Source of the DNA: Chlorella sorokiniana
Lineage: Eukaryota; Chlorophyta; Trebouxiophyceae; Chlorellales; Chlorellaceae
NCBI GenBank assembly: GCA_025917655.1
Contig: CP084615.1
Location: 186,001-250,000 of the forward strand
Length of the DNA: 64,000 nucleotides
Direction: 5' to 3'
Numbering within the stretch: position 1 is the stretch's first letter; every line of letters starts with the position of its first letter. The translations under genes and the position numbers were made by a program. Positions 1-64,000 of this stretch are shown in pieces. The notes under the pieces were generated by a model. That model had not been told where the DNA came from, made no database searches, and saw only the letters and a program-made list of their open reading frames with translations.

Positions 1-1605
<1,605 letters not shown>

Positions 1606-2190
1606 TTTAAATCATCTGCATTTGTACAAACATGATCAAGTCTCGACGCCGTTGAACGCCGCAGGAGGCAATTGCGCTGCTCCCAACCGTGCCTAGGCAG
1701 CCGTGTGCCTGACAAATTTCCGTTCGTCACGCAGAGTTCAAAGCATCTAGCCTGATAGGCAGCCTTCAGACCGGCTCCTGGGCAAGCCACACCGGCGCCC
1801 CTGCATGAGGCTCATGCAGCGTCCCAAGCTCGGCCAAAACTCAAGCTCTTGGCTGGCTGGCAGCCTCGTCCGACCCACCCTGCGAGCCTAGAACATCATT
1901 GGGAGATGAATAATCGGCTGATTTGCAGAGCAGGTGTGTTGGTCACGTGCGACAAGTGCCGTGGAACACCGCTTGTGCGGCGCACTGGTGTATGGGCGCA
2001 GCAGCCAGAAGACTTTCCCGAATACGAGGTGATTACAGGGGTGCAGCAAGCGTTCAGAACAGTGTCAAGGTGCAGAGGGTGGTGCGGCAGCGCCCACACA
2101 CCGTTGCAGGGTCAAGAAGGTGGCAGGGCACCCAGGCGCAGCAGCCAGCGCTGCTTTCCGCCGAGCCTGGGCTGCAAGCGTGGTACGCAG
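1606..2190. other. Intergenic: upstream of the CHD gene, downstream of eIF3j
   Basis: Gap of 585 bp between two minus-strand genes. It should hold the promoter of the CHD gene and the 3' UTR of eIF3j. A TGTAA motif (minus strand, 2033-2037) is about 155 bp past the eIF3j stop. No convincing ORF was seen. Confidence 0.5.
2033..2037 (-). terminator. Candidate poly(A) signal of eIF3j (TGTAA)
   Basis: TGTAA on the minus strand, about 155 bp after the eIF3j stop. TGTAA is the usual polyadenylation signal of green algae; use at this site is inferred. Confidence 0.4.
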
Positions 2191-3495
2191 TCACATGAAG
2201 TCATCATAGCCGCCGTCCGCGTCATCCTCGTAGATGAAATCATCAAGGCCTGCGCCAGGACACGAGAGCTCTTGCGGCATACCTTTGCCAGGCGGCATAC
2301 CCGAGCCCCGCACTCGGATCCACTCCATGTCCGCTCAGCTGCGCCTGACCCATGTTGCCCGGGCCTCACAACAAGCATTGCTTCGCAGCCCACCTGCCGC
2401 GGCGCCGCCCTTGCCCACATTCAGCGACGCCTTCTTGGCCGTCTTCTTGCCGCCCTGCGCCGCCTTCTCTGCCTTGAGCTTGTCCGAGCGGATGCCTGGG
2501 GGCGAGGGTTGGGTTGTGGTGCCAGGCTTGAGACACGGGCAGCGGCAGCGCTCCCGGGCAACATATGGCTGGCTGTGATGTGCAATTGCATTCCATGTCT
2601 CGTCAACAAAACCAGTCCCCACAATGGCCAGCCAGTGAGGTTGCACGGAAGTTGCATGCATCAGTGGTGACCTGGCACGATGCACTCACCCGCCACACAC
2701 GTCTCCACGTCCTTGACCTCCTGCGCGCTGAGCGGCCCCAGCGCCGCCTTGAGCAGCGACTTCACCGCGCCCTTGTACGCTGCCGCCTTGGAGTGCGGCA
2801 GCAGGTGCTTGGCCGCCACCAGGCGCCCCAGCTCCTCAAAGTCCTTGGCCGACTTGGGGATGAAGCCTTCCAAGTCGCGAGCCTCTGGAAAGGGAACCGA
2901 CGGCAACAGCCCACGAACAGCTCGTTGGTGGGTGCTGGCGGCAGGGAGTTCTCTGGGGACGAAGCGCATGAGGCGTGGATCGCTTTGGCGTGGCATGCGC
3001 ACGCGCGGGCCGCGCCCACCTGCGCCGCCAAAGAGGTCCATGGTGGCCTGGTAGTCGGCTTCTTCCACCAGCCGCTGCTGGCGCAGCTTTTCCGCAATCG
3101 GGTCGTCCAGCGGCGTGTCGTCGACGTGCGGCTGGACGCCCGGCTCTCGTCATACTTGCTCAGCCCCTTCTTCTCCTTGGCCTGCAGGGGAAGGGCAGGT
3201 TAGTGCTCAGTCCCTTCTTCTCTTTGACCCGCGGGGGTGTGGCAGGATCGAGGCAGCCAGGGTGGCGGGTTCGGGACCCGTCTGCCGTCGCTGACACTGC
3301 CTGCTGGGCCACCGCCTGCTGACGGCAGCTTGCCTGCTGCGGCGCCGGCACGTTGGCCTTCCACTTGGGCTCCTCCTCATCGCCCTCGTCTTCCCCAGCA
3401 AACTTGGACTTGACTGGGTCCGCTGCGGCCGGCGCTGCAGGAAGGCCGGGCACCACCACCTCCTCGTTCTCCCAGTCTTCCCAACTGTCAGCCAT
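2191..3495 (-). CDS. EIF3J: Translation initiation factor eIF3 subunit J
   Basis: Five exons on the minus strand: 3495-3334, 3181-3020, 2884-2690, 2495-2394, 2249-2191. The protein starts MADSWEDWENEEVVVPGL, an acidic Trp-rich start typical of eIF3j/Hcr1, which binds the 40S decoding site in the cytoplasm. The middle carries IAEKLRQQRLVEEADYQ, matching the family's AEKLR...LEEESD segment, then a Lys-rich stretch. The C-terminus is GLDDFIYEDDADGGYDDFM, the conserved acidic tail. ATG 3495 is chosen over an in-frame upstream ATG (3567) because homology starts there. Intron 1 has a GC donor (CAG|GCAAGC). Exon 2 begins in one frame (KEKKGLSKYDE) and continues in another (DDPIAEKLRQQ). One extra C near 3148 would restore the frame, so this is probably an assembly error. 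The intron just upstream of exon 2 carries a degenerate copy of the exon's start. Confidence 0.92.
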
Positions 3496-4131
3496 GGATG
3501 AAATGCGGGCTGCTGTTGGGCCGGGCTGCCGATCTGGAAGGGCCAATGCAGCGGATGCAGGCTTCAAGAAGTAGTGGGGTCAACCAAAGGCCGCCAGCGG
3601 GCTGGGATACAATCAACAAGTATCAATTACTGTGTTCAATGTAACAGAAGAGTCAAACGAGGCGGATTTGCTTCGGCTGGGGAAGAAGGCATCCTAGCTG
3701 GCGGTGGGCAAAGGTGGGGGCAGCTGAGGCTGGGCGGGAAAGCAAACGCGCATCATCGACAGCGCCGGTTTTCCTGCAGCGCCCTCGCACGCTTGAACCC
3801 CCTGACGAGCGACACAAACTCTGCAAAGCGGCTGCAGCTCGCTGGTGGCGTATGAGGTGAGCCCTGGGCCTTACTGTTGGCCTTTTGCAGCCGATGGCCT
3901 CCTCAGGGAGACCTCACGCCCCGAACAGGCGCACCCTTTGGCGGATCAGCTGCCTTGGCGCACCCCGTCGCCCTGCCGGGTTGTTATTATCGCGCTGCAG
4001 CCTTTCAGCCGCTGTTTGGGTGAATGTCAGCCCTCCCGGGGCTCCTTCGCCACCTGCCAATGCCCCACCTCACGAGCCCCCTCGCCCCGAGCCTCGCAGG
4101 GCGAGACAGCGGCTTAGGATTGGGTCGTAGC
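3496..4131. promoter_or_regulatory. Divergent promoter region between eIF3j and NOT2
   Basis: 636 bp separate the divergent starts at 3495 (minus) and 4132 (plus). It must hold both promoters and 5' UTRs. No TATA-like box or other site was recognised with confidence. Confidence 0.5.
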
Positions 4132-7100
4132 ATGCTTGGAAACACGAACCAGGGCCTGGACGGCAGGTTTGCGCAGTTCCAGGGCCAAGCTCAGGCGGGC
4201 GCCGCTGGTGGCGCGGGCGGCGGCTTCCCCGGGCTGGGCAGCAACATGCAGGCCCTCCAGTCGCTGCAAGCTGGCAGCTTCGGGCTGCAGAACACGCTGC
4301 AAGGCGGCAGGTGCGGGGCGGCCTCCGCGCAAGTTGTCTGATCCTGTCTGTAGGCCACCGCCTCGTCGCAGCTCACCCAGCACTTGCCTGCACAACATCG
4401 TGCCTGCCCCTTGTTTCCTCGCTCAAACGCATTCGAGCTCGCTTCCCCCTGCAGGCCCGGCTTGGGCGGCCTGCCCGGCGCCACGAACAGCCAGGCCGCA
4501 GCTCTGGGCGTGCAGCAGCGGCTGAGCGGCGGCGGCGGCCTCACACCAAACCTGCAGCAGCTGGGCCTGGGCCAGGCGCAAGCGGGCGGCTGGGTGTGCC
4601 AGGGCAGCAGTTCACGGGAGTAAACGGTGAGGAGGGGAGTAGGAGGGGCCGGAGGGACTGGGGCGTGCGCAAAGCGGCGGGCCCGAAGGGCTGGCCGGCT
4701 GCGTAGTGTTGTGCGCCCCGCGCCAGCTTGCTCCGGCTGTCTTTCCTGGAGAGCCGGCCGGCGGCGTGACCCCTCCTTCGAGCCATTCTGCCGTCGCAGG
4801 CCTGGCTGGCGGGGCGCGCGGAGGGCTGGGCGGTGGCGGCGTTGCCGGCCTCAACCCCGCCCTCACACAGCAGGGCATCGCCAACCGAGCGGCGGGCGCC
4901 GGCGGCGTGGGCCTCTCCGGCGGCGGGCTGGGCGGCTTTGGCGCTGGGCTGGCTGCGCTGCAGGGGCGGCCCGGCGGCGGGCAGGGCGGCATGCCCGCCC
5001 TGGCTGGCCTGGGCGGCCGCCTCGGCGGCTTGGGCGGCTTGGGAGCAGGTGCGACTCACGCTCACCCTCGCCTTGCGTCTCTGCATGTTGCGCCGCTGTG
5101 AATGCATCCTGCGCCCCTCTGGCCCGCTTGGCCTGACCCGCGCGAACAAGCTGTTTGAGCTGCCGTGGCGCCGAGGCTCGCTTTGCTGCGTCGCGCCTCG
5201 TTTGCAGGCGGCGGCTCCGGCTTTGGCGCCCCTTCGGGCGACCTGCTTTCAATGCTGAACAAGGGCGGCGCCCGCAGCGAGCAGGAGCTGGGGGGCAGGC
5301 AGATGGGCCCGCGTTTGATGCCTCGGACTTCCCGTCGCTGACGGCGGCGGGCGGCGCGGGCGGCCGCCGCAGCGGCGACGGCGCCGGCGAGACGCTCGCG
5401 GCGCTGCTGGGCGGCCAGCAGAAGGGGGCGGCGGCGGCACGGCGCCGTCGTTCCAGGAAGACGACTTCCCCGCCCTGCCAGGCAGCAGCGGCGGCGGCAG
5501 CGGGCGGGCGGCGGGCGGCGAGGGCGCGGAGGGCGCGGCGCAGCTGCAGCAGCTGCAGCAGCAGCTAGGCGGCCTGACTGGCAACGACGCAGGGCTGGAC
5601 GCGGTGCGGCTGCAGCAACAGCGGCAGCTGGCGGCAGCGGCGGCGCGCGCGCCCGGCGGCGGCGCCGCCAAGGCGACCGCCGCCAGCGGGCAGCAGCCAG
5701 ACCGCTTTGGTCTGCTGGGCCTGCTGAGCGTGATCCGCATGACAGGTGCGCCGCCGCCGCTCTGCTCTCGCCGCTATCCTCTCGCCGCTCTGCTTTGGCG
5801 GCGGCGGCGAGCCTGCCGGCGCTACCTCGCCTGGCGGGTGATGTGTGTGTGTGGATGCTCGGCTGCTCTGCTGCACCCCTTCCTCTGATCACTGCCTCTG
5901 CAAGCAATGCTCGTCTCTCAGCTCCGCTTCTTGTGTGCATTCCTCTCTCCGCCTTCACTCCGTGACCCGCTCCCCGCCCTTGCCCCCTCCCTTGCCATGG
6001 CCTCCTGGTGTTCTTTCCCAACCGTGCCTGGCCATCTTGTACCCATCCCCACCCAACCCCGACCCCCACCCCCACCTACACAACCACACACACTCTCCTC
6101 CTCAACCCCTCTCTCAATCCCCCCCCGCCTCCGCAGACCCCGATCTGACGACGCTGGCCCTGGGCACAGACCTCACCACCCTCGGCCTGAACCTCAACTC
6201 GCCCGAGGCCCTGTGGAAGACCTTCTCCTCGCCCTGGGCAGACGGGCCGGGCAAGCCGGAGCCAGACTTCAGGGTGGGGGTGCAGCGAGAGTATGTGTGT
6301 TGGGTGCAGCGAGTGTGTGTGTGTTGGGTGCAGCAAGAGTGTGTGTGGGTGCAGCAAGAGTGTGTGTGGGTGCAGCAAGAGTGTGTGTGGGTGCAGCAAG
6401 AGTGTGTGTGTTTTGTGTGTGTGCGTGTGTGTGGGAGGGGGAGTTTGAGGGTCGGGGTTTGGAGGGGTGCGGGTAGGCCAAGCAAGCAAGATGCGGGTTG
6501 CAGCGTCGAGCCGGCACCAAAGGAAGGCAGCGGGAGGGCCCCAGCGCCACCTTGCCGCCTCGCCCGTCAGCTGTCCCTCCAGAGCGGCCGCCCCTGGGGA
6601 TGCCGCCGCCCACCCTCCATGCTATGCCCCAGCGCCGATCCCCACACACATTACATTTATCTGATCTTTCCATCCGCCATGCTTTTGCCCCTGCCCCAAT
6701 CCTCCACACGCTACCCCTTGCCCCCTCCCCTCACCCCCCACCCCATCCTTATCCCCCCCCGCAGGTGCCGGCCTGCTACCTGCACACCCCTCCCCGCCTG
6801 CAGCCCGGCTACTTCTCCCGCTTCCAGCCCGACACCCTCTTCTACATCTTCTACGGCATGCCGGGGACGAGGCGCAGCTGTACGCCGCCGACGAGCTGGC
6901 AGCCAGGTGTGGGGGGGGGGGGAGAGGGGGAAGGAGGGGCTGTGTGGCGAGGTGTGGGTTGGGGGGGGGGTCTGTGCGTGGAGGCGGATGGATGCCCTGG
7001 GGGGGGGGCACGCGGGCGGTGAAGCAAACGCAGGGCAAAGGCACGTCTGTGGGGAGGGGCCAGCAAAAAGGGAAAGGGTCGTCCGAGGTCGTGTGGAGGC

Positions 7101-7651
7101 TTAGGACGCGTTTGTAACGCACACGTCCCTCGCCGCTGTGCCGCAGGGGGTGGTACTACCACAAGGAGTTCAAGGCGTGGCTGACCCGGGCCCCCAACAC
7201 GGAACCGGTGCAGAAGACGGACAGGCGAGCTGGCTGGGGGCAGGGCGCCGCGCCTGCGGGTGCTGCTCCTTGAGGGGCCGCGCTGCTGCGTCTTGCGGCA
7301 GAGCTGGGGCCCTGCAGCTGGCTGCGCTTCCAGCGCTGCGGCTCTGCATGTGATGCGGCGCAGGTTTGACACGTCACTGTGCTTTGTGCTTCTGACAGCC
7401 CCCTGCTGCTGCCCCCTCACCCCCTCCCTATTTTCAGGTACGAGCGCGGCTCGTTCTTTCTGTTTGACCCCGCCAGCTGGGAGGTTGTGCGCAAGGACAA
7501 CTTCACCGTCATGTTTGACCAGCTGGAGCGGGCGCCGGCGCTCACGACGCGCGCTGCCGGCGCCGCGGCCGCCGCCCCTGCAGCAGCAGCGTCGCCTGCC
7601 GCGGTCGGCGCGGCGGCTGGCGCGGCAGCGCCCGCCGTCGCCGCCAAGTGA
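4132..7651 (+). CDS. NOT2: CCR4-NOT complex subunit 2 (NOT2)
   Basis: Eight exons: 4132-4310, 4455-4626, 4800-5048, 5208-5745, 6137-6273, 6765-6906, 7147-7224, 7438-7651. The N-terminal half is Gly/Leu/Gln-rich and disordered (MLGNTNQGLDGRFAQF). The conserved part includes FDASDFPSL, FGLLGLLSVIRMTD then PDLTTLALGTDLTTLGLNLN, and the NOT-box region (YLHTPPRLQPGYFSRF, LFYIFYGMP, GWYYHKEFKAWLTR, FFLFDPASWEVVRKDNFT). This fits NOT2/VIP2, which bridges NOT1 and NOT3 in the mRNA deadenylation and transcription complex. The tail is Ala-rich. Intron 7 has a GC donor (ACAG|GCGAGC, 7225). Four frame changes at G/C runs (near 4592, 5300, 5440 and 6864) each look like one missing base; for example YGMPG must continue as DEAQLYAADELAAR. 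ATG 4132 is the first in frame before the conserved N-terminus. Confidence 0.95.
6280..6415. repeat. Minisatellite in NOT2 intron 5
   Basis: Six tandem units of 24, 24, 21, 21, 21 and about 25 bp. Each starts with GTGCAGC and ends in a GTGTG run. The array begins just inside the 5' splice site at 6274. Confidence 0.85.
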
Positions 7652-8133
7652 GCGGCCCGCCGGCTCTGCACCAAACCTCCCTCCCCCGCTGCTTCTGCGC
7701 TTTCCACATTCCGCACCCCCTTTCCTGCTGGGTTCCCCCACTGCTTTCTCCTGTGACTGGCCTGACGCCCAAGGGTGGCGCACGCTGCAACGCTGGCGCT
7801 GCATGCTGACCAAACCTACGCACCCATATGTTTTGGTTGACTCACTGCTGGCTGCTTTGTAACCCGGAAGTTGGTGTGGGGCCGCTCCAGGGCCGCGTGT
7901 CTCGGGGGCGCCAGCTCCTTGGAGACAGGAGCTCCTGTCTGCCAGCCTGGCGCTGCGCCCTGAGGAAAGAAGCCGCGCAGGTGGGGGCATCGCCGACGCT
8001 CACTCCAGTGCTCCAGTGTTTGTTCTCGGATTGCGGGTCGGGGGCGGCCGGTCAACCCTGGCAAAACGCCCGCGGGGCAGGGCCGCCGTTTCCCTATCGT
8101 CCGGCGCATGCAGGCCGTTTGTGATCGCGCTAC
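7652..8133. other. Intergenic: NOT2 3' end to phosphodiesterase start
   Basis: 482 bp between two plus-strand genes. TGTAA at 7858-7862 is a likely poly(A) signal for NOT2. The remainder should hold the promoter of the phosphodiesterase gene. No ORF with recognisable features. Confidence 0.5.
7858..7862 (+). terminator. Candidate poly(A) signal of NOT2 (TGTAA)
   Basis: TGTAA about 207 bp past the NOT2 stop, matching the green-algal polyadenylation signal. Use is inferred. Confidence 0.45.
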
Positions 8134-11100
8134 ATGACGCACGATGGGCTGGGCTCCATCCCGGAGCCGGTTGGCCCGGCAGGCGGGGGCTTCACATCTG
8201 GGTCAGAGGATGGCGGCGGCGACTGCAGGGCAGCGGGCAAGGCCAGCACCAGCGGCAGCGTGTCTGTGGCAGTAGTTGCAGGAGAGGCGCCCGGGCTGGC
8301 CCACCAGGCATCCAGCTCGCTGGCCAACCTGACCAGCGGCTGGCCGGAGAGCCCCGGGAGGAGGGCTTCCTTAAGCGTGCTGGGCGGCGGCTGCGGCTCA
8401 GGTGCGGTGGGCACGATTGCTGGGCACCAACCGGGCCCCTGTTCCTTGGATTTCCCTGCAGCAGCCACTTTGGAGGCCTGCAGCGCCGACACTGGTGCCC
8501 GCGCAGTCACCAGGTTGCGTGTGCAACATGCAGCCAGCGCATGCCTGCGCCACCACCCCCACCACGGTTCTCACTGGTTTCTGTTTCCTCCCGCATTTCG
8601 CGGTGCGCAGCAGCATCTACGGCCAGGCCAAACGGGAGAGCTACTACAGGGACAGCATCATCGGCCCGGACCCGGCGGTGGCAGCGGCGACGCGCCGCAG
8701 CGCGCCGCAGCGTGCGCGCCGCAGCGTGCCCGCCCTGCGCCGCCGCGTGCTGCCCTTCACGTGGCAAGAGGTGAGCCCGCTGGGAGGTGCCCCCTGCCGC
8801 CCTGCTGCCCATGTGTGCAGGAAATCAAACCCAGTCCTGTCGCTACGCTGCCTCTAACCACGCCTGCCCTGACTCGCAAGCGACCCTGGTCCTTTGCGGC
8901 AACGGCCAGGCTCGGTCGCAGGCCCCCCCCACCCCCACCCCTCCACACACACTCCCACCCAACATTCTGGTCCCGCAGCGGCTGTGCTCCGCCTTTGACT
9001 CCCTCTCCTGGAACATCTTCATCCTGGCCGTCACCATCTTTGCGGTCTTTGCCCCAGACATCGTCATCATCACCTCTGGTCAGAGGGCTTTGGGGGAGGG
9101 GGCGGGCAGAGTGCAGGGGTACAAGGGTGCCGCCGCTGCTGCATGCGCGGGAGAGCACTGCTGGCAGCAGCCAGCAGGAGACGATTGCCACGCGCGTGAT
9201 GTCCGCTTGGCAACCTGCCCGCCCGTCACGTGCAGCCCCCGACGCCGTCAACGCATGGATAAACAGCTTCCTGATAGCGTCCATGGCGGTGTTTGCCCTG
9301 GAAACCACGCTCGACGTAATGTCCCGGTGAGTGCGGGCTGGGCGTGTCCGAGGGCGCAAGGGGAGCCCGTGGGCTGCGCGGATGCTGCCAAGGCGCAGCC
9401 GCAGCAGGCCCCACTCGGTGCCCGCTCATCTGCCGTGCATCCAGAGCGGGGGTGCCTTGCCTGTCTGCCTGCCTTTGTACCCCCCCCGCTCTCGACCCGC
9501 ATGGCAACAGTTCTTGAAACTGACCAACCCGTCATCCCTTCCCCCCCGACCCGCCAGGCCCGTGATCCACCTGCTCCGCCTCTGCCTGGACGTCGTTTCC
9601 AACCTCTCCCTCCTCTTCGCCATCACCTGGTTCACTGAGGCGGTGGGCGCCCGCACCGACGGCACCACCAGCGACGCGGCGCGCGCCTGCCGCATCGTGC
9701 GCCTCGTGCGCGTGGTCACGGTGCTGGAGATCCTGGGCTGGCGGGCCAAGCAGGTACCGCGCTGTACCGCGGGTCCAGCATTGCCGCGACCGTGCCGTCG
9801 GTTGCAGCCTTCAAGGGCAGCTGCTGGGAAAGCTGCGGGGCACGGGGTTGGTGGGGAGGGTGCGTGCAGAGCGGCTGGCGGGGCTGCTCTCCTGGCATGC
9901 GCCGGGTTTGCGCAAAGAGCACGCGCTGCCACCTTGTCGCGCGCCCCCCGCCGCCCCCACACACACACACACACACATCCACCACCCCCACCCCCGCAGC
10001 GCTACTTCCGCAACAACCCCAAAGCCGCCGCTGAGCTGGCAGACCAGCTGGCGCCCACCAACATTGGGAAGAAGATTGGGGGTGAGCCGGCGGTGGGGGC
10101 GCCGGCGCTGGGGCGGCAGCCGACTGGGTGCTTCTGTTTTAATGAGAGTCTCTCCCCTGGAGGGCTCTGCCCCTTTGCCCATGTCGTCCCTCCCAATCGC
10201 ATTGAGCCCACAGACTTGCCTCTCTTTCTCAAGCGCCTGCCCTGCATGCCCTGTGCGCCTTGCCCCCTGCAGAGATTGCGGCGCTGCAAGTGGCGGCGGT
10301 GGTGATTGCCACGGTGCTGGCCACCTCCCTGCTGATCGGTGCCGGCACCTCTGCCGGCGTGCCCAGCGAGGGCCTGGTGGCCTTTACCGACGGGCTGGCG
10401 GCAAGCGCCGCGGCGGGGGCCAGCGCGGCGCAGCTGCAGCCCAACGTGGACGCCATGCTGGCCTTCTCGCAGCAGGAGCTGCGTGGCCGGGTGAGTCTTC
10501 TTTTGTTTTCAGTTCTCTTCAGTATTTATGCATTTTACCCGGGGAATGGGGGGGCCTTTGTGGAAGAGGGTGAACTGGCCCTCTGGAGATGCCAGGTGCC
10601 GGAGTTGGTGAGAGGTTCTTGGCACGAAGCTTGCCGTGGATGCTGCGGGACTGGTGTGAGGCCCATGCTGCCTTTCGGCTGGCGCCGGTCCATGGGTTAC
10701 GGGTTTCCGGCCGACTGCATCTCCCTCACTTCAACCCATCCATTCACAAACACACACACACACACACACACACATACACCGCCCCATTGTCTTCTGCAGC
10801 AAGTGCCCATGGCACTGGAGGTGGAGGGCGTGGGCGTTTGGAGCTGGGTGGCGCAAAACGGGGGCTGGACGCCGCGCAGCACAGACAGGCGCGCGGCTGG
10901 CTGGCCCCGCTCCCCGTTGGCCTGCCTGGCGGGGGGGGCGGGCGGGGGGGGGGGAGGATGTGGGTGATTCCTCCATCCAACCCCTGCAAGAGAATGTGGC
11001 AGGCTTTGTACCCCCACCCCCACACACCACACCACCACACACACACCCTCACACCCTCACACACACACGCCTGCAGGGCCACCATTGTCAGCGGGTCGGC

Positions 11101-14082
11101 GGTGCTGCAAGTGAGCGTGGCGGGGGCCAACCACCTGGCGGCGGGGCTCAACATGGCGCTGGCGGGGTCTGTGATTGTGCTGCTGCTGGGCTTTGTCGTC
11201 CACCTCAACTTCACAATCTGGAAGGCGAGGAGGCACTGCTGCCCCGCTTTGCTCCCTGCACCGCGTCAAACCATGCATCGCCCGCCCCGCGTTGAGGGAG
11301 AGGCTGCCCATGCAGCGGCACGTGCTGGGAAACGCCCCTCCCCCGATACCCCCCTTCCCTATGTTGTTTTGTGTTGTTTTGTTTTGCGCCGTGCAGATGC
11401 TGGTGCAGCCCCTGGACCGCATCTTTTATTCCATCCGCACCAACGCGGCCCAGGTGGTGGCGGCGCTGGGCGCGCCCGAGGTGAGATCCCTTTGTGTGTG
11501 TATGTTAGGGTGGGATACGGGGGCGCCCCATCTGCATGGCAGGCCGCCAGCAGCCGCCGCCTGGTGCTTTTGTCAGGCTGCGGCCAGTCGCTCTTTGGCT
11601 TTCATGCTTGAAGCTGTAGCTGTGCGGCCTCTGTCCTGCTTGGAAGTGACAGTTTCGTGAGGCTCTGGTTTGACGGGCGGCTGGGGTGGCCCCGCGATGT
11701 GCAGGAGGAAGGGGCTGCGGGCGGCGCCGGCGCTGGTGGCGGCGGTCGCGGCAGCAAGAAGGAGGATTTGGACATCATAACCATTGAGGCAGGCAAGGAG
11801 GGGCGGTTCCGCTGGGCGAGCTGTGGCTTTGTGTCTCCTGCTGCCCTTTCGGGGCTTCTGTTGTGCTGTACTGCAAAGTGCGGTGCATGGCTGAGCGGCG
11901 CATGCGGTCAGCGGCTGCGCTGCTTGCACGAGCATGCTGACGCCGCCACAGCAGCCCTGCCCTTTTCACATGCTGACAGCTCACCCTGCCCCACCCGCCC
12001 TGCGCAGCGGTGACCAAGATGGGTCGCATTCTGGAGCAGTACACCAGTACGGGGGGCAGGGCCTGAACGCCGTGAAGAAGATGGCGTCGGTGGGTGGGGT
12101 GGGGTGCGCAGGTGTGCGTGTGGGCTCTCCAGCGGGTGCTTTTGTGGGCAGGCTGGCAGTGGTGGCGTATGTGTCTGGTGGGGGTGATGTGGATGTGTGC
12201 GTGTGTGTGGGAGGGGGGGATGGAGGGCACGGCGGCTGGGGGCCAGTTGTGGTGGGCAGGTCTGCAGATGAGCGGATGGGCGGGTGGACTTGTGGGACGC
12301 GATCTTGGGGAGAGATTGGTGCCACCCAGCGGCGGCACTTTGGCCGCCGCCGGCACAGCCACATGGCAAGGCCCCATCTGACGTCGTGCCTCGCCTGCTG
12401 CCTGGGGCCCCCTGGCGCCTTGTTCTGTGGGCAGAACGCGGACCAATCCACAAAGGAGTGGCTGGCGACGATGGTGGCCGGCCCGGCGTCGGAGGAGGTG
12501 GTGGCGGGCGAGCCTCCGACTCCTCGTCGGCGCCAGCTGGCGTGCGGCGCAGCCGAGCGCCGCACGCGGCGGCGGCGGCCCAGGGCGCCGGCGCCGGCGC
12601 CGGCATCTCGCTGCGTGCGGCGTATGGGCGGCCGGGGGCGGCATGCCGCGCCGCTCCCGCCTGGGGCGCATGTCGGAGGCGGCGCTGTTCAGCCAGGGGC
12701 AGGCCGCGCCGCTGCTGCTCGTGCCGCCAGACTCTGCAGGTGCGCTGGGATGCCTGTCTGGGCTGCATGCTGGATGCATGGGGGCGCACTTGGACGTTGC
12801 TGCTGCCCTATGAATTACTGTATTACTGGGCAATGCCTGGAAGCCCAACATGTGCACATCCCTCTGCCGCGCGGTCGCCTTCCGCCGCCCTGCAGAGAGC
12901 GGCATCAAAGCGCGGCTGCGACGCAGCAGCCTGGCACAGTTCCAGCAACGCACCAGCAGCGCGGATTCGGGCGGCTCGGGCAGCGGCAGCGGCGGCAGCA
13001 GCGGGGGCAGGATCGGGGGCGACGTCGCCGCGGGCGCCCCACACGCCGCCCTGCTGCCCGGCTCGCCGCTCGCGCAGTCGCCGCCCGCGCTGCTGGCAGC
13101 GGCAGGGACGAGCCCCGGAGCCAGCCCTGGCGCGCCGCCCGCCAGCCCTGGCGCCGCCAGCCTGCTGCACCGCGGCAGCAGCGGCGCGGGCGCTGCGATC
13201 GGGTCGCTGCAGCCTGCCCTGCTCGCCTCGTCATCCTCCGCCTCCTCGGACGCGGCGGCGCTGGCCTCCGCCGCCGCCCGCGCCCAGAGCCAGCCGGCGG
13301 CGCCCAGCGAGGCGTGGGCGCAGCTGGGGAGCAGCTCGCTGTCGGAAGCCGACAAGAAGCTGCTGGCCAACGTCGACGTCGACTACCTGCACAGCTTCGG
13401 GTGGGCTCCACGCTTCCGGAGCGGCTTGCACCGCCCCCAAGCCAAACCGATGCTGCAATCTCTGCCACAAAGGCCGTACGTCCAGCGCAAAGGCTTGCCC
13501 CACGCCAGGGCCCTCTTGAGCGCTGGCGGGGAACCTCACGCCTCCCCCTCTCAAACGGTTTACCATGTGCCTCCCCGCCTCCCCTCCCCTCCCACTCCCC
13601 CACCCCCACCCCACCACAACCACCAGGTTTGATGCGCTGGGCATCCCTCCCTCCCTGCTGCCCGCCTACGCATGCGCCATGTTCCTGGAGCTGGACCTCG
13701 CCTTCTTCGGGTGGGTGGGCGGCGATGTGGGTGGGCGGCTGGCGGTGTGTGTGGGCGGGCGGCAGTGTAGGTGGGTGGGTCGCAGTGTGTTGGGCAGCTG
13801 GTGGTGTGTGCTCCTAGACCGCTCAGGGTCAGCAGGCGGCTGGTGCCGCGCTCGATGCGTGTGTGCGAGTCTGCGAGTGTGGGTGGGTGGCTCCTCGCGC
13901 GTGGCCCCATCGGAAGGGTTGAGGGGGCCCGTCGGCCAACCCGCGCAGGGGGCAGCGTGCCTTAGCTGCATGCCTGCCTGCGCCGCACCGTTTGTCACAG
14001 CGTTTGCCCTCCTTTTCTGGGTGTGTGCGCACACATACAATACGTTGTCGCCACTGTGCACACATGGCAACGCACCGTCGAC

Positions 14083-14127
<45 letters not shown>

Positions 14128-17100
14128 CCGCCCCCTGCCTGCAGCGGCGCCGACGCCGAGCTGATCGACGAGCCGGCGCCGGCGGGCCAAGCTGGCTTTG
14201 TGGATGTGGTCACGCTCTGGCGCTTTGTAAACGAGGTGGGTGCAGGGGTCAGGAGCGGCCCGCCCCCTTCACCCGCCCGCCCGCCTGCCGATGCCGCGGC
14301 GGGGCGGGTTGGGCGCGCAGGCTGGCGCTGGGGATGCGGCACGCGTGCTGCGTGCATGAGCTGTTGCCGCTCCAGACAGCAGGGCCCCAGACAGCAGCTG
14401 CCCAGCCCCCTCCGCCCTCTTGCAAGCTCTCTCTCCGCGTGCGTAGAGGGACCCTCCCTCCGCCTGCGCTGCGCTGCGCTCCCGCTCGCTCTGCATGAAG
14501 CATCAAAACAGGAAATGCTGCCCTACTGAGCTTCGCCGCTGCCCCCGCCCCGCCCCCGCCGCCCGTCTGTGCGCCAGGTGGCGTCCACCTACCAGCGCGT
14601 GGCCTACCACAACTTCCAGCACTGCGTGGACGTCACCCACACCACCTTCATGTTCATAAAGTGAGGCTGGCTGGGGGTGGTGGGGCAGGGGTGCGTGGGT
14701 GTGTGTGGTTGGGTAGGTGGGTGTGGGTGGGTGGTGTGGGGCGGGGAGTTTGGGGCGGGAGCGGGGGCCGCTGGTGAACAGGGGCCTGCTCCGGCGCTGA
14801 CAACAGCAGAAGAGTCGCCCATGCCCCAAGCATCCTCCCATACTGAACTTGCCCAGCCTCCCCCACCAGCCAACCACCCACACACAACCTTCCCCCACCA
14901 GCCAACCACCCACACACAACCCCCCTCACACAAACACACACACCTCTTGAACAGGCGGGTGGCCCACAAGGTGGCGCTGTCCGAGCTGGAGAAGTTTGCG
15001 CTCATGGTGGCCGCGCTGTCGCACGACCTGGACCACCCAGGTGACAGCCGTGCCGCCGCCGCCCGCCGCCGCCGCTGCTTGCCCGAGATCGAGGGTATAT
15101 CCACGACTTGACCTTTGTAGCAACATTCGCTGCTGCCGCTGCTCCGTCGCTGGTGCAGCCGCCGCCGCTGCTGCTCTGCTACTCGCCCCGCTGTCTCTTT
15201 TCTTGTGCGGCATGGGGGACAAGGCAGCCGCGACTGCCCTCCTGAGGCAAGGTGCTTGGCGGCGCTCCCTCTGCCGCTGCCCTTCGCCGCCGCCGCTCTC
15301 CTGCCCGGTCACTTCTGCGACATGTGCCTGTGCCCGCCCTCAGGCGTAAACAACGCGTTCCTGGTGAACGCCCGCGACCCGCTGGCAACGACGTACAACG
15401 ACAGCTCAGGTGGGTGGCGCTGAGCGTGCTGTGCCACGCTGGGCATCCCGCTGTGCCGGCCGCTGTGGGTGCAAAGGAGTCCCACTCATTGCCCACCCAC
15501 CCACCCACCCAAACACACGCACACACACACACACACCACCTGCCGCCCCTGCCGCCCTCGTCACCCGCCCGCAGTGCTGGAGAACCGCCACGTGGCCTGC
15601 CTCTACTCCATGCTGCTGACCAAGCCCTCGCTGGACGTGTTTGCGCGGCTGGAGGCGGGGCAGTGGCGGGAGGCGCGCAAGATGGTGATCGGGCGGTGCT
15701 GGCCACAGACATGGTGCACCAGTGAGTGGGGGGTTTGAGGTGGGGGGATTAGGGGGATGGGGTGGTGGGGAGGGTGAGGGGGATGAGGTGGTGGGTAGGG
15801 TGCGGGGGCTGGGGGGATGTGTGTGTGTGGGTTTGTGCGTGTGTGTGTGCGTGTGTGTGGTGGTGGTGGGGTAGGGGGCGAGGCTAGCGTGAGTGAGGGT
15901 GCGGATGCGCAAGTTATGCGTGGGTTTGAGGGTGTGCGAGGGAATGTGGCTGCCCCACCTCCCCCGCAGCTTCCCCATGGTCTCCAAGCTGGAGGTGTTC
16001 TACGAGCTGCACGCCGCCAGCATCCAGGCCCACCACCGCGCCCTGCGCCAGGGCCTCCCGGTGAGCCGCTCCCTGTTTGCTCGCTGTGTTGTCCAATGTG
16101 TGGGTGGGGTGCCGTGGTGATGGCATGGATGGGTGGGTGGAGTGATGAGGGTGTGAGTGTGAGGGGATCGTGAGGACACTAGGTGGCATGTCCTGTATTC
16201 ACAAGGCGGCAGCGGGGACGCGGACCGGGAGGGTCCCCACCAGCTCTCGGGCCCTCCTGCATCATCACAGGCCCGCCGTAGTAGCAGCAGCTGGCCCGTC
16301 GCCGAACCACAGTGACCCCGCCCCCCTCCCCGTTTGCAGCGGCGCGCTGCCCCGCCTGTTTGACGCCGCCGAGGAGCGCCAGCTGCTGCTCAACCTGCTG
16401 CTGCACTGCGCCGACATCTCCAACCCCGTCAAGCCGGCGGCGGTGGCAGAAAAGTGGGTGTGGGAGGCGAGGAGGGGGTAGGAGGGCGGCGGTGCCAGCG
16501 AGGAAGGAGGGGGTGCTGTGCCGGGAGGCCGGCCTGCTGTCGAGGCCGGCAAGCCCCAGGCGGCCCCGTCCCCACGCCCCCGCTCTTCCTGTTGTCGCTC
16601 GCAGGTGGGCCGATCGTGTTCTGGCAGAGTTCTTCGCCCAGGGCGATCGCGAGCGAGCTGCGGGGCTGCCCGTCAGGTGGGCCAGGCAAAGTAGTGGGAT
16701 AGCTCTCCTTGTGCCGACGGGCGGCGCCGCGCCCGGCAAGCTTGCCGGCCGGCCCCGCTCCCAGGCAGCCACCGCGTGCAAGCGGTAGTGGTGGTGGTGT
16801 GCTGCCGCTTTGCTGCCCTGCCAGCAGTGCCAAGCCCTGCCCGCCCTGCCCTCCCTGGCCCCCTCCCCGCAGCCCCATGTGTGACCGCAGTAAGACCAGC
16901 CGGGCGGCCTCCCAGATCAACTTCATCGAGTTCGTGGTGGCGCCCATCTACGTGCAGGCGAGGCACTGGCGGCGTGTGGGGGTGTGTGTGCGGGGTGGGG
17001 GGTGGGGGGGGGGGGGGGGGGCGCGCGCGGGGGGCTCCTGTGGAAGTTAGAAATGAGCTGGATCGGGCGGCAAATGCTCGTAGGGCACCCCCCACCACCA

Positions 17101-18404
17101 CTGCCTCGCATCCTTTTGCTGCCCATACCACCCTGCCTTCAGTATAGCTCTTTCCCCTCTCCGGAGGGGGCCTCTCCTTCGCCCTGAAAGCCCCCTCAAG
17201 CTTGGCCCCCACATGCCTCCCCTCTCTGAAGCGCTGCCCTCCTCCCTTTGAACACGAGGCGTTAACGCCCCCGCCCCCTTCCCCCTGTAAATACAAATCA
17301 GGTCTACAAGATCTTCCCGGAGCTGGGCGAGGTCCTGGACAACCTCATCGCCAACCGCCACTTCTGGCAGGACGCGCTGGCGGCGGAGCTGGCGGCGGAG
17401 GAGGGGGGGGGGGCGGGGGCGGGGCGCGCACCGCCGAGCAGCGCGCCGAGGAACAGGTGGGCCGTGGCGCTGCGTCTCCTTGGTTTTCTGGTTTTTTTTT
17501 TTTTTTTTAGCTGTGTGTGTCTGTATTGGTGCGATGGGGTGGGTTGTGAGTGGGGCGTGGGGGTGGTGGGTGGGAAAGGCGCGCTGTGGAGCGATGCAGG
17601 GACGGCGGAGTGCCGCGCACCGCCATTGGCACAGGCCTGCTGCTGGGGGAGCGCAGTGCCCACTGGAGCCCGCTTGCGCGCCTCACTGGCCCGCCCGCAG
17701 GCCAAGGCCGACAAGCGGCTGCGCGACTTCCAGGAGAAGTACCGCGACATCCTCAGCAAGCGGCGGCTGCAGGTGCGGGGCCGCGCGGTACCGCCCCAGT
17801 TGTCTGCCGCGAAGCGCGCGCATGCCCGAGGGGGTCGGTGCTTGCCCTTGGCTAAGCACTGCGGATGGTTGGGAGCATGAAGGTGCCTCTTTTCCTGTCG
17901 TGCTTCATGTGTTCACAGGGCCTTCTACAACCGCGCTGTCACATCAAACATTGCGAACCGCTCGCTCTCCCTGCCCTTGCAGCTCGCCCGCCTGGCCTCC
18001 GCCCAGAGCAGCCGCCAGTCGTTCTTTGCCGCCGCCGCCGCCGTGGCGTCGGGCGCAGCAGCCGCCGTCGCCGGGGGCGGGGCGGCACGGCTCGCTCATG
18101 GCCCTCATGGAGGGTGCGCTCGTGGACGGAGAGGGCGGCGCGGCCGACAGGACCAAGAGCGGCAGCGGCGCCGCCGCTCTGCTGGGCAAGCTGGGGCGCA
18201 ACCTGGGCGGGGGTGGGGGCGGGGCGGGCAGCCGCCGCGCCTCTCGCCGCGGAGCCTCCTTTGACCGCGGCTCCGACCCGGGCAGCCAGCGCAGCAGCGG
18301 CGCGTACGTGGAGGAGGGGACGGGGAGCTGCGGGCCAGCAGCTTCCCGCTGGCCTGCCTGCCCGGGGCGGCAGCAGGGTGGCGCCCGAGGACGACCGAGT
18401 GTAG
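8134..18404 (+). CDS. Multi-pass membrane cyclic-nucleotide phosphodiesterase with voltage-sensor-like N-terminus
   Basis: About 27 exons: 8134-8401, 8611-8770, 8979-9078, 9236-9326, 9558-9753, 10000-10081, 10273-10490, 10800-10888, 11077-11224, 11397-11480, 11705-11792, 12008-12089, 12435-12739, 12896-13400, 13627-13710, 14145-14235, 14578-14660, 14955-15040, 15344-15409, 15575-15721, 15970-16060, 16340-16453, 16605-16676, 16873-16957, 17302-17456, 17701-17772, 17983-18404. The N-terminus has about six membrane segments, one of them Arg-rich and S4-like. A linker (LVQPLDRIFYSIRTN) and a long low-complexity region follow. The C-terminal half is a class I PDE catalytic domain: YHNFQHCVDVTH, SHDLDHPGVNNAF, ADISNP. 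The enzyme should hydrolyse cAMP and/or cGMP at a membrane; substrate preference cannot be read. Introns at 10889, 11225, 11793 and 16958 have GC donors. Several frame changes at G runs look like missing bases, for example IGAVLATDMVH at ~15692. Exon 1 (start 8134) and the last exon's frame are least certain. Confidence 0.93.
8979..9753 (+). other. Voltage-sensor-like S1-S4 segment of the phosphodiesterase
   Basis: Exons 3-5 encode WNIFILAVTIFAVFAPDIVI, then INSFLIASMAVFALETTLDV, then LLRLCLDVVSNLSLLFAITW. These are followed by RACRIVRLVRVVTVLEILGW. In the last one, Arg occurs at every third position four times (RxxRxxRxxR), the pattern of an S4 gating helix. Two further hydrophobic segments (exons 7 and 9) flank a loop. 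Whether this senses voltage is inference. Confidence 0.7.
13711..14144 (+). repeat. GT-rich / CA-rich PDE intron with (CA)n before the acceptor
   Basis: The intron between exons 15 and 16 starts with a long G/GT-rich tract (13711-13800) and has a (CA)n microsatellite at about 14090-14122, shortly before the acceptor at 14144. Similar CA tracts precede acceptors at 9960, 10750, 11045, 14930 and 15510. Confidence 0.8.
14578..16957 (+). other. Class I PDE catalytic domain (exons 17-24)
   Basis: Contains YHNFQHCVDV (catalytic His region), SHDLDHPG (metal-binding HD pair), LATTYNDSSVLENRHV, DMVH-type His (after frame correction at ~15692), LLLHCADISNPVKP (metal Asp) and INFIEFVVAPIY. All metal-binding positions expected of the PDEase family are present. 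Confidence 0.93.
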
Positions 18405-19555
18405 CGGGCTCAGCGGCCTTGCCACGTCTCCTCGCGGCCCACCAACCCCCTCTTTTGATCCCCGGCTCTTCCCCCTTCTTTCCACTCCTCCCAGCCCGTC
18501 GTTCCGACTATTTTCTTCCCGACTGACCACCAAATAAACCTGGCTTTCATGCACAGCACAGCACTAGCTCTACAACGCTTCCTTTCTGGATTCTGCGCTT
18601 GTTACACCAACCATTCAACCACCTGCCCTCCGGTTGCAACAACAGCGACGGAAACTCGTGCCAACAGGTAGAATCAGCTCGGCTTCTAAAAAGTGCAGCT
18701 GGCGGCAGCTGGCTGCTTCCAAAAAGTTACGAAGGGACGGCAGCACAGGTCCGAGCGACCCCCGCACCGGGAAAAAACGGGGCCATGACCCATCAATCGC
18801 AATGGGGAAGAACACCTGCGTCGCAGCTACAAGCAAGCAAATGACAGCGGGGAGCAGGCTGGGCGGGGCCGCCGCGCTGTGCCCGCCGCAGCTGCACGGC
18901 CAACGGCCAACACAACAGAAAAATCTGGGAACACGCGCGTATGGTGGAGGTGTATGCGTTTCGCGGCGGCATGGGCAACCGGCCAGGTTTGGATGGTTGC
19001 GGTCAGGGGTGGGAGCAGCGGAGGGGCCTCCCTGGCATGGCAGAAGAACGCCACTTCTTGTGGTCTTGTGGAGCGGGTTCTGGAAGAAAGGGGGCAGAAT
19101 TGCGGATGCATTGCGGAGGCTGCGGCGCAAAGTGGCCGCGCTGCAAGCGACAAGGGCCTAGGAAGAGGTGCCAGTGCGGACAAAAAGTGGAAGTGCTTGA
19201 TTGTGCGAGGGCAAAGTGGGGCTGGAATGGGTGAGGGCGCTGGCGGCGCCCGTAAAGGCACCGCGTAAAGGAGTGACGTGGAAGGGGAGTCGGCGCCGGA
19301 CGGCGGGCAGGACGGCGGGCGATGCCGGAATACAGGCGCGTTCTGCTTTAAACGGTCTGAAAGCAGGGTTGCGGCGTGGGGAGGCAGCAGCCGGGTTTCA
19401 GCAGGGCTGGCCGCAGGGAGGCGCTGGGGATCCGCTGCTGCTGAGCAACAAAGCCACAGCCGCTGAGAGTTGCTGTGCCAGGCCCGCCTGGCAGCGCGGC
19501 CGCCATGCTGCCGCCATGGGAGGCTGCGGCAGCCGATCACTCCCAGAGCCGGGCG
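18405..19555. other. Convergent 3' intergenic region
   Basis: 1.15 kb between the stops of the phosphodiesterase (plus) and the kinase (minus). AATAAA lies at 18533-18538, about 130 bp past the first stop. The rest has many chance ORFs on both strands with no recognisable motif. Confidence 0.5.
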
Positions 19556-22500
19556 TCACTGCAGGGGCTTGAGCCGCACCACGCGGGTGGATGGAGTGCC
19601 GCTCGCCCGGCTGCCCTCCCTGCTGGCTGTGCTGCTGCGGGGGTGGCCTGCCGCAGCTGCGCCTGCATCTCCGTCCAGCTGCGGCCCTCGCCGGGGGCTG
19701 GGTGCCCCCAGCAGCGGGTTCTCCAGGCTGCGCCGCTGCACCACACGCTGCGGCAGCAGGCCCTCCACTCCATCCAGCAGGAAGCCGCTGGCAGCGCGGC
19801 TGCCGCCCAGGCTCGAAGCCGCTGGCCGGCTGCGCGCCGAGCCGCTGCCCGCCGCCGAGCGCGGCGGGGAGAGGCCCGCGGCGGCGACCGCGGCGGCGGC
19901 GCCGCGCCGCCGCCCCTCGCCGCCGTCGGCGGCACCGCTGCCAGCGGGGCGATCGAGGATGCGCTGCTGGCGTCTGCCGCCCCGGCAGGTGGCCGAAGTG
20001 CAGCAGGCGCTGGCGCCGCGACACGCTGCCATCGTCCGCCACCTGTCGCAGCGCGCCGGCGGGGCGCTGGCGGCGCCCGCGAGGGCAGGCGCCGCCTGCA
20101 CCGCGGGGGCGGCGGCGCCGCCGCCCGGCTGCCGTGCCTGCTGCTGTCCACGTACACTTTGGCCGCCGCGGCGAGCAGCTGCAGCGTGCTGGGGCGGCGC
20201 TGCAGCGGGCCGCCACCCTCCTCCAGTTCCAGCTGCTGCTGCCCGGCGCCGCCGCGCTGGCTGGCCTCGCGGCTCCCTCGCCGATCCATCTCGCTGCGCG
20301 ACCGGGCAGCAAGCAACTCAAAGTAAGTAAGTAACGCCATCCTAAGAGCAGCCCAAGACTGCCATGGCCCAAGCGTGGTAGCAAGCACACAATACAACCG
20401 TCACATGCACACAAGCGCACGCCCAGCTCTCAACACACACTGCCACAAGCGCGCAAACACACGCAGCTCGGCCCACCACACAGACGGCACACGCCCACGC
20501 ACCTCAGCATGAAGGTGGTCGGCGACTTGGTCATGCCGCCAGGCAGCGCCGAGCGTAGCGCAGGCGGCGGGAGGTGGAGGGATCGCCGCCGCGCAGCGAG
20601 CCGCCGCCGAGCGCTGCGGAGGAGCGGCGCCGGGAGGCCGCTGCCCCGCCACGCTGCCGTCGGTGGAGGTGGCTGCCGAGCTTCCGCGGGCGCCCCGCCG
20701 CACACTCACGTCATCTGCGCAGTGTATTGGCGGGGGGGGGGGGGAGGGTGTGTGGTATTGTGGGGCAGGGGGTGATGGGGTAGACAGGTGCAGATTGCCA
20801 GCCGCTACAGCGGCAGAGCGCGCCTTTGGGGTGTATGGAGCCGCCGGTGTCGTGAGCGCGGGCGTACGCCGAGCTGGCCAGCGACGCAGCCAGGCGGTGC
20901 ATGGCGCCGCCGCCGCGCAAGGAAGGGTCCAGCCTTGGCCGAGGGGAGAGGGAGGGCAGCGTTCAGAGCGGACGGGCCAGGGCTGTTGCGTGGCCCTCCG
21001 GTGCGAGAGCAGGTGAGCGGCGTGGCGGCCATGAGGGAGCGGCGAAGCAAAGGGCGGCAGGGTCAGCAGGCGGCCGGCATCCGGCTCGGCTGTTGAGAGA
21101 AAGGCGAGAGAGCGGACGGCGCTGCTGCCACGGCGGTCCACCGCTTTCCGCACTCCCGCACACCGCGCGCCGCTCACCGCTGCGACTGGCGCAGGCGACG
21201 GAGGTAAACGTCCTTGGCACTGTCCGCCACGCTGGCCTGCTTGGCGGCACCGCTGCCGCCCTTGGCGTCGCCGCCCACCGCCGCCGCTGCCGCCACGCGG
21301 TTGAAGGCGGCCACGCCGCCGCACAGGTTGCGCAGGCGCCGCACAGACGCCACCGTGGCGGCTCCAAACACGACGTCTTGGCCGAGCGGACGGGGCAGGG
21401 CGCCGCCGCGGGAGGCCAGCCATTCATGGGCCAGCACCTGCTCAGGCAGAGAGCGGCGCAGCGCCGTAAGGAATCGCGCGCTGAGCGTGGAAGGGCGGCG
21501 CCGTCCCCACAAGGCGGCGCCCGGTGCCCCTCGGTGCGCGGAAAGTCCTGCGGCTCACTACGCCTTGGAAACGCATCTCCAACGCATTTCAAGCAATGTA
21601 GGCACGCTGCTGTCCCTTGAGCTGGCTTTCCATCCGCCCTCATCATCCGCGAGGCAAGGAGCGGGAGGGGCCGCTGGCCCCCGCGGCGGGGGTGCTGAGG
21701 CGGAGCAGCAGCCATACTCCCCACCTGTGCCATTGTGAGGCGGCGGCTGGGCTCGTACGCGAGCATGCCCATGAGCAGGTGCTTGGCGTCGGGAGACAGG
21801 TCCAGCCAGCTGCAGCTTGGGGGAAGGAGGTTTACAGGGAGTGGTTTGGAAGGGAGGCTGGCAAGCAGCAAGAAAGCGCAGCCCAGGCGAGCATGGGAAG
21901 CCAGCCGGGCGATGGGGGCACGGGGCGGGCGCGCTGCCGGTTCAGCATGGTGCGTGTCATGGGAAGGGTGGGTTGGTGGGTGTGCGAACGGGGGCAAGGC
22001 AGCGTAGGAGAGGAATGGATGCGCACTGTGTGCGGCCACGGCCACGGGATGGGAGGCAGGATGGGAGGCAGCAGACAGCAGACGGGCGTGCCGGCACAGG
22101 CCTAGCACGGCCGGCCAGCCGGGCAGCAGGGCAGCAGCCAGGGCGGCGAGCTGAAAACAAAAAACAGAGGAAGAGCGCACCGCGGGTCTTTGAGTCCCGG
22201 TGCCTCGCTGAGCGACAAGAACGCGTAGCGCAGGCTCTCGCTCTCGCGGATGTTGAACGGCTTGCGTCCCACCTGCACGGCAGCGGCGAGCCGCAGGTGC
22301 ATGGGTGGTTGGACGGCAGCTGCGCTGCGCCGCTGCCTCTGCGCAGCTGTGTCAGGCTGGGGCGGCAGGTGGGGATCCAACGTGGCCGCCTGGCGTGCCC
22401 TACCCCCACCCTCTCCACCCCCTAAACCCCCACCCACCCTTGCACACCGACTCCCAGGAAAAGCAGCACACACAGAGGGAGAACCACACGCAGCACAAAC

Positions 22501-24471
22501 CAGCAGGCAAGCACAAACCAGCAGGCAAGCACAAACCAGCAGGCAGGCACGACGTGGCAGAGCCGTGCAGCGGGCAGGCGCCGCACCAGCATGACGAAGA
22601 GCAGCGCCCCCAGCGAGAAGACGTCCATGGCGGGGGTGTGGGGCGCTCCCCTCACCACCTCGGGGCCACAAAGCCGGGAGAGCCCAGTGGACCTGTGGGG
22701 GCGGGGGCAGGACTGAGTGCTTGCATGCAGGATGATTGGGGTGCTGTGTGGGTGGGCGGCGGCTGAGAGGTGGAAAGCACAAGGGGGCGGCTGCGGGGGC
22801 CGTACGCCCAAACACCGCCATCCCTTCCATACCATGGAGCGGCTGTCCCCGATACACAGACCACGTGCACGCATGCACTCAACAACAAAGCAAGGGTAAC
22901 CAACTTACAACCTCCCCACCTGCACCCACCCACCCGTGACTGGCTTGCCGGGGTCGTACAAGCACGCCATGCCCAGATCCACCAGCTTCACGGCGGGCAC
23001 ACGCAGCGGGGCGGCCACCAGCGGCGCACCCGCCTGCAGCTGCGCCGCCGTCACCGTCGCCTGCTTCGCCTCGCCGGGCGGCTCGGCAAACATCAGGTTC
23101 TCCGGCTTGATGTCCCTGCGGCGACAACGGGCTCTCGGTAAGGAGCCGTGGGAGGGAGAGGGGGAGCCACCGGAGCGCTGCAGGATGGCGCCGCCGCAGC
23201 CGGACACTCAAGGCGGGGCAGGCCAGCAGGCCGCCCAGCTCCCTCCCTGCTTTGCCCCACGGCTGCACACACGGCTTTCTGAGCAACGCAGCAGACCTGC
23301 AACTACGCAGAGCCCCCGTTGTCAGAAAAATAAAAAAACAACAAACCAAAGCCCACCTGTGCAGCACGTTGTACTCGTGCAGGTGCGCCACCCCGCCGCC
23401 GCCTGCGCAAAGATGGCGGCCGCCTGCTGCTCGCTGTACTGCAGGCCCAGCTCGTGCAGCTTGTCGATAACCTGGCCGCCGCTGCAGGAAAGGGGGCATG
23501 GGGGTTGGGAGGTCGGGAGTTGCAGGAGCGAGCGGTGGCGGCAGGCAAGAGAAACTACGGGCAACCGCCCGAGAACTGGCACCAGTGCCAGCATATGACG
23601 GCATGGGCAGAGCAAGCGCGTCCGGCCTGCTAGCAAGGGAGCGGGCGGGGCGTGGGCGGCACGGCACACGAGAGCATGGCCAGCTGGCGCTGCCTGCAGG
23701 GGCGCACCGCAGCCACTCCAGGACCAGGACCAGCTGGCGGGGCGAGCGGTACACGTCCCGCAGCTCCACAATGTTGGGGTGCTCCACCAGGCTCAGCAAG
23801 TCGCTCTCGCTGCAGCCAGGCGCAGGCCAGCGGCGTGCGGCGGTGAGAGAGTGTGCGATACAGCGGTAAAGCTCCGAGGCTGGCAGCCCGGGGCTCGGGC
23901 GAGGGGGCATCGTTGGGACGCACCAAACGCCTGACTGACGCGGCGCCCACCCGTGGACACCACGCTGCCACCCGCCACCCAATTGCACTGCCTCAAACAC
24001 AAACACAAACATTCACTCCCCACACGACAGAGAATAACACTCCCTCCACGACAACTGCCCCCCCCTTCTTTCCCCCCCACACACACACATACACAACCCT
24101 GCTCTCACCGCTGGAGCAGGTGCAGGTGCTCCGGGTCGTCAGCCACAGCGGGGCTCTCCAGGAACACAACCTTGAGCGCCGCCAGGTCGCCGCTGCGCTT
24201 GTGCCGCGCAAGCACCACCTGCGCCAGGAGCGCCGGGGTACGTGCGCATAGCCAGCGGAGCAAGGCAGGAACGCCTGGGCAGCGGGCGCATGGCAGTGGT
24301 GGTGGCTGGCGGCTGCACACGCAGTGGGTTGCTTGCGGTGGCAGCACCCACCTGGGACCACGCCCCTGCTCCCAGGTCCTTGAGCACCTCCCAGTGCTGC
24401 CGAGCGGGGTGGTTGTCCCAGCGCTGCCACCCCTCGGCCGCGTCGTCAGCGCCGCACACGCAGCACGCCAT
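19556..24471 (-). CDS. CaMK-like Ser/Thr protein kinase with long C-terminal tail
   Basis: Twelve exons on the minus strand: 24471-24352, 24218-24109, 23809-23708, 23481-23357, 23115-22934, 22692-22587, 22272-22171, 21809-21725, 21437-21178, 20933-20809, 20714-20503, 20293-19556. The start MACCVCG has three Cys that could be lipidated. The kinase domain shows the Gly loop LGAGAWSQV, the ATP-binding Lys (LAALKVVF), HEYNVLHRDIKPENLMF, DLGMA in place of DFG, GSPGFVAPEVVRG, DVFSLGALLFVMLVGRKPFN and LLMGMLAYEPSRRLTMAQ. Order and motifs fit the CaMK/CDPK-type group, but no EF-hands follow. Instead there is an Ala/Gly/Arg-rich tail ending STRVVRLKPLQ. Its target is unknown. Frame changes at 23390 (AAGVAHLH) and 22668 (VAPEVV) each look like one missing G or C. 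Exons 10-12 rest only on splice signals and are less certain. Confidence 0.88.
22493..22546. repeat. Three 18-bp tandem repeats in a kinase intron
   Basis: Three near-identical 18-bp units (GCACAAACCAGCAGGCAA, the last with one change) between kinase exons 6 and 7. There are no spacers, so this is a small tandem array. Confidence 0.85.
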
Positions 24472-25857
24472 GACGGCGCTGCCAAAGCTGGCTAGCCACG
24501 ACGGGCCGCTGCGACGCGACGGGCAGGCGAGATGCGGCGGGACTGCAAACGGGGCAACAGCAGGGTGCATGCAGCGTGCATCAGCGCAAGCACTGGCGCC
24601 GCCACAAGGCAGCCGTCCCGCCGCTGGCAGGGGCGGGGGCGGGAAGCCAACCAAAAGCGTGCCTGAACTCGGGAGGTTGCGGCCTGTCTTCTAACGCATT
24701 GCTGTGCCCAATTCGACAGAAATGCGGGCCGTACGCCGCCGCAAACAACTGCTGCAGCGAGGTGGATGTCGGGCTGGCCGGCGGTGAGAAGCCAAAGGGC
24801 TCCACACGCTTTTCCGACGTCTTCAAGCTGTACAGATGTTGGTAAGGAGTCCGAACGGTGCAGGGAAGCCCCGTGCTGCACGTGGATATCTGGCTTGCGT
24901 TTGGGTCCCTTACAGCGCACAGCCGAAAGAACAAGAGTGGCGCAAATATGGTTGCAACTTTGGCTGCTGCGACCAGTGGTGCTGCGGTTCAGCAAAGATC
25001 CAATGGTGCTGCCGAAAGGTGCCAGCTGTTGAGAGCAAGGGGTCAATTTTCTCTGGGCGGCGGAACGGCATCCCCCTACACTGAACAAGCTGCTAAACCG
25101 CCTGGACACAAAAGGGATGTTCCCTTGACGCAGGGGTCAGGCAGCACGTGGGTCAGGGCCTACAGGCGGGCGGCAGTTCCCCTCTTTTCATCTCTGCCCC
25201 TTGGAGCATTGCTGCCCAGTAGCATGCCGTAGCCTTAATTGCATGTTCCTGACAGTGAATTCAATGAAGGACTCGTTTTTATTCTCGCCGCTATCCCTTA
25301 GCCGCCACAGCAGGCTTCCGCATTGTGGATGCTCAGGCCACGAGAACTCGCTACTCTGCAGATGATGGGACGCTCTTTGAGTTAGAGAGGGCCTGTTACG
25401 AATGTGGACAGGGAGCCACAAGTCTGCTGCTGCCTCTCTGCGTGTGGCACGCCTGTCCAAGTTTATCTGCTTTGCAGCAATTGCCGCCTGCCACCTCAGC
25501 GCTAGCCACCTGTCGTCGTCCTCCGTGATGGCAGGACGCTTGTTAACATGCTGTAAACATTTATCGGCCCACTAAATCATTGCCTCGTTCGCCTTCCCAC
25601 CCGTGTTGCGCCGTTGCCGGGGGACTCGCCTCGCAGCCTTCTGCTTCTCGCGCGCCTTGAAGCGACTGAAACCTCCCAGTCACATGTCAAGACGCCCCGG
25701 GAATCCCTCCCGATAGCGCAATCTGCCAGCGGGGTCGCAGCTCAAACCGCCCTGCCCTTTTGGGCGCGTCCTGCGCCTGAGCACACTCGTGCCGGCGCAT
25801 CTCGGGCGTGTGACCTAGCAGGCGGCGTTCACTCGGCACACTCAGGCCTTGGCCGCC
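24472..25857. other. Divergent intergenic region, lower GC, with Cys-rich ORFs
   Basis: 1.39 kb between the divergent starts of the kinase and the PP2-A10-like gene. Base composition from about 24660 to 25600 is visibly less GC-rich than the genes. Plus-strand ORFs here are Cys-rich (24836-25084 includes CNFGCCDQWCCG) but lack a clear start context, splice signals or known motifs. They may be chance. The region should hold two promoters. Confidence 0.45.
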
Positions 25858-28141
25858 ATGTCTGGCTTGGCGGCGGCGTGGCCAGGCCGCATGCGCGCCG
25901 CGACCGCCTCGCCCGCGCCCTGCTGCTTGGTGCGGGCGCTGCTGCAGCCGGCTACGGCGCCTACCGCCTGTACCACAGCGAGCCGGCGGCGGCGGCGCGG
26001 CGCCAGCTCACGCGGCTGCGCGCCGCGCTGGCCGCTTACTCTGACGCCTTTGGCACCGGCGCCGACACGCTGCAGCTGCTGCTGGCCGACTTCCGCGCGT
26101 TCCTGCAGTCGGATCGCAGCGAGGTGCCGGCCAGCCTGCGCCAGCTGGCACGCCTGATGCAGGCGCGAGAGGTCGCCGACGTGGCGACCGCCGCCACCGC
26201 GGCGCTCGTGCGCGGCGTCGCCGCTGGCGTGTCGCCCTCCCGCGGCGCCGTGCTGCCGCCCTCGCACCCTGGACGAGGGGGCGGCTGCGCAAGCAGACCG
26301 AGAAGAAGGGGGAGCAGGCTGGGAAGGGCCTGCGGCAGCGCCAGCAGGGCCCAGCGGCGGCGACGCGTTGGGACGCGTCCTGGATGCCCTCCTGTCCGGC
26401 GCGGCCAGGGCCTCGTCTCAGTCGCCGTTTCGCTCGGCGCCCGCAACCTCGTCGCCGCCTACTGCGAGGCCCAGCAGCAGCAGCAGGAGAAGCAGCAGCG
26501 GGGCGGCGGCGGCTCGGCCGCGCCCCGACCTGACTGCGCGGGCGCTCGACTTCCTGGCGTCGCGGCGCGGGCAGCAGCTGGCGGTGGCGTGCGTGGCGGC
26601 GTTTGTGTCGGCGGGCATGCGCTCCTACCTGGACCAAACCCTGGACATCAACTTTTACGAGGTGGGTGCTGCTGCCTGTGCAGCCCCTGTTGCTTGTGGG
26701 CGCAGCGTTGCTGTCCGGTGCTTCGGGAGCTGCCGGGTGGCCTCTGCGCTGCCGCCCCCTGGGGAGAGCGCTCCCCTTCCTGCCCTCCACCGCCGCGCTT
26801 GCCAGCCACTCCCCGCCACGTCACTCCACGTAGCTGCCCCTCGACTGTCCTGTGCCTCCACCTGCTTCCTCCACCCTGCTTGTCCACTTGACTCAGGTCG
26901 CCCCTCTCTCACTTGCCATTGATTTCGCCCCCCCCTCCCCCAGGACCTGTTCTCTGCCATGGCCCAGCCGCGGCACCTGGAGGCCGTCAAGGCGGTGGTG
27001 GGGGTGTTTGCGAGGGACGTGGTGGGCGCCTACCTGGCGGGGCCCCAGGCGGCGGCGGACGGCGGTCACGGCCGCCAGCTCAGGTGCGGCGGCGGCGGCT
27101 GCATCGCGCGTGTGCTACGTGAGCAGGGGCACAGCAAGCATGTCGGCGCACGCGTGTGGCGTGCCAGCGAGGGGCGGCAAGCAGCAACGGGGGCGCTGCG
27201 GCCGGGGCTGACGCGGCCAAGGGTTGTGTGTGGGTGGCGTCTGACACCGCTGCCGGCGTGCTGCACGCCTCTCTCACCTCGCAGGCTCTCCGCCAGCGTT
27301 CAGGAGCTGCTGGGAGCGGCGGCGGCAGCTGGCAGCTCGCAGCCCGCGCAGGAGGCGGGTGTCGCGGCGGACAGCGGAAGCCCCTGCGGCAGCAGCGCGT
27401 CGGGCGAGTGGCGGCAGGCGGCGGCGCCGCCGCTGCCAGCCGCGCCGTCTGATGTCGACAGCGACGTGGTTCTGAGGCCGCAGGATGCCTCCGCGGCGGC
27501 AGCAAAGGACGGCGGCGGCGGCGGCGACGCCAGCGCTCGCAGCCACGACAGCGGCGCGTGGGCTGTGGGGACGCCGTCGCCGGCAGGGGAGGCGGCTGGC
27601 GGGGCGGCTGCTGCTCCTCCGCGCCGCCCCTCGCTGCCTCAGCTGCGCCGCGTGCAGGCGGCAGCAGCGGAGGGGCCCTCGCTGTCGCGGGAGGGCAGCG
27701 GCAACCTGGAGTGGATCTCCGTCGTCGGCAAGGAGTGGCTCAACGTGAGTGTGCCCCCCCCGCTTTGTTGTGCGGCTGCCTGTGCCTGCCTGCAGCTGGC
27801 TGCCTGTGCTGAGATGCCAGCCACCAGAAAAGCGCGCTGTCGCCCGCACTCTCGCACCTGGTGCCCCTGCGCTATTCCGCTGCACCCATAGACCTGGAAG
27901 GACGTTGGATTGTGAGGCTGTGTCCATGTGCCCCCGGTTCACCTTCCCGCAGGTGGCCCAGCACCCAGCGGGGCGCAGCGTGATGGTCGAGCTGGCGGGG
28001 GCGGCTGCCAAGGAGGCTGCGCGCGGCGCCGGCGCCGCCCTGGCCGACCACTTCCGGCTGCAGTGGGCGCTGGTGGCGGCCTGCGCCGCGCTGCTGCTGG
28101 CCTGGCTGGCGCAGCGCCTGCTGGGCGCGCTGCTGGGCTGA
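25858..28141 (+). CDS. PHLOEM PROTEIN 2-LIKE A10-type membrane protein
   Basis: Four exons: 25858-26661, 26944-27083, 27285-27744, 27953-28141. The conserved N-terminal part reads LLLGAGAAAAGYGAYRLYHS (membrane segment), a helical region (LRQLARLMQAREVADVATAA), VSVAVSLGARNLVAAYCE, then ACVAAFVSAGMRSYLDQTLD and AMAQPRHLEAVKAVVGVFA. The order of these blocks matches Arabidopsis PP2-A10-like proteins, which despite the name lack a lectin domain and whose function is unknown. The C-terminal block EWISVVGKEWLN then VAQHPAGRSVMVELAG also fits. It ends in a strongly hydrophobic segment (WALVAACAALLLAWLAQRLL), suggesting a tail anchor. The reading frame shifts several times within exon 1 (near 25880, 26230, 26409 and 26525), again at G/C runs. 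ATG 25858 is the best start but lies in a different frame from the first conserved block. Confidence 0.82.
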
Positions 28142-28571
28142 CCGGCGACGGCACAGCGGCCGTCGCTCTTGCCCGCCGTCCTTCTTCTCGCGAAATGCTG
28201 CTGCGCTTCTCCCTCGGCAATTTCGGTAAGGTGTATTTGCAGTTTTTCTGGTTTGTTTTGGTGCAGTTTTGCGGCTGAAAGTCCGCAGGCGGGCTTCCGC
28301 GTGGCTGGCACCGCCCGTCCCTTCTTGCCCGGCCGTGCCCCGACACCCCACCCCCTTGCTCGCTTGCTTGCTATCCGGTTTCCCCCCACCCTGCTCTCTA
28401 TCATGTTTGCCATCTCTTTCTAGGCTTTGTAACGCTCCCAGGCACTGCTGACCTGTGAAGGGCAGCCAGGATGGTAATGGCGCCACGCACAACGCAAGCT
28501 GCGCTGGGCATGGCCTGCCAGCCAGCATGGCTGGCTGCCAGTTTCGTTGCGGGTGCTGCAAGCTCCGCTGA
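28142..28571. other. Intergenic: PP2-A10-like 3' end to ICME start
   Basis: 430 bp between two plus-strand genes, with TGTAA at 28428-28432, about 287 bp past the upstream stop. Nothing else recognised. Confidence 0.5.
28428..28432 (+). terminator. Candidate poly(A) signal of the PP2-A10-like gene (TGTAA)
   Basis: TGTAA in a T/C-rich context 287 bp past the stop; matches the algal polyadenylation signal. Use is inferred. Confidence 0.45.
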
Positions 28572-31500
28572 ATGCATATCGACATGACGGCGAGCATGTC
28601 GAGCCCTCCAGAGACGCGGCACGCAAACTCCCAGCCGCTGCCCAGTTCGGGCGACCTGCACGACTCGGGGGAGGAGGTGGCTGATGTGATTGAGGATGAA
28701 GGAGACTTGTCGAGAGAAGATTCCGGCGAGGATGCAGCATTCAGCCCCGCCAGGACGTTCCAACAGTTTGGAAGGGTGGCAACCGAGGGCTTTCACAGGA
28801 AGGAGGAACAGGCGGAGCTTCTGACTCCCGAGGCCCAGGCCCAGCTGCCCCATCCCAGGTGAATGCGGCCGGGGACGCTTCGTGGGAAGAGCGCGGGGCA
28901 CGCCGGCGCCGCCGCCGCTGCCTGCCGGCGCACATTCATTCGGCTGCTTGCCCCGCGTGCCTGCAGCATGATGGAGGAGTGGGAGGCGAGGATGAAAGAC
29001 CTGGCCCTCATCTCCAAGCTCGCCGTGAAGCTGTACACCTACCTAGGCATCGGTGCGGAGTCGGAGCGGTTGGGAGTGGGTGCTGGCTGCCCGCGGGGGG
29101 TGGCGGTGTACGCGGGTCACGCCTGGGGTGCTCCCCGGTCCACAACCACGCGCTCGCGCTCACCGCCAGCATAGATCTCCCTGAAATTTTCCGGCGTTTT
29201 CCATCTGGTATCGTTGAAAGCCGCGCCAAGGCTCTCCACCGCTTGCTGAGGCCCGCTGGGGCTGCTGCCCCCCCCGCACTTCCCGTCCCCCACAGGCTGG
29301 CGCTGGTACATCAACTTCCTGCGCCTCGTCCTGTTTGCCGCGCTGCTGCTCCCCGGCTTCATGCAAATGGTGGCCTTCTACTTCCTCAGCCCTCGGTGCT
29401 GCGGTCCATTCCGTACGGCCTCCAGGCAAGCGGGCTGGCGGCCACTGTGCGGGGCCAGGTCCCCCTTGCTTGCACCATGTTCCCGGCGTGTGTGGATGCC
29501 GGGCGCAGCAGCTCTTCCTTTTCATCTACTGCTGGACTGGACCGGTTTGTTTTTGTTCTGCTAGTGGTGGACAGGCAGCTGGAGCCAGCGTTGCTGAGCC
29601 CTCTCCCGATTTTGATGCCTCTGCAGCCGCGCAACCGCCTCGACATTTACCTGCCCCGCAAGGAGTGGCGGCGGCGGGGGCCCCGCCCCACCGTCATCTT
29701 CGTCACCGGCGGCGCCTGGACCATCGGCTATAAGGGTAGGCCGGGACGACTGGCGGTGTGTGTGTGTGTGGGTTTGTTTCTGTTGGGGGAGGGCGAAGGT
29801 TGCGTGACGCTGGACAGCTTGGCTGGCGGCGGCTGCAGCTGGGACTTGGGGCGCAGGCTGTCGAGTCGCCGCTCCAGCTGGCCGCACAAGGCAGCCGCCG
29901 CAGGGGCGCCACGCGTACCAGGATGTGCGCTGTGGTTCCCGCCTGCGTTCCTGCCGAATGCGCTCGACCCTTCCTCTGTCGCTGTGCAGCCTGGGGCGCG
30001 CTGCTTGCGCGGCGTCTGAGCCAGCGAGGCGTGCTGGTGTTTTGCCTTGACTACCGCAATTTCCCGCAGGTGTGGGGGCGTGTATCTGTGGGGCCGCGTT
30101 TAGTGATAGTGTGATTGTCTGGCAGGGTGCATGTGTTGGTGTGATGGTGGTGGTGGTGATGGTGGTGGGGAAAGGAGGGGCGTACACATTGTTTGGGTTT
30201 GGTGCACTGTTGGTGTGGTGTGCATGTGCTCCCCATCTGCCAGCTGTGCGCCTGCCTCTGCACCTTTTTCAACACCGATCGATGGGAGCTTTGCTCTCGT
30301 TCCCTCTCTGCAGGGCAACGCGCTCGACATGCTGCAGGATGTGAACACAGGTATCGCGTGGGTGCTGCGCAACTGCGGCGCCTTTGGCGGCGACGGCGCT
30401 CCTTCCACCTGGTGGGCCAGTCGGCGGGGGCAGCTGGCTTCGCTGGCGCTCATCGCACAGGTGGGTGGGTGGGCGGCGGCGTGTGGTGGGTGGATGGGTG
30501 GGTGGAATGGGGGGGAATAGCGGGGTATTGATGCCGTGGATGGGCCGGAGGGGCTGGTGGGGCGGCAGGCGGGCGGGTGCAGCAGGAGGCTGCTGCGCTC
30601 CAGCGCAGAGCCGTGGGGTGAGGCGTGAGGGAGGGAGGGTCGGCGCACACACCTGCGGCGCTGCCATCTGGCAGCGCGCCCGCTGTAATGCGGAGGGCGG
30701 GCATGAAGCTGCCCGGCAGCTGCCCGGCGCCGCCGCAGGTCACGCGGCAGCTGCGGGGCGGCACCTCCACCGTGGGAGCCTCCCCAGCCTGGGACCCCTC
30801 CCTCATCCGCGGCTTTGTCGGCGTCAGGTGGGCAACAACAGACAACAGCATGCTTGCTGCGGTGGTGCATGCAGGCGCGTGGCTGCGCGGCGGCGAGTGC
30901 AAGTACCTGCTGGTCAGCACGCGTGCGTGTGGGGCCGCCATCAGGCTCGCCGCCCAGCTGCGGTGCTGACGCTCAAAGCGCTGATCGAGCCGCCGCCCCC
31001 CCCCCCCGCCCTTCCATGCCTCGCATCTGTCACACACCTCCTGTCTCTGCGCCGCTGGCTCCCCCTTTTCCTCCTCCGTTGACCGCTGCTGCAGCGGCGC
31101 TTACAACCTGTACGCGCTGGCCGACCACCTGCACAAGCGGGGCTGTACCGCAACCTGTTTGAGGCGATACACTCGCTCAGCGGCAAGCCCAAGCTGCGTG
31201 AGCTGTCGCCTACCTTCCAGATACGGTGCGCGCCCGTCTGCAGGGACTGGGTGGGTGGGGGTGCTGCGAAGCTGGAGGCTGGGTGGGTGGGGGTGGTACA
31301 GAGGTACAGTGGGTTCAAGAGGCGGAGCAGGTGCATGGGGGAGCGCGGCGCAGCTCAGGCCCGCGGGCGACGCAGGGCGGCGATTGACGTGCGTGAGCGG
31401 CAGCAGCTGCAGCTGTGCGCTCCGATGGAGGCGCTCGCCAGCCACTGACCTGGCCCCTGGTCACACGCGCGCCCTCGGCGTGTCCACGAGCAACAACGTT

Positions 31501-32677
31501 ACCGCTCTGCCGCAGTAACAGCATCCCCCCAACCCACTCCTCAACCCAGTCCCACGTGCCCAACCCCACCCCGGGTCCCCGTCCTTGCAGCAAGCTGGGC
31601 ACCTCGGTGGGTCGCCGCCTGCCGCCGGTGCTGATCCTGCACGGCACGCTGGACAAGAGCGTGCCGATGGAAGTGGCGGTGGAGTTTGTGGCGGCGCTCA
31701 AGGTGCGCGCATGCTGTGCGCTCTGTGGTCTGCTGCCCCGCGCTGCACCCGCCGCCTTCTTCTCTCGCCGACCCTGCCTGGCAGTGGCTGCTGCATGGGG
31801 CCACCGCCAGCCTTTAGGGGCCCGCTTGAACCAGCTGGGGCCCGACAGGTTTGGCTTCGGGTTGACTCCGCTGTGGTTCTGCGCAGGAGGCGGGTGCCGA
31901 CGCGCGGCTCAAGCTGTACCCGGGCAAGACGCACACCAAGCCGATTGTGGAGGACCCCAGTGAGTTGAGCCTGCGGCTGGAATGCAGCGGCGGCAGCAAG
32001 GGGAGGGCGGGGCCAGCAGGGCGGGGAGGGCCACCTCCCGTCAGCGATGCTGCTCCCGTGGAGCAGCGGCAGCGGGTTTGTCCGGCCCTGCAGAGCAGCG
32101 GCAGCCCTTTTCTCTCTCGCGTAGCTCAAGCCAGCGCCGGAGATTCCCTGCGAGCAGCGTGCGCGCACGCGCCTCCACGCATGCATCGCCGCCGCTGCCC
32201 TGCAGTGCGGGGCGGGCGGGACGAGCTGATGGATGACGTCCTCTCCATGGTGGGTCCCACCCTGCTGCTGATGCCGCTGCTGTGGCCGGCTGCGCTGTGT
32301 GGGGGTGTATGCTGAGACAGGCGGGTGCGGCACAGCGGTGTGGCGGCTCACGTGTGACTGGATGCCACCCGCGGGGCATCTTTGGCGGCTGCCCTGCAAG
32401 CGGGAGGCAGTGCCACGGCAGTGGACGGGTCCCTTTGGGGCCGCGGCTCCTGGCGCCGGCGGCCCCCGCGGCCGCGGCTGCTTTGGGATACCTTGCTGGG
32501 CAGCTCCGGGCGGGGGATGCCCGGCGGAGGCTCACCTGCAGCGCCGCGCCCGACGGCTCCCAACTCCGCGCTCACCGTCCCGCCGCGCAGGTTCTGGGCC
32601 GCGAGTGTCACAACCGGCAGATGGCCATGCTGCCTGCGGCGCTGATCAACCTAGCCAGCTTGGTGTGCCCGTTCTGA
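28572..32677 (+). CDS. ICME: Isoprenylcysteine alpha-carbonyl methylesterase
   Basis: Twelve exons: 28572-28858, 28967-29052, 29296-29425, 29627-29735, 29990-30069, 30314-30460, 30739-30827, 31095-31225, 31591-31702, 31887-31959, 32206-32249, 32591-32677. An acidic N-terminus precedes membrane segments ([20 protein letters not shown]). An alpha/beta hydrolase follows: oxyanion-loop region [27 protein letters not shown], nucleophile motif [40 protein letters not shown] (acid Asp) and [15 protein letters not shown] (His). These match plant ICME, which removes the C-terminal methyl ester from prenylated proteins at the ER/Golgi membrane and in plants modulates ABA signalling. The end ([14 protein letters not shown]) is also conserved. 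Intron 3 has a GC donor (CAG|GCAAGC, 29426). Frame breaks near 29396, 30407, 30437 and 31141 lie at G/C runs inside conserved blocks, so sequence errors are likelier than a pseudogene. Confidence 0.95.
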
Positions 32678-33101
32678 CCACCGCGCTGCCCTGCTCTGCG
32701 CCCCTCGAGCAGCGGGGCCCCCGCTGGCTGGCCACTGTAACGTCTAAGGCACGGGTCACAAACTCTGGGAGTGCTGAGCATCACCTCACTCAACCCTTAC
32801 ATGGCAGCTGTGACCCAACCATCTGTCAGACTGGGCGGCGCCCCCAAGGGGCGGCCAAAGGCAAGGTGCTGGCGGCTCCTCTCAGAGGTTGAACGAACCC
32901 TTGTGGCATGTTTGCGCGGCTTTCGTTCGGGCAAGGCGGCGGTAGGGCCCAAATTTCTGGCCGGTTGGCCAGCTTCTCAAGGACTGTGGCACTGCCGCAG
33001 GGGGAGCTGACCAAACCACTTCATGGAGCTGGGACCCCCCATCCGTTTCATTTCATCTCCGGAATGGGAAAAATCACATAGGCGCGTCGTCCCTCGCAAC
33101 C
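32678..33101. other. Intergenic: ICME 3' end to the Cys-rich gene array
   Basis: 424 bp with TGTAA at 32736-32740, a likely ICME poly(A) signal 59 bp past the stop. The rest is presumably the promoter of the first Cys-rich gene. Confidence 0.5.
32736..32740 (+). terminator. Candidate poly(A) signal of ICME (TGTAA)
   Basis: TGTAA 59 bp past the ICME stop; matches the algal polyadenylation signal. Use is inferred. Confidence 0.45.
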
Positions 33102-35528
33102 ATGTCCCGCGCAACTCCCGCAGCGCCCAGCCCCACCGTCATCTTGTGCAGCATCCTGCTGCTGGCGGTGGGCGCAAGGGCAGGGCCCCTCAACCTGGCC
33201 TGCGAGACCCTCACAGGCATTGATTTCTGTGAGTGGGAGCTGGGCTGAAGGGGGAGTGGCCGAGGTTGGGTCTCAGATGGGCCGCCACCGTGCGGCCGCT
33301 GGCAGGGAGGTGACTCCTGACCCCCCTGGGCTGCAGGCGTGGAGTGTTCATCCAACCCGAAGCAGTGCTACCTGTGCCACAAGTCCAGGGCGCCCGTGTG
33401 GAACGCAGCGGGCAAAATCACTGCGGTGAGCGGCGGGCCGTCATGATGACGGCGCGGCCCCACCATCAGTGGAAGTCGAGGCCCGCTGCCCTGGGACGGG
33501 TGGCCCCTCGCGCGCCTGTTACGAAGTAATAGTGCTTCGAGCGTCCATTCGGCGCGCCTGCGCCCGCCAACCCCGGCGACCGGAGGGCAAGGGAGGGCGG
33601 CAGCCGCCGCCACCACACCAAGGCTGCCCCGCCCCTCCCCTCCCCTGCAGTGCCGCGCCACCAACGTCAGCGCGGCACCACCGCCGACTCCTGCAACAGG
33701 GTCAGCGGCGACCCCAACTGCCGTCGCTGCGACGGCATCTGGTGTGTGGAGTGCATGCCAGGTGAAGCCCCGCTGCTCACGCGCCGCTTCAATGCCTGTT
33801 CGCCCAGCAGCCCCCGCACACCACCAGCCGCTCTGCAGCCTCGCAACTCCTCGCAACTCCCGCTGTTGCTATCGCCGCCGCAGGATTCTACATGAACTCC
33901 AACTACAAGTGTGTCAGCGCCGGCAGTCCCCCAGATGCAGCCTTATCTCCGGCAACGGCAACTGCGCCGCCTGCAACCCAGGTGGGGCACAGCGGTGCCG
34001 CCGCCTCGGGAATATGCCTCAGCTGGGGTGCACCGCCACCCAAGCCTGTCGGGCACCCAAGGCGCTTGCCAGACAGACGGCTTGGCCCCAGCCTGCTGCG
34101 CCCCTCCCGACCTGCTCAGCTGCTGTGCACCGGAGGCTTGCAGAGCGCCGCCGCGCAGCGGGTGCAGCGCCGCTCATCACCTGCTGCCCCTGCCCCCCCC
34201 GCCGCCGCCGCCGTCGCCGCAGACAACACATGCACGCGGTGTGCGAACGCCGCCCAGCGCGTGGTGCCCCTGAACGCCATCTACATCAACGCCGGCATCA
34301 TGTCCGGCAGTCGGGTGAGGCGGGCGGCTGCCGCTCGGGACGACGGGGCGTGTGCAGCACCACTGCAGCCTGCCGCCCCTGCCTTGGGCCCCCCTGTCTG
34401 GCCCCCCCTTCGCGCCCACAGCAGCGCTTGAGTGCAGCGCCATCGGGAGATCAGAGGCGCTCAGCTGGCGGGCGGGCGGCGGCGGCTGCCCCGCCTCAGC
34501 CCCCGGTTCCAGCCCCCGCCGCGCCCAGGCCGCCCGTCCTGCACCCGCCTCCCACCCAGCCCTCCGCCCTTTCCTCCCCTGGCAGTGCATGAGCGTGGCC
34601 CAGGTCAACAACTTTGCGCGGGCCATCACCTGGAACAACGCCGTGATGCCTGCACGGTGCATTGAGGTGGACTCAGGTGGGCGCCGCTCTGCTTGCTCGG
34701 CCTGGCGCCCGCACATGCTCCTCGCCGCTACCGCGCCGGCCTCGGGCCCTTCCACACGCCTCCCGCCCACCCCCTCACCAACATCCATCCCTGGGCGCCT
34801 GTTCTTCCCCGCAGAGTTCAAGTGCAACCGGTGCCAGGACGGCTACTCGCTGACAGGTGGCGTGTGCAAGCTCCTGAACCAAGGCTCCAAGTGCAACCGC
34901 ACGCTGCGGTACGGCCAGTACTGCGCCCGGGTGGGTACACCACACAGCACATGTACAAGTCACGGCGCAGGTTGCCAGCGCAGCAGCCGCCTGCAGCAGG
35001 CCCCTAGCTTCCTGCAAAGGGGCAGCCAGTCTTCGCTTGAACGCAGGCAGCAGCTGCGGCGGGCCGTGCGGGGCAGATGGCTGCGTGGTGCAAGTGCAGC
35101 TGTGGGGCGGGGAAGGTTGGCTCAAGCTGCGGCAGGCGGCGCTGAGGCCCCGTCCTGCCTGCTCATCCGCCCCCGCAGTGCGTCGCCAACAACCCCAACA
35201 GATGCGCGGCCTGCAACGGCGCGCGTGGCCTGGTCAACGGGCAGTGCGCCCTGCCGTGCCGCCTGCTGTGAGTGCTGCTGCCGCTCGCTGTCTCCCGCAT
35301 TGCCCACCACCTCTTTTCTGGCTGCCAGGCTTTAGCGCTGTCTGCCCCTGCACGCTGCCGCCGCTGTTGATCTTCCGTTGTGTGCGTTGGGAGTTCGTTG
35401 CCCCTTTTCCGCCCCCAGCTGAGCTTGAATGGCGCATGCCCCGCTGCAGGTTCGGCATCGGCTGCCGCAACTGCAACGCTTCCAGGTGCATCACCCGTGA
35501 CCCCGCGTATGCCAACGGCCGTCGCTGA
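33102..35528 (+). CDS. Secreted CxxC-rich protein A (tandem family, copy 1)
   Basis: Nine exons: 33102-33228, 33337-33425, 33651-33761, 33884-33981, 34223-34314, 34586-34676, 34815-34930, 35179-35267, 35450-35528. The start has a signal peptide (ILCSILLLAVGARAG). The mature part is a chain of Cys pairs: CVECSSNPKQCYLCHKS, CRRCDGIWCVECMPG, CAACNPG, TCTRCANAAQRVVPLNAIYI, KCNRCQDGYSLTG, RCAACN and FGIGCRNCNASRC. The general look recalls growth-factor-receptor/furin-like Cys-rich repeats, but I do not recognise the family. No membrane anchor or catalytic motif is seen, so a cell-wall, extracellular or luminal role is inference. Two frame changes (near 33671 and 33935) each need one extra G or C to keep the Cys pattern shared with copies B and C. 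The last exon ends DPAYANGRR. Confidence 0.8.
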
Positions 35529-36420
35529 GGCAGCTGCGGCATGCGCCTGGCAGGAGAAACGCGCCAAAAGGCGCCGGGTCCGCGCGACTGACGAGAAGCT
35601 ACCGGCTGCGAGCGAGCCTCCGGCGCCCGGCTGTTGCGCGCCCTTTTCCCCGACCACTTGATTTTGTATGCATGGCTGTACGCATCCCCATGACCCACAC
35701 CCACAGTACTGAAATAAGCTGCAGCCGCCTCTCTTCATTGGCTGGCGGGCGGCTGCCGCACCTCACGCCACCTCACTGCCGAGCGGCGCCCTCCGTGCGT
35801 AGCGTAAGACGAACCGCTCAAGTATAACCCACCCCAACCCCACCCCCTCCCCCATTCCCCTCCGTGTTTGTGTGTTTTGATTGTCGCTGCCAGCAGAGCT
35901 CGATGTAAGTAAAAGGAGCGACTGCGTCCTTGTGACGAGAGTGCCCCGTGCCTGCCTGCCTGCCTGGGCAAGCATGTGCACAGGACTGCAGCCTTGCTCA
36001 CGGCCCGCTGTCTGTCTACAGCAGGCCTGGTCCTAACTGAGACCTGCCGCTCTTAAAGTGAAACTTACTGAGGAGGTCCATAGCCGGTTTCTCTTGGCCA
36101 GCGCTCAGTGTTCGGGACGGAGGGTGCGCCCGCTCGCCAGCTGCTGCTTTCGATGGTGTGGCGCCTCCTCCTTTACATGCTGCATTTTGTTGCATTTCAT
36201 GATCCGGGGCGACAAGCCTGAACCAGCCTGCATGCTCCGGACGCAACTCTCTGACAAACTTGGCTCACATGGAGGCGGCAGCTCATGCCAGCCCAGCAGC
36301 TGCCCAGTTCGTGTAAGAGCCAGTCCCGATACCAGTTGCACTGTTCCTCCAGCTGATTCCGATACATGTACTGAGGCCGTGCAGCGCGAACTACAGCCCC
36401 CTCTGCAAGCGGTCTCGCTC
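35529..36420. other. Intergenic between Cys-rich genes A and B
   Basis: 892 bp, with AT-richer stretches than the exons. An ORF in frame with gene B's start extends upstream to 36058 but lacks Cys modules and precedes the clear signal peptide, so it is treated as non-coding. Confidence 0.5.
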
Positions 36421-38898
36421 ATGGGCAGAGTCGTCGCCCTCCTCTTGCTCGCCCTGGGCCTTGGGGCGGCGCAGGCGGCCACACCATGCGAAACGATCAC
36501 GAGAATCACCGGCTGTGAGTGCCCCGGCGTACACTGCTCTTCTTGGGAGACATGCAGGGGGCTTTTGCTTTGCGGGGTTCCCTGGCCTTTGAAGTTCACT
36601 TCAAATTGAGCACGTTCTCTCAGCTCGACAATGGAGCACCCTTTGGGGTTGTAAGGCAGCTGAAATCGAGGACCTCGCGCTGCTCACAACAAGCCCCTCC
36701 CCCCTTGCTATTTGCCGTTCCAGCAGCCATGAAACCTGCCTGTAGGCCAGAACCGCACGCCTCGAGGGCACGATGCGCCTGCTTTGCTGCACCTGGCGCC
36801 GCCGCACGTCCCTCCATCCTTCCACTGCGCAGTTTCCCTACCGCCCACCCTCATGTTCCACTGCTGCAGGCATAGAATGCATGGCCAACACAAAAGTGTG
36901 CATGCTGTGCCATAGAGACCGTACGCCAGCCTACAACGCGACGAGCGGCAGGATCACGGCTGTGAGTGCCTGCTGCCGCAGCAGCTTCGTCCCGGCAGCC
37001 GCCGCGGCATGCGGGGCGGGAGCCAGTGCGGCATGCGGGGCAGGAGGCGGCCCGGAAGCTGCGCCTGTGTGCACGGTTGGAAGAGCTCCAAGCGGCCTTG
37101 CTGCCTCGTTCCCCTGTGCAGTGCAAGCCCGCGACGACCGTGGGCGCCACGTGCCGCACTCGCAGCCGCGACGCCGAGTGCGCTCGCTGCGACGCCTCCA
37201 ACTGGTGCTTCCAGTGCAGCCTGGACAAGTACTTTGACGCCAACTGGAACGTGAGCGGCAGCAAGGATCAGCAGGAGGGGCGGTCTGGCAGCGGGGGAAG
37301 CTGGGGCCCGGCCGCGGAGTCGGGCAGCAGTGGTGGGCAGCGGGGGGGCGGGCTGCACAGCGGTGGGCAGCGGGGGGGCGGGCTGCACAGCGGTGGGGGC
37401 GTGGTACAGCCATGCGGTGCAGCAGCGGCGGCCCCAGCCGCGTTACCGGCCGATTCAGCTGCAGGTGCAGCTCAGCCAGGCGTCATGGCAGGCAGGCACA
37501 GCCCGGCCCCTGATTCTGCGATAATGCGCGCGCCCCTCCCCACCCCCCCCCCCCCGCAGTGTGTGCCAAATGGAGCGACCAAGGGCACCTGCAAGCAGGT
37601 GTCTCGAAACCCGGACTGCCTGGCATGCAACCCAGGTGGGCAAGCAACTTGCCGGCACGCCCCAGCTGCAGCATGATGTCTCTCCCCGGGAAGCGCTGGA
37701 CGCCACGCTGCCGCACTACGGCGCCCGCCCACCTGCTGGCCCCGTCCCTCCTCCGGTTGCCCTCCTATGTGCAATCCGTCGCTGCCCACTCAGCCCGTGC
37801 CCCGGCCCTCTTTCCGCAGACAACACGTGCAAGGAGTGTGTGAACAGCACCACGCGGATTGTGGTACCAATGAGCGCCATTTATATCAATCTGGCGGGAT
37901 CGGAGTCGCGGGTGGGGCGGCGGCGGCCGCCAGAGGCTGTCGGGCTGCGGCTGACCAGCCGTTCCGTGCAGACAACCCCACTGAAGCCCCTGCATGCTGA
38001 GGCGGCAGCATGCGCGGCACCGCAACCGCCTCCCTAAACCGCCTCCCTAAACCCTCCACACCCACACACCACCGCCCCCACCCCGCCCCTTGCCAGTGCA
38101 TGACCCTGAGCAAGGTGAAGGCAGAGGGGCTGGACCTGATCGGCGTCACCCCAGCGCTGCCCGTGGGCTGCCGCGAGATCACCCCGGACTTCAAGTGTGC
38201 GCGCTGCGGCACCGGCTACACACTGACCGAGCAGAACAGGGTGCGCCAAGCCCGCCGCCTCTCCAGCCGTGACGCCCATGCCTGTGAATGCAAACTTGAG
38301 GGGAGGGGTGCAGGGCTGTGTAGACCATGCTTGAGCCTGGCGGCAGCGGGGCAGGGGGCTGCAAGTGCGCATAGCCGCCCCCTGCCCCCCCCGCCCCTTG
38401 CCCCCCCCCCGCCTCGTCCCTTGCGCATACGCTTTGATGCCCCCCTTTCCCCCTCAGTGCATCAAGTATGGTGCTGTGGGCGACGGCAGCTGCGGCAAGG
38501 CGACAGGGCTGGCGTACCGCGAGTACTGCTCCAGATGCGCCCGAAACGCGGCCGGCCGATGGGTGTGCTCCAAGTGCACGTGGGGCCGCCGCCCGACGCC
38601 GCTGGAGCCTGCTCCCTCAACTGCAAACGGCTGTGAGTGCCCCGCCGTCAACCTCCCCCTCCCGGGGCACCCTTGCAGCTGCCCAGCACCCGCGATCCCT
38701 CTGCGCAAAGTGTGCCAGCTGTGCTCGGCATCAGGCTGCTGCCTTGCCAGCCCTGCAAACACCCCTTGCTGCGACTGCTCCACGCCGACACCCGCCCCCA
38801 AGCCCCTTGCACCCCCGCAGCTTCGGTATCGGCTGCTTGGAGTGCACGGCGACAAGCTGCACCAAGGCGGATCCCAGTACGCGAATGGGCGGCGTTGA
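36421..38898 (+). CDS. Secreted CxxC-rich protein B (tandem family, copy 2)
   Basis: Eight exons: 36421-36514, 36870-36961, 37122-37250, 37560-37635, 37820-37911, 38097-38240, 38458-38632, 38821-38898. Signal peptide MGRVVALLLLALGLGAAQA, then CIECMANTKVCMLCHRD, ECARCDASNWCFQCSLDKYF, CKQVSRNPDCLACNP, TCKECVNSTTRIVVPMSAIY, FKCARCGTGYTLTE, CSRCARNAAGRWVCSKC, ACSLNCKRL and FGIGCLECTATSC. The order and spacing match gene A block for block, so the two are duplicates. Frame changes at about 38594 and 38873 each look like one missing base; the correction gives the same C-terminal YANGRR as gene A. Intron 3 (37251-37559) carries two 30-bp G-rich repeats. No known family, anchor or enzyme motif was recognised. 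Confidence 0.8.
37332..37391. repeat. Two 30-bp G-rich direct repeats in gene B intron 3
   Basis: Two identical 30-bp units at 37332-37361 and 37362-37391, each with a seven-G run and GGGCTGCACAGC, followed by a short partial third. Confidence 0.85.
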
Positions 38899-39698
38899 GG
38901 GCGGCACGCTGGCTGTCTGCCGGCAACCTGCGCTGACGTGGCGCTTACCATCCGTCCCGGGCTGCCGGCCCTGCCTCCCAACCATCCTTCGCCCTCTATC
39001 CTGTTTCAAACGTCTTTTGATCTCTCTCCTCACCTGATGTATGTTGCCAGCACCGATCGGACTGATTGCCCTGCCATGTCGCAACGGTCACGCCGCTCCC
39101 CCTATTTCTTCTCGCCGCCACTCTCTGGTTATTTTGACTCTTTACATCAATAAACTTGGTTTCATCGCAACCATGGACCTGCTTTCCACATTGGCATTCC
39201 TGCCGCAACGGCCGCCTGTCAGTCCAGCAACAGAGCGAATCGTGCGGCCGCCGCATGCTTGTGACTCGTGACACTCTTTCCTCTGCTCCGCAAAGCAAGG
39301 CCCGTTGTAAACCCCTGGCTAGGTGGATCTTCAGGCTGGGAATGAGGCATGTGGAGCACCTGCAGCTGGGTTGGGCTGCAGCCTCCTGCACCCCTCGGGC
39401 AGCGTTGCACACTGCGACAGCAGCGTAGTGGCAGGGGCGGCGCCGACACAGAGCGTCTTCTCGGAGGAGCTGCTCGGCGGATGCGTTCGGTCGCCCGCTA
39501 TATGGGGCTTTCAGGTTAGAGGCGGCGCATCTACGGTCAGTAGGAGTTTCCAGGACTCGCTGGCTCTTCCGGTGTGGCCATTCGCCGTCATGGCGCGAGA
39601 TTGCCAGGCCGCACCACTTGCGTTTCTCGCCATTTTATAGCTTATCCACACGTTTTATCGTGAAACCACATACCAGGAGGACTGGACAGCGTCAAGCG
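38899..39698. other. Intergenic between Cys-rich genes B and C
   Basis: 800 bp. AATAAA at 39149-39154 and TGTAA near 39305 are candidate 3'-end signals for gene B. AT-richer than flanking exons. No ORF with recognisable features. Confidence 0.5.
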
Positions 39699-42024
39699 AT
39701 GGCGGCCTTGCGGCCCCTGGCCTTTGCAGCCTTTCTCGGCTGCATTGTCTGCGTTTCACAACCTGCAGAGGCCGCTGTACCCTCGTTGCCGTGTGTGACT
39801 TCCACCAGGCTGAGCGGCTGCATCGAGTGCATAGCCAGCCGCTGCTATTTCTGCTCGGCGTATACGGCAGCCGTCTTCAACAACACCGGGTTCGTCACCA
39901 CTGTGAGTTGAGCAGCGAGGGAAGCTAGGGGAGGTCCGCGGCCACCGCTGCAAGTGCCTTTCCCCGCACTTGCGCCGGTTGGTGTGCGTTAAAGCCATCT
40001 GTGAGCCATATACTGGCGCCCGGATGGCTGCGGACCGTGTTGCGCGTCCAGTTGGGGCTTACCGCCACAAGCGGCGCGAGTGCCCGCCCGTCCGCCCGCA
40101 GTGCAAGGGGACCAGCCTAAACTGCACGCTGTCGGGACCCAAGGACTCCAACTGCACCCGCTGCGATGGAGTCAAATGCCTGCGCTGCAAACCTGGCTTC
40201 GGGCTGAGTTCCACGGGCAAGGTGCGTGTACAGCAGATCCTTGTGTGCTGCGCATTGCCACCCTGCAGGTCTGCCGCAGGCCTGCCGCCACATGGCGGCC
40301 GCCTGAATGCTGATTTGTTGCGCCCTGCCTCTCAGACACCAGTCGCTGCCCCCGACCCTTCCTTGCTCTGCAGTGCGCCAATCTGACCACGCTGTCCGTC
40401 TGCCGCAGCGCCTCCCGCAACGCTGAGTGCGCAGCCTGCAACCCGGGTGCGCTCTCCTGGCAACTCCGCGCCGCTGCCGGCTGACTGCTGCCTGCGCCCA
40501 GCAAGCAAGGCAGCTGCCCCCGGCACCTCAGTCAACTGCCATCCCTCTGAACCGTCCCCTCCCACCCTGCCCCGCCCTCCAAACGTGCAGACAGCACATG
40601 CAGCCGCTGCACCAACGCCGCAGAACTGGTGCTGCCCGTCAACGCGATATACCTTGATGCTGGGTACCCAGAAACGCAGTGCAACACCACGGCGGGGGCA
40701 CGCACGGAAGCGCTGAACATCGTCGGCACGATTCAAACCCCCCCCGCCAACTGTTCCGAACTGGACTCAGGTGGGGGAGGGGTGGGCGTGCTGCGGCGCC
40801 AGTGGCGGCGGTGGGGCCAGCAGCGGCGGGGACCTCGCTGCCACTAGGAGGGGCGGGGACGGTGGTGTGGTGGTCTGGCTGGGTGGCTGGCTGGCAATGT
40901 GTAGGGCAGGAAGTGGGGAGGAGTACTCAACTTCCGGGATGCCCACCAGCTTCTCTGGCATGGCTTCAGCCCCCCACTCACGCCGCCTGGGGGCCGTCTT
41001 TGATTTGGTCGCTAACTGGCGAGCGGGTTCTGCAGCAACTGGCCGGTTGCCTCGCCAGGTGAACGCCACTCCCTCCGGGGCCCTGACCCACCGGCCCCCT
41101 CCCTCCGGCCCCCCTCCCCCAGATTTCAACTGTGCGGCGTGCAGGCCTGGGCTGGGACCCGTGCCAGCCTCCAACACATCCACGGTGCGCTGCCGCTCCG
41201 AGGCCTGTCTGGTAGCAGTCTGTGGGGATGGGCAGCGCAGGTGTTGCATTCCTTCCTTCCGCAGCACCGCCTCAGAATGGACAATGCTGCCGCCACGCCA
41301 AATAAAGTGCCCCCTCTGGCTAACTTGCAGGTCATCAAATCGTGTGGGGCGGTGAAGAGCGGCAGGTATCCCAGCGGCTGCCTGACCACCCAGCCCTGGA
41401 TGGCGTACTGCCTCAAGGCAAGCAGGCAGCGGGCAGCGGCGCTGCCGCTAGCGCTGTCACAGCGCTGCCACTTCGCGGTCGTGCACTGGCAAGCGGCTAG
41501 CCATTCGGTGCTTAGGAGTCTGAACATGGCCCGCCCGTATCTCTGCTCCTGATAACCCCCTGCACCCCACCCTCCGCTCCTGCCCCCTTCCTCCGGACTT
41601 GTCTGTGCCGCAGTGTACCGCAGACGGCAAGAAGTGCCTGGCGGGACGATGCACCGGCAGCCGCGCTCCCTGGATGCCTCCGGCCTGTGCAGCCTCAACT
41701 GCAAGGGTGCGCAGCTGCCTTTGCTGCCGGTCCTGCCGGTGCCGCCTGCTGCACAGCTGTTGGCTGGCTGCGTGGCGCAGCATGTGCCGGCCTGCTGGAG
41801 TTGTCGAGAGCCTTCAGTTGCTGGCAACCTCCGTGCCTGCCTGCTGCCAGCGGCAGTGCCGCTCCCTGCTGTCAAGCTGGCCCCCAACCGTCTCCAATCC
41901 TGATGCAACCACCGTCCTGCTCCCCACTTGCAGGCTGTTTGGGATTTACTGCAAGAGCTGTACTGCCGCAGCTTGTACAGCGCTGGACCCTGCCTGGATC
42001 GCCCGCAGGCGGAGGCGGCAGTGA
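39699..42024 (+). CDS. Secreted CxxC-rich protein C (tandem family, copy 3)
   Basis: Eight exons: 39699-39902, 40102-40221, 40374-40446, 40591-40770, 41123-41184, 41331-41417, 41614-41706, 41934-42024. Signal peptide (FAAFLGCIVCVSQPAEA), then CIECIASRCYFCS, NCTRCDGVKCLRCKPGF, CRSASRNAECAACNP, TCSRCTNAAELVLPVNAIYL, FNCAACRPG, TADGKKCLAGRC and FGIYCKSCTAAACTALDPAW. The blocks line up with genes A and B, but this copy is the most diverged. It ends in a basic tail (RRRRRQ) instead of YANGRR. The signal and first Cys module share one exon. Intron 6 has a GC donor (AAG|GCAAGC, 41418). Near 41669 one C seems missing, since the other frame gives LDASGLCSLNCK matching copy B; a second missing G is likely at the exon 7 donor. 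Family and function unknown. Confidence 0.78.
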
Positions 42025-42908
42025 GGCACGCCGCAGCTTCCACCCGCTCTGCTGGGCAGGCTGCCCCACGAGCCCAACTGCCCGTGCCTGTCGCTCTCGC
42101 TGCGCTTCCCGATCCGCTGCCGCACCCAGAATCACCTTGCACAAGCTGTGCTGGCTAACGAGTGCCGCCGCCACCGCCCGTGTCCCAAGCACCATCACTC
42201 TGTTCCCTCTGCCATGTGAGCCCACATTTTTCCCGGTCAGCCGCATCTTGTTGCCTACTCACTCCTGTCAGCTGAAACCCAAACAGCTTCGCCTTTTATC
42301 AACCGTCGCACTGTTCTCGCGCTACATCCAGCGCCCAACCTTCAACCTGCACAGCACTTTCCAACCATGCGTTGCTTGCCAGCTGTGATGCCGCTGTGGC
42401 TGCGCGGCGGCCCCACGGCTGGCAGCACCGACAGGCCTCTCCTCACACAGATGGGCAGGGAGGCAACTTGCTACAGGCGGGGGATGATACATGGTTTATG
42501 AACGTGGGTGGTGGTGTGGGTGGGGGTGGTTGTGGGGGTGGTGTGCGTGTGGGTGTGGGTGTGGGTGTGTGGGTGTGGGTGTGTGGGGGGTGGGTGGGGG
42601 GTGGGGGCGGGCGGGCGCGAACGCGCGGCGCTCGGCGCAGGGAGGAAGCTGATAAGAGACAGTTAGATGTTGTTGGTGGAGTCTGGAGCCAGGAGGCTGG
42701 AGCCTTGCGATGTACAGAGTGGCCGCCAGACCCCAACAGGAAGAGCCGCGACCGGCAGGGCGAGTACAGCAGAGCAGAGACGATACCGGACAGTGCCAGC
42801 CGCTGCTGCTGCGTCGCGGGCGCATGAACGAAGTGCGGCCGCCAGGGCGCAGCCAGGCCTGCCATCAGACGCCTGCCATCAGAGCGCGTGGTCGCGCCAG
42901 GCATCACA
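42025..42908. other. Convergent intergenic region with GT-rich tract
   Basis: 884 bp between the stops of gene C (plus) and the penta-EF gene (minus). A G/GT-rich tract (GGTGTG and GGGTG steps) spans about 42500-42620. No further gene seen. Confidence 0.55.
42500..42620. repeat. GT-rich low-complexity tract
   Basis: About 120 bp of GTG/GGGTGTG steps on the plus strand between two convergent genes. Simple sequence with no fixed unit. Confidence 0.8.
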
Positions 42909-44160
42909 TCACATCACGTTTGCAGCGGCGTAGACAAACTGGGAAAAGTCCAGAGAGATTCTGCCCGAGCGCTGGCCGTCAAAGGCGTGGAACGTGCGTG
43001 CCGCTCCCTGCCAGGGAATCGGGTGGGGTGGGGGTGGGTAGAAGCAGCGCGGTGTCAGAGAGGCAGGGTCCCTTCGCTAACCGCCCGCTGCACATGCGGG
43101 GACCAGAGCTGGCACCACCCTCCACCACCCAACCCTCCCCTCGTCGGCATGGTGGACTAATTACGCGAGCGCCCCCGCGATTCTGGGGCTAGTGAAATAT
43201 TACTCTATGCCCCTCCCCCCGCCTCCTTCCCACCACACACACGCGCACACACACACACACACCACCCTCCTTCCCACCACACAAACACACACACACACAC
43301 ACACCTGCAAGAACACGCTCAATGCCATGAACTCCGCCAAGCAAAGCGAGTTGGAGCGATCGGGGTCGAAGCTGCAGGGAGAGGGAGGCGGGGCGACGGT
43401 GCGCACAGCAGGCGTGAGCTGCCTGCGGCAGAGCCATCCAGCGGCCCTCCAGCAGCGGCGAGGCGCTGCAACGCTGCCGAGCGAGCAGTTCCCCCACCCG
43501 CCGCCCGGCAGCCAGGTGAACTGTGCAGCGAGCCTGGGCGAGGAAGCCGAGAGCGCTGCATGAGCTGAGAGAGCGTGACTGGGGCGCGAGCAGCACCAGC
43601 GGAGCAAAGCAGCGGCAGGCAGCCGGGCCGTGCCTGCGGAAGAGCGCGTCAAAGGAAGGAGGGTCCAGCTTGTACCCCGCCGTTGCCACTGCCTGCTGCG
43701 CCTCCGCCTTGGCCAGGCTGCCTGCACCCCCAAGGAGGGACAACCAAGCTGACTTTCGGGAAAAAGGGTCGAGAGGGGAAGAGAGTGAACGAGGGGGCGG
43801 GCGGATGGCGGAAGCGGTGGCGAGCGAAGCAGGCAGCGGGCCGCTGAGAGGCTGCAATGGCGGCGGTGCGAGGCGGCGAGCGGGGTTGGAAGGCCAGGTG
43901 TTGGGAAGGGGGCAGCCGCTGCGCACCTGAGCGATCCTTGTCGTGGGTCTGGAAAGCCTGCAGCAAGGGCACCCGGGCGGTGGTGGTGGTGAGTGTTTGT
44001 GTGGGTGGGTGCATGTGGGTGTTGTGTGTGTGAGGGGGGGGCGAGGTTCAAGGCAGGCTGTGCTCCCTGCCATCCAGAGCCTCACACCCCACCAAGTCAC
44101 CCAGCAGTCGGGGCAAGCGTCAGCGGGTACGGCGCTTCAGAGCGAAGCCCCGCCGCCGCT

Positions 44161-44191
<31 letters not shown>

Positions 44192-45176
44192 GCGCACCTG
44201 CCGCGGCGCGCCACCCACCTGCGATATCTGCGTCAGCCAGACGTGCAGCCGCTCAAACTCGTTGAAGTCGATGGTGCCGCCGCCTGCGGCAAAAAAAACA
44301 ACAGCCAGCGGCAGCAGCAGGGGGAGGGGCCTTTCAAGGGGAGCGTGAGCAAGGGGGGCCTTGCAGCGCTTGACCCTGGCGGCGGTTTTAAATTTTTGTA
44401 AACAGAAGGCGGGCGTGACGGGAAGCAGCGTGAGGTGCAGCTGCCCCAGCCCGGCCAGAGTGAACGACAGTAATGCGGGCGCGCCACCCCGTCCCGCCGC
44501 CGCCGCCGCACCGTCTCGATCATGCAGCCGCATCATCGCTTGCACCGTCTTCAGCGAGAAGTTGAGCCCTGCGGCAGGAGGGCGGCCGCCAAAGGGAGGG
44601 CAGCTGCGTCGCCCAGTGGCTCACACCCAGCTGCGTTTCCCAGCGCTGGCTCCCTGCCGACCGCCGCCGCACGGCGGGCCGTCGCTGCACACCAGCCGCG
44701 CACCTCCCAACGACAGCGCCTTCTGCAGCTCCATCACATCCAGCGTGCCTGCCGGGGGGGGAGCAGCAGCGGCGGCGGCGGCGGCGTAGGCGCTTGGGAC
44801 GGGGCGCCACCAGGACCCGGCTGCAAGTTGGGCCCCCTGAGCAGGGCCTGACCGTTCGAACCAGCACGCCCAGACCGCGAACTCACCGCTCTTGTCAACG
44901 TCTATCCTTGAAAACCACTGCAGGGACGCAGGGAGACAGGCAAGGCAACGCCGTCGGGTGCACAGCAGCAGCGGCAGCGGCGGCGGCCGGACGGCAGTGG
45001 CAGAGGGGAGCTGACACGAGCGTTGTGCTGGTTCAAAACTCAAACGTAACGCCGGGGAATGTGATCCATCCGTCCTAGGGAGGCCTGAAGGGCCCGCTGA
45101 GCGCGCTGCGGGACTCCCGTCTCCGCGGCGAGCAGGCGCCCCAAGCTACCTGCCAAATCTGTTGCCTGTCCGTCAT
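42909..45176 (-). CDS. Penta-EF-hand calcium-binding protein
   Basis: Nine exons on the minus strand: 45176-45150, 44917-44887, 44748-44704, 44568-44512, 44283-44219, 43957-43927, 43721-43634, 43371-43305, 43007-42909. They join in frame without correction to a 169-residue protein. It starts MTDRQQIWQWFSRIDVDKSG. Five EF-hand loops follow: DVDKSGTLDVME, DRDGGGTIDFNE, DKDRSGSLAKAE, DPDRSNSLCLAE and DGQRSGRISLDF. The end (FSQFVYAAANVM) is typical of the PEF family (ALG-2, sorcin, plant CML49/50). Loops 1-3 carry the Asp/Glu ligands for Ca2+. Loop 4 has Asn where Gly is usual and loop 5 lacks the final acidic ligand, so it probably serves dimerisation as in other PEF proteins. The long Pro/Gly-rich N-terminus of many plant members is absent. 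Intron 7 has a GC donor (CAG|GCACGG, 43633). Confidence 0.93.
43225..43302. repeat. CA/GT microsatellite at a penta-EF donor site
   Basis: Two (CA)n tracts on the plus strand ((GT)n on the coding strand) start at the 5' splice site after exon 8, separated by a short C-rich spacer that is repeated. Confidence 0.85.
44161..44188. repeat. (CA)n microsatellite in a penta-EF intron
   Basis: Pure CA repeat on the plus strand, i.e. GT on the coding strand, about 30 bp inside the 5' splice site after exon 5. Confidence 0.85.
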
Positions 45177-46111
45177 GCTGTCGATGTGATGAGCTGTCGG
45201 GGAGCCGCCGTCCGGGACTCTCGAACCGAGGTGAACCCACCGCTTTGCTAGGCGGCGATCTCGTGATGAACTGCGAAGGATCAAGAGTCGGGACAATGCA
45301 GCTCCTCAGTTGGGCCTGGAACGAACGTAGGACGGCTGCTGCAGCACAGCACGAGGCGCCACATCGCCGAGGCAGCGCCGCCACCTGTCGAATCTGAAAG
45401 CGTGTGAGCATCCTTACAACATGGCAGAATGAAATCAAGGAAGGATCGAAAGAATGGGAGGTGCAAAGAGCGAACCTGAGGCGAGCGGGAGGCCACGACC
45501 GCGGACATTGGCGGCGTCAAGGCTGGCGAGGGCCCCGCCCGACAAACTGGTAAAGGCAATCCAATCATGTGTGTGGGGAGGGGTGCAGGTAGGACAGGCT
45601 TGCACGCATGGCATGACCGAGTGGGATGAGACACACATCATCACAATTAGAAAAAACAGGGTCGGTGCTGGTCAGGGAACGGGCACAAGAGACGGGGGCC
45701 GCTTGCATGCAGCATAGTGAGGATGGACGGCATGGCACTGTCGGATCAGCCAGAGGGCCGACAGGGGCTGTCAGGAAGCAGGTATGCAACGGGAGAGGGG
45801 ACGGGAGACTGCCGTGCACGCCGGGAGACGCAGCAAAACTGGCGGCGACGGCGGCGGTGCGCGGGCCGGCACGCGTGTGCAACAGCTCGCGGCCCCGCCA
45901 TGGGCGTCGCGGCAAGGCAATCGCCTGCACGCGACAGCGATGTGGGAACACGGCTGGCCGTAGGAGGCACTCACGGCCCGGGGGGGGGGGGGGGACGCTG
46001 CCGGTGCAGAAAGCCTGGCTGCCCGCTCGCTCGCTCGGAACAGCGTGGATCCGGCACGGGCTAGGGTCAGGGAAGGGCGAGCGAGGGAGCCCCAGACGCG
46101 CGGCGGAGGCT
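45177..46111. other. Intergenic upstream of the penta-EF gene
   Basis: 935 bp between two minus-strand genes. It should hold the penta-EF promoter and the 3' UTR of the next gene. A G run lies at 45980-45994. A tRNA-like stretch at 45205-45265 was examined and rejected. Confidence 0.5.
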
Positions 46112-49100
46112 TCATGTGAGCATGGTGCCAACCCCATCGCTGAGCATCGCGTCCACCAGCTTCTCGGTGTCGTGGCTGCCCTTCTTGCTGTCCCCGGCAG
46201 CGGCGGCGGCGGCGGCCAGGGCAGCGGCCGCCACCTTGGCCGCAGCCAGGCCGTTCGGCACCGGCCTGCCGCCGCTGCCGTCCTCGCTGCCCTCCTCCTC
46301 CTCCTCCTCCTCATCCCGCCCCCGCTGTGCACGCCGTTGGCTGCGCCATTGGCCACGCCGTTGGCGGCTGGCGGCGAGGCGGTCGCGCCGTTGGTGCCCG
46401 GCGGGCTCCCGGGAGAGGTAGAGCCGTCATGCGGCCCCTCAGTCATGCGCTTCTTGGCCGGGGGAGCAGCCTCGTCTGCAGGTGCAAGGGACGCAACGGG
46501 AAGCGATGAGCAGGCCAGGCAGGGGCGTGGGGCGTGCGCGGGGCAGAACGCGCCGGCCGCGGCGGGGCAGCCTCGGCAGGCAGGCACCCCCGACCACCCT
46601 CGACCCAGCGCCGCGCTTGAGGGGCCCATGCGCTTGCCGCTGTCGGCAGCGGGCAAAGGAAGGAGAATGGCGGCAGGGCCGAGGCGGGAGCGGCAGAGGG
46701 GGTCCAGGTGGCGCAACGCTGTCGCAGCAGGCCCTCAGCACAGCAGGCCCTCAGCACAGCAGGCCCTCAGCACAGCAGGCCCTCAGCACAGCAGGCCCTC
46801 AGCACAGCAGGCCCTCACCATCCTCGGGGATTGGCGACTCGGCCCGCCGCTTGTGCCCCTCCCGCTCCGCGGCGGCCTGCGGCGACAGCATGCCCTGCAC
46901 CGACAAGAAGAGGAGGGGCAGCGCGCCACATTAGCGAGCAGGGGCCGCATGCCACATCAGCGGGGGCCAGCCAGGCGCGCCACAGCCAGGAAGCAAAGGA
47001 AAGGGGCAAAGGGTGGGGGCCCAGCGCCGCATCGCAGCCGCTGCTGTCGCACGAGCAGTACGGCAAGCTGTCGCACAGCTGGTGCACAGCTGTCGCGTGT
47101 GCAGGGCGGCAAGCAGGCGGCCGATGGCCAGCGGAGCAGGGTGAGCAGAGTGCCAGCTGGCGCTCACCGGGTGGCCCAGGATGGGCATGGAGGCCACCTT
47201 CTGCATGGCTGCCGAGGAAGGTGGGCGGAAGGCGGCGGGGTGCATGCCGCCGTATGGGTTCAGCGGCGGCATCTGCAGAGGGCAGGGAGAGGGGCGCGTT
47301 CGTGAGCTAGGCCGGGAGGAGGGTGGCGGGAGCGCGCAAGCGGGATGCGATGGCGGTGCGGGCCGCCGCGGAACCATGCACACCGTGGTTGGGGGAGCAA
47401 TGCAGAGGGCGAGACCCTGGGCCGCGCAGCGGCAGCGCTGCAGGCGAAGGAAGCCAGGTCGAAGGAGGAAAGAGTCACGTCAAACAGCCCGTGCGCGGCC
47501 TCACCTGGAACATGTGGTGTGCGTACATGGGGTGTGCATACGGCATCGCGTAGGCCGAGGCCGCTGCGGCTGCTGCTGCCGCGGCGGCTGCCGCAGCCAT
47601 CGGCCCGCCCGGGTGGCGGTGCAGCAGGCCGCCGGCGGCGCGCGGCGTGCCGCAGCTTCTGCTCCAGCTCCCGCCGCGCCGCCGACGCCTTCTTCAGCTG
47701 CGCTTGGGTGTCTGCCAGCTCCGCTCGCAGCAGCTGGATCTCCTGCTCCGAAGTCACCAGCCCCTCCACGTCAGCATCCGCAGCCGCGTCGCCGTGGCCG
47801 CCAGCCTCGCCCTCGGGCTTGACCCCGGCGGCCGCCAGCTGCGCCTTGAGCCGCGCCAGCACGTCGGCGGCGCGGCGCCCGCGTCGCGCGCAGCCGTGGC
47901 CTGCTCCCGCGCCGCCGCCGCCGCGTCCTCCGCCTCCTTGGCCCGCACCCGCGCCTCCTCTAGCTCCCCTTCCAGCGCCTTGCCCTCCTCTCGCAGCACC
48001 CGCACCTCCTCCTGCAGCCGCCGCAGCTCCGCCGGGTTGGCCAGGCGGGTGAGGTTGGCGGCGGAGCCCTGCTTGTGGAAGTGGCGCAGCAGGCCGCGAC
48101 GGAAGGACTGGTGCTCGTCGCCGGGCTGCAGACAAGGGGTGAAGTGTGTGTGTGGGTGTGTGAGTGAGTGGGTGTGTGGGGGAGGGTGGGGGCCTGCAAG
48201 TGTGGCGTTTTTGAGGCAGGCCAGACGTGGCGGTGGCATGGAGGTGCAATCGGTGGAGGTTGGGCAGGCAGGCAGGGCAGCTCGGCGCAGGCAAGCGCGC
48301 TGCCCATGCCGGCTCAGCCACGTAGCCGCCCCAAGGCGCGAAAGGAGCAAGCAGCGCAGGCTCGAGGCGGCGGGCAAGTCACCTGCCCCGCCTCGCCGCC
48401 GCCCTCGCCCTCGCCCTGCCCTTCCGTGTCGCCCTCGGCGCTGCGCGTGCTGTGCTCCCGCTCCGCGGCTGCACAGCGCGGTGGCAGGGAGGGGGCAGAC
48501 GGACGCTCTGTCAGATGCTCTCAGTGGCAAACCCAGCGACCCGCAACAACGGACAAACAAGCAGCGCCGCTGCGTCCTTGCTGGCCTCCCCGCTCAGCAG
48601 ACAACCTATCAGACAACCTATCAGCGACCTCTCTTGTGGACCGGCGCCCCCTCCCCTCCCCCTCCCCCTCACTGCCACACCTCACACCACGCACATACAC
48701 ACAGGCGCGATCGACTCACCCCCTTCGTGGATCTGGTGCATGGAGGGCAGGGCGTGGAAGGGCGGGTATGCGTTCAGGATGAGCGAGTCCACGGTGCCAG
48801 TCTGCGGCGCACAAGACACGAGCCGGGTTGAGGGAAAGTAGGGGCGTGACGGTCCGGCAGCTGCGCCACCCTTCCCGTGGGTGGCAGGGCCAGCCGCTGT
48901 CAAGCGCGCACGCCAACTCACATCACATGCATGGCCCGCCCGAGGGCGCCCACGCACCCACAAACAACGCCGAACCAACAACGCCAGGCGCAGCTGCACA
49001 AGCACCGGGTTCTCCCCACCCCATGCGCAGCCATGCTGATAAGAACAAAGCATACTTAGTACAATAATTGTAAAAAACGTGTCCCCCCACCCGCTGCACC

Positions 49101-51542
49101 CACCTGCGCCAGCACCGGATTCTCCAGGATCATGCTCACGCTGTTGCGCCGCAGCATGCGCCGCCGCGCGCTGCCCACCCGCGCCAGGCCCTCCTCGTCC
49201 TCCTGTGGAAGCAGGGGTAAAAATGGGCGGCAGGGAAGAGGTGGGAGGCGGGATATCGGGTGCCTGGCGCAGCAGCAAGCCTGCCGGCACCGAGCCCAGC
49301 CACGTGTCGAAAAGCACCCACTGTTTCCCTCTACAGCCGTCCCGGCGCGGCCCCCCCACCCACCCACCCACACACCTGGAAGTCCTCCATGGCGGCCGCG
49401 AGGCTGTCCACCTCGTTGTGCGACGCCCACATGCGGGAGCGCTGCCGCCCCAGCTGCGCAGCGGCGTAATGGCGCGAGGTGACGGGGGGCCGCCGCCGCC
49501 GCCGCCGGTGTCGAGCGCGCCGGCGTCGGCCCCGTGGCGGCCTGCAGCAGCGCATCAAACAGCTCCGAGCCACCAGAAGTGCGGCTGTGCGTCTGCAGGT
49601 TTCCGCGGAGGGAGGGCGGCGCAGGCCGCCGCTCGCCGCGCGCTGAGACCGCCGCCGCTCATGTGGCCAGCAGAGGCGACGCGGCGCATCGACTCGCGCG
49701 GCGGGCTGGCCGGCAGGGTGCGCGGCGCCTGGCTCAGAGTGAAGTGAGAGGCGTCGGCACGCTCCTGCGGAGGTTGGGGGCGGACAGCGGGCAGATGCGT
49801 GGAGGCACAGGATCCACAGGAGGAGAGCGCTGTGCTGCAGCGCCGGCTGGCTGGCTGCCTGCACGCCTCGCCGCCACGTTGCACCCCTTGCACCGCCTTC
49901 CCTTCCTCGATCCCTCAATTCCATACACAGCCAGATCAGCATGCACGAACAAACCGACTCAAGCAAGTCGAGCAGAGAGCAGAACCAGTGCACAGATGCA
50001 CAGGCGGCAGCCACCCGCCCAAACCCACCTTGCGACCGGGGTCGTCGCAGGCGCAGGCCGAGGGCCCCGCCGTCACCAGGTTGCTCTCGTTGCCGTTGCG
50101 GGTGTCCACAATCTCAATGTCCACCAGGCAGGGGCACATGCCCAGCACCTCCAGGTTGTACCGCGTGACTGCGGTACAGGGTGCGTAGAGCGGGCGCCAC
50201 AAGGAATCAGAGGTGGCGGCTCGGCAGCGACCGCGGCAAGCGGCTCGGCTGGGCGGGCAGGCGGGCCAAGCTCGACGGGCTGTGGTCCTCTCGCGCGCCC
50301 CCCGCTACACCTGCCCGAGCCAGTTACACTGCGCACTCTCGCACCAAAACGACTCGCCCCACTCAACAGTCGGCCCCACAACAAGGCGGGCGCGCCCCTG
50401 CCTTCCCCCACCCCCACAACAAGGAAACACGAGCAGCAAGCTCCATGGGCACAGCTGCCCAGGGGCACAGCTGCCCAGCAGGCGGCAGGCAGGTGGCAGC
50501 GCCCCCACCCGTGAACAGGCATAAACACAGCTGGGAAGCAGGCGGCAGGCAGGCGGCAGCCCCCACCCACCCGTGAACAGGTAGTTGTTGTCGGAGCCGT
50601 AGCGGTTGCGGTCCAGGTTGGTGGAGTAGTGGCCGCCCTCGCCGTCGGACAGCGAGTGGCGGCGCAGCTCGTCGGCGACGCGGTGCGTGCCCGTGGACAG
50701 CTCCACCACCTGCGCAGACACGGCGTGAAACGAATGAATGGATTATGGAATGGACGAGGAGCAGGAGGCTGTGATCGCAGGGCCATGATCGCTGGGATCG
50801 AGGCTGGGACACAGTGAGGGTTGCACAGGCCGACTTTTGCATGGCACGTTTCAACGCTGGCAGCTCCTGGCATGCTCCCCACCTTGGTGCGTCGCGTGTT
50901 GGTGGACAGGATCTATCGTGGTTTGATGGGTGGGCAGGGGGCAAGGAAGGTGGGGAGGGGGGAAGAGTGAGTGAGAGGGCAATCAATTGCAGAAGCCCGA
51001 GAAGCCAGGCCCGCTGCAGCGCGGCTCCAGGCATAGCAGCCGGCCGCCATTCCCCAGCTCTGCTGCGACGCGTCACGTTGTTTTCCAACCCAGCAAGTGC
51101 TCCGAGAAGGGAGGGGAGGGAGGGCAGCAGCGGCGGCAAACCTGCAGCACGTTGCGGGGGCGGTCGGAACGCGACGCCTCGACGCGGTGAATGGTGGCCA
51201 GCACCTGCAAGAAAGCGGAGGTCACCGACGCACATGCCTCCGTGCCTGCAATAGGGAGGCGGGAAAGCGCGGAGGCGGAGGTGGGCAGCAGGCAGTTGGA
51301 GCTGGCGACGAGGGCTGGGGCCGAGGAAGGGTCGCTACACGGGTTCCGCAGTGCAGCCCGGGGGCGACAAATCGGTGCTCGCACCTTCCGGCAAGTCTGT
51401 GCCCTCTTCCAACGGGCTGGTGTAGTGGTGCCATCTGAAGTGTGCCTTGTAGCTGCACAGCGCAAGAAGAAGTAATGCAGGTGAGAGCTCGGCTGGGCTG
51501 CGCAGCGCAGCAGCAACAGGGGCACCGACTGAAGCATGCCAT
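46112..51542 (-). CDS. Unrecognised coiled-coil protein, probably nuclear
   Basis: Fourteen exons on the minus strand: 51542-51526, 51452-51385, 51245-51142, 50912-50883, 50709-50571, 50168-50029, 49764-49376, 49202-49104, 48801-48720, 48468-48383, 48125-47515, 47272-47168, 46894-46819, 46475-46112. Most phases join without correction. The N-terminal ~170 residues look folded (YKAHFRWHHYTSPLEEG, FLQVLATIHRVEASRSDRPR, TRYNLEVLGMCPCLVDIEIV) but I recognise no family. A Ser/Ala-rich middle follows, then SFRRGLLRHFHKQGSAANLT and a coiled coil (NPAELRRLQEEVRVLREEGK onwards). The C-terminus is Pro/Met-rich with basic clusters (KRRAESP, PAKKRM) that could be nuclear localisation signals, and ends KLVDAMLSDGVGTMLT. 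A transcriptional or chromatin regulator is a guess from composition only. Frame changes are likely in exons 7, 11 and 14. The intron after exon 8 holds a degenerate copy of that exon's end. Confidence 0.72.
46725..46820. repeat. 16-bp minisatellite at a 5' splice site
   Basis: Six tandem 16-bp units (CAGCAGGCCCTCAGCA on the plus strand) in the intron after exon 13 of the coiled-coil gene. The outermost unit overlaps the splice donor itself (GATG|GTGAGG on the coding strand). Confidence 0.9.
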
Positions 51543-52784
51543 GCGGTTGGGCAAGCCGGCATCGCCTGGCCCAGCCGCTGCTCAGTTTGCCAAGAGCGGA
51601 TGCTCGTGGAAGGTGGCAGGAGCAGCGCAGGAGGAGCTGCCCAGGAAGGAAGGGCAGGGCAAGCGTCAGCGACGGCCGCTGCCGCCCTGCAGGCGCCGCC
51701 ACTCACAGCAACTGGTTGTTTGTAGGCCTGGAGCGCCCTGGGGGCTTCGCTGTGCCGTTCATCGCGGGTCGCTCGCTGCAGTGGCTCCAGCAGCTGCCTG
51801 CCCGAGGCTGCCGGGTCTGGGAGGCGCTATGCTCCTACCCCAGCTCCAACTCCAAGCTATGCCGCCTGCTGCGGCCTGCCGCTCGCGCGACCGACAGCAA
51901 GCAGGAGGCCGAGTGCCAGGCCTGCACGCAGGCAGCAGCGCGGTGCAAATGCTTTCGCGGTGTCGCTTTCGGCACCGACACCAGCCTCCGCGCTCTGCCG
52001 CCGAGGTGTCCCTGAAAGCCTTCAAATGGCTCTCCAAGGCCCTCGTAACGGGCTGACGGCGCGACAGGCCGTGCCCGGCTCGTCCAGGGGGCTGTGCAGC
52101 AACGCTGTGTGGCTGGCGGCGAAATGCGCCGTTGTCAGGCGTCCCCGATTTAGAGAGCAGGGCTATGAAGGCGTTGACTGCCGGGAATACCCGTCACTCA
52201 GGCGCCATAGCCCACACATGCGTGTCACGCCACAGCATGGCTGGAGGATGCGTGAATTTGGGGGCCTCTTGCACCGCTGCATCAATCGGCCGTAATCGCC
52301 GATAGCTCAGGCCCGCTAAGTGCCCGTATTTTGCTTGCCAGGGCTGCAGCCACTCGAAACATCCACACTTGCATGGCAGATGGAAGAGCCCTGATGGCGG
52401 CAGAAGTGGCCGCAGTTTACATCTCAGGAGCATCAGGGTTGCATTTCATGCGCAGCGATTGCGTGTTGGGTTCCGGAGGTGTGCAGCGGCCGCCGGCCTG
52501 CGGCGGCGCCAGCAGTTGACAGCGGCGCACGTGTGCACCCAATCGTGAGCCCAGTTCCCTGCATTTCCACAGTTTGTTGCGCCAGGGAGTCTTTTGCAAA
52601 CCCTTTTACGCCTGTTCCACCTTGAGCAGCCCACTCTGCCTGCTCCCGTTCCTCCATGCTCCCCTCGCACGCTGGTTTCGCCCGCTTCCAGCAAAGGCTG
52701 ACAGGGGCCAGTCACACAACGCAAGCTCGGTTGAATTCATCGCGACAATGAGGTGCAGAGGGCAGGCTCTACCACAACATATTG
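51543..52784. other. Intergenic, no gene recognised
   Basis: 1.24 kb between the start of the coiled-coil gene and the stop of the next minus-strand gene. From about 52080 onward it is less GC-rich. Plus-strand ORFs (for example 51536-52015) lack motifs and are taken as chance or as 5' leader. Confidence 0.45.
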
Positions 52785-53519
52785 CTAGGTGCACGTGGTG
52801 CTGGGCGTGGCCTTGGTGAAGGGGCTATCCACAAACGCTGGGTTGAGCGGTGTGGGGCGCAGCGTGAACCCGGTGACTTGCATGATCCAGTCGTGGCAGA
52901 TGCCGTAGTCCCGCAGCGCCTTTTGGTTCTGGCAGATGTAGTCCATGAAGCGCATCTCGTGGTCGGCGGCGGCGGGCCCAGGAGGCGGGTCCTCAAGGCC
53001 TGCCTGGCGGTGGCTGGCGAGCGCCGCCGCCACCGCCCGCTGCTTCACTTCTAGGATTGTTGTGTCCATCTCGCAATCCAACAGCTCTAGATAAGACTTC
53101 TCCTGCCACCTGCCCATCAGAACGTTCACCATAATCTGGACCTGCGCAGCGGGCCCCTGGAAGAGGTTGGCGTGAGACAGCCGCAGCGGGGGACGGTGAT
53201 GTGGTGGTGCAGCTGCAGGGCTGCCGCAGCGAGACGCCAGGCTCTCGCGGCGTGTCAAGCTTACGAAGAATTGGATACGGCTTACCATGCTCGGGTTGAG
53301 GGGCCGCACGACACAGTCAAAGCCGGCGAGGAACAGCGGGAGATGACGAGTCGCCCTCGGTGCCCAGGACTGCTTCACGCAGCAAATCGACGCATCAAAG
53401 TGATCTGGGATGTTTGACACCAGGCGCGACACAAAACTGCCCTTGCACAGGGCGAATGTTGGAGCGAGCGCCAGCCTGGCAGCAGGGTTGCTGTGAGGCG
53501 GTCCTGATGGTAATCGCAT
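52785..53519 (-). CDS. Small protein of unknown family, possibly ubiquitin-like fold
   Basis: An open frame runs over the whole interval on the minus strand. A good donor (ATG|GTAAGC, near 53285) and acceptor (CTTCCAG, near 53160) suggest one intron removing the low-complexity middle. The spliced product would read FLAGFDCVVRPLNPSM then GPAAQVQIMVNVLMGRW, QEKSYLELLDCEMDTTILEV, KQRAVAAAL, and after a Pro/Ala linker HEMRFMDYICQNQKALRDYG, ICHDWIMQVTGFTLRPTPL. The beta-strand/helix pattern around DTTILEVKQ resembles a ubiquitin-like fold, but this is only a visual impression. The stop is at 52785-52787; the start at 53519 is uncertain. It lies head to head with the SbcD-SbcC gene, 74 bp apart, so the two probably share a promoter. 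Confidence 0.6.
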   Translation of the reverse strand: MRLPSGPPHSNPAARLALAPTFALCKGSFVSRLVSNIPDHFDASICCVKQSWAPRATRHLPLFLAGFDCVVRPLNPSMVSRIQFFVSLTRRESLASRCGSPAAAPPHHRPPLRLSHANLFQGPAAQVQIMVNVLMGRWQEKSYLELLDCEMDTTILEVKQRAVAAALASHRQAGLEDPPPGPAAADHEMRFMDYICQNQKALRDYGICHDWIMQVTGFTLRPTPLNPAFVDSPFTKATPSTTCT

Positions 53520-53593
53520 GCTTTGAATCTTATGTGCATATGTTGGAGAATCTGCAGGTGGCAGAGGTGGCGGTGATGTGGCCCTGACGGGAG
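53520..53593. promoter_or_regulatory. 74-bp divergent promoter
   Basis: Only 74 bp separate the inferred starts of the minus-strand gene at 53519 and the SbcD-SbcC gene at 53594. If both starts hold, transcription must begin within one shared element or inside the neighbouring gene. No core motif recognised. Confidence 0.4.
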
Positions 53594-56500
53594 ATGCCGT
53601 TCTTCAGGCAGCCTTCCCTGCCTGCTAGCAGCGAGGTTGGCGTTGCACCTCAGGCTATGCCGGCGATGGAAGCAGCGCGGCGATGGCGCAGGGCAGCGGC
53701 CCCGCTCCTGCGCTCCGCTTGGCGGGCTGGAGCGCCGGCCGGTGGCGGGGAGGCCCAACGCTGCAGCGTGGCCACATCCGCGCGGCGCAGGCAACAGGGC
53801 AGCTCCCCAGTGACTCCGAAGCTGCGAGTGCAGCCGGGGGGAGAGGCGGCGGCCAGGGGACAAGTGGACCTGGGCTGCTGCGTGCCACGCGGCGACGCCT
53901 GGGCGGAGGCGGCGGTGCCGCAGCGCTGGCTGGCCTTCAGCGACCTGCACGTCTCGCACCGCACCCTGGGCACCTGCCTGCAAGTGCTGGAAAGCGTGCA
54001 CGAGGAGGCAGCCCGCCGCGGCGCCGGCATCCTCTTCCTCGGTGGGGCCGACGGCGGCAGCGTCGTGTGGGATGCTCTGCTGCCGAGCGCCTTCAGCGCA
54101 GAGCAGCACAGCCTTCCGCACGTTGCTTGCAACTAGCCGGGATCCGTGCAGCGCGTCCGACAGCGCTTCTGGATTTTGCTGCCTGCAGGCGACTTCTGGC
54201 ACACGCGCGGCACGCTGCCCGTGGAGCCGCTGAATGCGGTGGTGGGCCAGCTGGCGGCCTGGCGCCAGCCGACGCTCATGCTGCCGGGGAACCATGACCA
54301 GGTGCGGCGCATGGCGGCGGTGGCTTGCGGGAATGTTGTGCTGGTGTATAACACAAGGAAGGGAGCCGGCAGGGTGGCCAGAGCTGGCGCCAAAGCTGGC
54401 GAGGCGGTCGGGAAGGGGGGTGGCCAGCCGGTGCATGCTTGCTGGCAGCCGCTGCCACCACCTGCCTTCCTGCCTGGCTTCAGGTCTGTGTACCTTCTAG
54501 CCGCACTGCTGCCGCCACCCAACCGCAGGTGTCCCTGGGGGTAGGGTGCATGCGCTGACGCCCTGGCGGCGGCAAACCCGCTCATCCATGCGTTTGACGG
54601 TGGGTTTGGTCGGTTTGCGGCACTTTTTCGGTGTGTTGTGCGCTTCCTCGGGGTTGGGCAGGCGGTGACGCAGGATGAGACCGGTAGCAGGCTCTGAGCC
54701 TGCCCACTGTCCCCAGCTCGCCTGCCCAGCTCTCCCAAGCCTGCACTGCCATCCTCCCCCACCCACCCCCTTTGCAGACCCCACGCTGTTCCTGGGAGCC
54801 CTCTGGCTGCCCTTCCGCCGCCGCAGAGAAGAGCTGGAGGCTGCGCTGGCGGCAGCAAGGGCGGAGGCGGCTGAATCCGGGCGGGAGGGGGCGGCAACGG
54901 CCCGCTGCTGCGGGCCGTCTTTGCCCACACCGACATTGTGAGCCGTGGCCCCCTCGCCTGCTCTCTTTCAAGGCTGCTGTGGAAGCTTATCTCTTCTTTT
55001 CATCCTTTCTTTTGCCCTTCCCTGCTGCGGAGTGTGTCCTCCTTTCAGGAGTAGCTTGGGGGCGCAGCTTGCCCCGCCAGCCCCAACTGCCCGGTGCTCG
55101 CCACCAGCACCCGCATGCCGCAAGCGAAGTGTCTGCCCAGCTTCCACCTGGCTTCTGTCTGGCCGTACCGCCTGCAGGCCGGGGCCCTGATGAACGAGGC
55201 CTACCAGGCGCATGATGGCCTGCCCCCAGACATCTTTCCTCCAGACATACCCACCTACACAGGTGGGCAGGCGGGCGGGCAGGGGGTCACCCGGCGCCAG
55301 CGGGCAGCCTTTGTAGGGCGTCCCTCCTGTGAGCAGCTCCCCCAGCTGGGGGCAGGCGTTTGGGGAGGCTTCTCAACCCGCCCGCCGCCGCCCGCCGCTG
55401 CCTGCCGCCACCTGCCTGCAGGCCACTACCACCTGCCTCACACGGTGGCGGGCAGCCGAATCACCTACCTGGGCTCACCATACCAGGGTGTGATGAGGGA
55501 GTGGGGCGGTTCTGTATGAACAGCTGCTCCCACCTGTCCTGTTCCGTTGGATCTGTCTCTGCATCGACGGTACATCTCATTGCGTTGGAGCGATTTGCGT
55601 CTTGGGCCTGCAGCCGACGCCCCTTTGAGCGCTGACTGCCGGCCTGTCCCCACCGATCCCCTGCGCCCCCCCGCCCCTTGCAGTCACGCGCGCCGAGGCG
55701 GGGCAGCAGAAGCGCCTGCTGCTGCTGGACCGTGCCGTCGGATGGGAAGTTGCCGAGCAGCTGCCCCTGGACCTGGGACCACGGTACTTTGCTGCAGCGG
55801 CGGTACCGGCCGGTCCCGCAGCGACGGTGCAGGCAGACGGGGGCGCGGATGCCTCGGCCGCGGCAGAGGCAGGGCCGAGCGGCGGCGCGGAGGCGGCGGC
55901 TGCACCCGGCCCGGAAACGGCGGCAGGCGAAGCTGCGGCTGGGGAATTGGCAGCAGCAGCAGCAGCAGCGGCAGAGGGCGCTGAGTTCCAGCTGGCCATC
56001 CCGACGGGGCTGCGAGCCGGGGACCGCCTGCTGCTGACGATGCCGGCGGCGGCCGCCAAGCAGCACGCGAAGCAGCTGCGGCGGCTGGAGAAGCAAGGCG
56101 TGCTGCTGGAGCTGTTTACTCCTCCCGAAGCGGCGGCCACCCCCGTCTGGGCCCTTCCGAAGGCCTCGCGCCGCTGCAGCTGTGGCAGCGCTACGCCGCG
56201 TGGCAGCGCCTGCCGGCGGCCGCCGCCGCTGGCGCTGATCTGTTGACCGGGGTGCTTGGGGGCGGTGCCGGGCGGCGGCGGGCGCCCTGGAGGGCCAGCA
56301 CACGACCCTGGCGTTTGAGGCTGTGGAGGTGGAGGGGTATTTCAGGTGCGGTTGTATGGTGCTGCTGTGCGGTACCGTTCAGGGCAGGCTGCAGCCACCC
56401 TGGGCGTTGGTGTTCTCAATCTTGACGAGACTGGCAGCCTTCCGATCGCTCCCCTCACCTCCTGCTTCACGGCTTTAAATGTCCCTGCGCCCCTGGCCAC

Positions 56501-59500
56501 CCTTGCTGCAGCTTCCAAGAAGCTGTGCGGTACCAGCTGGGCGGGCGGGGCCTGGTGGTGGTGACCGGTCAGGTGCACGACACGCCGGAAGCAGGTGTGC
56601 CCCGCGGCTCCGTGTTTCTGGCAAGAGCCACGCAGCACCCAGCCTGTGCACTCGTTGGGCTCGAGCAAGGGCCGAGTTGGATGGCAGAGGAGGCTGTGTA
56701 CCGCAAAAACAACCAGCCGGGCTGCCATTGCCACGCTGCCTTGCACATCGCTTGAAAGGTGCTCTGGCTCGCCGCGCCGCTGCCTGCCTCGCCCACGCTG
56801 CTGCCTGCCTCGCCCATGCCACTGCCCACAGGCGTGGAGTCCAACGGCGCAGGCAAGACGGCTTTGATGATGGCGCCGCTCTGGGCACTGACAGGCTCAG
56901 TGGATGCGCGGGCAGAGGCGAGCGCATGTGCCTGCATCGCCTTCACTTCCCTCCACGCACCTGTGCCGCCGCGCTCGCTGGAACCGCTGCCTTTTGTGTG
57001 AACCAACACACTGCCGTGACTTCCCCTCCTGCTGCCCCCCCCACCACCACCACACACCTTCACCGTGCAGGGCGCCGCCGCCTCGGGCGCCCGCGCCCTG
57101 CTGTCCGACATCATTCATGACGGCTCCAAGCGGGCGCGGGTGCGTGTGGAGGGCCGCGTCAACGGCGCCCCCTTTGTCGTGGAGCGCACGGCCAACCGCA
57201 GGCGAGCGGGCAGCTTCCCGCTGGGGAGGGGGCGCGGGGGGGCGCGCGCCTGCTCTTGATTGCAGTCATCTTGAGCACGCCCCTTCCCCCACCACCACCG
57301 CCACCACCGACCTCCAAACACCTTCCCCTCGCAGGAGCTCCACAGTCACTTTTGAGCTGGATGGCGAAGACCTCACCACCCAGGCAAGCCTTTACAGCCC
57401 CCCAGGGACCCACCTCACTCCCAACCCCGGCTGCCGCGTCCGGCTGCCCAGCAGGCCGGCATTCTCTTCCGTCTTGCCCCACCCGTCATGCTCTGCCACG
57501 CTGCACATTTGCGCCCCCTCCCCCTTCGAAGAAGCAGCCATCAACACAGCACCCGTCCGCCCCCATTCAAGCAGGAGAACCGGCTGACTCAGCAGCGCAT
57601 CGATGTCGCCTTGGGCGCCGAGCTGCTGGGGCGAGTGGTGTTCTACGGGCAGAGCGACGTGACGGCGCTGCTGGAGGTGGGCGGTGGGGGTTGGCTGGTG
57701 GGGGCTTGGGGTGCATTGCGGATCGCTTGCGAGGTGCAAATGTGTGTGAGATGGTGTGCCAGTGACAGCCTGTAGCCTGTGCATCGCGTTCGCACGCGCA
57801 TCTCGCGTTGGGGCGGCTTCACAGCACACACCTCTCCCACCAGTCAATGGTGTGCTTCCTGCTGTGACGCACACACCACCCCGTCTCCTCCCTAGCAGGC
57901 CTCCGACCGCGCTTTCAAGTCGGAGCTGGCGAAGCTGGTTGACCTAGAGGTGTGGGGGCGGCCAAGGAAGCCTCCAGGGCTGAGGTGGCGGCCAGGTGGG
58001 CTGGCTGGTGGGTGGGTGGGTGGGGGGGAGCTGGGTGCCTGCCCCGCACCTTCCCTCTATGCTTGCTGTGCTTCTCTGTGGTTTGTGCCTGCTGCGCTCA
58101 TGCTTTTGTCTGCAGACCTCCCACCCTCCGGCTGTGCCTGCTGCTCTTCTCTGTGGTTTGTGCTGGCTGCGCTCAAGCTTTCCTCTGCACCCCTCCATCC
58201 TTCCCGCTGTGCCTGCTGTGCTCCTCTCCGCCCCTGGCAGGCGGGACGCGCTGCGGGACGCCGCCGCCTCGCTGCGGGAGCGCTCGGCGGCGGCCGAGTC
58301 GCTGGAGCGCCAGCTGACAGCGCTGCAGGCGGCTGCCGACGAGGCGGCGGTTGCGGCTGCAGCGGCGGCGGCGGGGCTGCGTCGCGGCTGCCGAGCTGCT
58401 GGGCAGGCTGCAGGCGCAGCGTGCGGCGCTGACTGCAGCGGCGGCTGCATCGCGGGGCCAGGCTGAAGGGCTGCAAGCTGAGGCTGCGGAGCTGGAGCGG
58501 CAGCTGGAAGCCGTGCAGCAGCAGCAGCAGGAGCTACGGGTGCTGCAAGGGGACCACCTCCCTGCTCTAGATGCTTCACAGCTGGTGGCTGATGCCGAGG
58601 CGCGGCTCCAGGCAGCACAGCAGGCGCAAGCGCAGGTGCAGGGGGAGCAGCAGCAGCGGCAGTATGAGGCCTGGGCGGCGGCGGGGTCACCGCCGATGCC
58701 ACCACAGCGGCGGCGGCGGCGGGACGCTGCGGCGGCGGCGCAAGCCGAGCTGGCGGCTCTCTTGCAGCGCCACCCAGGGCTGGCTGCCAGCGCAGACAGC
58801 ACTGCTGCAGAGCAGCTGGAGGGGCTGCTTCAGGAGCTGCAGCGCCGTCTGCAGGCTGCAACGCGTGCCGAGCGCAGCCTTGCCGACGCCAGCGTGGCGG
58901 CAGCCGCGCAACAGGCCCGTGCGGCGGCGGCGCGCTCCGCTGCAAAGCGTGCTCAGCAGGATGCGGCGGCGGCAGCGGCGGCTGCTGAGCTGGCGGCCGG
59001 CCAGCTGGGAGGGGAGGCGACGGCAGCGCCGAGCGTGGAGAAGGTGCAGAAGGAGCTAAAGAGCCTGCGGCGGCGCGCAGCGGCGGCACAGCAGCGGCTG
59101 GGCGCGGCTCAAGGGCTGGCTCAGGAACGGCGGCAGCAGCTGGAAGACTTCTTGCGTCTGGCTGCAGGAGCCAGCAGCGGCGACGGCCCCGGGCGACGGG
59201 TGCAGCGGCGGAAAGCAGGGGAAGCGGCGAAAGGAGCTGCGACGGCAGTGCTTGGGGCTGAAGCTGAACCCAGCCATCTGCATGCGACAGAGGCCGGGGG
59301 CGGCAGTCCCAGCAAAGCGGTGTGCGACCGCTGCCATCAGCCCATCAGCAGAGAGCAGTTTGAGGAAAGCGCAGAGCGGCTGCGGGCGGCGGCGACGGCC
59401 GCTGAGCAGAAGCTGGCGTCGCTGCAACAGGCATGCGCGGACGCGGAGGCGGCGGCGGCCGAGGGTGTGCGGCGGCAAGAGCTGGCTGCAGCTGCCGAGG

Positions 59501-62421
59501 CGGCAACGGCAGCTTGGACAAAGGCGCAGCGTGCGGCTGCTGCTGCGGAAGGGGAGGCGCGGGCCGAGGCTGCTCGGCTGGCTGCTGCCGAAGCGGCTGT
59601 TGCAGAGGCAGAACCGGCCTTGGCAGGCGAGCAGGCCGCCGGCGCGGCGCTGCAAGACGCTGTGGTGCAGGCAGAGGCCGCGGCAGCGCTGGAGGAGCAG
59701 CACGTGATGTTGCAGCGGCAGGCCGCGGCAGCTGCCGCCGCAGAGCACGCCGCCGCCGCGCGGCAACAGGCAGCAGAGGCCGCCGCTGCCGCTGCCGACG
59801 CCGCGCTGCAGCAGCTGCAAAGAGACGCTGCGGAGGCTGCTGCTGAGGTGGCTGCAGCCCAGCAGGCGCTGGCGACGGCGCTGGAACGCGGCGGAGAGGC
59901 TGTGCGGCTGGAGCAGGCGGCGGCGCTGCTGCGAGGGCAGCTGGAACAGCTGCAGCAGCGCCGCCGCGTGTTGGAGCAGCAGCTCGCGACGGCAGCGGAG
60001 CTCTCTGAAACCCAGCTGGAGGCCGCCGCCCGCGGAGCTGAACGCAATCTGCTGCAGCGACGGCATGGAGCCGCTCCTCCCAATGGACGCAGATGATCCA
60101 GCAGCAGCAGCAGGAGCAGCAGGAGCAGCAGAGGAGGGGGACGCCGCCGCGGCGCTGGAAGCCGGGCTGGCTGCCGCCCGCGACGTCGCCGCCGCCTGCT
60201 CCGACCTGGCGCAGCGCTGGCGGTGGCACGGCGCTCAGCCCAACCTGCCCGCGCGGGACGCCGCCCTGGTGGCGGCGCAGCTGGCAGACGCGCGGCGGGC
60301 GGTGGCGGAAGCTGAGGGGAAGCAGGCGGTCCTGGATGATGAGCTGGCGCTGTGGAAGCAGGCACGCCGCTGGCTGCAGGCACAAGCAGTGCCCCAACCC
60401 ATCCGTATGCACCCTTCACAGAGACCCTATCGCACACGCTCGCCGCTGTAGCCACATGCTGCTGCACTGTAGCTGCACACTCGCAAGCTCTCCCGTCATC
60501 CTCCACGCATTCAGTCCTGCGCGCCCCCCACACACACACACCCACACACCCACACCGCACACACACACTCGCTCGCGCGCACACGCACCCACCCACAGCC
60601 CCCTTCCCTTCCGTCACACCTTTCCCTCCAGGTGGACGACTGCTTCCTGCCGCGGGGGTGCCCAACTTTGTGGTGGAGGGGGTGCTGGGCGACCTGCAGG
60701 CAGCGGCGGCACGTAACCTCAGGCGCGCACTCAGGCCCCGAGTGCTGCACTGGTTGCATTGTTTGTGTGTCTCTGTGCCGTGTGAGCTTGTGGCTCTGGC
60801 GCCGGCTGATCAGCGGCGATGCAGCCTGCCACCTGGCTTGTCTCAAGACGCTGCCTTCCCGCCTGCACCCCACCTCCCATACCCATCCACTACATACTCT
60901 TATTAACACAAACACAACAACGGATGCCCCCCATGCAGTACGCTGACGAGCGGCATGAGCCTGACGCTGAGCCCCTGCAAGCCCGCCGCCGCCGCCGCCC
61001 GCAAGCGCAAGGGGGCCGTCGACGGCGAGGCGACAGCTGGCGGCACCATTGAGCAGATTGAGAAGGTGGCCGGGGCCGGTTGGCATTGCACCGCTGCGGG
61101 AATGCCCAGCCTTCTGCTCTGCTATTGCTGCCTTTGACACCGCCTGCTGCTGTTACCTCAATTAACTGCTTTGCTACTTCACTGATCCTTTGCTGCCACC
61201 CGCCCCACTCCCCGCAGATTGTGCACGTGCGCCAGCCTGGCAGCCTGGAGATGAGGCAGCGCAGCGTGCGCCAGCTGTCGGGTGCGCCCTCTGCCGCCGC
61301 CGCCTGGCGCCCTGCAGTGCCCGCCCACCTCCCCCTTCACCGCCAGACCTTCCAGCGCCGCCAGCCGGCTGTGCCTCTCCGCCCTGCTGCTGCTGTTCCT
61401 CTTCCGCCGTGCAGCACGCCTGCTCCGGCTGCCTGCCAGGCACTTTCCCGAGGCAAAGCAAGGGCATGCAAAGCTCCTGCCGTGCTGCCCTCTTGCTGCA
61501 GGCGGCGAGCGCCGCCGCGTCGCCCTCGCCCTCGCCCTGGGCTTCAGTGAGCTGGCGGCGCAGCGCGGCCGCCTGCGCAGGTGGGTGCTCCCCTGCCTGC
61601 TTGCGCTGCGCTGCCTTTGACGCGCATCGCCGCTCGGGCATCGTCCCTGCGGCGGCGGCGGCGCCCTTCCGGCTCAGCCCATGCTCCGAGGCCTGGCCCT
61701 GGCTCCTCGCACGTCCAACCCCCACCCCTGCCCCTGCAACCTGCACCCGTCCACGGCATTGCACCCTTGCTGCTGCCTACAAGACCCTCTCTTGCTGCGC
61801 CTGTGGCTGCCCACCCTGTCCCTCCGGAGCGGGATCTCAACACCCCGCCCCCGTCCCACACCACACACACACAAGCAGACACGCACGCTACACCCGAATC
61901 CACGCCCACGCCCACATACCGTACCCACTCGCCCCCTGCAGCAACCTGATCGTTCCCCTCCTTAGCCACATATTTCACATACCCCCCTCTTGCAGCAACC
62001 TGATCGTGCTGGACGAGGTGATGCAGCACCTGGACGGCGAGGGCTGCCTGCGGGTGGCCCAGCTGCTCAAGCAGGTGCGGGGGAAGCTGCGAGGCAGGCT
62101 GGCTGCGCTGGGGTCTCCTCGCTGCCGACTGGGCTCTGCCGCTTGCATTGAAGCGGGCGGCAGGCAGCTAGACCTGGGAGGCCCTGCTTGTGTTGGCGCC
62201 TGCGCCAGTGCACCCTCCCACCCGCACCCACTCGCACTTCATCACCTCCTTCCTTGCGGTACCCCCTCCCCCGTCCTGCGGTACAGCTTCCCTACAGCTC
62301 CATCCTGGTGGTGGCCCAGGCCCACTCCCTCCTCACCCAGGCCTTTGATGCCACCGACGTCGTCGTCAAGAGCGGCGGATGTTCTATCGTGGAGCAGGGC
62401 AGCGCGGCGGCCGTGGCCTGA
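53594..62421 (+). CDS. SbcD nuclease-SbcC/Rad50-type ATPase fusion
   Basis: Twenty exons: 53594-54041, 54189-54301, 54529-54599, 54778-54937, 55178-55262, 55422-55497, 55684-56345, 56512-56567, 56832-56917, 57071-57201, 57335-57383, 57575-57676, 57899-57949, 58241-60379, 60632-60722, 60939-61065, 61218-61281, 61502-61580, 61996-62074, 62287-62421. An Arg/Ala-rich N-terminus suggests an organelle transit peptide. A calcineurin-like phosphoesterase follows (FSDLHVSH, GDFWHTRG, LPGNHD, FAHTDI, GHYHLP), as in SbcD/Mre11. Without a stop the chain enters an SMC-like ATPase: ESNGAGKT Walker A, VVFYGQSD, about 700 residues of Ala/Gln-rich coiled coil with a zinc-hook CDRC, the signature RQLSGGERRRVAL, and Walker B LIVLDEVMQHLDG. 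SbcCD cuts hairpins and processes DNA ends. Five introns have GC donors. Frame changes at seven or more G/C runs look like missing bases. The start could also be 53657 or 53666. Confidence 0.9.
55684..56345 (+). other. Exon joining the SbcD and SbcC halves
   Basis: One exon runs from the end of the nuclease half (AGQQKRLLLLDRAVGWEVAE), through an Ala-rich linker, the SbcD C-terminal region (AEFQLAIPTGLRAGDRLLL, LQLWQRYAAWQRLPAAA) into the ATPase start (LAFEAVEVEGYF). There is no stop in the followed frame. Two G/C-run corrections (near 56145 and 56272) are needed. Confidence 0.8.
59323..59334 (+). other. Zinc-hook CxxC of the SbcC half
   Basis: Encodes CDRC within KAVCDRCHQPISREQFE, in the middle of the long coiled coil. 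This is where Rad50/SbcC carries the CxxC that joins two molecules through Zn2+. Confidence 0.85.
61218..62074 (+). other. ABC signature and Walker B of the SbcC half
   Basis: Exons 17-19 encode HVRQPGSLEMRQRSVRQLSG, GERRRVALALALGF and NLIVLDEVMQHLDGEG. The signature LSGGE is split between exons 17 and 18. Walker B has LIVLDE with the catalytic Glu. Confidence 0.93.
61934..62007 (+). repeat. Duplicated acceptor and exon start (SbcC exon 19)
   Basis: GCAGCAACCTGATCGT occurs at about 61939 and again at 61992. The second copy begins the real exon 19 (NLIVLDEV). The first reads on into non-coding sequence. Confidence 0.8.
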
Positions 62422-62506
62422 TTCGGGCCCAGGGCGGCGGATGTTCTGTCGTGCAGGAGGGCTGTGGGCCGCCCGTCGCGTGATCAGGCGGCGGAATGTG
62501 CTGCAG
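62372..62506 (+). repeat. Repeats overlapping the SbcD-SbcC stop
   Basis: The last coding segment (GGCGGATGTTCTATCGTGG at ~62374) recurs with changes at ~62435 and as a shorter third copy at ~62487. Spacing is about 55-60 bp. The copies after the stop at 62419-62421 are in the 3' UTR. Confidence 0.7.
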
Positions 62507-64000
62507 CGGGCGCCAGCATGCGCCGATGGCCACCCCTATGGAGGGCTGCTATGTGCTGTTTATGCGAATGCGGCTTGTGCATGCTTAGGTGTTGCAGCCC
62601 TTACAAATGTGCAGCCAGTTACAGGTGGTCCCAGCACTGCAAAGAGCATCACTCACCACCGCCGCGCAGCAGCAGCGCCGCGCTCGCGCCGCTCAGCGCG
62701 AGCGCCCGCCGCAGCTCTTCGCGGGCGGCGCCTTCGGCCTGCCGATGGCGAGCGGCAATGTGCTGCGGCGGCGTGTCGCGGCTGCGCGGCAGCCGCCACG
62801 GCAGCTCGCCGCTCTGCCAGGATGCTCCCACGCTGCTGCAGCCCAGCTCGCTTCCCGGGCTCCAGCACTCGCCGGCTGCGCTGGACGCTGCCGGCAGCGA
62901 GAACCTGTCAGCTGCGCTTGCTGCCAGCAGCGTCAAGCGCGCAGCGGGCAAGCTCTGAAGCGAAGCTGCTGAGCTTGGGAGCAGCTCCACGCACGCCCGC
63001 TGCGACTGGCAGTACGGCGGCTGCCCAGGGGGCGTGGTGGGCGGCCCAGCAGGCGCAGCGGCACCGCGATGCCGGCTCCTCTTGTAGACCCAGGAAATCC
63101 GGCATCGATAGGCTCAGAGCCAGCAGTGGCGCTCAGGGAAGGTCCAGACGAAACCTCTCCCCCTCCGCAGGCGCTGCTGAGGGCGACAGCCGGCCGCAGC
63201 CGCAGGCGCCAGGGCTGAGCGTTGGCTGGCTGGGCCTGGCGGAGTGGGCTGCCTGGGGGCCTCCTGCTGGACTGTCGCATGCAAGGCCGCCGCCGTCGTG
63301 ACGTGCATGCGCATTAGGCTCATCAGCCGCCGCTATGGAAGCTTGCTGGCCGGTTGGCGGCGCTGTAGGGCACCTGTGTGGGCAAGCAGGGCCGGCTTGG
63401 CTGGTGTGGCCGGGCCCGTCCTGCTTGTGGCTCCCGCCCTCGTGCTCCTCCTCCGCCTCCGTCAGGCTGGCTGCAGGCAGCTGGGCTTCGACAGAAGCAG
63501 GCTGCACTGCAGGCTCAGCAGCAGCAATGCCGCCCCTGTTCAGCCCTGCCGCTGGGGCGTGAGCTGCTGCTTGGTCTGCTTGCAGCTCGCTGCTGCTATC
63601 TGCTGCGCAAGCCGCTGCCTCATCACTGCCGGTGTAGGATTCGAAGCTGTGGCTGCTGCTGGGGGCGGGCTGTCCACGCTGCAAACTGCCGCCGACGCCG
63701 CAGCTTGGCTGCTGGCAGTATCTGCAGCAGCTGCTGGCGCTGGCAGCGGCGACAAGGCAGCAGCCGCAGGCCCTTCATCATGCTCGGCCGTACTTGCGAC
63801 GGTCCCTTGCCGAGCACACGCAGCGCTCGGGCGCTACCGCCGGAAACAGCCCTCCCGGCCCTATGGCTGGCTGCCCGCTGTGTGCTGTATCGGCACCACC
63901 AGCAGCCGGCGCTGGAGTGGTGCCTTGTGGGCTCCCCCTGCCTTTGCATCGTGCACCGTGGCTGGAAAGCCAGGCACACAAGAATCGTGCACAGTGGCTG
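62422..64000 (-). CDS. Possible 3' part of a low-complexity minus-strand gene
   Basis: Open frames on the minus strand cover most of this stretch, for example 63684-63133 (SHSFESYTGSDEAAACAADS) and 62990-62649 (ending SGASAALLLRGGGE). Composition is Ala/Ser/Gln/Pro-rich with no known motif, and the frames would need splicing or corrections to join. The gene, if real, continues past the right edge. Plus-strand ORFs here are equally unsupported. Treat as weak. Confidence 0.28.

Follow-up and report, generated by a model that had tools for sequence, protein, structure and literature searches.

A candidate single-chain SbcD–SbcC gene with a probably phage-type nuclease half in Chlorella sorokiniana

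Gene layout and domain content

The window analyzed here is a stretch of 64,000 nucleotides of Chlorella sorokiniana DNA (contig CP084615.1, positions 186,001 to 250,000), with a GC content of 64–73%. Between nucleotides 53594 and 62421 it carries one plus-strand gene in which a Mre11/SbcD-type nuclease domain lies N-terminal to a Rad50/SbcC-type ATPase, given nine frame changes in the DNA. Three-frame reading resolved this gene into 20 exons comprising 4876 coding bases, the exon borders being fixed by splice sites and reading frame. Translation would start at an ATG (53594) that is preceded by an in-frame stop codon, and end at a TGA. The splice sites of the 19 introns are consistent, with 15 of the GT-AG and four of the GC-AG type. 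The GC donors, which follow exons 9, 10, 11 and 15 (56918, 57202, 57384 and 60723, respectively), represent a high share (4/19), provided that the borders are correct. The features of the gene are as follows.

53594–62421, plus: whole gene, 20 exons, nine frame changes within exons
53594–53920, plus: N-terminal extension of about 110 residues with an Arg-rich amphipathic stretch, ARRWRRAAAPLLRSAWRA; putative transit peptide
53594–54041, plus: exon 1, with SDLH (53939–53950)
54189–54301, plus: exon 2, GDFWH and GNHD (54287–54298)
54529–54599, plus: exon 3, two frame changes
54778–54937, plus: exon 4, catalytic H of AHTD (54926–54928); one frame change, at the run of five G at 54887
55178–55262, plus: exon 5
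55422–55487, plus: exon 6, GHYH (its G split by the intron) and YLGSPYQ
55684–56345, plus: exon 7, the junction exon, with the SbcD cap and C-terminal part, the Ala-rich linker and the first SbcC strand; two frame changes, at the runs at 56140 and 56258; stop in the nuclease frame at 56244–56246
56512–56594, plus: exon 8, GRGLVVVTG and most of the P-loop insert, which was compared with loci L001–L003
56832–56917, plus: exon 9, Walker A ESNGAGKT (56837–56860)
57071–57201, 57335–57383, 57575–57676 and 57899–57995, plus: exons 10–13, remainder of the SbcC N-lobe; exon 13 has a frame change at the run of five G at 57954
58241–60388, plus: exon 14, coiled coil; two frame changes (58373, and near 60050, the latter not localized)
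59323–59346, plus: zinc hook CDRCHQPI, read from the sequence
60632–60722, plus: exon 15, aligned with phage SbcC; frame change at the run of five G at 60654
60939–61065, plus: exon 16
61218–61281 and 61502–61580, plus: exons 17 and 18, with the ABC signature SGGE split across both
61996–62074, plus: exon 19, Walker B NLIVLDE and D-loop
62287–62421, plus: exon 20, end of SbcC, stop TGA at 62419–62421

Exon 19 has its acceptor and initial codons (GCAGCAACCTGATCGT) in two copies, at 61936–61960 and 61992–62012, about 60 bases apart, and Walker B is reached from the second copy only.

Elsewhere in the window the following neighboring genes were recognized; a codon-usage scan for them was uninformative.

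64–1130, minus: chromodomain and SNF2 helicase exons of CHD1 type (Chromo, 2.3e-10; SNF2, 7.2e-9; yeast CHD1, 5e-13)
14578–16954 (approximate), plus: exons of a cyclic-nucleotide phosphodiesterase gene other than that at 15679–15710, with PDEase_I on two exons, both under the Pfam cut-off
52812–53168, minus: likely exon of a head-to-head upstream gene, from a composition scan that is suggestive only; no match in Pfam

The predicted protein begins with the N-terminal extension, followed by a phosphoesterase core of SbcD/Mre11 type and a capping region. An Ala-rich linker then leads to the SbcC part, in which an N-lobe bearing Walker A precedes a coiled coil that carries the CxxC hook and a C-lobe that contains SGGE and Walker B. 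As the original prediction had it, all of the SbcD motifs (SDLH, GD, GNHD, H and GHxH) and then the SbcC motifs (Walker A, CxxC hook, SGGE and Walker B/D-loop) are colinear on the plus strand across the 20 exons. In an alignment with six SbcD proteins from phages and viral contigs, the metal-ligand positions (D and H of SDLH, GD, GNHD, H and GHxH) are invariant. A Pfam search with the joined reading, in which an X was placed at each frame change, returned SMC_N (2.4e-12), AAA_23 (8.6e-11) and Metallophos (3.6e-4, exactly at the cut-off). Matches to solved structures were weak and confined to SbcD/Mre11 (best E-value 0.014), apart from one to RecF (E-value 0.4).

The canonical NCBIfam models for SbcD recognized the nuclease half weakly (9.9e-5 and 6.9e-4; 19.5 bits, below the curated cut-off of 77.65). 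Those for SbcC gave 1.2e-3 for the N-lobe and 4.1e-7 for the C-lobe (16.9 and 28.3 bits, below the cut-off of 478.5), a low score being partly expected since the lobes were submitted apart to these models (TIGR00618, TIGR00619); several transporter families outscored canonical SbcC on the C-lobe. The phage families performed far better, with phrog_100 (SbcD-like) at 5.1e-17 and phrog_77 (SbcC-like) at 9.5e-8 and 1.6e-15, although the NCBIfam and PHROG figures are roughly comparable at best, because the libraries differ in size and make, and both searches used an earlier end of exon 8. Judged from the sequence, this domain content is beyond chance, since independent motifs occur in the correct order and the PHROG matches reach 5.1e-17 and 1.6e-15.

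Exon 8 had been proposed to end at 56567. The first viral contig found (L001), which carries adjacent SbcD and SbcC genes, has a P-loop that reads GENRDDPSTASNGAGKT, and the exon was therefore extended to 56594. This restores an insert ahead of Walker A that is found in the phage relatives; in the window it reads GQVHDTPEAGVESNGAGKT, about ten residues, and depends on the chosen end of exon 8.

Frame changes and the junction of the two halves

The full protein requires nine frame changes within exons: two each in exons 3, 7 and 14, and one each in exons 4, 13 and 15. Seven correspond to one base fewer, while the two in exon 14 are of the opposite sense or by two. Frame changes coincide with six of the 15 exonic runs of at least five equal bases, against one of the 29 runs of four; of the remainder, one lies at a run of three and one, near 60050, was not localized. 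Reading them as tiny introns was rejected, since two fall within one 71-base exon. A similar fault occurs in the neighboring phosphodiesterase gene, where the exon at 15679–15710 (plus strand) loses its frame at a short G run near 15691; bridged with one X, it aligns to PDE4 across the break (E-value 1.4e-5). In the other neighbor checked, the chromodomain-helicase gene, a 159-codon stretch is open in one frame. We conclude that the frame changes most probably reflect faulty sequencing. This is a better account than decay because six of the nine changes are at G or C runs of five and a similar fault is present in a neighboring gene, with two neighbors checked, one with a break and one without.

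The junction exon had been described as free of stop codons. As written this is false: the nuclease frame of exon 7 runs into the stop at 56244–56246, and the first SbcC strand lies in another frame. The claim of a single-chain fusion nevertheless draws support from the order of the motifs, the shared junction exon, and the lack of an ATG in the two ATPase-side frames from 56130 to Walker A. No ATG is present in any frame at 56130–56343 or in exon 8, and the ATPase frame does not reach a Met until 56867, downstream of Walker A. Further upstream, the closest ATG of exon 7 (56040) belongs to the nuclease frame and falls within the C-terminal part of the nuclease. One uninterrupted polypeptide would agree with the absence of an ATG ahead of Walker A in the ATPase-side frames, yet the sequence at hand interrupts the reading frame. 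Poly(A)-type signals (TGTAA, AATAAA) were absent across 53000–64000, which favors neither one gene nor two. With ATG starts alone considered, one gene is the best reading, because an ATG ahead of Walker A is missing from the frames of the ATPase half.

Two other accounts of the broken frame deserve attention. That a former fusion gene is decaying into a pseudogene is rather unlikely. The number of exonic frame changes, the one near 60050 that is tied to no run, and the exon 14 pair running in the other sense would all suit decay, but the pieces between the changes are free of in-frame stops and keep the catalytic motifs intact, and both the clustering at runs of five G or C and the like fault in one of the two neighbors speak against it. 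A pair of adjoining genes, nuclease then ATPase in the bacterial or phage manner, could explain why the nuclease frame stops at 56244–56246, and separate open reading frames are indeed found in 89 of 91 related loci and in all 18 of the nearest group (two of these being copies). This arrangement would leave the ATPase gene without an ATG start before Walker A (ATG starts only being counted), and a single exon with splice sites on both sides encodes the C-terminal end of SbcD together with the opening strand of SbcC. In addition, eukaryotic fusions with such a layout have been published (PMC3175470). We regard two genes as very improbable.

Relationship to phage and bacterial SbcD/SbcC pairs

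A tblastn search with the nuclease half returned 15 phage records, none with coverage up to 80%. The plasmid collection gave no tblastn match to this half, though published fusions occur on plasmids, which indicates that the window is not close to those plasmid fusions. The ATPase N-lobe, with the earlier end of exon 8, matched two phage records and no confirmed viral contig. Scans with single L001 proteins recovered L001 and L002 only. Alignment A2 was too diverse for scanning, and the narrower A3 was used instead; it yielded six loci in bacterial genomes and 92 confirmed viral matches, of which 80 were kept. Three of the six bacterial loci (L010–L012) are canonical SbcC and served as canonical rows. 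With near-copies counted, 90 of 91 loci hold both SbcC and SbcD open reading frames, SbcD being upstream on the same strand and at most about 4.3 kb away. On one viral contig (L030:5846–8683) SbcD and SbcC form a single open reading frame of 946 amino acids, the sole fused case among the 91 loci, and this is an independent fusion in a prokaryotic virus in IMG/VR.

A scan with the nuclease halves of the window and of L079 identified 18 loci, including L001 and the L079 contig, with 27–37% identity over most of the nuclease half. In the nearest group (L079 and L112–L128; 18 loci, two of them copies) SbcD is followed by SbcC, and none is fused. One member, L113, has on one strand matches to a DNA polymerase, a UvsX-like recombinase, SbcD, SbcC, a RuvC-like resolvase and a polymerase processivity factor, a gene set that, from these matches, is a phage replication-recombination module. 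Between SbcD and SbcC of L113 (8947–9504) is an open reading frame which, by eye, resembles a free-standing HNH homing endonuclease.

In a tree of the nuclease half (44 rows) the window joins the nearest phage group (support 88/91, not starred), in a sampling where the phage group itself was chosen by likeness to the window and where long branches meet. The AU test rejects a grouping of the window with five canonical bacterial SbcD proteins (p 0.0013, and 0.023 with an earlier sampling). The phage SbcD of L056 and L088 group with canonical SbcD, hence the phage type does not form a single clean clade. In the ATPase half, the N-lobe tree is compatible with both the canonical (AU p 0.41; 0.34 in the earlier sampling) and the phage grouping (0.40), as is the C-lobe tree (0.24 and 0.34, respectively, with one canonical row on a very long branch). 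From these alignments the ATPase trees do not decide between phage and canonical kinship. All of the trees were built from rows other than cyanobacterial, archaeal or eukaryotic ones.

The motifs around the P-loop and the zinc hook were compared by row. Most phage-type rows carry inserts of 7–11 residues ahead of Walker A, and in the nearest group an insert is read in 12 of 16 distinct rows; it is not read in L119, L121, L127 and L128, L127 being visibly without one. The T4-type row L005 also lacks it. The distinct canonical rows read GPTG[AS]GKS, with the insert absent in all five, a count taken from directly read rows because the automated count is unreliable (it gives a figure for the insert-less L127). 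The scan pattern contained SNGAGK, so this core was selected for and the insert was not. The hook motif CxxCxQ occurs in 15 of 16 distinct rows of the nearest group, in 10 of 75 other rows and in none of five canonical rows; for CxxCxQP[VI], to which the CDRCHQPI of the window conforms, the counts are 9/16, 2/75 and 0/5. The 75 other rows are mostly of phage type, with near-copies counted, and the hook played no part in the selection of loci.

The SbcC half, at about 1090 residues in the joined reading, equals canonical SbcC (open reading frames of 705–1088 amino acids, some of them cut) and exceeds most phage rows (about 500–760 amino acids). These lengths argue against a straightforward origin from phage, or else point to lengthening at a later stage.

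The motifs had originally been called bacterial rather than Mre11/Rad50-like. For the nuclease half this description does not hold, as the canonical models score weakly, the phage families score far better, and grouping with canonical SbcD is rejected (AU p 0.0013). The nuclease half is probably of phage type, and phage SbcD/SbcC pairs are the likely source of at least this half.

Known fusions, origin and possible role

Fusions of this kind have been known since 2011, and the present one is not new in kind. Yoshida, Claverie and Ogata (2011) described thirteen Mre11/Rad50 fusions, whose carriers include Mimivirus (R555), plasmids and a phage as well as the moss Physcomitrella, the diatom Phaeodactylum, two Micromonas and two slime moulds (PMC3175470). 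The premise that fusions of this sort are not known from eukaryotes is wrong. In that study the fusions fall outside the canonical clades, with those of moss, diatom and prasinophytes grouped at 91% bootstrap, and viruses, plasmids and transposons were proposed to have created and spread them (PMC3175470). The window contributes a nuclease half of phage type together with the phage group closest to it, a corrected end of exon 8, and a caution over the frame changes. Among the matches listed in a search of the open-access literature, we came across no paper that reports a fusion of this sort in a chlorophyte besides Micromonas.

Set against their published descriptions rather than their sequences, the 2011 fusions resemble the window gene in having nuclease first and ATPase second in a single chain, the complete set of metal-ligand and ATPase motifs, a GDxxH that replaces GDxxD, as it does in R555, and a nuclease half outside canonical bacterial SbcD; the window differs in its organism, its 20 exons and its long Ala-rich linker. 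The phage pairs (PHROG 100 and 77; nearest L079 and L112–L128) share with it 27–37% identity in the nuclease half, FLGDFWH and LPGNHDQ (which were also the scan patterns), the CxxCxQ hook and, in 12 of 16 rows, the P-loop insert, but they are two genes, unfused at 18 of 18 loci, with shorter SbcC open reading frames (636–752 amino acids). The T4-type gp47/gp46 pair, represented by Synechococcus phage S-CRM01 (L005), has the six-motif nuclease and the ATPase, but its genes are separate and the P-loop insert is absent; gp47/gp46 act in recombination-dependent phage replication (PMC3175470). Canonical bacterial SbcCD (TIGR00619, TIGR00618) has the same domain order, catalytic motifs and long coiled coil with zinc hook, but is encoded by separate genes and lacks the insert (five of five distinct rows), and its models score the window weakly. 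Some Ostreococcus tauri viruses are reported to encode a protein that has a putative Rad50 domain at its C-terminus and in which the authors saw no resemblance to Mre11 (PMC12906663).

A canonical bacterial SbcD/SbcC pair acquired by gene transfer, with the plastid ancestor as one conceivable donor, and joined into one gene in the nucleus would account for an ATPase half compatible with canonical grouping (AU p 0.41 and 0.24), for a coiled coil as long as that of the canonical rows and for a possible transit peptide. It is nonetheless improbable, since the nuclease-half tree rejects it (AU p 0.0013, and 0.023 in the earlier sampling, in trees without a cyanobacterial row), the phage families outscore the canonical models, and the canonical rows read GPTG[AS]GKS without an insert in all five. 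Equally improbable, in our estimate, is that the protein performs the ordinary nuclear work of Mre11 and Rad50. Its motifs and layout match those of both proteins, but the cellular hosts of the published fusions also retain a normal pair, with Deferribacter as the exception (PMC3175470). Quite probably, the locus is a eukaryotic nuclear gene producing a SbcD-type nuclease and a SbcC-type ATPase as one polypeptide.

Two such chains would pair through the ATP-bound SbcC heads and the zinc hook, the linker tying each nuclease domain to its own ATPase. ATP binding and hydrolysis would open and close access to the SbcD active site, thereby admitting a DNA end or hairpin, while the coiled coil and zinc hook would tether ends. 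By analogy with SbcCD and T4 gp46/gp47, the enzyme may trim blocked or broken DNA ends and nick hairpins. The fusion could plausibly bring advantages, in that it would fix the two activities at a one-to-one ratio and make it easy for them to be transferred together. As to its origin, the D and C genes may have stood side by side in a phage-like ancestor, with fusion occurring there or after transfer, and the protein may be a member of the group that unites the moss, diatom and prasinophyte fusions in Yoshida et al. (2011).

The hydrophobic moment of the Arg-rich stretch in the N-terminal extension is 0.77, a value reached by 18 of 2000 shuffles. Such an N-terminus could be a mitochondrial or plastid presequence, and action in an organelle is possible. 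Other phage-like replication proteins are present in organelles. Perhaps, and we suggest this tentatively, the gene is a phage-derived counterpart of T4 gp46/gp47 that was captured by an algal ancestor, fused and given a presequence, and now serves recombination-dependent replication or repair of plastid or mitochondrial DNA.

This locus probably adds a green alga to the sparse set of eukaryotes with single-chain Mre11-Rad50-like enzymes. If organelle targeting is true, it would also offer a means to test DNA-end processing in algal organelles.
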